Shown piece after piece: positions 1 to 38,755 of a DNA stretch of 38,755 bases (positions within the stretch are counted from its first letter, which is position 1; the number at the start of each line of letters is the position of its first letter). Where the stretch lies: positions 1 to 38,755 of the forward strand of contig WJLX01000157.1 in NCBI GenBank assembly GCA_014728225.1, read 5' to 3'. Under the pieces are notes generated by a model that ran no database searches, was not told the origin of the DNA, and worked only from the letters and a program-made list of their open reading frames with translations. This DNA is from Candidatus Coatesbacteria bacterium (GTDB taxonomy: Bacteria; RBG-13-66-14). The translations under genes and the position numbers were made by a program.

Positions 1-1
1 A

Positions 2-133
2 CGGCTAAAGGCCTACCACGGCGGTTTCAAGCACAAGTTCAGTCTCTTCATCAGGGAGATGGAGTTCAGATTCAACCAAAGAAACGATCCCGGCATGATA
101 GACTACCTAAAAAGCATCCTGATTGGTCCATGA
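2..133 (+). CDS. C-terminal end of an IS1595-like (ISXO2-type) transposase, cut by the window edge
   Basis: The last 43 codons of a gene run in frame from the window edge to TGA at 131-133. The peptide contains HGGFKHKFSLFIREMEFRFN followed by a short tail. This matches the end of ISXO2-like transposases (IS1595 family), where an H-G..K..F.L...E.EFR.N block carries the final helix of the DDE-type nuclease fold. The catalytic part lies outside the window. The base composition is AT-rich compared with the genes to the right, as in the first part of the next gene, so both look imported together. No terminal inverted repeat can be recognised between this stop and the next gene. The family call is moderately sure because only the tail is visible. 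Confidence 0.6.
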   Translation, partial: RLKAYHGGFKHKFSLFIREMEFRFNQRNDPGMIDYLKSILIGP

Positions 134-207
134 TCGTGTGCGATCCCTATTACAATATACCTGTTCTCGTTTTACCTACTGATGAACCAACTTAAAAAGG
201 AGCAAAG

Positions 208-1788
208 ATGAAGAAGTTGCTTACAGTATTGTTTGTTTTCATCATCGTGAGTAGTGTTACAGCCGCTGATGAGTGGCACATTGAGGAAATCGGTTCTTAT
301 ACAGGTGAACAAACGCGTAGTTGTGGCTACTTGCAACTAGACAGCAATAATAATCCATATATTTTATGCTGCTCAACTTACGCTTCTAATACAAATGAAA
401 GTTGGAACATTATATATGATTTAGTGTACGGCTATAATGGTCTTACAGTAGATGACAATAATGTGCCTCATATATCTGATGCTAATGGTTATCTTTGGGA
501 AAACTATATTCGTCATTCCTATTACGATGGAAGTTGGCAAGTTGAGCATATAGATATGATATATCTACATCAAGACAATTCAATAGATATAGATATGGCA
601 GGATTGCCTCACATTGTTGACTACTACTATGATGACTATACTGATGCTCATCTTAAGCACTATTATTATGATGGATACGACTGGTATTCGGAAACAATCG
701 ATGACACTAACGGTGCCGGTATCTGGAACTCTATTGTAGTTGATTCGTTAAACCATATCCATGTAGCCTACGCAATCCAGCAGTCAGGTGGTGATGATTT
801 ATACTATGCTTACTATAATGGCTCCACATGGAATTATGAAGCTATTGAATCTGGAACTGATGAAGTTGGCCTATATGCATCGATAGACGTAGATACTAAT
901 AATATTCCTCACATTTGTTACTATGATGACACTAATAACACTCTTAAGTATGCATATCGTGATAGCGCATGGGATATATCGACAATTGATGTCAATAATG
1001 TTGGTAAATATTGCTCTTTAGCAGTTGACTCAGAAGATAAAATACATATATCATATTACGATGAAATTAATGGAAGTTTAATGTATGCATATTTCGATGG
1101 TGGATTATGGGAAAGATATGCGCTAGATACCTATGGTGATGTGGGTGGCTATACTGGAATTGACACAGATACAAGCAATAACCCCCACATTTCATATGCT
1201 GACTTTGATAACATTATGTTGAAGTATGCCTGGTTTGGAGACGAGAATCCAGTTGAAGATATCGAACTAACAACACATGTCGAAACGGCTGGCTTACTCC
1301 TCTCCTGGACGGTCACCGGCGACCTCCCCGCTTCCGTCCGTGTCCTGCGCGGGGTGGATGATCCCGTGGCAATCAGTGGCTCGCTGGACGGCTCGACCAG
1401 CCGCTGGCTGGATCGGGGCGTGTCCCCCGGCGAGAGCTATGTCTACTGGCTGGAGGCCACGGATAACGCGGGCCAGGTGCAAAGATTTGGGCCGACGGAG
1501 GCCGTCGTGGTGCCCGAAGAGACGCACCGCTTGACCCTCGACGAGCCCTGGCCCAACCCGGCGGATAACAGCGTCAGCGTCGCCTTCACGCTGCCGCAGG
1601 CTCAGCGCGTCAGCCTGAGCGTCTATGACCTGGCCGGGCGCCGGGTGGCGACGCTGAGCGAGGGCGAGCTGGCCGCCGGGCGGCACACCGTAAACTGGGA
1701 CTGCGCCGGGGAGTCGAGCGGTGTGTATCTGCTGCGGTTGGAGACGGCGGGCGCGGCGCTCAGCCGCCGGGTCGTCATCGGCCGGTAA
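208..1788 (+). CDS. Chimeric secreted repeat protein with a C-terminal FlgD/type-IX-like sorting domain
   Basis: 526 aa. A signal peptide (about residues 1-20, ending TAA|DE) is followed by some six or seven degenerate repeats of about 45-50 aa (residues 40-345), typified by IDVDTNNIPHICYYD and LKYAY. These look like beta-propeller-type repeats of secreted proteins. A fibronectin-like segment (about 355-440) and a C-terminal domain (about 445-526) follow. The last domain has NPADNSVSVAFTLP, VYDLAGRRV and SGVYLLRLE, the pattern of FlgD-like/type IX (type A) sorting domains, so export to the cell surface is inferred. AAGGAG at 197-202 lies 5 nt before the ATG. Base composition changes sharply at about 1280-1300: codons upstream are AT-rich, codons downstream GC-rich. 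The reading frame stays open across the join, so the gene looks like a fusion of an imported repeat domain to a native anchor. Confidence 0.8.
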   Translation: MKKLLTVLFVFIIVSSVTAADEWHIEEIGSYTGEQTRSCGYLQLDSNNNPYILCCSTYASNTNESWNIIYDLVYGYNGLTVDDNNVPHISDANGYLWENYIRHSYYDGSWQVEHIDMIYLHQDNSIDIDMAGLPHIVDYYYDDYTDAHLKHYYYDGYDWYSETIDDTNGAGIWNSIVVDSLNHIHVAYAIQQSGGDDLYYAYYNGSTWNYEAIESGTDEVGLYASIDVDTNNIPHICYYDDTNNTLKYAYRDSAWDISTIDVNNVGKYCSLAVDSEDKIHISYYDEINGSLMYAYFDGGLWERYALDTYGDVGGYTGIDTDTSNNPHISYADFDNIMLKYAWFGDENPVEDIELTTHVETAGLLLSWTVTGDLPASVRVLRGVDDPVAISGSLDGSTSRWLDRGVSPGESYVYWLEATDNAGQVQRFGPTEAVVVPEETHRLTLDEPWPNPADNSVSVAFTLPQAQRVSLSVYDLAGRRVATLSEGELAAGRHTVNWDCAGESSGVYLLRLETAGAALSRRVVIGR

Positions 1789-1881
1789 CGAGTTGTTGTT
1801 TGCGGCACTCGGGCGGGATTTAAAAACCCCACCTGCAGCAGGACGGCAGCAGGGCGGCCAAGACCGCCGCGGAACCCGTAA

Positions 1882-1903
1882 GGGCGGCTGTCACCAGCCG
1901 CCC
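1882..1903. terminator. Perfect 9-bp hairpin after the surface-protein gene
   Basis: GGGCGGCTG (1882-1890), loop TCAC, CAGCCGCCC (1895-1903). It lies 93 bp after the stop of the preceding gene. No run of T follows, so termination is likely but not certain. Confidence 0.45.
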
Positions 1904-1929
1904 GTCTTACCTGGCGTCAGTGGGGTATG

Positions 1930-2042
1930 ACCCGCCGAGAACCCAGGGCCGGCGCGGTTGTTGCGACGACGGACCGACGCAGGTCCGTCGTCAATGCAAC
2001 AACCGTGCCGGCCCGGCACATTGCGGCAAGACCCGGGCGGGT
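1930..2042. repeat. Degenerate member of the nested inverted-repeat family (GGCACGG..TTGC)
   Basis: Inner arms at 1946-1964 and 1996-2014 read GGCCGG(C/T..)CGGTTGTTGC in opposite directions. A second perfect stem of 11 bp lies inside (1965-1975 with 1982-1992). Short outer arms ACCCGCC (1930-1936) and GGCGGGT (2036-2042) repeat the nested layout. The minus-strand arm reads GGCACGGTTGTTGCAT, one T-to-G step from the core of the intact copies at 5461, 9667, 17302, 20250 and 34425. The spacer differs and the orientation appears reversed. It sits between convergent genes. Confidence 0.55.
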
Positions 2043-2089
2043 TAATCAGGTTCCGTCGTGCAACTTCACCATCGGCGCGGCCCCGCGGT

Positions 2090-2788
2090 TCAGTAATCGT
2101 CGCTTACCCGCCGGTCCTCGGCGGCGCGCTCCAGATGTTGCTCGATCTCGGCGGCCTCGAGACCGCCGATGACGCCCGCCTCGCCGGCCAGCAGGTAGTA
2201 GCTCTGCCGCTCCTCCTCGGTCAGCTCGCGGGCGGCGACGATCACCCCGGAGCCCTCCTCGAACCACACACCCCAGTTGGGGGTGACGGCGAAGGTCTCC
2301 TCCTGGTTGCTGATTTCGACCTCGACCTCGCCGGCCAAGCCGCAGACCCAGCCGAGGTTCTGCGCCTCGTCGACACCGACGAAGAAGACGGTGCCGCGGA
2401 CGGCGGCGCTGGAGGTGGGGGTGGTGACGACGAAGCGCTGGTCGAGATCCGTCGCGACGACCACGGCGGACAGGCCGCGACTGATGTGGAACTCGCCCCG
2501 GGTCGGGCCGCTGGGCGAGCCGAGGTTGTCCAGGCGGATGCGCGAGTTGCCGGACAGCCGCAGGTAGGAACCGCCGGGGACGCGCAGGGTGACGCGGGAG
2601 CGCTCGCCGGTTTGGACCTCGGCGCCCTCGGGCAGCCAGTCGCCCCGGGCCAGGCGCTCGTCGGGGTTGGTGTCGACGCGTTCGACGACGCCGCTGACCT
2701 CGGTGACCAGGATGCGGGTCTGGGCGGCGGCGCCGAGGGCCAGGACCGTCGTCAGGACGACGGTAACGAATACCGGGAGCCGTTTCAT
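2090..2788 (-). CDS. Exported FecR-domain protein
   Basis: 232 aa. A hydrophobic signal segment (residues 4-22, ending AAAQ) leads into a FecR-type beta domain (about 25-165). Typical blocks are VSGVVERV, GDWLPEGAEVQTGERSRVTL, LRLSGNSRIRL and VTTPTSSAAVRGTVF. The family senses or scaffolds in the periplasm; in Gram-negative bacteria the domain occurs in FecR anti-sigma factors and in many stand-alone secreted proteins. No cytoplasmic anti-sigma domain and no neighbouring ECF sigma gene is present, so a stand-alone periplasmic role is likelier. The C-terminal 50 residues are charged and helical. The start is supported by AAAGGAG 5 nt upstream of ATG. The nearest upstream genes are tRNAs on the same strand, behind a terminator. 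Confidence 0.75.
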   Translation of the reverse strand: MKRLPVFVTVVLTTVLALGAAAQTRILVTEVSGVVERVDTNPDERLARGDWLPEGAEVQTGERSRVTLRVPGGSYLRLSGNSRIRLDNLGSPSGPTRGEFHISRGLSAVVVATDLDQRFVVTTPTSSAAVRGTVFFVGVDEAQNLGWVCGLAGEVEVEISNQEETFAVTPNWGVWFEEGSGVIVAARELTEEERQSYYLLAGEAGVIGGLEAAEIEQHLERAAEDRRVSDDY

Positions 2789-2875
2789 GGCGCTCCTTTG
2801 GTCATGATCCGGGAACGGGAAGCTGCCGCGCCGGATAAAATAAACAGTGTCTCAACAGCGGTTGTAGTATATACC

Positions 2876-2903
2876 AAAACGGGCGGCCGTTTCCGGCTGC
2901 CCG
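2876..2903 (-). terminator. Intrinsic terminator of the tRNA transcript
   Basis: Read on the minus strand, a 10-bp stem with one mismatch (arms 2894-2903 and 2880-2889, loop GAAA) is followed by TTTT (2879-2876). It starts about 12 nt past the 3' end of tRNA-Glu and fits a Rho-independent terminator for the tRNA unit. Confidence 0.7.
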
Positions 2904-2914
2904 CTTGAGATAAG

Positions 2915-2990
2915 TGGTGACCCCAACGAGATTCGAACTCGTGTCGCCGCCGTGAAAGGGCGGTGTCCTAAACCACTGGACGATGGGGCC
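2915..2990 (-). tRNA. tRNA-Glu(UUC)
   Basis: 76 nt including an encoded CCA. The acceptor GGCCCCA pairs with TGGGGTC (one G-T). The D arm contains AGTGGTTTAGGAC, and the anticodon loop carries TTC (complement of 2954-2956). The T arm contains GTTCGAATC. The discriminator is A, followed by CCA at 2917-2915. It is the last gene of a minus-strand tRNA block. Confidence 0.95.
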
Positions 2991-3081
2991 GGGTTCCCCG
3001 TGAGGGGCAAGCTATCAGTGCGTTGGCGCTGACGGGTCGTGACGCTTCGGTGTGGTCGCGGCGGCTCTTGTTGTCCCTGAG

Positions 3082-3150
3082 CCGGGTGATCGAACATGCT
3101 GCCGACTTTCAGTCGACCTGGCTATCTGACCAATAAGGTTAGCCCCCTGG
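3082..3150 (-). pseudogene. tRNA-Phe(GAA)-like relic
   Basis: On the minus strand a D-arm-like hairpin (GGCT..AGCC with a loop containing TTGGTCAGA) is followed by a five-pair anticodon-type stem GTCGA/TCGGC closing the loop CTGAAAG. Its anticodon GAA (complement of 3108-3110) would read Phe. A T-loop-like TTCGATC follows. Only six nt separate the anticodon stem from the T loop, so the variable loop plus T stem are too short, and I cannot pair an acceptor stem. I read it as a broken tRNA-Phe gene or a tRNA-like remnant, not a working tRNA. Confidence 0.35.
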
Positions 3151-3155
3151 TATGG

Positions 3156-3384
3156 CCCACCAGCTTAGCTCACCAGCTTCGCTCGCCTGCTTAGTCCACC
3201 AGCTTAGCTCACCAGCTTCGCTCGCCTGCTTAGTCCACCAGTTTAGCCCACCAGCTTAGCCCACCTGCATAGCCCATTAGCTTCGTCCACCAGTTTAGCC
3301 CACTAGCTTCGCCCATCTGCTTAGCCCACCAGCTTAGCCCATCTGCTTAGCCCACCAGCTTAGCCCACCTGCTTAGCCCACCAG
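3156..3384. repeat. 13-bp minisatellite, about 17.6 units, between tRNA genes
   Basis: Consensus CCCACCAGCTTAG, repeated head to tail in exact 13-bp register from 3156 to 3384, with substitutions but no change of length. A higher-order duplication is visible: 3169-3207 and 3208-3246 differ at one base. It lies inside the minus-strand tRNA block, between tRNA-Lys and the Phe-like relic, so it is probably transcribed (minus unit CTAAGCTGGTGGG) and removed during tRNA processing. Five units contain, on the minus strand, GCTGGTGG, the octamer known as Chi in E. coli. Confidence 0.9.
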
Positions 3385-3395
3385 TCGATTCGACC

Positions 3396-3471
3396 TGGTG
3401 AGGCGCCTGGGGGTCGAACCCAGGACCCACGGCTTAAAAGGCCGTTGCTCTACCAACTGAGCTAGCGCCTC
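3396..3471 (-). tRNA. tRNA-Lys(UUU)
   Basis: 76 nt with encoded CCA. The acceptor GAGGCGC/GCGCCTC pairs perfectly and the D arm reads GCTCAGTTGGTAGAGC. The anticodon stem ACGGC/GCCGT encloses CTTTTAA (anticodon TTT, complement of 3436-3438). The T arm carries GGGTTCGACCCCC. It is the first gene of the minus-strand tRNA block and has its own promoter upstream. Confidence 0.96.
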
Positions 3472-3489
3472 GTTGCCTAGCGGAGTGAG

Positions 3490-3518
3490 AATGTAGCAAA
3501 AAGGGGGGCCGGGGTCAA
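3490..3518 (-). promoter_or_regulatory. Sigma70-type promoter of the tRNA block
   Basis: On the minus strand TTGACC (3518-3513), a 17-nt spacer, and TACATT (3495-3490). It ends about 18 nt before the 5' end of tRNA-Lys, the spacing expected for a tRNA operon. Confidence 0.7.
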
Positions 3519-3521
3519 GGG

Positions 3522-3962
3522 TCAGAGGGCGGAGAGATCCTGGATCTGGCGATTGGCCTGGCGCAGCCGCCGGGCCAGGACCTGCAACAGCTTGATGGCC
3601 AGGTTGATGTTGCCGCGCAGCAGGTTGATGAAGTCCTCGCGCTGCAGGGACCACAGTTGGCTCTCCTCGCCGCAGACCACGTCGGCGGAGCGGGGCAGAT
3701 CATCGAGCAGAGCCAGCTCGCCGAAGTACTGTCCCGGACCGAGGGCGGCCAGCTCCCGGGAGCCGCCGTCGGGCAGCTTGAGCCAGACCTGCACCGTGCC
3801 GCGGGCGATGTAGTAGAAGCGATCGCCGATGTCGCCCTGGTTGAAGATGGTGGAGCCGGCGGGGAACTCGACCTTCTGCATCAGGGCGGCCACGTCGCGC
3901 AGCTCGGCCTCGGTCAGCGCGGCGAAGAACTTGGAGCGGCCGATCTCCTGGGGGTCCAGCAT
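3522..3962 (-). CDS. Stand-alone cyclic-nucleotide-binding domain protein
   Basis: 146 aa, one cNMP-binding (CRP effector-type) beta-barrel, residues about 10-125, with a C-terminal helix. FNQGDIGDRFYYIARGTVQV forms the first half. FGELALLDDLPRSADV is the phosphate-binding cassette with the Glu and Arg that contact a cyclic nucleotide, so ligand binding is plausible. There is no helix-turn-helix or catalytic domain, so it must act through partners. GGGAGGAG precedes the ATG. It follows ddl by 14 nt in one transcript. A class III cyclase gene lies about 1.7 kb upstream on the same strand, which suggests that the messenger is made locally; this is inference. Confidence 0.8.
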   Translation of the reverse strand: MLDPQEIGRSKFFAALTEAELRDVAALMQKVEFPAGSTIFNQGDIGDRFYYIARGTVQVWLKLPDGGSRELAALGPGQYFGELALLDDLPRSADVVCGEESQLWSLQREDFINLLRGNINLAIKLLQVLARRLRQANRQIQDLSAL

Positions 3963-3976
3963 CTCTCCTCCCGGGG

Positions 3977-5107
3977 TTAGAGGTAGCGGTGCAGATTGCG
4001 CTTGGCGTCGGCGTAGCGCTCGAGGGCCAACTCGATCAGGCGCTCGACCAGTTGATTATAACTCAACCCGCTGGCCTGCCACAGCTTGGGGTACATGCTG
4101 ATGGGGGTGAAGCCGGGCAGGGTGTTGACCTCGTTGAGGTACAGCTTGTCGGTGGCCGTCTCGAGGAACATATCCACCCGGGCCAGCCCGGCGCAGTCCA
4201 GGGCGCGAAAGGCGGTCACGGCGTCGCGCCGGATGCGCGACAGCAGCTCCTCGTCCACGCAAGGGGCGGGGATCAGCAGCTCCGACTCGAGGACGTACTT
4301 CGAGTCGTAGTCGTAGAACTCGCCGGCGGGCTGGATCTCGCCGGCCACGCTGGCCCGCGGGTCGTCGTTGCCCAGCACGGCGCATTCCAGCTCGTGGCCG
4401 ACCACGGCGCGCTCGACGATCAACCGCCGGTCGTAGGCCGCGGCGGTGTCCAGGGCGGCGCTGAGCTCGTCCCGCCCCCGAGCCTTGCGTACGCCCACCG
4501 AGGAGCCCAGGTTGGCCGGCTTGACGAACATCGGGTAGGGCAGGTTGGACTCCAGCCGGTCGATGACGGCGCGGCGGTCGCGCTCCAGCTCCCCCCGGGT
4601 GACCCCCTGGTGATCGACGACCTCGAGACCGGCGGCCTTGAGGATCGGCTTGCAGATCAGCTTGTCCATCGCCACCGCCGAGCCGAGAACACCGGAGCCG
4701 ACGTAGGGCACGTTCAGCAGCTCGAACAGGCCTTGCAGACAGCCGTCCTCGCCGTAGGTGCCGTGGATCAGGTTGAAGACCACGTCGACATCGGCCAGGA
4801 CGTGGGGCCGCTCCGGGGGGCGGGGGATGTCGACGGGCTCGGGGACCGGCGGCACCGACTCCAGACCCAGCCAGTCCGTGGGCAGGGACTCGCCGGGCAC
4901 CGTGCCCAGGGCGGCCCGCTCGGTGAGCTGCTCGAGGATGTTGGGACCCGTGAACCAGCGTCCGGAAAGAGTGACACCGACGGGGACGATCTCGAACCGC
5001 GTCGTATCCACGGCCTCGAGAAAGGAGCGCGCCGAGGAGAGGGAGACCTCGTGCTCTCCCGAGCGGCCGCCGAAGACCAGGGCGATGCGGTAGCTCTTCT
5101 TCATCAT
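3977..5107 (-). CDS. ddl: D-alanine--D-alanine ligase
   Basis: 376 aa, ATP-grasp enzyme that joins two D-Ala to make the dipeptide end of the peptidoglycan precursor in the cytoplasm. Seen in order: FGGRSGEHEVSLSSA (residues 12-26), HGTYGEDGCLQGL, PYVGSGVLGSAVAMDK, the ATP-grasp lysine in FVKPANLGSSVGV, the omega-loop YDYDSKYV, GLARVDMFLE, and NEVNTLPGFTPISMYPKLW with metal ligands near the C-terminus. The length is close to DdlA-type enzymes. The tyrosine in the YDYDSKYV omega-loop is typical of D-Ala-D-Ala rather than D-lactate ligases. There are two adjacent ATG codons; the first is used here and the SD is weak (GAAGAAG). It sits alone among cell-wall genes but is co-transcribed with the cNMP-binding gene. 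Confidence 0.93.
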   Translation of the reverse strand: MMKKSYRIALVFGGRSGEHEVSLSSARSFLEAVDTTRFEIVPVGVTLSGRWFTGPNILEQLTERAALGTVPGESLPTDWLGLESVPPVPEPVDIPRPPERPHVLADVDVVFNLIHGTYGEDGCLQGLFELLNVPYVGSGVLGSAVAMDKLICKPILKAAGLEVVDHQGVTRGELERDRRAVIDRLESNLPYPMFVKPANLGSSVGVRKARGRDELSAALDTAAAYDRRLIVERAVVGHELECAVLGNDDPRASVAGEIQPAGEFYDYDSKYVLESELLIPAPCVDEELLSRIRRDAVTAFRALDCAGLARVDMFLETATDKLYLNEVNTLPGFTPISMYPKLWQASGLSYNQLVERLIELALERYADAKRNLHRYL

Positions 5108-5460
5108 GGCTTCTTCGCTAATGAGGCGGTTGCGTGTATCGGCCGTCGGCCGAGCACGACGGCCGTGACGGCCCAGGGAACGGTCAACGACAAGGAGCTC
5201 GTCGCGGCGAACTCCAAGTGCACGACGCCCTGGGCTTAACCGGCCAGGACGAGGATCGCCGTCAGTCCGATCGTCGCCGGCAGGATGCGTCCAGACACCA
5301 AGAGGCAGGACGGTCCGAGAGCGGTGCGGTCGGTCAGGGCGAGAAAGCAGGGCACCGCGGTCGGCTCGTGGAGCAGCCGGTGACGGGGCGAAGGTTGGAC
5401 ATCGCCAAAACGACAGGGATCGCGCACGACCTCGACCATTCCGCTACCGTCCCCGGCCGC
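5108..5460. other. Gene-poor stretch upstream of ddl
   Basis: No recognisable gene. On the minus strand one frame is open on both sides of a TAA at about 5236-5238 and ends in a TGA overlapping the ddl ATG (ATGA). Its peptide (containing LPATIGLTAILVLAG, stop, then SLSLTVPWAVTAVVLGRR) has hydrophobic runs. A decayed membrane-protein gene is possible, but nothing in it is recognisable. The ddl promoter should also lie here; I see no clear -35/-10 pair. Confidence 0.3.
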
Positions 5461-5652
5461 GCCCGCCGCGGCCGTTGAAAACCGACGCGGTTGCCGCCCG
5501 CCTCGCCCCGCCCGGAACTGGCACGGTTTTTGCATCTCGGCGACCGTTGGAGCGAGTGTAACGGGGCGCCTCCGCAAAAACCGTGCCAGTTCCGGGCGGG
5601 GCTCTCGCGTAGCGCGGCGGGGGGCTGGTGCTCTTCAACGGTCGCGGCGGGC
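5461..5652 (+). repeat. Nested inverted-repeat element, copy 1
   Basis: The outer arms 5461-5469... to 5479 and 5634-5652 pair over 19 bp with one G-T. The inner arms 5506-5533 and 5574-5601 are perfect over 28 bp and end in ACTGGCACGGTTTTTGC. They enclose a 40-nt spacer beginning ATCTCGGCGA and ending CGCCTCC, inside which CCGTT (5544-5548) can pair with AACGG (5560-5564). Each inner arm carries the GG-N10-GC spacing of a -24/-12 sigma54 promoter, so the two point at each other. The outer end lies 4 bp from the stop codon of the cyclase gene (minus). Orientation is given by the ATCTCGG side of the spacer. Confidence 0.9.
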
Positions 5653-5656
5653 GGTC

Positions 5657-7192
5657 TCAGCCCGCGTAGACCCGTTGGGTTTCTTCCAGGCCCTTGAGCT
5701 CGTACTGGCCCAGGTAGTCGAGGGGGCAGCCGCAGGCCTCGTTGACGGCGGCGGAGGCCAGGACGGGCCGTCCCAGCTCGGCGGACAGTCCCTGGATCCG
5801 GCTGGCGACGTTGACGGGCTCGCCGATGACGGTGTACTCGAAGCGGTTGGGGGCGCCGATATTGCCGGCGACGACTTGGCCGGTGTGCAGGCCGATACCG
5901 GCGCGCAGCCGGACCTCCATCTCGCCGGTGTCGTTGAGGGCCTCGATCCGGCGGACCATCTCCCGGGCGCACTCCAGGGCTCGGCGGGTGTGCTCCGGGT
6001 CCTCGAGGGGTGCGCCGAAGACGGCCATCACGGCGTCGCCGATGAATTTGTTGACGTAGCCGTGGTACTCGTCGACGACGGCGACGGTGGTGGCGAAGTA
6101 GCGGTTGAGCAGCCCGACCAAGCGTTGGGGTTCCAGTCTGCCGCTGATGACGGTGAAGTCGCGGATGTCGGCGAACAGGACGGTGACCTGGCGCAGCTCA
6201 CCGCCGAGCCTGGGCGCTTCGGCGAGCAGACGGTCGCGCACCGCCGGGGAGACGTAGCGGCCGAAGACCTCGCGCATGCGCTCGCGCTCGACCAGGCCGT
6301 CGATCATCTCGTTGATGCCGTCGCCGAGGCGGCCGGCCTCGTCGCGGCTGGTGACGGCGATGCGGCCGTCGAGGCTGCCGTCGCGGACCTCGCCGGCGAC
6401 CTCGGAGGCTTGTTTGAGCTGGCGGGTCAGACGGATGATCAGGGAGTCGGCGGTCCAACCGCCCAGCAGCAGGGCCAGGCCGGCGATGATCGCCAAGGGC
6501 GGCAACAACGGATTGTCGGTGTCGTAGAAGTAGAGGTACAGCCACATCACCGTCAGGGGCAGGGCGCCGACGAGGATGTAGAAGTAGTTCAAGCGGCTGC
6601 GGGTGTTGGCGGGCTTGAGACCGCTGCGCTCGGCGAGGTGGCCGTCGGGGAAGAAGGCCCGGATCAGGCTGGTCAGGGCCCAGAAGGAGCCGTAGTAGGC
6701 CACCGACGAGGCCAGCAGCCCGACGAAGACCAGCATCATCGCCCGCTGGCCGATGAATGTCAGGCCGCCCCGGGCCAGGCTGGGCAACAGCACGGTGAAC
6801 AGCAGCAGGGGCACAAGCCAGGCCAGACCGGAGAGCAGGGCGGCGATCAGAGGAAAGCGCAGCAGGCGGCGACGGGCCTTGGACCCCGGCGCCTCACCCT
6901 GACGGCGCAGGCGTTTGATTGACTTTAGCACCGGCCACTGGTGCCAGATTATCAACCCGACCACGATGGGAAAGATGACGATGCTGTAGATGTTACCAAT
7001 CGTCATGACCAACCCGAAGCGTTCGGTCAGAGCCTGGTTGGTCAGTTGGGCGATGGGCTCCAGGGGGGTGGTCATCATCAGGGCCACGTTGAGCCCCACT
7101 GCCAGGGCGTTGGCGATGACGACCCACAGAACGGGCCAGAGGAAGTGGCCCAGGTGGATTCCGGTTGCGCTGGTCGGCCTGCTTTGGTCCAT
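5657..7192 (-). CDS. Membrane-bound class III adenylate/guanylate cyclase
   Basis: 511 aa. About six hydrophobic segments (residues 15-250) anchor it in the inner membrane. A HAMP-like linker (about 250-305, containing VAGEVRDGSLDGR and DEAGRLGDGINEM) leads to a catalytic domain (about 330-510). The catalytic domain keeps both metal aspartates (LFADIRDFT and FIGDAVMAVFG), the lysine in NKFIGD and the Asn/Arg pair in GEPVNVASRI, so it should make cyclic nucleotide. Lys in the substrate-binding position favours ATP, but this is inference. It is the last gene of the ispD-amrS-cyclase run: the ATG lies 4 nt after the amrS stop and the SD (GAGGTAG) lies inside the amrS end. The N-terminal membrane part may be a sensor. 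The downstream 3' region is repeat copy 1. Confidence 0.88.
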   Translation of the reverse strand: MDQSRPTSATGIHLGHFLWPVLWVVIANALAVGLNVALMMTTPLEPIAQLTNQALTERFGLVMTIGNIYSIVIFPIVVGLIIWHQWPVLKSIKRLRRQGEAPGSKARRRLLRFPLIAALLSGLAWLVPLLLFTVLLPSLARGGLTFIGQRAMMLVFVGLLASSVAYYGSFWALTSLIRAFFPDGHLAERSGLKPANTRSRLNYFYILVGALPLTVMWLYLYFYDTDNPLLPPLAIIAGLALLLGGWTADSLIIRLTRQLKQASEVAGEVRDGSLDGRIAVTSRDEAGRLGDGINEMIDGLVERERMREVFGRYVSPAVRDRLLAEAPRLGGELRQVTVLFADIRDFTVISGRLEPQRLVGLLNRYFATTVAVVDEYHGYVNKFIGDAVMAVFGAPLEDPEHTRRALECAREMVRRIEALNDTGEMEVRLRAGIGLHTGQVVAGNIGAPNRFEYTVIGEPVNVASRIQGLSAELGRPVLASAAVNEACGCPLDYLGQYELKGLEETQRVYAG

Positions 7193-7196
7193 CTTG

Positions 7197-8201
7197 CTAC
7201 CTCGAACCGGTGACGAAATCGGCCGCGGTGCCGCAGGCCGAGCAGCGGTCGCCCTCGAGGGCGGCCGTGGTCGTGCGGAGCCCGCCGCGACGCACCAGCA
7301 CTGCGCCGCACTCCGGGCAGCGGGTGTCGGTGTAGCGGCTGTCAGCGTTCAGGTTGCCCAGATAGACGTATTCCAACCCGGCCGTTCGGGCGATTTCCCA
7401 GGCCCGCTCGAGGCGCTCGGCCGGCGTCGGCGGGTCTTCGCGGCGCCAGGCGGGGAAATAGCGCGACAGGTGCAACGGCGTGCGCGGATCACGTTCGGCC
7501 AGCCAGGCGGCCAGGCGTTTGAGTTCGTCGTCGCCGTCGTTCTCGGAGTTGATCACCAGGTAGGTGACCTCGACGTGGGTCGGCGAGGCGATCGCCGTCT
7601 CGATCGTCCGCAGCACCGGGTCCAGCTCGCCCTTGCAGATCAGCCGGTAGAAGCCCTCACGCATACTCTTGAGGTCGAAGTTGAAGGCGTCGACGAAACC
7701 CAGCAGCTCATCCAGGGGCTCGGGTTCAATGAAGGCGTTGGAGACGCAGACCACCTGGAGATCTCGCTGGTGCAGCGGACCGGCGCAGTCCTTGATGTAC
7801 TCGAACCAGATCAAGGGCTCGGTATAGGTGAAGGCCGCGCCGAGGTTGCCGGGACGATCCGCCGTTTCGGCCAGCTCGGCGGGTTCGAGGTTTCGCGTCG
7901 GAACCGCGGTTTGGCTGGAGCGCCAGTTCTGGCAGTAATCGCAGCGCAGGTTGCAGCCGTTGGGGCCCAGGGAGAGGATGGCCTTGCCGGGATGGAAGTG
8001 GTAGAGGGGCTTCTTTTCGATCGGATCCAGCGACAGGCCGATCGCCTGACCATGGGCGGCGGCGATCAGCTCACCGTCGCGGTTCACACGGATCCGACAC
8101 ATACCGGCGTCCCCCGGGGCGATGCGGCAGCGGTGGGGGCACAGCTCGCAGACGACGCGGTCGTCCTCCAGCGCGGTCCAGTACTCGGCGCGGCGTGTCA
8201 A
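7197..8201 (-). CDS. amrS: AmmeMemoRadiSam-system radical SAM enzyme
   Basis: 334 aa. Cys83-x3-Cys87-x2-Cys90 (CNLRCDYC) is the radical SAM [4Fe-4S] motif, preceded by GPNG and followed by QNW as in the AmrS (pyruvate-formate-lyase-activating-like) group. N-terminal cysteines C18, C21, C25 and C35 and a C-terminal CPEC...CSAC set probably bind metal, as often seen in this group. Downstream blocks FTYTEPLIWFEY, FNFDLKSM and HLSRYFPAW are also typical. The family is linked to the poorly understood AmmeMemoRadiSam cluster (with Memo-like and AMMECR1-like proteins); those partners are not in this window. The start codon is TTG and overlaps the ispD stop (TTGA). The reaction is not known. Confidence 0.85.
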   Translation of the reverse strand: MTRRAEYWTALEDDRVVCELCPHRCRIAPGDAGMCRIRVNRDGELIAAAHGQAIGLSLDPIEKKPLYHFHPGKAILSLGPNGCNLRCDYCQNWRSSQTAVPTRNLEPAELAETADRPGNLGAAFTYTEPLIWFEYIKDCAGPLHQRDLQVVCVSNAFIEPEPLDELLGFVDAFNFDLKSMREGFYRLICKGELDPVLRTIETAIASPTHVEVTYLVINSENDGDDELKRLAAWLAERDPRTPLHLSRYFPAWRREDPPTPAERLERAWEIARTAGLEYVYLGNLNADSRYTDTRCPECGAVLVRRGGLRTTTAALEGDRCSACGTAADFVTGSR

Positions 8202-8890
8202 TCCTCGACCCTCCCTTTGGCCAGCAGGTACTCCGCGTAGCTCAGGTCATCGCGGCTGGTGAGCTTGAACAGCTGGCGGTGCCCCGTAACCAGGCGCACC
8301 GGCCGGCCCAGCTTCTCCACCAGCGAGGCGTCGTCGGTGGCTCCGGCGAGCCAATCCTCGTCCCGGGAGTAGCAGTCGCGCAACAGCGCGTAGTCGAAAC
8401 ACTGGGGCGTTTGCACCAGCCAGACCCGGCGCCGGTCCAGGGTCCGCTCGACCAGGCCGGCGTCGTCGGTCAGCTTGACCGTGTCCGTCGCCGGCAGGGC
8501 CGCCGCCGCGGCGCCGTCGACCGCTACGGCGGCCAGGCAATCATCCAGGACCCGGCGGGTGACGAAGGGACGGGCGGCGTCATGGACGACCACCACATCG
8601 ACCCCGCCCAGGGCGTCCAGGGCGTTGGCCACCGAGCGCCACCGGGTCTGACCGCCGGTGACGACGTTGAACGTCCGCCCCAGGGCGCTGAGCTCGAGGG
8701 CCGTCCGGCTCTCGTAACCCTGCGGCGCGGTGACCGCCAGCCGGGCGAAATCGCCCCGCGCCAGCAGCCGGTTGGTCGCCAAGCGCAGCACCGAACTCAT
8801 CCCCAGCGGCTCGAACTGCTTGGGCAACTCGCCGCCGAAGCGCCGCCCGACACCGCCCGCCGCCAGGATCAAACCAACCGCTTTCGCCAT
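8198..8890 (-). CDS. ispD: 2-C-methyl-D-erythritol 4-phosphate cytidylyltransferase
   Basis: 230 aa, normal family length. It transfers CMP from CTP to MEP, step three of the MEP isoprenoid pathway, in the cytoplasm. LILAAGGVGRRFGGELPKQF (residues 7-26) is the nucleotide-binding loop with its Arg and Lys. VVVHDAARPFV is the metal and substrate site, and PATDTVKL, RRRVWLVQTPQCF and TDDASLVE complete the signature. An ispF partner is absent here. GGAGGTAA precedes the ATG. It heads the operon ispD-amrS-cyclase, with its own promoter at 8912-8940. Confidence 0.94.
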   Translation of the reverse strand: MAKAVGLILAAGGVGRRFGGELPKQFEPLGMSSVLRLATNRLLARGDFARLAVTAPQGYESRTALELSALGRTFNVVTGGQTRWRSVANALDALGGVDVVVVHDAARPFVTRRVLDDCLAAVAVDGAAAAALPATDTVKLTDDAGLVERTLDRRRVWLVQTPQCFDYALLRDCYSRDEDWLAGATDDASLVEKLGRPVRLVTGHRQLFKLTSRDDLSYAEYLLAKGRVED

Positions 8891-8911
8891 CGCCAGTTAC
8901 CTCCGCGAAAG

Positions 8912-8940
8912 ATTGTACACCAAAGGCCGGTCCAAACCAA
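8912..8940 (-). promoter_or_regulatory. Sigma70-type promoter of ispD
   Basis: On the minus strand TTGGTT (8940-8935), a 17-nt spacer, TACAAT (8917-8912). It is 22 nt upstream of the ispD ATG and divergent from the promoter at 8964-8992. Confidence 0.6.
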
Positions 8941-8963
8941 GGCAGCCGCCTGCGCGGACCTGC

Positions 8964-8992
8964 TTGCGCCACCCGAGCGGGGGCGTTACAAT
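8964..8992 (+). promoter_or_regulatory. Sigma70-type promoter of the CcdA-like gene
   Basis: TTGCGC (8964-8969), a 17-nt spacer, TACAAT (8987-8992), 32 nt before the GTG start at 9025. Back to back with the ispD promoter. Confidence 0.65.
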
Positions 8993-9024
8993 GGGTCCGC
9001 TCGCCCGCAACCGAAGGGAAAACC

Positions 9025-9663
9025 GTGACCCTGGAGAGCATCGGCGGCGCCCTGCTCCTCGGCCTGGCCGTCGGCCCGACCTGCCTGATCGGCATCGGCG
9101 CCTTCTACGTACCCCTGCTGCTTTCCGAAGAACGGCGCGAACTCGCCGGCGCCTTCCGTTTCTTCATCCGTTTCAGCCTGGGCCGCCTGTTGGGCTACCT
9201 GGCCGTCGGCGCCATCGTCGGCCTGCTCGTCGAGCTCAGCCGGGAGATGCTCAACGAGCTCGCCTGGCTGCCCGCCGTCGGCGAGCTGCTGGCCGGGACC
9301 CTGATGCTGGCCTTCGGCATCCTGAAAAACTTCCCCCGGCTGTCGATCTGCAAGAAACTGCGGGAAAAAGAACAGAATCCCCCGGCGGCCTTCGTCGTCG
9401 GCCTGGCCACCGGACTCTCCCTCTGCCCACCCTTCGTCGCCGCCATCCTCGGCGCCGGAGCCACCGGCGGCCTGCTCTCCGCCGTGATCTTCTTCCTGGC
9501 CTTCTTCTTCGGCACCACGGTATGGTTCATCCCGCTGACCTTCACCGGCCTGCTGAGCCGCTACGCCCAGATGCGACGCTTCGCCGACATCCTCGTCCTG
9601 ATCAGCGGTGTCATCTTCATCGGCCTGGGTCTGTTCCACCTGCTCAGCGGCACCGCCTTCTGA
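9025..9663 (+). CDS. CcdA/DsbD-like multi-spanning membrane protein
   Basis: 212 aa with about six membrane segments arranged as two related halves. The first half carries GLAVGPTCLIGIGAFY and the second GLATGLSLCPPFVAAIL; each has a Gly-rich turn with one cysteine (GPTC and LCPP). That layout recalls the transmembrane electron carriers of the CcdA/DsbD group and the related sulfite-exporter/UreH-like families. If the two cysteines form a redox pair it would pass electrons across the inner membrane; this is inference. The start is GTG with GAAGGGAAAA upstream. Repeat copy 2 begins 4 nt after the stop. Confidence 0.65.
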   Translation: MTLESIGGALLLGLAVGPTCLIGIGAFYVPLLLSEERRELAGAFRFFIRFSLGRLLGYLAVGAIVGLLVELSREMLNELAWLPAVGELLAGTLMLAFGILKNFPRLSICKKLREKEQNPPAAFVVGLATGLSLCPPFVAAILGAGATGGLLSAVIFFLAFFFGTTVWFIPLTFTGLLSRYAQMRRFADILVLISGVIFIGLGLFHLLSGTAF

Positions 9664-9666
9664 GGA

Positions 9667-9849
9667 CCGGACCCGCGCCCGTCGAGGAAAGCATCGCGGC
9701 GCCCGGGCGCCGCGCTTGCCGGAGTTGGCACGGTTTTTGCATCTCGGCGAGCGCGCGAAACTCCCGCCGGTGTCGCCTCCGCAAAAACCGTGCCAACTCC
9801 GGCCGGGGAGAGCCAGCGTCGTCGCCGGGAGCGGCGGGCGCGGGTCCGG
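9667..9849 (+). repeat. Nested inverted-repeat element, copy 2
   Basis: Outer arms 9667-9681 and 9835-9849 pair perfectly over 15 bp (CCGGACCCGCGCCCG). Inner arms 9718-9740 and 9781-9803 pair perfectly over 23 bp and end in AGTTGGCACGGTTTTTGC. The spacer is 40 nt (9741-9780) and contains GGCGA/TCGCC. Compared with copy 1, ACTGG has become GTTGG and the opposite arm has changed to match. The element starts 4 nt after the CcdA-like stop and ends 22 nt before the glycosylase ATG, filling the whole gap. A perfect palindrome GCGGCGCCCGGGCGCCGC lies between outer and inner left arms. Confidence 0.9.
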
Positions 9850-9871
9850 CCGGGGGTAAACCCGGACCACG

Positions 9872-10537
9872 ATGAAGCCTGTCGAAGTCTACGAGCGGTT
9901 GTTGCTGCGCTTCGGCCCCCAGGGCTGGTGGCCGGCGGCTACGCCCCTGGAGGTCTGTCTGGGGGCGATCCTGACCCAGAACACCAACTGGGGCAACGTG
10001 CGCCGGGCGTTGGCGGGTTTGCGGCGTGAGACGGGGTTGGAATACGAGCGGCTCCGTGTTCTGTCGGAGGGGCGGCTGGCGGAGCTGATCCGCCCGGCGG
10101 GGTACTTCAACCAGAAGGCGCGCAAGCTGCGCATTTTCTTCGCCTGGCTGGAGCGGGAGGCGGGCGGTGACCTTACGGAACTGGCGGGGCGGACGACTAT
10201 GGAGCTGCGCGGGGAGCTGTTGCGTTTGTGGGGTGTGGGCCCGGAGACGGCGGATTCGATCCTGTGCTACGCCCTGGGTAGACCGGTTTTCGTCGTCGAC
10301 GCCTATACCCGCCGGGCGGCGGTGAGGCATGGCTGGTGCGCCGCCGGGGCGGGCTACGACGATTTGGCGAAGCTGTTCACCGGCGGGCTGTCCCGGGACG
10401 CGGGGGTTTACAACGAGTTGCATGCCCTGCTTGTTCGGTTGGCCAAGGTTCACTGCGCCAAGCGCGGACCCCGTTGCCGGAGCTGTCCGCTGCTCGATCT
10501 GGGTTTTGCTGAAACCCGGTGGCTTTGTGGGGCGTAG
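9872..10537 (+). CDS. HhH-GPD DNA glycosylase, endonuclease III-related (MagIII-like)
   Basis: 221 aa. The helix-hairpin-helix is at about 117-131 (LWGVGPETADSIL), and the catalytic Asp of the HhH-GPD family is D143 in VVDAYTRR. The lysine that gives Nth its lyase activity is replaced by Glu (E125), so a monofunctional base-excision glycosylase is expected, as in MagIII/3-methyladenine enzymes, which share the N-terminal TQNTNW block (residues 35-40). Cysteines C195, C202 and C205 keep the spacing of the Fe-S loop, but the fourth is not at the usual place (next Cys is C219), so cluster binding is doubtful. ATG follows the repeat by 22 nt and no strong SD is visible. It removes damaged bases, probably alkylated purines; the substrate is inferred. 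Confidence 0.8.
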   Translation: MKPVEVYERLLLRFGPQGWWPAATPLEVCLGAILTQNTNWGNVRRALAGLRRETGLEYERLRVLSEGRLAELIRPAGYFNQKARKLRIFFAWLEREAGGDLTELAGRTTMELRGELLRLWGVGPETADSILCYALGRPVFVVDAYTRRAAVRHGWCAAGAGYDDLAKLFTGGLSRDAGVYNELHALLVRLAKVHCAKRGPRCRSCPLLDLGFAETRWLCGA

Positions 10538-10548
10538 CCGAGATGGGG

Positions 10549-10578
10549 TTGGGTATTCAGGTTCAATACTGCTAGACT
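10549..10578 (+). promoter_or_regulatory. Possible promoter before the small-protein/PQQ lipoprotein pair
   Basis: TTGGGT (10549-10554), an 18-nt spacer and TAGACT (10573-10578), 35 nt before the ATG at 10614. Both boxes are imperfect. Confidence 0.35.
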
Positions 10579-10613
10579 GCGGGTGTGATCGCGGTAGTTT
10601 GTCAAAGGAGAAG

Positions 10614-10865
10614 ATGCCCCACTACGCCATTTTCGGCGATTACCGCCACCTGGACGATGTGCCGCTGAGGCCGCGCGGCGTCCGGGTGCTGGATCTGGTC
10701 GCCGCCGACGACGAGGCCGACGCCCTGGCGGGTTTCCTGGCCCGGCCCTACAACCTGCTGCACGCCGAGGGTCCGTTGTACGCCGTTCGTATTCCCCAAC
10801 TGGCGGATCCGGCGTTCCTCGAGCTGCTCGACGGCGGGGAGGATAATGCGCAGCTGCGGTTGTAA
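10614..10865 (+). CDS. Small hypothetical protein, 83 aa
   Basis: AAAGGAG (10604-10610) lies 3 nt before ATG, and the stop at 10863-10865 overlaps the start of the next gene by 20 nt, which suggests translational coupling. The protein starts MPHYAIFGDYRHLDDV, is acidic, has no signal peptide or membrane segment, and contains a middle helix (DDEADALAGFLA). I do not recognise it. Strong GC codon bias and a good ribosome site support it as real. A longer in-frame extension upstream would run into the glycosylase gene and is not needed. Confidence 0.65.
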   Translation: MPHYAIFGDYRHLDDVPLRPRGVRVLDLVAADDEADALAGFLARPYNLLHAEGPLYAVRIPQLADPAFLELLDGGEDNAQLRL

Positions 10866-12099
10866 GCTGCTGTTGTTGTCGGCGGCCGCGTTAGTGGTCG
10901 CCGGCTGCAACGGCCACCGCTACGACGGTCTGGAGCCGAGTTCGGCCTTCGGCGGCTGGACGGCGGCGGGGGGCGATTTGCAGCGGCGCAACTTCAGCGT
11001 CGAGGGGCCGGCGCCGCCCCTGGTGGAGTCTTGGCGTCACGAGGGTCTCATCTGTCCCTGGGGCGTCGTCGGGAATGCCGGCGTGCTCGTGCTGACGGGT
11101 CTCAACGAGCAGATCATCGGCCTGGACGCCGCGACGGGGGAAGAGCTGTGGAGCTGGGAGATGACGGCCACGCCCAACGGTCCGCCCCAGATCGTCGGCG
11201 ATCGCGTCTACCTGTCCTTCGATCTGCCCCTGGCCCAGGTCTGGTGCCTGGATCTGTCGACGGGCAGTCGTTACTGGGCTCGGGCGCCCGAGGAATCCCC
11301 CCGGCACCTCGTCGCCGACCCGGACGGGGTCTGGGTGGTCACCAGCCGTGAGCTGCTGCGGGTCAGCGTTCGGGAGGGCGAGCTGGTCGAGCGGCATGAG
11401 CTGCCCGGCCGTCCCGCTGCGGGCCCTCCGGTGCTGTTGGAGGGTGAACCCCACCTGTTGCTGATGGGTCCCGAGGGCGGGGCGTTTTGGTCGCCGTCCC
11501 GCTCGCGGGAGTGGACCTTCTACGACGAGCCGGCCGCCGGTCCGCTGTTGTTGGACGACGGCTCGACGGCCTGGGCCAACCGGACGGGCGAGGGGATGGC
11601 CTACGATCCGGCGACGGCGCAGGTGGTTCCCTTCGGCCGGGCTCTGGGAGCCCCACCGGCGGGCTTGGCCGCCGACGGCCTGAATGTGCTGGCCCTGGGA
11701 CGCAACGGCGAGCTGCAGCTCTGGGCGGCCTTGGAAGAGGATCGGGTTCTGCTGCCCCCCGACGGGGTGACGCTGACGCCGCCACTCTGGGCGGGCGACC
11801 GGGTCTGGATCTCCCGGGCCGAGGGCGATCTGGAGGCCTATTCGCTGAGCGGCGGTCCCGGCGCCGAGCTGGAGTACGTCTGGGAGACCGAGCGCGCCGT
11901 GCTGTCCCTGGCGCGCATCGACGGCATGTTGGTGGTGACCACGGCGGGCGGCGCGGTGATGGCCCTGGTTCACGGCGAGCCGCCGGCGGAGGAACCGGCG
12001 GGCGAGGACGCAGACACGACGGAGGTCGAGGACCCCTTCATCGAGAACGGGCGCGAGTGGATGATCGACGACGAAGCGGCGCTGGAGGTGGACGAGTAG
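10846..12099 (+). CDS. PQQ-type beta-propeller lipoprotein
   Basis: 417 aa. A lipoprotein signal ends in LVVAGC (Cys about residue 20). The body is made of repeats such as [15 protein letters not shown] and [13 protein letters not shown], the signature of PQQ-like/YncE-like beta-propeller repeats (about six to seven blades, residues 40-370). The last 40 residues are acidic and look unstructured. It is probably attached to a membrane and faces the periplasm or outside; ligand binding is not established, since many such propellers bind no PQQ. It overlaps the 83-aa gene by 20 nt. A strong hairpin lies 28 nt after the stop. Confidence 0.75.
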
Positions 12100-12126
12100 C
12101 GCAGTAGCTCGTCTTGCGTTGTCCAG

Positions 12127-12148
12127 GGGAGGACCTTGAGGTCCTCCC
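12127..12148 (+). terminator. Terminator hairpin after the PQQ lipoprotein
   Basis: Perfect 9-bp stem GGGAGGACC/GGTCCTCCC with loop TTGA, followed by GTTTGCTTG. Likely intrinsic terminator with a short, interrupted T stretch. Confidence 0.65.
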
Positions 12149-12262
12149 GTTTGCTTGTCACCGCCCATGGAGTACGGCCGAAGAAACGGGCCGACCGACC
12201 GGTCGACCCCTGGGGGAGCAGAGCATAGCGCGGGCGGGCCTGCAATCGCGCCCCGCAGGATC

Positions 12263-13405
12263 TCAAACCACGTTGGGCTCCAGCACCAGCTCGCCCCGGG
12301 AGAAGCGCCCGGCGTCCAGAGGCTCGATCAGCTCGGGGCGGCGGCCGGACTCGAGTTCCGCGGCCAGCAGCTCGGCGGTGGCCGGGGCGATCATGTAGCC
12401 GTGGCCGGAGAAGCCGACGGCGTTGTAGAAGCCGTCGAGGTCGGGATGCTCGCCGAGGATCGGCTGGGCGTCCGGGGTCATGGCGTAGAGCCCGGCCCAC
12501 TGGCGCACGACTTTGACGTCTTTGAGGAAAGGCAGAATGTGGGTGCTCATCCGCGCCATGGCCTCGAGGAACTCCCAGCTCGAGGACTGGTCGACACCGG
12601 GCTCCTCGGGCATCCCCAGGCCCATCAGGAAGGCCCCGTGGACCACCTGCTGGCAGTAGAGGTGGTGGCGGAAGCTGATGACCATGGGTTCGAACAGGCG
12701 TTCGTAGGGCTCGGTGACCAGGATCTGATGCCGCTCGGGTACGACGGGGATCTGCAGACCGGCCAGCTCGGCGATCGCGGCGGCCCAGCCCCCGGCGCAG
12801 TTGACCACCTTCCGCGTGGGATAGCGGCCGATGTCCGTCACCACGGCGCGCACGCCGTCGTCGCCCGTTTCGATCCCGATGACCTCTTCGAAGGTCCTGA
12901 GAGTGCAACCGTTGCGCAGGGCGGCGTGGGCGTAGGCGTAGTTGGTCTTGAAGGGGTTGCCGTGGCCGTCGGTGGGACACCAGGCCGCCGCGCTCAGGCC
13001 CGCGATGTTGAGCACCGGGACGATCTCCCGGGCCTCCTCGGGGGTGACCAGGCGCGAGGGGATGTCCAGGGAGTTCTGCAGCTCGATGTTCTTGCCGAAG
13101 ACCGCGACCTCATCCTCGCCGTAGGCCAGGATCAGGTAGCCGCCCTGCTCGAACTCGATGTCCTCGCCCAGTTCCTCCGCCAGACCGACGAAGCGGTCGA
13201 CGGAGCGCTTGGCCAGGCGGCAGTTCATCTCCAGGCCCCACTGTTGGCGCACCCCGGCGCCGCAGCGTCCGGTGGCCCCGCCGGAGACGTAGCCCCGGTC
13301 GAGGATCAGCACGTCGTCGACGCCGCGCCGGGTCAGCTCGTACCCCACGGCGCAACCCAGCACCCCGGCGCCGATGATCACCACGTCGCGGGCGCGCTCA
13401 ACCAT
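12263..13405 (-). CDS. FAD-dependent amino-acid-oxidase-type dehydrogenase subunit
   Basis: 380 aa, DAO superfamily. The N-terminal dinucleotide fold (residues 7-38, [17 protein letters not shown] ending in LILDRG) binds [46 protein letters not shown] and [17 protein letters not shown] are typical of glycine/sarcosine/D-hydroxyproline-type dehydrogenase beta subunits. The gene overlaps the 2Fe-2S protein gene by 8 nt and follows a 4Fe-4S protein gene, the layout of multi-subunit imino-acid or amine dehydrogenases that pass electrons to iron-sulfur partners. The NAD(P)/FAD-binding alpha subunit common in such sets is missing here. The substrate cannot be told from sequence. Confidence 0.8.
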
Positions 13406-13676
13406 CGGCGTCCTCCCGTGTCGGCAGACCGAGGTCGACGGGATGGTAGGGCGGGCGGGCGCGCATCGGCCAGACCTCTTCGACGCTCCTGCCCGTCTCG
13501 CGGCGGATGATGCCCGCGATCAGGTGACCGCAGGTACGCCCCTGGCAGGGTCCCATCCCGGCGCGCAGGTAGTGCTTGATCTCGTCGACGGTGGTGTAAC
13601 CGCGGGCGACGGCCTCCTTGATCTCGGCCAGGGAGACGTCCTCGCAGCGGCAGATGATGATCTCGTCGTCGTTCAT
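13398..13676 (-). CDS. BFD-like [2Fe-2S] protein of the dehydrogenase set
   Basis: 92 aa from the ATG at 13676, 4 nt after the upstream stop; a longer start at 13703 would overlap that gene and is less likely. CRC (IICRCEDVS) and C-x4-C (GPCQGRTCG) give the four ligands of a bacterioferritin-associated-ferredoxin-like [2Fe-2S] site. The helical part GYTTVDEIKHYLRAGMG lies between them. In related complexes this small domain carries electrons from the flavin subunit. The stop overlaps the flavoprotein ATG (ATGGTTGA), so the two are coupled. Confidence 0.85.
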   Translation of the reverse strand: MNDDEIIICRCEDVSLAEIKEAVARGYTTVDEIKHYLRAGMGPCQGRTCGHLIAGIIRRETGRSVEEVWPMRARPPYHPVDLGLPTREDADG

Positions 13677-13680
13677 GGGC

Positions 13681-14202
13681 TTATTCGTCAGAGGCGGCCG
13701 CACGGCGGGCTTCCCGCAGGGCCGGCAGGCTGATGCCCCGGGCCTCGAGAGCCGACTCCGCGGGAACCTCGAGGTGCAGCACCCAGGTGCGGTCCTTGAA
13801 GCGCACGGCCTTGCGGCAGACGCCGTCGCCGATGATCTCCCCGGCGCGGTCGGTTAGCTTGACGGCCTCGCCCTTCTCGGGCACGGGGAGGAACTCCCAG
13901 GGAACCTGGACCACGGCGCGCCCCGGACCGCCGGCGGTCAGGTCGATGATGAAGACCGCCAGTCCGGGACAGGCGGCCACGCAGATCCCGCAGCCCGTGC
14001 ATTTCTCGAGGTCGACCCGCGGCAGCTCGTTGATGTCCTCGAAGGGCAGTACGGCGCAGCTCGAACAGGAGGTGTGGCAGGGATCGCAGGGGATGTGCTG
14101 GAAGCACTCGAAAACGGCCGCGGGGCCGCGCTCGAGGCGCTCGCGGGAAGGGATGACGCGCTTCAGGTCCTCGGGGGTGGGTACGCCGTCGCGGTAGAGC
14201 AT
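13681..14202 (-). CDS. 4Fe-4S ferredoxin-type subunit of the dehydrogenase set
   Basis: 173 aa. One classic cluster motif CTGCGICVAACP (residues about 66-77) is present. Ahead of it lies a second Cys-rich stretch, CDPCHTSCSSC. After it comes a beta-rich domain (about 85-145, with VPWEFLPVPEKGEAVKLTDR) often found in this subunit. ATG is preceded by GAGG. It is the first gene of the three-gene minus-strand operon and probably wires the flavoprotein to a downstream acceptor. Proteins with the opening pattern DLKRVIPS...RGPAAVFECFQHIPCDPC are usually encoded beside hydroxyproline/amine dehydrogenase genes (from memory of such operons). Confidence 0.78.
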   Translation of the reverse strand: MLYRDGVPTPEDLKRVIPSRERLERGPAAVFECFQHIPCDPCHTSCSSCAVLPFEDINELPRVDLEKCTGCGICVAACPGLAVFIIDLTAGGPGRAVVQVPWEFLPVPEKGEAVKLTDRAGEIIGDGVCRKAVRFKDRTWVLHLEVPAESALEARGISLPALREARRAAASDE

Positions 14203-14336
14203 GGCGGGCCTCGGTGGTGATGGATTTCACGGCCTGAACACCGGCGATATTAGCACAGCGCCCGCCCGGCGGCAAGACGGGCTCATGACGACGGAGGCGT
14301 CGCCTAGCCGTCAACCGCCGGCTTGAAGAAAACCGA

Positions 14337-14365
14337 TTGCCGAACCTGGAAAAATGGAATACAAT
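14337..14365 (+). promoter_or_regulatory. Sigma70-type promoter of the DNRLRE gene
   Basis: TTGCCG (14337-14342), a 17-nt spacer, TACAAT (14360-14365). It lies about 360 nt upstream of the ATG at 14726, so the transcript would have an unusually long leader. Confidence 0.6.
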
Positions 14366-14725
14366 GGCGTTGTTTTTTTGTTTAGACACTTGAGCGGCGC
14401 CGCGATCGACTGCACGTTTTTACTGCTCGCTCAAGACGACGAGCCGACGGCGACTAACGCAGATCGGGCATTCGCAGTCTTGGCATCGGCGGAATCGACC
14501 CTATCGACCCTGGGGTTTGGCGATGTCACGAACCCGCGCCGCGTGGATGAAGACGCTCTCACCCGCAACTGCGACCGTCGGCCGCTTTGGGGCCTGAGCA
14601 AGGCCCGCATCCCCCGGCCGCCTCGTGGCTTCTCCCGCGTAACACCAGGCCGTCGTCTGACTTTCTTCCTCTAAGTCCACACTCAGGCAACAATCGGCAA
14701 CAGCCCATTAACGAGGTCAACCCGC
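14366..14725 (+). other. Long leader region upstream of the DNRLRE gene
   Basis: About 350 nt without a convincing gene. A frame open from 14354 to 14674 lacks an SD site and resembles nothing; I do not call it. The start of the leader (14366 on) is rich in T. No riboswitch class or clear terminator/antiterminator pair could be identified by eye. Confidence 0.35.
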
Positions 14726-15337
14726 ATGAAGATCAGACTTTACAGCCTGTTGCTCGTCGTCACTCTCTGGGCCGCCCCGGCCGCCGCCGCCGAAGTCACC
14801 CTCGACCCCGACGCCGACTCCTACGTCATGGCTTACTCGCCCAGTTTTCCCCGCGGGGACTGGATCAACGTTTCAATGGGTTATGATCGCGGCTGCGTCG
14901 ACGCTCTGGTTCACTTCGACCTGAGCCCCTCCAGCGATATCGACGTCAGCTCCGCCGAGCTACAGCTCTACTGCTTCCAGAACTGGGACACGCCGCCCGC
15001 CGACAACTACCTCTACCTGACCGCGGCGGACTGGGACGAGGCCGCCGTCGCCTGGGACAACAAGCCAGGCTGCGACACCGCTGATGAGCTGGTTTTCGCC
15101 GCCCCCGCCGGGGAAACCTGGCTGAACCTGGACGTCAGCGAGTTCATCGAGGACTGGATAGCCGGAACCTATCCCAACTACGGCTTCTACATCACCCAGA
15201 CCACCACCGTCGCGGGCGGCTTCAGCTTCTATTCACGCGAATACGATCAAGCCGACCAGCGCCCCAGACTGGTCATCCAGTACACGGGCGGCCCCGTCGA
15301 GACCGCCAGTTGGGGCGGTATCAAGGCTACTCCGTAG
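14726..15337 (+). CDS. Secreted DNRLRE-domain protein
   Basis: 203 aa. A signal peptide (residues 1-22, ending AAAAE) precedes one DNRLRE-type beta-sandwich (about 24-190). The order DADSYVMAYSP, DALVHFDLS, SAELQLYCF, AADWDEAAVAWDNKP, LDVSEFIEDWIAG, NYGFYI and RPRLVIQYTGG is characteristic. The domain occurs in secreted polysaccharide-active and surface proteins, where it is thought to bind carbohydrate or mediate adhesion. No catalytic domain is attached. The SD is weak (GAGG). It has its own promoter and a hairpin downstream, so it is probably monocistronic. Confidence 0.82.
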   Translation: MKIRLYSLLLVVTLWAAPAAAAEVTLDPDADSYVMAYSPSFPRGDWINVSMGYDRGCVDALVHFDLSPSSDIDVSSAELQLYCFQNWDTPPADNYLYLTAADWDEAAVAWDNKPGCDTADELVFAAPAGETWLNLDVSEFIEDWIAGTYPNYGFYITQTTTVAGGFSFYSREYDQADQRPRLVIQYTGGPVETASWGGIKATP

Positions 15338-15367
15338 CGGCGAGGGCCTGAGCGCCATCAAATCTTC

Positions 15368-15398
15368 AAGACGGGGGCGCCGCGGCGTCCCCCATCTT
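15368..15398 (+). terminator. Imperfect terminator-like hairpin
   Basis: AAGA-C-GGGGG pairs with CCCCC-A-TCTT (one mismatch) around a GC-rich loop, about 30 nt after the DNRLRE stop. No T tract follows. Confidence 0.4.
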
Positions 15399-15471
15399 GA
15401 CAGCCCCCCCGGCCTGTCGTAACCTCTAAGTCGGTTAATCGCACCCACCACCACACCACGGGGGACGTTGC

Positions 15472-16899
15472 ATGGCCTTTCATTTCGGGACCTCGGGCTG
15501 GCGGGCGCTCATCGCCGACGAGTTCACCTTCGCCGGCGTGCGCCGGGTCACCGCCGCCATCGCCCAACTGCTGCGCGAGAAGGGCGACGCCGAGCGGGGC
15601 GTCGTCGTCAGTTACGACACCCGTTTCTTCGCCGACCGCTTCGCCTGGACCGCCGCCGACGAGCTGCTGCGCCGGGGCCTGGCCGTCAAGCTGACCGAGC
15701 GCGACACACCGACCCCGGCGGTGGCCCACGCCGTCATCCGCGGCGACCACGGCGGGGCGCTCAACCTGACCGCCAGCCATAACCCGCCCCAATACTGCGG
15801 ACTCAAGTACTCGCCGGCCTCGGGGGCCCCGGCCATGTCGGCGGAGACCAAGCGCATCGAGGAGCTGGCCAACGATCCCGCGCTGCGGGTTGAAGGCCAA
15901 GGCCCCGTGGAACTGGCGGAGCTCAAGGACAAACCAGGCTGCGAGCTGTTCGATCCCCACGGGCCCTATACCGCCGCCCTCGAGGAGCGTGTCGACCGCT
16001 CGACCATCGCCGCCGACCCGCCCCACGTGGTCGTCGACTGCCTCTACGGCACCTGCCGCGGCTACCTGCCCGAGCTGCTGATGGACTGCGGCTGTCGGGT
16101 CAAGGTCCTCCACGCCCACCGCGACGCCTACTTCGGCGGCCACACCCCGGAACCCAGCGGGCGCAGTGTCGGCGAGCTGTGCGAGGCGGTGCGCGAGAGC
16201 GGCGCCGACGTCGGCTTGGCCTGCGACGGCGACGCCGACCGCTTCGGCGTGGTCGACGCCGACGGACACTACGTCGATGCCAACAAGATCGTTTCGCTGA
16301 TCTACTGGCACCTCGTCGAGCACCAGGGGCTGCGCGGCGACGTGGCCCGCTCCGCCGCCACCACCCACCTCCTCGACGCCCTGGCGCAACGCTTCGGCGC
16401 CCGGGTCCTGCAGACCCCCGTGGGTATCAAGCACCTGGCGGCCCGGGTCCTCGAGGACGACGCCCTCGTCGGCGTCGAGGAATCGGCCGGCGTCTGCTTC
16501 CGCGGCCACGTACCCGACAAGGACGGCATCCTGGCCTGCATCCTGGTGGCCGAGATGCTGGCCGTTCACGGCAAGGGTGTCCGCCAATTGCTCGAGGACA
16601 TCTACATGCAGGTCGGCCGCCGCTACCACAACGGCCGGCTCAACCTCGAACTGACCCCGGAGCTGGCCCCGCGGATCAAGGAACAGCTCGCCGGGCAGGC
16701 CCCTGAGACCTTCGCCGGCGTCGCCGTGCGCGAGGTCGACCGCACCGACGGGATGAAACTGCTGCTGGCCGACGGCAGTTGGGCCATGCTGCGCCCCTCG
16801 GGCACCGAACCGCTGATCCGCTTCTACGCCGAAACCCACGACGAGGAGCGCCTGGCCGACCTCGTCCGCGCGGCCCGGGAGCTGCTGGGCGTCGACTAA
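15472..16899 (+). CDS. Alpha-D-phosphohexomutase (phosphoglucomutase/phosphomannomutase family)
   Basis: 475 aa, four-domain enzyme that moves phosphate between C1 and C6 (or C1 and amine-sugar equivalents) of hexose phosphates in the cytoplasm. Seen: FGTSGWR (residues 5-11), the phosphoserine loop TASHNP with S102, the metal loop DGDADRFG with D252, D254 and D256, the sugar loop EESAG, and the phosphate-binding loop RPSGTEP near the C-terminus. All catalytic residues are present. PGM, PMM or PGM/PMM specificity cannot be decided by eye. GGGGGACG precedes ATG. A strong hairpin follows at 16922. Confidence 0.9.
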   Translation: MAFHFGTSGWRALIADEFTFAGVRRVTAAIAQLLREKGDAERGVVVSYDTRFFADRFAWTAADELLRRGLAVKLTERDTPTPAVAHAVIRGDHGGALNLTASHNPPQYCGLKYSPASGAPAMSAETKRIEELANDPALRVEGQGPVELAELKDKPGCELFDPHGPYTAALEERVDRSTIAADPPHVVVDCLYGTCRGYLPELLMDCGCRVKVLHAHRDAYFGGHTPEPSGRSVGELCEAVRESGADVGLACDGDADRFGVVDADGHYVDANKIVSLIYWHLVEHQGLRGDVARSAATTHLLDALAQRFGARVLQTPVGIKHLAARVLEDDALVGVEESAGVCFRGHVPDKDGILACILVAEMLAVHGKGVRQLLEDIYMQVGRRYHNGRLNLELTPELAPRIKEQLAGQAPETFAGVAVREVDRTDGMKLLLADGSWAMLRPSGTEPLIRFYAETHDEERLADLVRAARELLGVD

Positions 16900-16921
16900 C
16901 GGAAGCGGCGCCGACGATAAC

Positions 16922-16949
16922 GAACGGGACGGCTCCGGCCGTCCCGTTC
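16922..16949. terminator. Perfect 12-bp hairpin, shared by convergent genes
   Basis: GAACGGGACGGC, loop TCCG, GCCGTCCCGTTC. It lies 23 nt after the phosphohexomutase stop and 22 nt after the end of the minus-strand 28-codon ORF, so it can serve both directions. There is no T tract. Confidence 0.6.
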
Positions 16950-16970
16950 ACTGTCACGTCGGTTCGTCAG

Positions 16971-17057
16971 TTACCGCTCGACCCGGTCGTGTTCGACACG
17001 ATGGTAGCGGCGGGGGCGGTAGCTTCTCCACAGCGCCCCAAAGAGTGACTCGCTCAT
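16971..17057 (-). CDS. Very small ORF C, 28 aa, basic
   Basis: ATG is preceded by AAAGGGGGCGTGAG, a good ribosome site. The peptide begins MSESLFGALWRSYRPRRYHR and ends HDRVER; it is basic, with aromatic residues in the first half. It lies downstream of ORF A (17129-17191) on the same strand and ends near a strong hairpin. I do not recognise it. Support comes from the SD, the shared promoter and the terminator rather than homology. Confidence 0.45.
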   Translation of the reverse strand: MSESLFGALWRSYRPRRYHRVEHDRVER

Positions 17058-17128
17058 CTCACGCCCCCTTTCCTGGTTACCGGTGAAAAGAACATCCCTC
17101 GACGGGTTTGGCTTTCATGGTTATCTCG

Positions 17129-17191
17129 CTAGCCGAACAGACGGCTGCGGCGCTTGCGCTCGGGCTGGAGCATCAGGAACAGGCTCTTCAT
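17129..17191 (-). CDS. Very small ORF A, 20 aa, hydrophobic start and basic tail
   Basis: GGAGGTGA stands 5 nt before ATG, one of the best ribosome sites in the window. The 20-residue peptide is MKSLFLMLQPERKRRSRLFG: a short hydrophobic start, then an Arg/Lys-rich stretch. A promoter-like pair lies upstream (17242-17269) and a hairpin sits in the leader (17221-17238). It could be a real micro-protein or a leader peptide controlling the ORF behind it. A 13-codon frame with a weak SD lies between ORF A and ORF C (17077-17118) and is not called. Confidence 0.5.
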   Translation of the reverse strand: MKSLFLMLQPERKRRSRLFG

Positions 17192-17220
17192 GCGGGTCAC
17201 CTCCGTTTCCCTTTTCCGAC

Positions 17221-17238
17221 GGCGGGTTCCTTCCCGCC
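17221..17238 (-). promoter_or_regulatory. Hairpin in the leader of the micro-ORFs
   Basis: GGCGGG/CCCGCC with a 6-nt loop, between the putative promoter and the SD of ORF A. It could act in attenuation or mRNA stability; inference only. Confidence 0.3.
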
Positions 17239-17241
17239 TCT

Positions 17242-17269
17242 GTAATATAGGACACGGAAAACCCGTCAG
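17242..17269 (-). promoter_or_regulatory. Possible promoter of the micro-ORFs
   Basis: On the minus strand CTGACG (17269-17264), a 16-nt spacer, TATTAC (17247-17242); TATATT overlaps the second box. The AT-rich -10 area stands out from GC-rich surroundings. Confidence 0.4.
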
Positions 17270-17301
17270 GGGTTTCACCGGCGGCGAATAAAGTCCAGCG
17301 C

Positions 17302-17491
17302 CCGGAAAAACAGCCCGCCGAACCGCGCCGGACCCTGTCCAATCGACCAGCGCCCGCCCCGGAACCGGCACGGTTTTTGCATCTCGGCGACCGTTGGGCC
17401 GACGGCAACGGTCCGCCTCCGCAAAAACCGTGCCGGTTCCGGGGCGCGGAGGTGTGGTGACCCCGGCTCCGGCGGCGGGCTGTTTTTCCGG
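17302..17491 (+). repeat. Nested inverted-repeat element, copy 3
   Basis: Outer arms 17302-17320 and 17473-17491 pair perfectly over 19 bp (CCGGAAAAACAGCCCGCCG). Inner arms 17356-17380 and 17421-17445 pair perfectly over 25 bp and end in ACCGGCACGGTTTTTGC. The 40-nt spacer (17381-17420) contains the 7-bp stem ACCGTTG/CAACGGT. Relative to copy 1, T has become C in one arm and A has become G in the other, so pairing is kept. It lies between the divergent micro-ORF unit and the 62-aa gene. Confidence 0.9.
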
Positions 17492-17784
17492 CACCGCCCT
17501 GTACCTGCGGCCGGCCCGCCGGAGCTGAGGCGGGGGTGGCCGCTTTTCCTCAGCCGGGTGTTGATGATCCAAGCAAGCCGTTGCGGGAGTCTCGCGGTCG
17601 CCGGTAAAACACTGATGGGAATAGAAGGTGTGAAGGTGTGGGATCCCGGTGTGCTACTATGTAGAAAAAGCTCGCTCAATAACAAGTAATCATCCAGGCC
17701 GATAATAAGAAGTTCAATACACTATAATTTGTTAATCGTTGATCAGTTGTCGAAGACATCGTCATTCATCCCAGGGAGACTATC

Positions 17785-17973
17785 ATGGACAACGGCTGTC
17801 GCCCCCGCCAGGAGGGCCGCCTCTTCTTCAACAACCTCAAGCTACCCGGCTCGGCCGCCGTGCTGAAAAACATCTACCGCCGCTCAAGCTATCAGCGCTG
17901 CCGGCGCTTCCAACTGGCCGACAGCGGCGGCGCGGTTTCCCTTGGCCTCTGGCTCGACGGGAAATGTGCCTGA
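17785..17973 (+). CDS. Small hypothetical protein, 62 aa
   Basis: AGGGAG lies 6 nt before ATG. A consensus -10 box TATAAT at 17723-17728 lies about 57 nt upstream in an AT-rich patch, though no clear -35 box is visible. The protein is basic with four cysteines (CRPRQEGRLFFNN, YRRSSYQRCRRF, DGKCA) and no membrane segment. I do not recognise it. The stretch from 17492 to 17784 ahead of it holds nothing else I can support. Confidence 0.45.
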   Translation: MDNGCRPRQEGRLFFNNLKLPGSAAVLKNIYRRSSYQRCRRFQLADSGGAVSLGLWLDGKCA

Positions 17974-18115
17974 GGCGTGGTCGTCGGGTTACTCCAGCTT
18001 GAATGCCGCACCTGTTAAGGCCCGTGAGCCGGCCAAGCTGAGTGAAACAACAATGCTGTCTGACCGCCGCGCCGAGCTTGGGGCGCAGGACTACAGCCGT
18101 ATCACAACGAGAAAG

Positions 18116-18140
18116 CCGGGGCGACCGCAGGTCGCCCCGG
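18116..18140. terminator. Perfect 11-bp hairpin between convergent units
   Basis: CCGGGGCGACC, loop GCA, GGTCGCCCCGG. Read on the minus strand it follows the TPR lipoprotein stop by 25 nt and is followed by CTTTCTCGTT, so it is a likely terminator for that gene. Confidence 0.6.
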
Positions 18141-18165
18141 TTGATGATTCTCGCTGACCGGACTG

Positions 18166-19332
18166 CTACTGCTCGGCGTTCTCTTCGTTCGCCTGCTCCT
18201 CGACCGCGGCGTCGTCTTCCGCGGCGGTGGGAGCTGTCTTCTCGAGCTCGGCCAGCATCTCGTCGATCAGGCTCTGCTGATCGCGCTGCATGGTGATGCG
18301 CTGGATGAGCTGCTGCATGGTGATGGTAAAGTCGCCGCCCTCGGCGACATGCTCCTGCAGCAGGCCGACGGCCTCGTCGAAGCGTTGCAGCGAGGCGTAG
18401 ATACTGGCGGTGTTGTAGATGAAGCTCTCGCGGCTGAACTCGGAGAGGAACTCCTTCTCGAGAGCGGTCTCGGCCTCGCCGAGGGCCTGCTCGAAGTCGG
18501 GCTGGCCGCCCTGGCGCTGGGATTTGGCGACCTCGATGTTGATCTCCAAAGCCAGCGGATCGGCGAAGTCCGGGAACTCTTCCTTGGCCTGGTCGATGTA
18601 GGTCTGGTAGAGCTTGGGATCGGGATCGTCCAGGCTGATCTCGACGAGAAGCTCGTAGGCCAGCATGCGGTCCTCGGGCGTCACGGCCTTCTCCAGACCC
18701 TTGGCCGCGGCGTCCAGGGCGGCCTGCTGCTCACCGGCGCTCTTGAGCAGGTAGGCCAGGCCGCGCTCGTAACCCCAGTGATCCGGCGCCAGCTCGCGCA
18801 GATGCTTGAGTTGGTCCAGGGCCAGGGTCGGATCGCCGGTCTGGCTGTAGAGCAGGGCCAGCATGTAGTTGAGCCCGGGGTGTTCGGGGCGGGCGTCCAG
18901 GCCGCGGTTGATGGCTCTGACGGCGGCCTCGAGCAGGGGCTCGGTCTTCAGCCGGTAGTTGACGTTAGCGAAGCTGATGTTGAGGTAGGTGAACAACTGC
19001 TCCATGCTCTGGGGTGTTCCGGCGGGGCCGGGCGGCGGCTCGATGAGCTGGAGCTGGTTGATCAAGTCGTAGGCCTCGAGGTAGCAGCGCTCGGCCACGA
19101 CCTCGTTGAAGCCCTCGACGGCCCGGGCGGCGGTCTCTTCCTGCCCCACGGCGAGAGCCGCAGCGACACGATAATCGGCTTCGGCGGCCTCCAGCTCGCC
19201 GGCCTCGAATTCCGCAGCGGCCTGCTCGAGCAGCTTGGCGACGGTGCCCTGGCCGCCGCCGCCGTCCTCTTCATCGCAACCGGCCAGAACCAGGAACGTT
19301 GTCAGTAGACAAATCAGGATAATCCGGCGCAT
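18166..19332 (-). CDS. TPR-repeat lipoprotein
   Basis: 388 aa. The lipoprotein signal ends in LVLAGC (Cys about residue 19), followed by an acidic/Gly linker. Helical TPR-like repeats fill residues about 30-340 (for example AAAEFEAGELEAAEADYRVA, GLNYMLALLYSQTGDPTLAL and ESFIYNTASIYASLQRFDEA). The last 35 residues are acidic and repetitive in Ala/Glu. It should sit on a membrane facing the periplasm and act as a protein-binding scaffold; the partner is unknown. AAAGGTGAT precedes ATG. It is separated from the upstream gene by an intrinsic terminator, so it is its own unit. Confidence 0.78.
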   Translation of the reverse strand: MRRIILICLLTTFLVLAGCDEEDGGGGQGTVAKLLEQAAAEFEAGELEAAEADYRVAAALAVGQEETAARAVEGFNEVVAERCYLEAYDLINQLQLIEPPPGPAGTPQSMEQLFTYLNISFANVNYRLKTEPLLEAAVRAINRGLDARPEHPGLNYMLALLYSQTGDPTLALDQLKHLRELAPDHWGYERGLAYLLKSAGEQQAALDAAAKGLEKAVTPEDRMLAYELLVEISLDDPDPKLYQTYIDQAKEEFPDFADPLALEINIEVAKSQRQGGQPDFEQALGEAETALEKEFLSEFSRESFIYNTASIYASLQRFDEAVGLLQEHVAEGGDFTITMQQLIQRITMQRDQQSLIDEMLAELEKTAPTAAEDDAAVEEQANEENAEQ

Positions 19333-19361
19333 GATATCACCTTTCCCGGTGGTTGGTGTTC

Positions 19362-19397
19362 AAAAAGCTCACCCGCACGCTGCGGCGGGTGAGCTTT
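19362..19397 (-). terminator. Intrinsic terminator of the outer-membrane protein gene
   Basis: A 13-bp perfect stem (19385-19397 with 19364-19376) followed on the minus strand by TTTTT (19366-19362). It lies 46 nt past the stop of the gene at 19443-20129. A classic Rho-independent terminator. Confidence 0.85.
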
Positions 19398-19442
19398 ATT
19401 GTAACCCCTGAGGGGGTTCGGATGCAAGCTGACCGGCCGGGC

Positions 19443-20129
19443 CTAGAAAACGAACTGCACTCCCGCGCCGAAGCTCCACAGACGGAACAGCCCCTCGTCA
19501 TCAGCGGTGGGGTTGAAGCTGGTGGCTTCGAGGAGCAGACGGGTCGAATCGCCGAGATCGAAATGCAGCCCCGCCGCCAGGTTGATGGAAAAACCGCCCT
19601 CGTAATCCTCCTCGTCCTCCGGGTCCTCCTCGTCCCCGTTGCTGGAGGCGAAGGCGTACTGCGGCCGCGCCGAGAGGTGCAGCGGCAGGTAGGGCAGGTT
19701 CGAATCCAGGTACAGGGCGCCCCCGGCGGTCAAGCCGAATAACGTCAGGCCCAGATCCACCCCGGCCGCCAGACTGACCGAGTCCGGATCATTGACGAAG
19801 CAGTACTTCAGCTCGGCCTCGGCGCCCATCCAGTACGGGATCACTAATACCCCGGCCCCCGTGGACAGCCCCAGATCCAGGCTGTCGGACAGACCGATGT
19901 CCAGCCGGCCCTGGAGGTTGATCGCCCCGAAAACCTCGTCGTCGGCGTCGAGGCCCTCGACGGCGTCCTCCAGGATCTTGTTGGCCGGAACGAAACCCGC
20001 GGCGCCGGTCAAGCCGACCTTGCCCTCGCCCACCGGCCGGGCCGTGGTCATGTGTCCCATGAAGCAGCCCAGCCCCAGGAACGTCGCCGCGACCAACAGC
20101 AGGCTAACCAATGCTCTTCGTTTCATCAT
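19443..20129 (-). CDS. Probable outer-membrane beta-barrel protein
   Basis: 228 aa from the first of two ATG codons behind AGAGGAGAG; the second (20126) is equally possible. A longer frame reaching to 20195 lacks an SD and a signal. The signal peptide runs to about LGLGC, which could be a lipobox of unusual form. The rest is alternating beta strands (GLTGAAGFVP, INLQGRLDIGLSDSLDLGLS, AELKYCFVNDPDSVSLAAGVDLGL, SINLAAGLHFDLGDSTRLLLE) and the chain ends AGVQFVF, with the terminal Phe typical of outer-membrane barrels. An acidic loop (NGDEEDPEDEED) is probably exposed. The function is unknown. A palindrome lies upstream at 20181-20197. Confidence 0.7.
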   Translation of the reverse strand: MMKRRALVSLLLVAATFLGLGCFMGHMTTARPVGEGKVGLTGAAGFVPANKILEDAVEGLDADDEVFGAINLQGRLDIGLSDSLDLGLSTGAGVLVIPYWMGAEAELKYCFVNDPDSVSLAAGVDLGLTLFGLTAGGALYLDSNLPYLPLHLSARPQYAFASSNGDEEDPEDEEDYEGGFSINLAAGLHFDLGDSTRLLLEATSFNPTADDEGLFRLWSFGAGVQFVF

Positions 20130-20180
20130 CTCTCCTCTCGTGTTATCTGCACCTGTGTTTATACATACTATCGCGCACCG

Positions 20181-20197
20181 ATGTGACACATTCACAT
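20181..20197. promoter_or_regulatory. CRP-like palindrome upstream of the outer-membrane protein gene
   Basis: ATGTGA-N5-TCACAT: half-sites match those of CRP/FNR-type operators, but the spacer is 5 rather than 6 nt. It is 52 nt before the gene start, near an AT-rich area with TATAAA on the minus strand. Binding by a CRP-like protein is a guess prompted by the cyclase in this window. Confidence 0.3.
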
Positions 20198-20249
20198 TTT
20201 AGACCGTCAGTATGAAAAGGACAAGCGCCATTCGGTTTGCCCGCAGCGA

Positions 20250-20421
20250 CGACCGCGACGCGGCCCAACCCGGGGCGCCCGCGGCCGCCCCGCCCGGAAC
20301 TGGCACGGTTTTTGCATCTCGGCGAGCGTTGGAGCGATGTTAACGCTGCGCCTCCGCAAAAACCGTGCCAGGTCCGGGCGGGTCAAGTTGCGGCGGCGTC
20401 AATCAGGCCGCGTCGCGGTCG
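20250..20421 (+). repeat. Nested inverted-repeat element, copy 4
   Basis: Outer arms 20250-20265 and 20406-20421 pair perfectly over 16 bp (CGACCGCGACGCGGCC). Inner arms 20289-20315 and 20356-20382 pair over 27 bp with one mismatch and end in ACTGGCACGGTTTTTGC. The 40-nt spacer (20316-20355) contains AGCGTT/AACGCT, a compensated change from ACCGTT/AACGGT in copies 3 and 5. It lies between the comEA-like stop and the start of the outer-membrane protein gene, both on the minus strand. Confidence 0.9.
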
Positions 20422-20443
20422 CCGCAGCTCAACGGACGTGGCT

Positions 20444-20992
20444 TCAACGGACGACGACCAGGCCCTCCAGTTTGGCCAGCAGGGTGGGTCCGATGCCGGA
20501 AACGGCGAGCAGCTCGGTGTGGTTTTCGTAGGGGCGGCCGGCGACGATCCGCCGGGCCAGGACGGGCCCGATCCCGGGCAGCTCCTCGAGCAGCGCGGCG
20601 GGGGCGCGATTGAGGTCGAGGGGTCCCTGGGCGGTCAGCGTTCGGCGCTGGAAGAAGACGAGCTGGGGCGGTACGATCTCGAGGGAGGGCAGGCGGTCGA
20701 GCAGGGCGGGGTCGCCCCCGGCGCGCAGATAGACCTCGCGAACCCCGAGGGGGCGGTCGGTGCGGAAGGGGTAGGCGCCGGGCCGGGCCAGGGCGTCCCC
20801 CCGGATATAAACGTAGCCCACCGGTGTCGACGGGGTGGGCGGGGGTTGTTCGGCGGTATCGAAGAGCAGCACGAGGGCGGCCAGGGTAAGCAGCAGCACC
20901 AGGACGAGCCGTTCGCCGCGTCGGGGGAAGGTGACGGGGGCGCGTCGGTCCCCGGCCGGGTTGTCAGTCGCCGCCCAGTTCACCCTGAGCAA
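20444..20992 (-). CDS. ComEA-like helix-hairpin-helix DNA-binding membrane protein
   Basis: 182 aa. One membrane segment (about residues 29-44, LVLVLLLTLAALVLLF) follows a short basic N-terminus. A SLBB-like region comes next (about 58-125, YVYIRGDALARPGAYPF and GVREVYLRAGGDPALL). The tandem HhH domain of the ComEA type closes the protein (about 125-182, LDLNRAPAALLEELPGIGPV and LLAVSGIGPTLLAKLEGL). ComEA binds incoming DNA in the periplasm during transformation; other competence genes are not in view. The start overlaps the TPR gene by 29 nt. The TTG at 20992 or the GTG at 20983 could be the start. It is the last gene of divIVA-TPR-comEA. Confidence 0.82.
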   Translation of the reverse strand: MLRVNWAATDNPAGDRRAPVTFPRRGERLVLVLLLTLAALVLLFDTAEQPPPTPSTPVGYVYIRGDALARPGAYPFRTDRPLGVREVYLRAGGDPALLDRLPSLEIVPPQLVFFQRRTLTAQGPLDLNRAPAALLEELPGIGPVLARRIVAGRPYENHTELLAVSGIGPTLLAKLEGLVVVR

Positions 20993-21872
20993 CCATATTG
21001 TAGGGTTGGAGCTCGGCGGCCCGTTCCCAGAGGCGGCGGGCCTCGCCGCCGCGGTCGGTGGCCCGCAGCCAGTGGCTGACCACCTTGAGGAGCTGATTGT
21101 CGACGCGGCCCAGCTCGAGCATCAACTGGGCGGCCTCGAAGGCGCCGGAGAAATCGGCGTTCTTGTAGTGCGCCATCCCCAGGGCGCGCCAGGCCCAGCC
21201 GTCACCGGGCACCACCTCGACCCAGTGTTGGGCGTGCTCGAGGGCCGCGGTGTAATCCTCGAGCACGAGGTAGGTCTCGAACAGCGGATCGAAGGCCAGC
21301 TCGTAGCCGGGCTCGTACTGCAGGACGTACTCCAGGTAGCGTCGGGCGTTGACGTGGTTGTCGCTGAGCCGGTTGGCCATCGCGTGGAGGTAGAGATAAT
21401 CGGCGTTGCGTTGGTCGAGCTCGACCAGGTCGGCGCTCAGGGGCAGGGCCTCGTCGATGCGCCCTTCCTGCAGCAGGCTCTCGACCATTCCGGAGAGCAG
21501 CGGAGGGTCGTCGGGGGTCAGTTCGAGGGCCCGGCTGAAGACGTCGCTGGCATTGGGGTAGTCGCCGAGGGCCTTGTAGATGCTGCCCAAGCTATAGAGG
21601 AAGTTGGCGTCGTTCTGGAACTCGCCGACCAGGGGCAGCAGGCGGTCGAGGGCGGTTTCGTAATCACCGCGGGCCATGGCCACCAGGCCCAGTCCGTTGA
21701 TGGCGGCCACGTTTTGCGGCTCCACGGCCAGGGCCTGGTTGTAGAGTTCTTCGGCCCGTTCGAGCCGGCCGTTGCGGTAGGCGATGTTGGCGTCGGCCAC
21801 CAGCTCTTCGACGCCGGCCGCGCCCACGGCGAGGGCCAGGCTGAGGGACAGTGCTGTCGCGAGCTTGGACAC
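20964..21872 (-). CDS. Exported TPR-repeat protein
   Basis: 302 aa, GTG start with GGAG 4 nt... upstream. A signal segment (residues 4-20, ATALSLSLALAVGAAG) is followed by at least seven TPR units (about 25-290), such as ANIAYRNGRLERAEELYNQA, NFLYSLGSIYKALGDYPNAS and GWAWRALGMAHYKNADFSGA. It should be a periplasmic scaffold. It starts 11 nt after the divIVA-like stop and overlaps the comEA-like gene, so all three are one operon. The specific partner is unknown. Confidence 0.75.
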   Translation of the reverse strand: MSKLATALSLSLALAVGAAGVEELVADANIAYRNGRLERAEELYNQALAVEPQNVAAINGLGLVAMARGDYETALDRLLPLVGEFQNDANFLYSLGSIYKALGDYPNASDVFSRALELTPDDPPLLSGMVESLLQEGRIDEALPLSADLVELDQRNADYLYLHAMANRLSDNHVNARRYLEYVLQYEPGYELAFDPLFETYLVLEDYTAALEHAQHWVEVVPGDGWAWRALGMAHYKNADFSGAFEAAQLMLELGRVDNQLLKVVSHWLRATDRGGEARRLWERAAELQPYNMVAQGELGGD

Positions 21873-21883
21873 GGGGCTCCGCC

Positions 21884-22399
21884 TCAGGTCTGTTCGAGGT
21901 CGAGTTCCTCGGGCAGTTCATCGTTTTCGCTGACGTCGGGTCCGGCGACGCCGGTCAGCTCGACGTCGTCGAGGATCCGCGCCTGGGCTTCGAGCAGGGC
22001 GCGCATCCGGGCGATCATCGTCCGCTTCTGCGATTGGAGGTTGATCAGTTCGGTGCGCAGCTCGTCGCGGCGGCGCTGGGCCTCGGCGATGATCCGTTCG
22101 GCCCGCACCTCGGCCTGTTCGACGATGCTGGTCCGCTTCTGCTCGGCGGCCTCGGTCATCTTGTCGGCGGCGTCCTGGGCGGTGATCAGCGTGCGCTCCA
22201 GGTTCTTTTCCATCCGCCGATACTCGGCGATCTGGCCCTCGAGGGTTTTGACGGTATCGCGCAGCTTGCTGTTGTCGTTGAGCACCCGCTCCAGCTCGTC
22301 GGCGGTCCGTTGGAGGAAGGCGTCGACCTCCTCGACGGCGTAGCCGCGCATCGAACGGGTGAACTCCTGGCGGTGGATGTCCTGGGGCGTGATCTTCAC
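21884..22399 (-). CDS. DivIVA-domain coiled-coil protein
   Basis: 171 aa. The N-terminal MKITPQDIHRQEF...MRGYAVEEVDAFL (residues 1-28) is the membrane-curvature-binding DivIVA/GpsB domain. A long coiled coil (about 30-145) follows and an acidic tail ends it. DivIVA proteins mark poles and division sites and organise wall growth. GTG start behind GGGGGGAA. It heads an operon with a TPR protein and a ComEA-like protein, an unusual pairing that might place DNA uptake or a scaffold at the cell pole (inference). Confidence 0.85.
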   Translation of the reverse strand: MKITPQDIHRQEFTRSMRGYAVEEVDAFLQRTADELERVLNDNSKLRDTVKTLEGQIAEYRRMEKNLERTLITAQDAADKMTEAAEQKRTSIVEQAEVRAERIIAEAQRRRDELRTELINLQSQKRTMIARMRALLEAQARILDDVELTGVAGPDVSENDELPEELDLEQT

Positions 22400-22475
22400 G
22401 CGGTTCCCCCCGGGTTGGTCGGTTTGGCGGATTGATTAAGTATAGTCCCTCCAGGGCGCCGAGACAACCGTCGGC

Positions 22476-23171
22476 TCATTTTTTCCCTCCCGTGGGAGCC
22501 GTCCACTCCTCGACCAGCTCCATGAAGGGCCGGCAGTCGCGGCAGAGCCGGACGACGTCCTGCAGCCAGGGCTCCTCCTCCAGCCAGGGGCCGGGCTCTC
22601 GGCTCTGCGAGACGTGGACGCCCTTGTAGAGCAATAACTCCGGGTATTCCAGCTCGCGGTCCTTGTACTCCCGGGGTATGCGTTTCATCTGCGGCTCGTT
22701 GACGGTGTAGCGTCCACGCAACCGTTCGAGCTCCCGCCCCAGGCGCGCGTTGTTTTGTGGCTCGGCCGCCCAGGTCCGATAGCGTCGGACCAGCTCCATG
22801 CTCGGGTTATGGCTGCCGCAGGCCCAGAAGACCTCCTCCGGCGCCAGATGCAGGTAGACGAAGGGGCTGTCCTTGCGCGTCCTGCGGTAGATCAGCAGGC
22901 CGGTGTTGGTCTTGAGCGGGCTCTTGTCCTTGCTGAAGCGGATGTCGCGGAAGATGCGGAAGAAGCTCTTGTTGACCTTGGGCAGGGCGGTGTAGTCCGG
23001 GTAGAGCTCCCTGATGTTGTCCCACAGCCAGAGCAGAATCTCGCTCAGGGCGGGGACGATGACGTTGTCGTAGTAGTGGCGGTTCTCGGCGAACCACTCC
23101 CGGGTATTGTTGCGGCGCAGGTCCTCGAAAAACAACACCGCGGCGTAGGGGATGCCCGGGGTCTTGCTCAT
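22476..23171 (-). CDS. DUF2461 family protein
   Basis: About 231 aa from the ATG at 23171, chosen because GGGAG lies just before it; an ATG 12 nt further upstream is possible. The family blocks are FFEDLRRNNTREWFAENRHYYD near the start, FRIFRDIRFSKDKSPLKTN, YLHLAPEEVFWACG and a C-terminal basic/acidic region. The domain is widespread in bacteria and its function is unknown; no catalytic motif is obvious. It is separated from the divIVA-like gene by 76 nt. A sigma70-like -10 box lies on the other strand behind it for the next gene. Confidence 0.85.
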   Translation of the reverse strand: MSKTPGIPYAAVLFFEDLRRNNTREWFAENRHYYDNVIVPALSEILLWLWDNIRELYPDYTALPKVNKSFFRIFRDIRFSKDKSPLKTNTGLLIYRRTRKDSPFVYLHLAPEEVFWACGSHNPSMELVRRYRTWAAEPQNNARLGRELERLRGRYTVNEPQMKRIPREYKDRELEYPELLLYKGVHVSQSREPGPWLEEEPWLQDVVRLCRDCRPFMELVEEWTAPTGGKK

Positions 23172-23234
23172 CACTGCTCCCATGGTTGTGATCCGGCGGT
23201 ACGGTCGTCGGCTGTTTCCTTAACACCGCCGCGG

Positions 23235-23263
23235 CTGCGGTCGACGGCGTTTTCGGTTATAAT
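23235..23263 (+). promoter_or_regulatory. Probable promoter of the acetyltransferase-like gene
   Basis: Consensus -10 TATAAT at 23258-23263; the -35 position 17 nt upstream reads CTGCGG (poor). It lies about 107 nt before the ATG. Confidence 0.4.
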
Positions 23264-23369
23264 GGCCCTTTATCCGAGGGTAGCATAAAACACCGACCTC
23301 CGGCAGCCCCTCGACCGACTTTCAGCGACGAAACGGCGCAAAGCGATCCGGCAAGCAAGGAGAACCGCG

Positions 23370-24620
23370 ATGGCCCTGACCATCCGCCCCGTCGACGGCA
23401 AGCGCGACCTCAAGACCTTCATCTACTGGCCCGCCGAGCTCTACCGCGATGTTCCCCAGTGGGTCCCCCCGCTCTATATGACGGAGCGGGAGTTCTACGA
23501 TCCCGCCAGGAATCCGGCCTTCGAGCACGCCGAGGCCCGCTGCTGGCTGGCCGAGCGCGACGGCGCGACCGTCGGCCGGGTGATGGGCATCGTCCAGCAT
23601 CGTATGAACGGCCGCTTCGGTACCCGTAACGCCCGCTTTTGCAACCTGGACTTCGTCGAGGACCCCGAGGTCTGCTGCGGCCTGCTGGGCGCCGTCGAGG
23701 ACTGGGCCCGGGAACACGGCATGGAAAGCCTCTCCGGCCCCCACGGCTTCTCCGACTCCGACCCCGAGGGCATGCTGATCAAGGGTTTCGAGCACCGGGC
23801 GACCATCGCCAGCTACTACAACTTCCCCTACGTGCCGCGCTTCGTCGAGGGCTGCGGCTTCCAGAAGGACTTCGACTACCGTATCTTCCGTATCGAGATC
23901 CCCGATGCGCCCCCGCCGATCTACGTCAAGATCAAGCAGCGCCTCGAACGCCAGGGCTTCGTCCTGGCCGAGTTCACCAAGACCCGCCAGATCAAGCCCC
24001 ACCTCGACAACTTCGTCGTCATCCTCAACGCCACCTTCGAGCAGATCTACGGCTATGTCGAGCTGACTCCGGACGAGGGCCGCAAGCTGATCAAGGACTA
24101 CCTGCAGATCATCGACCCCCACTTCCTCAAGTTCATCTACAAGCTGCCCCGGGACGAGGTCGGCCGTCCCGTCGATCCCGAGCGGGACGAGGTCGTCGGC
24201 TTCATGGTCGGCATGCCCGACATCACTGAGGGCATCCAGCGGGCCCGGGGTCGCCTGCTGCCCTTCGGCATCTTCAAGATCCTCAAGGCCCGCCGCACTA
24301 CCCGACAGCTCGACCTGTTCTTCGCCGGCATCCGCGACGAGTACCGCAACCGCGGCCTGTCGGCCATGTTCGCCGTCGGCTTCATCCGCGACGCCGTTAA
24401 GCAGGGCCTCGAATACATCGACGCCCACCAGGAGCTGGAGTTCAACCACAAGGTCCACGACGAGTGGAGCCGCTTCGAGAGCAGCGAGTACAAACGCTCG
24501 CGCATCTTCGTCAAGGAGCTGGTCCCCGGCGGCCTGGAGCACTACCGGCAGGCCACCGCCGACGTCATCCTGCGCGACAAGGTCGCCCCGCCCGAGGAGA
24601 ACCAGGAGTACCGGCTGTAG
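23370..24620 (+). CDS. GNAT-fold (YghO-like) acetyltransferase-like protein
   Basis: 416 aa. AAGGAG stands 8 nt before ATG. The N-terminal half (about 1-150) has the pattern RDVPQWVPPLY, ARCWLAERDGATVGRVMGI and LDFVEDPEVCCGLLGAVEDWA, which resembles an acyl-CoA N-acyltransferase fold with its beta4/helix3 region. A second GNAT-like half (about 170-400) contains VVGFMVGMPD and AGIRDEYRNRGLSAMFAVGFI, where RGLSAM recalls the acetyl-CoA pyrophosphate loop. This double layout fits YghO-like proteins of unknown substrate. No operon partner is present. Confidence 0.65.
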   Translation: MALTIRPVDGKRDLKTFIYWPAELYRDVPQWVPPLYMTEREFYDPARNPAFEHAEARCWLAERDGATVGRVMGIVQHRMNGRFGTRNARFCNLDFVEDPEVCCGLLGAVEDWAREHGMESLSGPHGFSDSDPEGMLIKGFEHRATIASYYNFPYVPRFVEGCGFQKDFDYRIFRIEIPDAPPPIYVKIKQRLERQGFVLAEFTKTRQIKPHLDNFVVILNATFEQIYGYVELTPDEGRKLIKDYLQIIDPHFLKFIYKLPRDEVGRPVDPERDEVVGFMVGMPDITEGIQRARGRLLPFGIFKILKARRTTRQLDLFFAGIRDEYRNRGLSAMFAVGFIRDAVKQGLEYIDAHQELEFNHKVHDEWSRFESSEYKRSRIFVKELVPGGLEHYRQATADVILRDKVAPPEENQEYRL

Positions 24621-24669
24621 GCGGCGTTCGACCGTCTAACACGCCGGCGAAGAGGTAACGACGAATACG

Positions 24670-25000
24670 CAGGGGCCGACCGGCAGGTCGGCCCGATTGA
24701 GCTTGACACGTAGGGCGGGGGGCTCTGCCCCCCGCCGGCCTTGTCACGTAGGGCGGGGGCTCCGCCCCCCGCCGCGGATCATCGTCCAACTCGTCGCCAT
24801 TCAACCACTGATGAAATGGGCCTCCATCCCCGGTTGGGAGACTGCAGGAGCCGACGTTCAGGTCGGCCCGTTTGAGCTTGTCACGTAGGGCGGGGGCTCC
24901 GCCCCCCGCCGCGGATTGTCCAGCTGCACGCCATTCCAACGGCGGTGAAACGGGCATCCGCTTGTCACGTAGGGCGGGGGCTCCGCCCCCCGCCGCGGAT
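24670..25000. repeat. REP-like cluster between convergent genes
   Basis: Three identical 40-bp units (24740-24779, 24877-24916, 24961-25000) begin CTTGTCACGTAGGGCGGGGG and end GCCGCGGAT; a fourth diverged unit lies at 24702-24740. Each folds into a GC hairpin (GGCGGGGG.. with ..CCCCCGCC). In the diverged unit the stem is perfect over 10 bp; the three identical units share a one-base loss in the left arm. The segments behind units 2 and 3 (24780-24825 and 24917-24958) are also alike, so the real unit is nearer 85-90 bp. Two related hairpins GCCGAC..GTCGGC (from 24674 and 24850) precede units 1 and 3. No gene is visible between 24621 and 25014. Confidence 0.88.
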
Positions 25001-25014
25001 TGGATGGACGCTAG

Positions 25015-25620
25015 TTACCCCTCTTTCTGGTTATAGGGATAGTCTTTATCAAAGAGACCTTTCCAAAAACGCGTCCATCGTGAGTGTTTAGAATAATAGG
25101 GGGCAACAACATCAAACAAGAAACGAAAATAGAGGAATAATGAAATCAAGACAAAGACACACACTAAAGAGAAGCAAATCCAACCCCAAACGGAGTTCGC
25201 AATATTGGGAATTATAATTCTATCTATGCCTAAAAGGACAAGAGAGGAAAAGACTGTTATCAGGCTCAAGGTTATCGGCTTCCATAATTGCTGTGCCTGC
25301 TTAATGTCATTGCCTCGCCGCCGGAATTCTTTTCTATGATCTAAAAACGAGTTCTCTAAATAGCTGGATGGTGGGTTTGATTGATCTAACGTTTCTTTAT
25401 TGAAAAGCTCTAGGTAATCCTTGCAGTTATATTTGATAAGTATTTTGCTTGCCTCCAACTCCTTTTCTTTGAATAACTTTTTTGCTTTGCTGCTGATATC
25501 TTGTTGTAAAAAACGTAGTCGACTAATCCACATAACATAAACCGCCACCACAATCGCCGTCAGGGCGCCGAGGGTCTGCGCGACCGTGCTCATGAACCAA
25601 CGGAAAGTTTCGATGTCCAT
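25015..25620 (-). CDS. AT-rich orphan membrane protein
   Basis: 201 aa from the ATG at 25620, with GGGGTG upstream; a longer frame to 25680 is less likely. There is one membrane segment near the start (about 11-31, VAQTLGALTAIVVAVYVMW) and two close together (about 115-165, ITLSLITVFSSLVLLGI and ICFSLVCVFVLISLFLYF), with a charged cytoplasmic part between them. The first 25 codons are GC-rich like the host and the rest is AT-rich, so the join lies near 25545. I do not recognise a function. Proteins starting with a segment like FMSTVAQTLGALTAIVVAV are common as single orphans in accessory DNA. It is next to the REP-like cluster and to a degenerate repeat copy. Confidence 0.6.
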   Translation of the reverse strand: MDIETFRWFMSTVAQTLGALTAIVVAVYVMWISRLRFLQQDISSKAKKLFKEKELEASKILIKYNCKDYLELFNKETLDQSNPPSSYLENSFLDHRKEFRRRGNDIKQAQQLWKPITLSLITVFSSLVLLGIDRIIIPNIANSVWGWICFSLVCVFVLISLFLYFRFLFDVVAPYYSKHSRWTRFWKGLFDKDYPYNQKEG

Positions 25621-25747
25621 CTCCACACCCCTTTGCTGAATAACTGATGACAATAGTATCTTATCAAATCCAACTGCCATAGTGTGTCAGAGAAACCGAC
25701 GGGATCTCAAGACCCCGCCCACAGGGTGCAACGGGCGCAAACCAAGG

Positions 25748-25817
25748 CCCCGGCGCGTGTTTTTGCCCGAGCCCGTCCCTTCAGGGACGGGCTCGGCGAG
25801 CAAAAACCGTGACGGGG
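25748..25817. repeat. Degenerate member of the nested inverted-repeat family
   Basis: Left arm 25748-25766 ends GTTTTTGC; right arm 25800-25817 reads, on the minus strand, CCCCGTCACGGTTTTTGC. Pairing is imperfect. The interior is a perfect 13-bp hairpin (25767-25779 with 25784-25796, loop TTCA) in place of the 40-nt spacer. The GG of the -24 box is lost. It lies just downstream of the TlpA-like gene stop at 25840. Confidence 0.6.
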
Positions 25818-25839
25818 ACGGCCCAACGGCGGCGACGCC

Positions 25840-26412
25840 CTAGAGGTACTCGGAGAAGATCGCCCCGAAGACCGCCTCGTCGCGGGCACCGACGATCATC
25901 TCTCCCGGGGTGCCGTCGGCCCGGACGATGAAGGTCGTCGGGATGGCCGAGAAGACGTAGTCGTTCAGCACGGCGTCCTTGTTGTCGAGGTCCTCGAGCC
26001 ACAACACGGGGTAGTCGATGCCCTGGGCGGCGATGAACTCGTCGAGGGCGGCGGCGTCATCGTCGACGCTGACACCGACCAGGACGAGGTTATCGCCGAA
26101 CTCGCGGTTGAGCTTCGACAGGGCCGGGATCTCCTCCCGGCAGGGCCCACACCAGGTGGCGAAGAAGTTGACCACCACGGGGACGCCGCGGTGGTCGGAG
26201 AGGACGAACTCGCCACCCCGGCGCAGGGGTCCGGCGATCTCGGTGGCGGTGCCCGGCGCGCCGGAGGTGGTCAGCTCCCCGGCGCTGGGGGTGGTGTCGA
26301 CGACGGGGGCGGCGGCCCCGGGCGCCGCGGCCTCCTCGACGGTCTCCTCCTCACCGCAGCCGGCGATCAGCACGGCGGCGAGTAATGACAAAACGAGAGC
26401 GGCGGTTCTCAT
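25840..26412 (-). CDS. TlpA/ResA-like thioredoxin-fold lipoprotein (second of a tandem pair)
   Basis: 190 aa. The lipoprotein signal ends in LIAGC (C19), followed by a 40-residue Ala/Glu/Pro linker and a thioredoxin-like domain (about 55-190). The redox motif is WCGPC (C88, C91) in VVVNFFATWCGPCREEIPAL, and the cis-Pro loop is SAIPTTFIV. It is tethered to a membrane and reduces disulfides in the periplasm, commonly in cytochrome c maturation. GGAGGG precedes ATG. The upstream paralogue (26495-27076) shares the C-terminal pattern GARDEA.F. The two are separated by a terminator. Confidence 0.88.
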   Translation of the reverse strand: MRTAALVLSLLAAVLIAGCGEEETVEEAAAPGAAAPVVDTTPSAGELTTSGAPGTATEIAGPLRRGGEFVLSDHRGVPVVVNFFATWCGPCREEIPALSKLNREFGDNLVLVGVSVDDDAAALDEFIAAQGIDYPVLWLEDLDNKDAVLNDYVFSAIPTTFIVRADGTPGEMIVGARDEAVFGAIFSEYL

Positions 26413-26464
26413 GCGGTCCCTCCGTTATAGTATGCGCAACAGCTAATATGCTATGCTAAACGAA

Positions 26465-26487
26465 GGCCCCCGTTGGGGACGGGGGCC
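26465..26487 (-). terminator. Terminator after the first TlpA-like gene
   Basis: A 9-bp perfect stem GGCCCCCGT/ACGGGGGCC, loop 5 nt, followed on the minus strand by TTCGTTT. It is just past the stop at 26495. Confidence 0.65.
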
Positions 26488-26494
26488 GGACGGG

Positions 26495-27076
26495 CTAGGG
26501 CAGATACTTCTCGATCAGGGCGCGGAAGGTGGCCTCGTCGCGGGCGCCGATGATCGTCTCGGACTTGATCAGCTCGAAGTCCGCATTGATGACGAAGGTC
26601 GCCGGGACGCTGCCGCCGTGGTTGTAGAAATCCCAGTAGTCGTCGTTCTCGTAGAGCGGCGGCTGGCCGGCCAGCAGCACGGGCTGGGTGATGCCGAAGT
26701 CGTCGATCATCTTCTGCATCGCCTCGTCGTTGCCCTGGTCTTCCTTGATGAAGATCAACTGGAAACCCTGGTCGGCGTACTCCTCGGCCAGGGACACCAG
26801 GTGGGGCATCTCTTCCTTGCAGGGCGCGCACCAGGTGGTGAAGCAGTTGAGGAAGATCAGCTTACCTTCGAAGTCCGAGAGTTGATAGGTCTCGCCGTCG
26901 AAGCCCAACGCAGTGAAGTCGACGGCTTTGTCGCCGGCGGCTGGTTCGCCTTCTTCGCCGCCGTCCTCGACCTCGCCGGGCTCTTCAGTGACCTCTTCGC
27001 CGTCTTCCTCGCAGCCGCCCAGCAGCACCAGGGCGGCCAGGGCGATCAGCAACGCTAACAACAGGTACTTGCGCAT
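26495..27076 (-). CDS. TlpA/ResA-like thioredoxin-fold lipoprotein (first of a tandem pair)
   Basis: 193 aa. The lipobox ends at C22 (VLLGGC), followed by a very acidic linker (residues 23-50) and a thioredoxin-like domain. The active site is WCAPC (C83, C86) in LNCFTTWCAPCKEEMPHL; an extra Cys (C78) stands five residues before. The cis-Pro loop is SVPATFVI. It is probably a periplasmic thiol reductase. The WCAPC form differs from the WCGPC of its neighbour, which may tune redox potential (inference). It lies 29 nt after rpmE and could be co-transcribed with it. Confidence 0.87.
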   Translation of the reverse strand: MRKYLLLALLIALAALVLLGGCEEDGEEVTEEPGEVEDGGEEGEPAAGDKAVDFTALGFDGETYQLSDFEGKLIFLNCFTTWCAPCKEEMPHLVSLAEEYADQGFQLIFIKEDQGNDEAMQKMIDDFGITQPVLLAGQPPLYENDDYWDFYNHGGSVPATFVINADFELIKSETIIGARDEATFRALIEKYLP

Positions 27077-27105
27077 AGCCGTACTCCTCCGGCTGTCAAG
27101 AGGGA

Positions 27106-27333
27106 TTAAGAATCGCTGTTCTCGTCTTCTTTGTTCTTCAGGCCGTACTTGCGCAGGTAGCGCTCGACGCGGCCCGTGGTGTCCATCAGCTTGCGCTTGC
27201 CGGTGTAGAAGGGGTGGCAGGCGCTGCAGACATCGACGCGCAGCTCCTTGATCGTGGAGCGGGTCTTGATCTTGTTGCCGCAGGCGCAGGTGATGATCGT
27301 TTCGTCGTACTTGGGGTGGATCTTGGGTTTCAC
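27106..27333 (-). CDS. rpmE: 50S ribosomal protein L31 (zinc type)
   Basis: 75 aa. The zinc-binding (C+) form has C16, C18, C36 and C39 (CAC and CSAC). MKPKIHPKY at the start and HPFYTGKRKLMDTTGRVERY are diagnostic. It binds the large subunit at the inter-subunit bridge. Zinc-type L31 is often swapped for a non-zinc paralogue under zinc starvation; none is seen here. The usual neighbours rho and prfA are absent from the window. Confidence 0.96.
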   Translation of the reverse strand: MKPKIHPKYDETIITCACGNKIKTRSTIKELRVDVCSACHPFYTGKRKLMDTTGRVERYLRKYGLKNKEDENSDS

Positions 27334-27404
27334 GGTGTGCTCCTTAGACGGTAATCCAACGCAGTCTTCGTCGGGTCATACGCCGCGACGGGCCGCGTCG
27401 TTCC

Positions 27405-27863
27405 CTAACGGGCGGCGGGTCCGGCCGGTGGGTTGGCCATCCGCGTGTAACGGTAGTAATCGATGTAGCTCTTGGGGTCGTTCTCGTAATCCTCGCGGCT
27501 CTTGTAGAGGAAGGCCACATCCTCCTCGACGCTCCAGATATACTCGGTGCGCTGGAGGAAGATCCGGGTGGCCTCCTCGGCGATGTAGCAGCGCGCCGGA
27601 TCCTTGGGCTCGTCGGGCATCCCCGTCAGCACCAGCATCGACTGCCCCCGGCGCAGGATCAGCGAATCCCGGCCGATGACGTTGATGGTGAACTCGTAGC
27701 CGCCGCCGTTGATGATGAAGTAGCCGGAGACGTTGACCGGCAGCTCGCTGACGTTCTGCAGCTCAATCCACTCCGAGTTGTAACGCGGCAGGCCCTGGGC
27801 CAGCCGGTACTCGCGGTGGGAGTCGGGATGGACGTTGGCGATTCGTACCCGGGGTCGACGCAC
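27405..27863 (-). CDS. Lamin-tail-like domain protein
   Basis: 152 aa, GTG start behind the perfect anti-SD match AAGGAGGTG (5 nt spacing). The first 100 residues fit a lamin-tail (LTD) immunoglobulin-like fold: VRIANVHPD, SEWIELQNVSELPVNVSGYFI, EFTINVIGRDSLILRRGQSMLVLTG. The C-terminal third (VEEDVAFLYKSREDYENDPKSY) is charged. There is no signal peptide, unlike most bacterial LTD proteins, which are exported; an internal role is therefore possible. It is upstream of rpmE on the same strand, 71 nt away. Confidence 0.65.
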   Translation of the reverse strand: MRRPRVRIANVHPDSHREYRLAQGLPRYNSEWIELQNVSELPVNVSGYFIINGGGYEFTINVIGRDSLILRRGQSMLVLTGMPDEPKDPARCYIAEEATRIFLQRTEYIWSVEEDVAFLYKSREDYENDPKSYIDYYRYTRMANPPAGPAAR

Positions 27864-28076
27864 CCGGCACCTCCTTGGCGTAGACGGTGTCCGCGCTGAC
27901 TTCGGAGTTTACCAACCCCCGGCCCGTCAAGTCAATACACACCCCGAGTTTACCCGCCCCCCGGTCTGTGCTATCATTGAGCGAACCGGGAAGTTACCTG
28001 CTAACATACTGACATTTTGCCACTTAGCCGATAACCCCCCTTGGGGAGGGGTTCGGCCCGGGGAAAGCGCGGAACC

Positions 28077-29120
28077 GTGCAGCCGCCCCGTTCCAGGCTG
28101 GGACGCCACCTGTTGTGGCCGGCGGCGTGGTGCTACGCCGTCGGTCTGCACGCCGACGAACTTCTCGACGGCCTGCGGGAGCGCCTGCGGGCGGACAGGC
28201 CCGTCGTCGGCGTGGGCAACCTGACCGTCGGCGGCTCGGGCAAGACCCCGACGGTCCGTTGGCTGGCCGCCGCCCTGCTCGAGCGCGGCCGCCGCCCCGC
28301 CCTGGTCACCCGGGGCTACGGCGGGAGCCGGGCCGCCCGCACGGCGGAACCGGCCCTCGTCGAGGCGGAGGAGCCGGCGCTTTACGGCGACGAGGCCGTG
28401 CTGCTGCGGCGAGAGCTCCCCGGCGTTCCCGTCGTCGTCGGCCGGATCAAGGCCCGGGCGGCGCTGCTGGCCGCCGAGCAGCCCGGCGTCGATACCGTGA
28501 TCGTCGACGACGCCCTCCAACACCGCCGCCTGGTGCGGGACTTCGACCTGACCGTCCTGGCGGCGGCCGACTGGCGCGCCCGGCTACGGCTCGTTGCCGC
28601 TCTCCTGCCCGCGGGTCGGCTGCGTGTGCCCTTCGACCGTCTGCGCCGGAGCGACGCCGCCCTGCTGCTGGACGCCGGCGCCGACGAGCTGCGACTGCTG
28701 CGTGCCCGCTTCCCCGGGCTGCTCTGCCTGGGCGGTCGCTTCAGCGCCGTCGGGCTGCGTACGCTGGACGGCGCCCGCCGTCCCCGCGGGCTGCTCGCGG
28801 GCCGTCGGATCGTCGCCTGCTGCGCCCTGGCCCGGCCGGAGCCCTTCTTCGCCGACCTGGAGCGCCTGGGCGCCGTCATCGCCGCCCGGTTGGCCCTGCC
28901 CGATCACGCCCCCTACGACGAGTCACAACTGGCCCGACTCGCCCGCCTGCGCGACGCCCATCCGGGCGCCCCCTGCCTGATCACCGGCAAGGACGCCGTC
29001 AAGCTGCGCGGCCGCCTGGAGGGCGACGTCCTGCTGCTGGAGCGCGAGCTGCGCCTGGAGCCGGGCGGGACCGAGCGGCTGCTGGCCGCCCTGAGCGCCA
29101 GGCTGGAGCGCCGCCGATGA
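28077..29120 (+). CDS. lpxK: Tetraacyldisaccharide 4'-kinase
   Basis: 347 aa from GTG at 28077; a TTG 36 nt upstream in frame gives a longer but unlikely start. It phosphorylates the lipid A disaccharide at the inner membrane. The Walker A loop is VGVGNLTVGGSGKTP (about residues 39-53), followed by LVTRGYGG and YGDEAVLL. The catalytic region reads DDALQHRRL where most LpxK have DDGLQH; Ala for Gly is a small change. The N-terminal hydrophobic helix (HLLWPAAWCYAVGLHADELL) anchors it in the membrane. The stop overlaps the next ATG (ATGA). It indicates a lipid A-based outer membrane. Confidence 0.92.
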   Translation: MQPPRSRLGRHLLWPAAWCYAVGLHADELLDGLRERLRADRPVVGVGNLTVGGSGKTPTVRWLAAALLERGRRPALVTRGYGGSRAARTAEPALVEAEEPALYGDEAVLLRRELPGVPVVVGRIKARAALLAAEQPGVDTVIVDDALQHRRLVRDFDLTVLAAADWRARLRLVAALLPAGRLRVPFDRLRRSDAALLLDAGADELRLLRARFPGLLCLGGRFSAVGLRTLDGARRPRGLLAGRRIVACCALARPEPFFADLERLGAVIAARLALPDHAPYDESQLARLARLRDAHPGAPCLITGKDAVKLRGRLEGDVLLLERELRLEPGGTERLLAALSARLERRR

Positions 29121-30019
29121 CGAACGACGATTACCGACCGACCCTCGGCCACCGCCTGGAGTACCTGGCGGTCTGGTGGCTGTTCCTGACCACCAACCTG
29201 CTGCCCCGCTTGTGGGCCCGCTTCCGCGGCTGGTACCTGGGCAACCTGCTCTACCTCGTTCTCGGCCGGCGGCGGCGGATCGCCAAGGACAACCTCGTCG
29301 AGCGCCTGGGCGTCACCCGGCGGCGGGCCGCCCGGATCGCCCGGCGCAACTTCATCAAGGTGGCCCGGAATCTGCTGGATTTCATCCGGCTGCCCCATTT
29401 CCGGGGTTCCCGCCGCGAACGCTGGATGACCATCGAGGGGCTGGAGCACCTCGAGGCCGCCCGGCGCGAGGGCCGGGGGCTGATCCTGGCCACGGCGCAC
29501 TGCGGTCCCTGGGAGTTGGCCGCCGCTTACATCGCCGCCCACGGCCATCCCGGCACCGCCGTGGCCACCCGCCAGAGCAACCGCCTGGTCGACGGGTTGC
29601 TCAACAAGCTGCGCCGCCGGGCCGGCAGCGGGATCGTTCTCGTCGACGAGGGCCCCCGCCCGCTGATCCGGGCCCTGCGTGACAACCGTGTCATCTACAT
29701 GCTGGCCGACCAGGACGCCGGGCCCGACGGCCTGTTCCTCGATTTTCTCGGTGCGCCCTCCAGCTTCCATCGCGGCCCGGCCTTCCTGGCCCGGCGCCTC
29801 GGCGTACCCCTGGTTTTCGCCTTCGCCCGCAGGGAGGGCGGCCGGCTGCTGGCCCGGCTGTCCCCACCCCTCCACCCCGACCCGACGGCCGAGCGCGACG
29901 CCGAGGTTCGCCGGCTGACCGGACGCTACGCCGCCGCCCTCGAGGACTGGATCCGCCGTTACCCCGCGGACTGGTACTGGATGCACCGCCGCTGGAAATC
30001 CAGCCCGCCGGTGAGTTGA
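29117..30019 (+). CDS. Lipid A biosynthesis acyltransferase (LpxL/HtrB family)
   Basis: 300 aa, ATG overlapping the lpxK stop by 4 nt, so they are coupled. A basic/hydrophobic N-terminal helix (residues 17-55) sits in the inner membrane. The acyltransferase HX4E motif is HCGPWE (about residues 131-136) in ILATAHCGPWELAAAY. VYMLADQDAGPDGLFLDFLG and WYWMHRRWKS are the other family blocks. It should add a secondary acyl chain to lipid A; the LpxL/LpxM/LpxP type cannot be decided. Pairing with lpxK is logical for the pathway. Confidence 0.9.
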   Translation: MTNDDYRPTLGHRLEYLAVWWLFLTTNLLPRLWARFRGWYLGNLLYLVLGRRRRIAKDNLVERLGVTRRRAARIARRNFIKVARNLLDFIRLPHFRGSRRERWMTIEGLEHLEAARREGRGLILATAHCGPWELAAAYIAAHGHPGTAVATRQSNRLVDGLLNKLRRRAGSGIVLVDEGPRPLIRALRDNRVIYMLADQDAGPDGLFLDFLGAPSSFHRGPAFLARRLGVPLVFAFARREGGRLLARLSPPLHPDPTAERDAEVRRLTGRYAAALEDWIRRYPADWYWMHRRWKSSPPVS

Positions 30020-30190
30020 AAAAGCCCGCCTTTTGACCTATGATACCGCTCCGAGGCGGGAAGAGCCGTAACGAACCCGCCCGAGCCCTCCCCAACAAGC
30101 GACGCCGGGGTCGGAGGCCTGCCGCCGACCCGTTCGGCGTATCCCGCGGATAACCCTCCGCACCTGCCCTTTTCGGGTCTGGAGTCTGCG

Positions 30191-30664
30191 ATGAACCTCT
30201 CCGAAGCCGTCGAGAAGAAGGCCGTGCTGCTGGACTGCGCGGCCGCCGACAAAACGGAACTGCTCAACACCCTCATCGACGCCGCCGGACGCTCCCGGCG
30301 GTTGAAGGACGTCGAGGCCGCCCGCGAGGCCATCTTCGAGCGCGAGGAGCTCTCCTCCACCGGGATGGGCCACGGCGTGGCCATGCCCCACGCCCGGCTC
30401 AAGGACGTCCAGTTCCCCGTGCTGGGCTTCGCCCGTCACGCCGCCGGAGTGGACTTCGACGCCGTCGACGGCCAACCCGTTAAGCTGGTCTTCCTTCTGC
30501 TGACCCCCTCCTCCAATCCCGAGCTCAACGTCCAGTTGCTGGGCAAGCTGTCCCGGATGTGCTCCGAAGCCGACAATCGTCGGCGTCTGGCCCGCATCGA
30601 CAAGATCCGTGATTTCATGGCCCTGATCCACGAGATCGACGCCGCCAACGGCTTCCCCGACTGA
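30191..30664 (+). CDS. PTS EIIA-type (PtsN/fructose family) regulatory domain protein
   Basis: 157 aa. The phospho-accepting His is H67 in GHGVAMPHARL, followed by FARHAAGVDFDAVDGQPVKLVFLLL, as in EIIA-Ntr (PtsN) proteins. No EIIB or EIIC domain is present, so a regulatory role is more likely than sugar uptake. It precedes two ArsB/NhaD-type transporters and a CBS protein on the same strand with small gaps (36 nt to the first). In PtsN systems EIIA can control ion transporters, which fits this context (inference). GGAG precedes ATG. Confidence 0.85.
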   Translation: MNLSEAVEKKAVLLDCAAADKTELLNTLIDAAGRSRRLKDVEAAREAIFEREELSSTGMGHGVAMPHARLKDVQFPVLGFARHAAGVDFDAVDGQPVKLVFLLLTPSSNPELNVQLLGKLSRMCSEADNRRRLARIDKIRDFMALIHEIDAANGFPD

Positions 30665-30700
30665 ACCCCGCCGCCGGGAGCGCCGAAGGGACGGGTTCCG

Positions 30701-31990
30701 ATGGGAAGCGACTACAGCGTCGTCATCGCCCTGATCGTCTTCGCCTTCGTCTACGTCATGGTCGTCACCGACTGGGTCAACCGGACGAAGGCGGCCTTCT
30801 TCGGCGCCCTGGTGCTGCTCCTCGGCGGGGTCATCGACCTCGAGACGGCCTGGGTCGAGTACATCGACTTCGAGACCCTGGGCCTGCTCATCGGGATGAT
30901 GGTCATCGCCGGGGTCATCGGCCAGACCGGCATCTTCCAGTTCACCGCCCTCAAGGCCGTGCGCTGGACCCGGGGGCGATACGGCCTGCTGATGGTCACG
31001 CTGTGCGTGATCACCGCCGTCTTCAGCGCCTTCCTCGATAACGTCACCACCATCCTGCTGCTGGGCCCGATCGCCATCATCGCCTCCGACGCCCTGCACC
31101 GCAAGCCCCTGCTCCTGCTGATCGCCATCACCTTCGCCTCCAACATCGGCGGCATGGCCACCCTGATCGGCGATCCGCCCCACATGATGATCGGCTCCGC
31201 CGTCGGGCTGAGCTTCAACGACTTCCTGGTCAACCTGGCCCCGATGTCGATCATTGCCCTGGCGGTCACCCTCGGGCTGCTCTACCTCTCCAAGCGCCAC
31301 ATCATCACCGCCGGCGGCAAGCCCTACCGTCCCACCTTCGACGAGGCCCGCTACATCAAGGACAAGCGTCAGACCGTCATCGGCCTGGTCGTCCTGGGTC
31401 TGGTGATCGTCGGCTTCACCATCCTGCCCGAGTTCGGCATCCCGGTGGCCGTGGTGGCCCTGTTCGGCGCCAGCGCGCTGATGCTGCTCAACCCCGGTAA
31501 AGTCAAGGAGCAACTCGGGCATATCGAATGGCCGCTGATCTTCTTCTTCATCGGTCTGTTCGTCATCACCGGCGCCCTGCAGGAGGTCGGCGTCATCGCC
31601 TGGCTGGGACGCCAACTGGCCGGGATCACCACCGACCCCCTGCTGTTCACCATGATCGTCCTCTGGGCCAGTACCATCGGCGTGGCCCTGTTCTCGGCGG
31701 TGCCCTACGTGGCGGTGATGATCCCCATCGTCTCCCACGCCGTGGGGCTGATGGGCCTGGGGCCGGCGGCGGCTGAGCCCATCTGGTGGTCCCTGGCCAT
31801 CTCCGTGGCGATCGCCGGTAACGCCACCATCGTCGGCTCGGCGGCCACCATGGCCGCGGTCAGTATCTCCGAACGCACCAACGAGCCGATCACCTTCCGC
31901 ACCTACCTGCGCTACGGTTTACCGACGATGCTCCTCGTCCAGCTCTGCTCGACGGCCTATCTCTGGCTGCGCTACTTCGTCCCGGGCTAG
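30701..31990 (+). CDS. ArsB/NhaD-superfamily transporter, first paralogue
   Basis: 429 aa, about 11-12 membrane segments. FETLGLLIGMMVIAGVIG, AFLDNVTTILLLGPIAI and LIGDPPHMMIGSAVGLSF are the signatures of the ArsB/NhaD (ion transporter) superfamily, including the two discontinuous helices with Asn/Asp-Pro. Substrates in the family include Na+/H+, arsenite and organic anions; this one is close to the P-protein group by eye. It ends near the CBS gene and has a 429-aa relative at 32504-33793. Control by the EIIA protein upstream is inferred. Confidence 0.82.
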   Translation: MGSDYSVVIALIVFAFVYVMVVTDWVNRTKAAFFGALVLLLGGVIDLETAWVEYIDFETLGLLIGMMVIAGVIGQTGIFQFTALKAVRWTRGRYGLLMVTLCVITAVFSAFLDNVTTILLLGPIAIIASDALHRKPLLLLIAITFASNIGGMATLIGDPPHMMIGSAVGLSFNDFLVNLAPMSIIALAVTLGLLYLSKRHIITAGGKPYRPTFDEARYIKDKRQTVIGLVVLGLVIVGFTILPEFGIPVAVVALFGASALMLLNPGKVKEQLGHIEWPLIFFFIGLFVITGALQEVGVIAWLGRQLAGITTDPLLFTMIVLWASTIGVALFSAVPYVAVMIPIVSHAVGLMGLGPAAAEPIWWSLAISVAIAGNATIVGSAATMAAVSISERTNEPITFRTYLRYGLPTMLLVQLCSTAYLWLRYFVPG

Positions 31991-32019
31991 GCCCCGTGTC
32001 CGAAAAGGAGTCAATAACC

Positions 32020-32499
32020 ATGCCCGCCCGACCGGTCAGCGAGTTCATGACCACCGAGGTAATCACCTGCTACCGCAGCGATAAACTGCGCCAGGTGGCG
32101 GCGATCTTCGCCTTGCGGCCCGTCTCCGGCATCCCCGTGGTCAACGCCAAGGGGCTGCTGCGCGGCATTATCACCAAGATGGAGCTGCTGGGCTACTTCC
32201 TGCCCGAATACCTCGACCTGTTCCGCGATATCGACTTCATCCAGGACTTCTCCACCCTGCAGAGCTGCAACCTCGACGTGCTGGAATCCAACCTGCTGCT
32301 GGTCGAGGACGTGATGGATTACGAACCGGTGACCATCCCGCCCGACACCTCGGTGATCAAGGCCGCCGCCCTGATGCACAAAAAACAGCTCGAGCCCCTC
32401 TGCGTGGTCGACGAGGAAGGCAAACTCCTCGGCGTGATCTCGACCACCGACGTCTGCCGGGCCTTCTTCGGCCAGTTCTCCTCCGAGGCCAAGCTCTAA
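32020..32499 (+). CDS. Two-CBS-domain protein between the transporters
   Basis: 159 aa from ATG at 32020, preceded by AAAAGGAG; a GTG at 31996 would put that SD inside the gene, so the ATG is preferred. The CBS pair spans VSEFMTTEVITCYRSDKLRQ to ITKMELLGYF, and VEDVMDYEPVTIPPDTSVIK to VISTTDVCRAFF. CBS pairs bind adenine nucleotides or similar ligands and commonly gate transporters. There is no attached catalytic domain. The next gene starts 4 nt after its stop. Confidence 0.85.
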   Translation: MPARPVSEFMTTEVITCYRSDKLRQVAAIFALRPVSGIPVVNAKGLLRGIITKMELLGYFLPEYLDLFRDIDFIQDFSTLQSCNLDVLESNLLLVEDVMDYEPVTIPPDTSVIKAAALMHKKQLEPLCVVDEEGKLLGVISTTDVCRAFFGQFSSEAKL

Positions 32500-32503
32500 C
32501 CCC

Positions 32504-33793
32504 ATGTTCGACTTCCCGACCATCCTCACCCTGGCCGTGCTGGGCTTCGTCTACTTCGCCGTGGTCTCCGAGCGGATACCCCGGATGAAGGCCGCCTTCC
32601 TCGGCGCCATGCTGCTGATCGCCGCCCGGGTGGTGACCCTCGAGGCCGCCTGGACCGAGTACATCGATTTCGAGACCATCGGCCTGCTCGTCGGGATGAT
32701 GATCATCGCCGGGATCATCGGCGACACCGGCGTCTTCGGCTACGTAGCCCTCAAGGCCGTCAAGCTGACCCGGGGCAACTACGCCCTGCTGACCGTCGCC
32801 CTGGCGGTGATCACCGCCGTGTTCAGCGCCTTCCTCGACAACGTCACCACGGTGCTGTTACTGGCGCCGATCGCCATCTTCGCCGCCGACGTCCTGCACC
32901 GCAAGCCCCACGTCCTGCTGATCGTGATGGCCCTGGCCGCCAACATCGGCGGTACGGCCACCCTGATCGGCGATCCGCCCAACATGCTCATCGGTTCGGC
33001 CGCCGGGCTGACTTTCGCCGAGTTCCTGCTCAACACCGGCCCGGCCGCCCTGATCGGCCTGGCCGTCACCCTGGGTTACACCCTGCTGGTCAACCCCGAG
33101 CTGCGGCAAAAATCAGCCGGGCGGATCGACCCCGCCGGCTTCGACGAATCCAAGCAGATCACCGACCGCCGGACCCTGCTCTACAGCCTCGTCGTCCTCG
33201 GTCTGGTGCTGGTCGGCTTCGTCGTTCTGCCCGGCCTCGGTGTGCCCACCGCCGCCACCGCCCTCGTCGGCGCCGCATTGCTGATGGTCGTCAACCGTAC
33301 CGAGCCGGAGAAGCTGCTGGCCAAGGTCGAATGGCCGCTGATCTTCTTCTTCATCGGCCTGTTCGTCATCACCGGCGCCCTGGGCGAGGTCGGCGTCGTC
33401 CAGGCCGTCGGCCGCTTCTTCGCTACCCTGACCCCCGATCCCTTCTGGCTCTCCATCGTCGTCCTCTGGCTGGCCACCTTCGGCGCCGCCTTCCTCTCCG
33501 CCGTCCCCTTCGTCACCGTGATGATCCCGATCACCGCGGCGGCGATCGCCCACCTCGGCCTCTCCCCCGCCGCCGCCCAGCCCGTCTGGTGGGCCCTCTC
33601 CCTGGGAGCCTGCTTCGGCGGCAACGGCACCATCATCGGCTCCGCCGCCAACATGGCCCTCGTCGGCATCTCCGAGCGCACGCGGGAGCCGCTGGACTTC
33701 AAGGGCTTCTTCGGTTTGGGCATGCCCACCCTGCTCCTCGTCCAGCTCGCCTCGACGGCCTACCTCTGGTTGCGCTACTTCGCCTTCGGCTAG
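32504..33793 (+). CDS. ArsB/NhaD-superfamily transporter, second paralogue
   Basis: 429 aa, same length as the first paralogue and very similar in FETIGLLVGMMIIAGIIG, AFLDNVTTVLLLAPIAI, ATLIGDPPNMLIGSAAGLTF, EWPLIFFFIGLFVITGAL and STAYLWLRYF. DPPN here against DPPH in the first at the putative substrate turn may mean different ions. The pair arose by duplication with the CBS gene between them. The end of the gene is followed at once by AT-rich imported DNA. Confidence 0.82.
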   Translation: MFDFPTILTLAVLGFVYFAVVSERIPRMKAAFLGAMLLIAARVVTLEAAWTEYIDFETIGLLVGMMIIAGIIGDTGVFGYVALKAVKLTRGNYALLTVALAVITAVFSAFLDNVTTVLLLAPIAIFAADVLHRKPHVLLIVMALAANIGGTATLIGDPPNMLIGSAAGLTFAEFLLNTGPAALIGLAVTLGYTLLVNPELRQKSAGRIDPAGFDESKQITDRRTLLYSLVVLGLVLVGFVVLPGLGVPTAATALVGAALLMVVNRTEPEKLLAKVEWPLIFFFIGLFVITGALGEVGVVQAVGRFFATLTPDPFWLSIVVLWLATFGAAFLSAVPFVTVMIPITAAAIAHLGLSPAAAQPVWWALSLGACFGGNGTIIGSAANMALVGISERTREPLDFKGFFGLGMPTLLLVQLASTAYLWLRYFAFG

Positions 33794-33794
33794 C

Positions 33795-33858
33795 TTGCTT
33801 ACTGACAGGATATGTCAGATAAAGCTGATAAAATGTATTTTTAGGGTAAACCTAAAAA
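33795..33858 (+). promoter_or_regulatory. Palindromic promoter region of the AT-rich gene
   Basis: TTGCTT (33795-33800), a 17-nt spacer and GATAAA (33818-33823) look like a weak promoter. CTGACA-N5-TGTCAG (33802-33818) sits between the boxes and TTTTTAGG-N5-CCTAAAAA (33838-33858) just downstream. The two inverted repeats look like operators, the second also like a leader hairpin. Confidence 0.5.
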
Positions 33859-33877
33859 CACAACCGAAGGAGAATTC

Positions 33878-34345
33878 ATGCAACGCAAAAAAGCCCAGGC
33901 ATCGTACGCAGAGAAAAAGATTATAGGCGATTATTGCTCTCATATACATGACCATTACGATGTTATTAAAGGTGCGCACGGTGTAGGCTGTAAAAAGGGA
34001 GAAGAATACAATAAACAAATAAGCTTGAATGCCGGTGACAGACAAGCAGATATTGTGGCCGGAGATATTGAAAATGGCGAAGTTATTGTAAAAGAAATTG
34101 TAGAAGTAGAAATGTGCAACGGTACATTCGACCGTGATCAGGTTAGAGAGTTACATGACCATTGCAAAAGCAACCAAGTTGAATTTACCTTGATTATCCC
34201 AGAAGAACAGTATGATGAATATAAAAAAGATATCTATAGCTGCCTCTGCATGCGAAGACGCGGAGAAGCTGTATTTATTAATTATTTAACATATTCAACC
34301 ACCACCTTTAAGGAAATGCTTGATTTTAAGTTATATTGCTCATAA
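33878..34345 (+). CDS. AT-rich orphan protein, possibly nuclease-like
   Basis: 155 aa, AAGGAG 8 nt before ATG. Codons are AT-rich, unlike all genes around it except the other imports. DRQADIVAGDIENGEVIVKE then IVEVEM has the spacing of a D-x(n)-E-x-E/K core of PD-(D/E)XK nuclease-like folds, but the match is short and I would not rely on it. Cysteines cluster in CKKGEE, CKSNQ and SCLCMRRR. It sits alone with its own palindromic upstream region and a strong terminator, the plan of a self-regulated accessory gene. Confidence 0.5.
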   Translation: MQRKKAQASYAEKKIIGDYCSHIHDHYDVIKGAHGVGCKKGEEYNKQISLNAGDRQADIVAGDIENGEVIVKEIVEVEMCNGTFDRDQVRELHDHCKSNQVEFTLIIPEEQYDEYKKDIYSCLCMRRRGEAVFINYLTYSTTTFKEMLDFKLYCS

Positions 34346-34374
34346 CAACAGCCATAATCAAATATCTGTTTGAC

Positions 34375-34403
34375 GCTGAGGGTCACGGACCCTCAGCTTT
34401 GTT
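34375..34403 (+). terminator. Intrinsic terminator of the AT-rich gene
   Basis: Perfect 10-bp stem GCTGAGGGTC/GACCCTCAGC with loop ACG, then TTTGTT. It lies 29 nt after the stop. Confidence 0.8.
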
Positions 34404-34424
34404 AGCGAAAAGCAAGCCGCTCAC

Positions 34425-34610
34425 CGCCCGTTGAAAAACAGCCCCCGCCCGCATCGAACCGGTCAGGCTGCTATCACCCGGCCGGAACTGGCACGGTTTT
34501 TGCATCTCGGCGACCGTTGGGACGGCGGCAACGGTCCGCCTCCGCAAAAACCGTGCCAGTTCCGGCCGGGGCGGCGGCCCGGGTGGGGGGGGGCTGTTTT
34601 TCAACGGGCG
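34425..34610 (+). repeat. Nested inverted-repeat element, copy 5
   Basis: Outer arms 34425-34446 and 34589-34610 pair perfectly over 22 bp (contain GTTGAAAAACAGCCCCC). Inner arms 34477-34503 and 34544-34570 pair perfectly over 27 bp and end in ACTGGCACGGTTTTTGC. The 40-nt spacer (34504-34543) contains ACCGTTG/CAACGGT. The right outer arm overlaps the -35 box of the next gene's promoter, so folding could affect its transcription. Confidence 0.9.
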
Positions 34611-34627
34611 GGGGCGACTGCTATAAT
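34599..34627 (+). promoter_or_regulatory. Promoter of the RNase-H-like gene
   Basis: TTTCAA (34599-34604), a 17-nt spacer, TATAAT (34622-34627), 28 nt before ATG. The -35 box is within the outer arm of repeat copy 5. Confidence 0.6.
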
Positions 34628-34655
34628 CGGTTCGCCACTTGAAGCTGGAGGACCG

Positions 34656-35318
34656 ATGAGCGCTCCCCTGCTACTGTGTGCCGATGTGGGCTCGACCCGC
34701 GGCGGCAACTTCGCCTGGGCCCGCCTGGAGAACGGCTGGGTCGTTGGCGGCACGGCGATCGACCGTCTGAGGGCGCAGCTTTCCCGGGCTTGCGAAGAGG
34801 GTCGGCCCGTCGCGCTGGGTTTGGAGTGCCCCCTGTGGCTGCCGGTCCCGACGGCCGAAAGCTGCTTGAGCCGTGGGCGAGAGGGGGAGGGCAATCGTTC
34901 CTGCTTCGCCCCGGCCGGGGGTTATGTGGCGGTCCTCGGGCTGCACCAGCTCTGTTATCTGCTGAGCGGTATAACTGCGCGGTCGGGTTACCCGGTGACC
35001 CAGGACTGGCGCTCGTGGTTCAATGATCCCAGCGGTTTGCTGCTCTGGGAGGCCTTCGTCAGCGGACCGGCCCACAGTGATCAGGGAGATGCACTGGGTC
35101 ATCTGCGCGACGCGGCCACGGCGCTGGTGGAGTTCGCCCGACGGCTGGAGGATGGGGAGCCGGCGAGCGACGTGTCGGCACGGGACGCGGGTAAGCTCTC
35201 CCTGGCCGGCGCCGCCATGCTGTGGGCGGGTCTGGCTGATGAATCCCTCCTGCTGCGGCGGGAGGTCCTGGTGGTCAAACCGCAGCAGCCTTATCCGGGC
35301 AAATTGGAAGGGGAATGA
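34656..35318 (+). CDS. Hypothetical protein, possibly RNase-H-fold (DUF429-like)
   Basis: 220 aa, GGAGG 6 nt before ATG; a longer open frame upstream crosses the repeat and is rejected. An N-terminal acidic strand CADVGSTRGGNFAWARL and a second acidic strand ALGLECPLWLP recall the first two beta strands of RNase-H-like DUF429 proteins. GREGEGNRSCFAPAGGYVAVLGLHQL, DWRSWFNDPSGLLLWEAFVSG and LSLAGAAMLWAGLADE follow. There is no signal or membrane part. The function is unknown; the fold guess is weak. Confidence 0.5.
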   Translation: MSAPLLLCADVGSTRGGNFAWARLENGWVVGGTAIDRLRAQLSRACEEGRPVALGLECPLWLPVPTAESCLSRGREGEGNRSCFAPAGGYVAVLGLHQLCYLLSGITARSGYPVTQDWRSWFNDPSGLLLWEAFVSGPAHSDQGDALGHLRDAATALVEFARRLEDGEPASDVSARDAGKLSLAGAAMLWAGLADESLLLRREVLVVKPQQPYPGKLEGE

Positions 35319-35396
35319 GACCTTGGGGCCCTTGACAGCGCCGGGGGTGGCAAGGGACAATGTAGAAAAATAACGGATTGCGGCTTCCGAGGTAAC

Positions 35397-36734
<1,338 letters not shown>

Positions 36735-36753
36735 GTAGCTCTTTTTTTATCTC

Positions 36754-36783
36754 GACAAACGGACCCGCGCGGGTCCGTTTGTC
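36754..36783. terminator. Perfect 30-bp palindrome between convergent genes
   Basis: GACAAACGGACCCGC followed by its exact reverse complement, no loop. It lies 20 nt after the activator stop and 29 nt after the MFS stop, so it can end both transcripts. The T run is on the wrong side for the plus strand (TTTTTTT at 36742-36748 comes before the stem). It could also be an operator or a cruciform site. Confidence 0.55.
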
Positions 36784-36811
36784 GTTGCGCAACTTGTTTG
36801 AGCCTCGACAG

Positions 36812-38086
36812 TCAGCTGCGCGGAGTCCTCTGGAGGGGGGTCTCGGGCTTGTCGGGCAGACGGCGAAAGAGGAAATAGATGCTGGCCGCCGTCGCCAGGT
36901 AGAAGACGATGGTTACGATGAAGGGGTAGGAGTAGCCCCAGTTCTCCATGATACCCCCGGCCAGGGGGGTTACCAGAGCCCAGGAGAGGTTCCAGCAGGC
37001 GCGGGTGATGGCCACGGAGGTGGCCCGCACCTCCCGGGGCAGGTGGTCCATGGCGAAGGCCGTCAACTGGGGGTGGCTCATGTTCATCAGCGAAGCGCGC
37101 AGGGCGTAGGCGGCGAAGGCCAGCGGCAGCCAGCGGAAGAAACCCAGGTAGACCAGGAAGGGGATGCTGAGCAACTGGCAGAGGACGACGGCGCGGATCC
37201 GTCCCACCCGGGCCGACAGAACCGGTGCCAGCAGGCCGCCGAGAACCATCACGGCGTTGGTGGCGGTGAACAGGATGCCGATGGCGGCCTCGCCGAGACC
37301 GTAGACGTTCTTGAAGTACAGGTTGAAGAAGGGGATGACCATCCCGGCGCCGCAGCCGATCAGCAGCTCGACGAGGCCAAAGCGCAGGACCAGCCGACGG
37401 ACCTCGGGCCGCCACAGGATCTTCAGCGAGCGGCGGAAATCACGCCGGGCGGTCTCCCGCACCGGAGCCGGCGACTTCCACAATAACAGGGGGATCAGGC
37501 CCGCCAGGGACAGACCCGCGCCGCACAACAACGTATAGCGCAGCGCTTCGAGGTGGTTGACCGCCAGGCCCGTGGAGTCGAACAGCCCGGGCAGCATCCC
37601 GCCGACCAGGCTGCCGCCCATCGAGCCGGCCAGGGTGACGATGAAACCGCCGGAGAACAGATGGTTGCGCTCCCGCCGGCTCGAATTCTCCCGCAAGGCC
37701 GGCTGGAGGGAGATCAGGTAGAAGCTGACGAAGACACCGCCCAGAAAGGCGAAGAGCCACATCCAGATCGGCGTGGTCAACAGGGCCCGGCCGGTGAAGG
37801 CCGCCGCCGCCAGGGACACCCCGCCCAGCATCACCCTGCGCCGTCCCAGGATGTCCGAGAGCACCCCGGCGGGCAGGGCGCCCAGGGCCATCCCCAGGGC
37901 CCGGGCCGAGAGGATCTCCCCCGCCACGCCCTCGGCGTAACCCAGCTCCTTGAGGAACAGGTTGAAGATGATGCGGAACATCCCCATCCCGATACTGGCG
38001 AAGAATACCCCGGCCAGAATCTTCTTGGCCTCCGGGGTGAATTCGCGCCAGGGTTCGAGCTGGCTCTTGAGGTCGCGCCTGGTCAC
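36812..38086 (-). CDS. MFS transporter
   Basis: 424 aa, GTG start with AAGGAG 5 nt upstream. Twelve membrane segments. The cytoplasmic loop motif between TM2 and TM3 is LPAGVLSDILGRRRVML, the diagnostic MFS sequence, and a weaker copy PVLSARVGRIRAVV lies in the second half. A charged central loop (about residues 205-225) separates the halves. The substrate cannot be told; exporters of drugs or metabolites are common in this part of the family. It stands alone and converges with the activator gene. Confidence 0.88.
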   Translation of the reverse strand: MTRRDLKSQLEPWREFTPEAKKILAGVFFASIGMGMFRIIFNLFLKELGYAEGVAGEILSARALGMALGALPAGVLSDILGRRRVMLGGVSLAAAAFTGRALLTTPIWMWLFAFLGGVFVSFYLISLQPALRENSSRRERNHLFSGGFIVTLAGSMGGSLVGGMLPGLFDSTGLAVNHLEALRYTLLCGAGLSLAGLIPLLLWKSPAPVRETARRDFRRSLKILWRPEVRRLVLRFGLVELLIGCGAGMVIPFFNLYFKNVYGLGEAAIGILFTATNAVMVLGGLLAPVLSARVGRIRAVVLCQLLSIPFLVYLGFFRWLPLAFAAYALRASLMNMSHPQLTAFAMDHLPREVRATSVAITRACWNLSWALVTPLAGGIMENWGYSYPFIVTIVFYLATAASIYFLFRRLPDKPETPLQRTPRS

Positions 38087-38194
38087 TGTCTCCTTCGCAC
38101 CGGTTAACGTACGCCACTCAAGCGACGGCGTCCAGCATAGCAGACCAGTTCCCCGTGGGCAAACAGAGTCCGAGCCCGCGCGATACTCCGGTAA

Positions 38195-38223
38195 TTGACA
38201 AACGGCAAATCACAACTTATAAT
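38195..38223 (+). promoter_or_regulatory. Perfect sigma70 consensus promoter
   Basis: TTGACA (38195-38200), a 17-nt spacer, TATAAT (38218-38223), both boxes identical to the consensus. The leader would be about 85 nt to the GTG at 38315. It is the strongest promoter visible in the window. Confidence 0.85.
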
Positions 38224-38314
38224 GCCTCTTTAATCCGTTCGAGCATAGCTAAAGTACCCATTATTAGCGACTTATCATATTCATACCCTCTCAGCCGACG
38301 CCTGCGGAGTTGAT

Positions 38315-38641
38315 GTGACGATGCCCCGTATTCCAAACCAAACCGAACGACGCCGCCAATCCGCACCGCCGCGGATCAAGCTCCTCGACAGCACCTTCGG
38401 CTTCCTTGTCCACGTCGGCGCCTCCCCCGTCAGCGCCTTCGCCCGCACCAGCACCCCCCATCCCCGCTACCGCCCCAAGCCCGACTACCACCGCGCCGGT
38501 TCAGTGTCCGGCAACCGCAACCTGGCCCTGGCTTATGTCGCTCCCACACGACGCTCCACGAACAACGAGCTGGACGACCTGAGCTTCGACGAGCTCTGGC
38601 GCGCCGCCGCACCGGAGAGCGTCCGCTTCAGCCCCCGCTGA
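38315..38641 (+). CDS. Small basic hypothetical protein, 108 aa
   Basis: GGAG (38306-38309) stands 5 nt before GTG at 38315; an ATG two codons later is a less well placed alternative. The N-terminal half is rich in Arg/Pro (MPRIPNQTERRRQSAPPRIK, RYRPKPDYHRAG). A hydrophobic patch LLDSTFGFLVHVG lies near residue 25. The tail NNELDDLSFDELWRAAAPE is acidic and could form an amphipathic helix. No family is recognised. A consensus promoter, SD and intrinsic terminator frame it, so it is a real single-gene unit expected to be highly expressed. Confidence 0.7.
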   Translation: MTMPRIPNQTERRRQSAPPRIKLLDSTFGFLVHVGASPVSAFARTSTPHPRYRPKPDYHRAGSVSGNRNLALAYVAPTRRSTNNELDDLSFDELWRAAAPESVRFSPR

Positions 38642-38671
38642 ACCGGCGCCGAGTCGCCGCCGGCCACACCG

Positions 38672-38695
38672 CCGCTCCGTCGGGAGTGGTTTTTT
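38672..38695 (+). terminator. Intrinsic terminator of the 108-aa gene
   Basis: Seven-bp stem CCGCTCC/GGAGTGG (one G-T pair), loop GTCG, followed by TTTTTT. It is 31 nt after the stop. Nothing is visible in the last 60 bases. Confidence 0.85.
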
Positions 38696-38755
38696 CATTT
38701 GCACCGATCCGTCGCCGGCGCAGCACGCGGTCCGCAGACCCGCGAGCGTCGGCGA

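Follow-up and report, generated by a model that had tools for sequence, protein, structure and literature searches.

A dense family of nested palindromic repeats with sigma54-like inner arms in Candidatus Coatesbacteria

The window analyzed here, a stretch of 38,755 nucleotides from a Candidatus Coatesbacteria MAG, carries five copies of a palindromic repeat that recurs in high copy number across the source genome. The repeat has a nested architecture, its arms are strictly paired and covary by Watson-Crick changes only, its copies are intergenic with a bias towards the 3' ends of genes, and its presence or absence differs between genera. The account that we favor, with a little over even confidence in its full form, is that of a high-copy, non-autonomous palindromic mobile repeat whose copies are not sigma54 promoters of neighboring genes. 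The element fits the description of a palindromic interspersed repeat that is REPIN/MITE-like, without a RAYT gene and without constant ends. The family reaches a very high density for palindromic repeats in a phylum that is uncultured, filling approximately 40% of the tandem and convergent gaps that are eligible, and it raises the question of whether sites bound by an alternative sigma factor can travel on a mobile repeat.

The source genome (G000; 2.96 Mb, 181 contigs, 96.8% complete) contains at least 235 exact arm pairs, compared with 0 for a reversed control pattern. A search of named genomes for the arm pair returned a single additional record, also from a Candidatus Coatesbacteria MAG. 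The assemblies are MAGs, often broken at these repeats, and elements of the larger form, class A, are interrupted by the ends of G000 contigs C3, C16, C17, C20, C21, C26, C83, and C113. Since many contigs of this MAG end inside class A, much of the fragmentation of the assembly is attributed to the repeat, and the true copy number is taken to exceed that counted. Detailed reading covered 1.06 Mb (36%) of the genome and yielded 127 copies of class A and 21 of class B. A scan of the same 1.06 Mb for inverted repeats, blind to sequence, found 139 pairs, of which 124 were class A or B and the other 15 were short; no other arm type with class A architecture was present in the 1.06 Mb read. All 245 exact arms in this sample were paired, located at a contig end, or, in one case, within a class B pair. 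A parent element that is autonomous, with widely separated arms enclosing a transposase gene, was rejected because this class B pair accounted for the sole unpaired arm away from contig ends.

A class A element is a nested palindrome of approximately 200 bp comprised of an outer stem (P1), unpaired linkers, inner arms (P2), and a hairpin (P3), and its folds are very stable. The P2 arms (CCGGAACYGGCACGGTTTTTGC) are 22 bp long and are followed by an asymmetric internal loop (ATCTC / CTCC) and then P3, while each side of the element has a linker of approximately 43 nt and then a P1 of approximately 20 bp. P1 scored 12 or higher in 84 of 90 copies, against an average of 8.4 for a control in which right flanks were taken from other copies. 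The sequence of P1 varies from copy to copy around GAGACCKTTGAAAAACAGCC, and within one copy both P1 arms match. The related class B is shorter and encloses a perfect GC hairpin; an outer stem was not noted for it. A fully palindromic ancestor with decayed linkers was rejected, as complementarity between the two linkers of a copy does not exceed that between linkers taken from different copies. Adjacent class B palindromes were observed at approximately 2431-2608 of locus L121 (G000 contig C84), with arms GACGGCACACTTCTTGC in one and GGCGCGCGTTTTTGC / GGCACGGTTTTTGC in the other.

Facing arms of the form [CT][CT]GGCACGGTTTTTGC, separated by the 40-nt spacer that the earlier note had described, occur in five window copies, at 5518, 9725, 17365, 20300, and 34488. 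The window holds 13 matches to the arm motif with up to 3 mismatches, compared with a mean of 0.34 and a largest value of 2 in shuffled sequences. Copies 1, 4, and 5 read CTGGCACGGTTTTTGC exactly in both arms (at 5518/5574, 20300/20356, and 34488/34544), just as previously written, and the copies at 9725 (TTGGCACG...) and 17365 (CCGGCACG...) each have a one-base change that is present in both arms. Approximately 27-46 nt outward of the inner arms, each window copy is enclosed by a further stem, 15-27 bp in length, and the interval 5506-5601 first assigned to copy 1 covers only the inner part of the element. On the forward strand, copy 1 spans 5460-5653 (P1 5460-5479 / 5634-5653; P2 5512-5533 / 5574-5595; P3 spacer 5534-5573), copy 2 spans 9667-9849 (P1 9667-9681 / 9835-9849; P2 9719-9740 / 9781-9802), copy 3, which has C-form arms (CCGGCACG), spans 17302-17491 (P1 17302-17320 / 17473-17491; P2 17359-17380 / 17421-17442), copy 4 spans 20246-20425 (P1 20246-20265 / 20406-20425; P2 20294-20315 / 20356-20377), and copy 5 spans 34424-34611 (P1 34424-34450 / 34585-34611; P2 34482-34503 / 34544-34565). 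Class B is represented on the forward strand at 1945-2015, where arms GGCCGGCGCGGTTGTTGC flank a perfect GC hairpin and no outer stem was noted. GG-N10-GC is preserved, as had been noticed, in each arm of the repeat at 1949-2011 (CCGGCGCGGTTGTTGC / CCGGCACGGTTGTTGC), but this repeat is a member of this second, shorter family and not the relic, placed at 1930, for which it was taken. A further class B element on the reverse strand (25752-25823) has a second arm that is one base longer (GGCGCGTGTTTTTGC), by which GG-N10-GC is lost.

Changes in the arms occur in pairs. Among the P2 pairs of 61 aligned copies, 36 cells were altered on both sides and 1 on one side, a covariation never reached by shuffles, and at a polymorphic C/T position 52 copies had C-G, 38 had T-A, and 0 were mixed. 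No G-T excess was present among P1 mismatches. RNA-level selection on the arms was rejected since the paired arms show no G-U tolerance, and this Watson-Crick-only change suggests that pairing is kept, by selection or copying, at the DNA level. A structured RNA was likewise rejected; Rfam at the gathering score returned tRNAs only, and permissive hits were generic hairpins far below the cut-off. The arms are possibly kept identical by arm-to-arm copying (e.g. template switching) or by selection that acts on the dyad in its double-stranded form or on a hairpin extruded from it. Template switching makes inverted-repeat arms identical through quasipalindrome correction (PMC8604942, PMC7202029) and would account for arms changing together, but it is a mutational process rather than an element and leaves the copy number and the conserved core unexplained. 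What keeps both arms identical is a question raised by outer stems that are copy-specific yet internally matched, with no known transposase.

Relatives were sought with a covariance model of P2 and P3, with up to 150 candidates scored per genome. Matches numbered at least 109 in the sister genus (G001) and at least 36 in G006 (88% complete, 7% contamination), with few in G003 and G005, and there were none among the candidates scored (up to 150 per genome) in seven other genomes of the phylum. The facing pattern GGCAC-N5-TTGC was found 249 times in G000 and 155 times in G001, vs 2 or fewer times in each of 288 other genomes. Arms are uniform inside each genus and different from genus to genus: G001 shares the architecture but uses an arm of its own (TTGGCACGTTTCTTGC; GGCKTTGGCACGTTTCTTGC), with P1 in 69 of 81 copies, while genus g4 has GGCGGTGGCACAGTTTTTGC facing GGCGGTGGCACAGGTTTTTGC without P1. 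Some orthologous gaps differ in occupancy, indicating that copies were gained or lost between genera. Where G001 carries the element, orthologous G000 gaps of approximately 7, 16, 108, or 130 bp have none, and the gap before coaE (named from sequence reading) is occupied in G001 by an arm pair resembling class A, in G000 by a class B element. Some placements are shared with G001 (approximately 11 of 39 distinct orthologous 3' ends vs a 16% baseline), so that loss as well as gain is possible. The G001 copies at L147 (contig C19) and L150 (contig C242), near contig starts, have flanks complementary almost to the contig end; they are either very long palindromes or assembly fold-backs, and were set aside as possible cases of the latter. 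Carriage by viruses was rejected, with 0 matches to the repeat in viral contigs, and a literature search on Coatesbacteria repeats found nothing relevant.

As a non-autonomous mobile element, the repeat of approximately 200 bp would spread through the intergenic DNA of the lineage and would act as folded or dyad-symmetric DNA. A putative host or transposon protein would read the inner arms (GGCAC-N5-TTGC core) and move or maintain the repeat; the likeness to a -24/-12 promoter sits within this core, and RpoN may bind some copies. Class A is a high-copy intergenic inverted doublet that forms a hairpin, as is a REPIN, and it shares with REPINs the inverted conserved blocks around a variable spacer in which paired bases change together (PMC3116915). 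It further resembles REPIN and REP/BIME sequences in its hundreds of intergenic copies and lineage-specific sequence, but differs in having no Y1_Tnp/RAYT and no clusters, in that a GTAG foot was not noted, and in the addition of an outer stem of copy-specific sequence. ERIC and MITE-type repeats are imperfect palindromes of 100-200 bp that are intergenic, non-coding, and of high copy number. The element is alike in all of these features, but neither a target duplication nor terminal inverted repeats that are conserved were found here, and its outer stems match within a copy and differ between copies. A transposase partner was not found, and a RAYT-driven REPIN was rejected because Y1_Tnp had 0 matches in the 96.8% complete genome. 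No target-site duplication could be defined in an element whose ends are not sharply bounded. P1 stems that are variable yet perfectly paired are unusual as a transposon end and count against a mobile repeat.

The match of the arms to a sigma54 site is real in its letters, and from the sequence a use of the arms by RpoN is a candidate role. The earlier note had made the sigma54 reading hinge on rpoN, and one rpoN gene is indeed present in the genome (503-aa ORF at L046:475-1983, contig C26; PF04552, E=1.2e-56) with an intact RpoN box (RRTVAKYRKQMKIPSS). Presence of rpoN was rejected as a discriminator, however, since genomes of the phylum have the gene whether or not they carry the repeat, which makes it uninformative. 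The 445-aa ORF at 35397-36734 (forward strand) is, as proposed, a sigma54 activator with PAS, Sigma54_activat, and HTH_8 domains, and its action on the repeats is without support. Sites were scored with a matrix built from Salmonella sigma54 sites (PMC3844500), which range from 15.1 to 20.5 bits, and the copies scored were recruited by models built on these same arms. On this scale T-form arms reached 21.5/18.2 bits, equal to or above real sigma54 promoters, and G001 arms, of other sequence, reached 19.4/16.1 bits. The consensus TGGCACG-N4-TTGC with GG-N10-GC, to which the arms had been likened, holds for T-form arms and G001 but is weaker in the C-form and broken in one arm of genus g4, where GG-N11-GC is found in 28 of 28 copies (5.6 bits) despite rpoN in its members G003 and G005. 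C, not T, precedes GG in 72 of 126 G000 copies (57%), which is the most variable position and lowers the arms to 15.7/12.4 bits, while T before GG is present in all Salmonella sites used. The base after TTGC is A in the left arm, as reported and in agreement with consensus W, and G in the right arm, so that W is present in one arm only. Class B arms scored 5.7/9.7 bits. Furthermore, conservation reaches 7 bp past the sigma54 site, through CCGGAAC, which is conserved nearly as strongly as the site.

Sigma54 positions 3, 4, 14, 15, and 16 are classed as important and positions 1, 8, 9, 10, and 12 as unimportant (PMC4591121). Deviations in G001 fell on important positions 0 times and on unimportant positions 14 times, and deviations fixed in both arms of G000 fell on them 0 and 8 times, respectively (0 vs 22 for the two genomes together), while G000 one-arm mismatches strike important positions 7 times. 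Avoidance of critical bases by both-arm deviations would be expected under a sigma54-like reader and would make pure chance less attractive. This avoidance is not specific to sigma54, as the same would result from any protein that reads a pair of half-sites with a loose stretch between them. The sigma54-critical bases nonetheless look specially protected, which a purely structural account would not foresee.

The earlier note had allowed for a chance likeness within a structured element. That the sigma54 likeness arose by chance within the recognition sequence of the repeat is compatible with a mobile repeat and is a plausible reading, though one we hold tentatively, given that the conserved block of 22 bp exceeds the sigma54 site, that class B and g4 relatives depart from that site, and that many motifs could have been compared in spotting the likeness. 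It has to contend with an 11-letter match at the correct spacing, estimated at random odds of approximately 3e-6 over the frames of one arm, and with a match that is kept in a second genus where other letters changed and substitutions spare critical bases. The element as a whole is better explained as a structured mobile repeat, and pure chance looks less likely in light of G001.

Alternatively, sigma54-RNA polymerase could dock on the facing arms and stay there as a closed, inactive complex, the copies serving as decoys or two-way roadblocks with no activator needed. This is unlikely. The scores of T-form and G001 arms, within or above the range of Salmonella sites, the position of both-arm deviations where sigma54 tolerates change, the presence of rpoN, and the abundance of facing pairs in G000 and G001 are consistent with docking, and placement at 3' ends would suit an insulator; the replacement of T by C before GG, the comparable conservation of the CCGGAAC flank, the spacing in g4, and the low class B scores are not. 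Trapping also needs no palindrome or arm pairing, yet unpaired arms are essentially absent, and sigma54 bound inside genes of E. coli gave no roadblock (PMC4591121), which argues against that role. Slightly more doubtful still is a combined reading in which a mobile repeat built facing sigma54 sites into its arms and would be maintained by docking of inactive sigma54-RNA polymerase. If this combined reading were true, several hundred RpoN docking sites in the genome would buffer free RpoN or insulate operons both ways, and arm sequences would drift by genus at RpoN-tolerated bases only.

Class A copies lie between genes, with gene calls from our own codon-usage predictions rendering placement figures approximate. 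Occupied gaps of at least 230 bp comprised 77 of 167 tandem (46%), 26 of 63 convergent (41%), and 13 of 64 divergent gaps (20%; p=4.6e-4). Copies are nearer to stop codons than to starts, with a median of 112 nt from inner arm to stop codon, and their orientation is random relative to genes and to neighboring copies. A replication-polarised signal was rejected, as neighboring copies were co-oriented in 45 of 81 cases (p=0.19) and a run within single contigs did not survive. No clusters or tandem copies of class A were present in the sample, where the minimum spacing was 1009 bp.

Proximity to stop codons and very stable folds, along with P1 stems that often read AAAAACAGCC...GGCTGTTTTT and contain AAAA in 48 of 84 cases, would be compatible with a role at the ends of operons, either as transcription terminators working in both directions or as 3'-end hairpins of mRNAs. 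We regard this as improbable, since the lack of G-U tolerance in the paired arms is unlike RNA-level selection, the A/T run is missing from 43% of P1 stems, loops are at least 130 nt, there is no strand preference, and many orthologous 3' ends are without the element. Working convergent sigma54 promoters, fired by activators in both arms to give overlapping transcripts or expression of flanking genes, are highly improbable despite the consensus match, the activator gene in the window, and promoter-like sites 30-50 bp before G000 genes (18.1-21.7 bits on the Salmonella-site matrix) that suggest the signal is used in the genome: divergent gaps are depleted, 104 of 179 element sites in the sample face no same-strand gene, orientation is random, and the T-form shows no enrichment among copies with a gene downstream (convergent share 15 of 52 for T-form vs 12 of 70 for C-form). 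Promoters firing toward each other, as first envisaged, are left without support by the scarcity of copies in divergent gaps and their position close to stop codons, by the T to C change, and by the broken g4 spacing. To our knowledge, no regulon has hundreds of sigma54 promoters. T-form arms share TGGCACG-N4-TTGC and GG-N10-GC with -24/-12 promoters, but face inward within a perfect palindrome and are biased to 3' ends rather than placed upstream of a driven gene, with the conserved T lost in more than half of copies and the spacing broken in a relative. Annotation of these genomes with sigma54 promoter predictors would yield hundreds of calls that are false or, at the least, non-standard.

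Promoter-like sigma54 sites that are not part of the repeats were observed at L064:11974, L052:19530, L101:10920, and L086:231, 30-49 bp before predicted gene starts, and judged by sequence they likely belong to a real sigma54 regulon. Elsewhere in the window, a tRNA-Lys gene (3396-3471) is adjoined by at least 16 tandem 13-bp units (3101-3423), and another GC-rich hairpin repeat (GCTTGTCACGTAGGGCGGGGGCTCCGCCCCCCGCCGCGG) is present in 4 copies at 24669-25002. CitMHS/ArsB-type transporter genes form a similar tandem pair at 30701-31990 and 32504-33793, with DNA approximately 75-93% identical in stretches.
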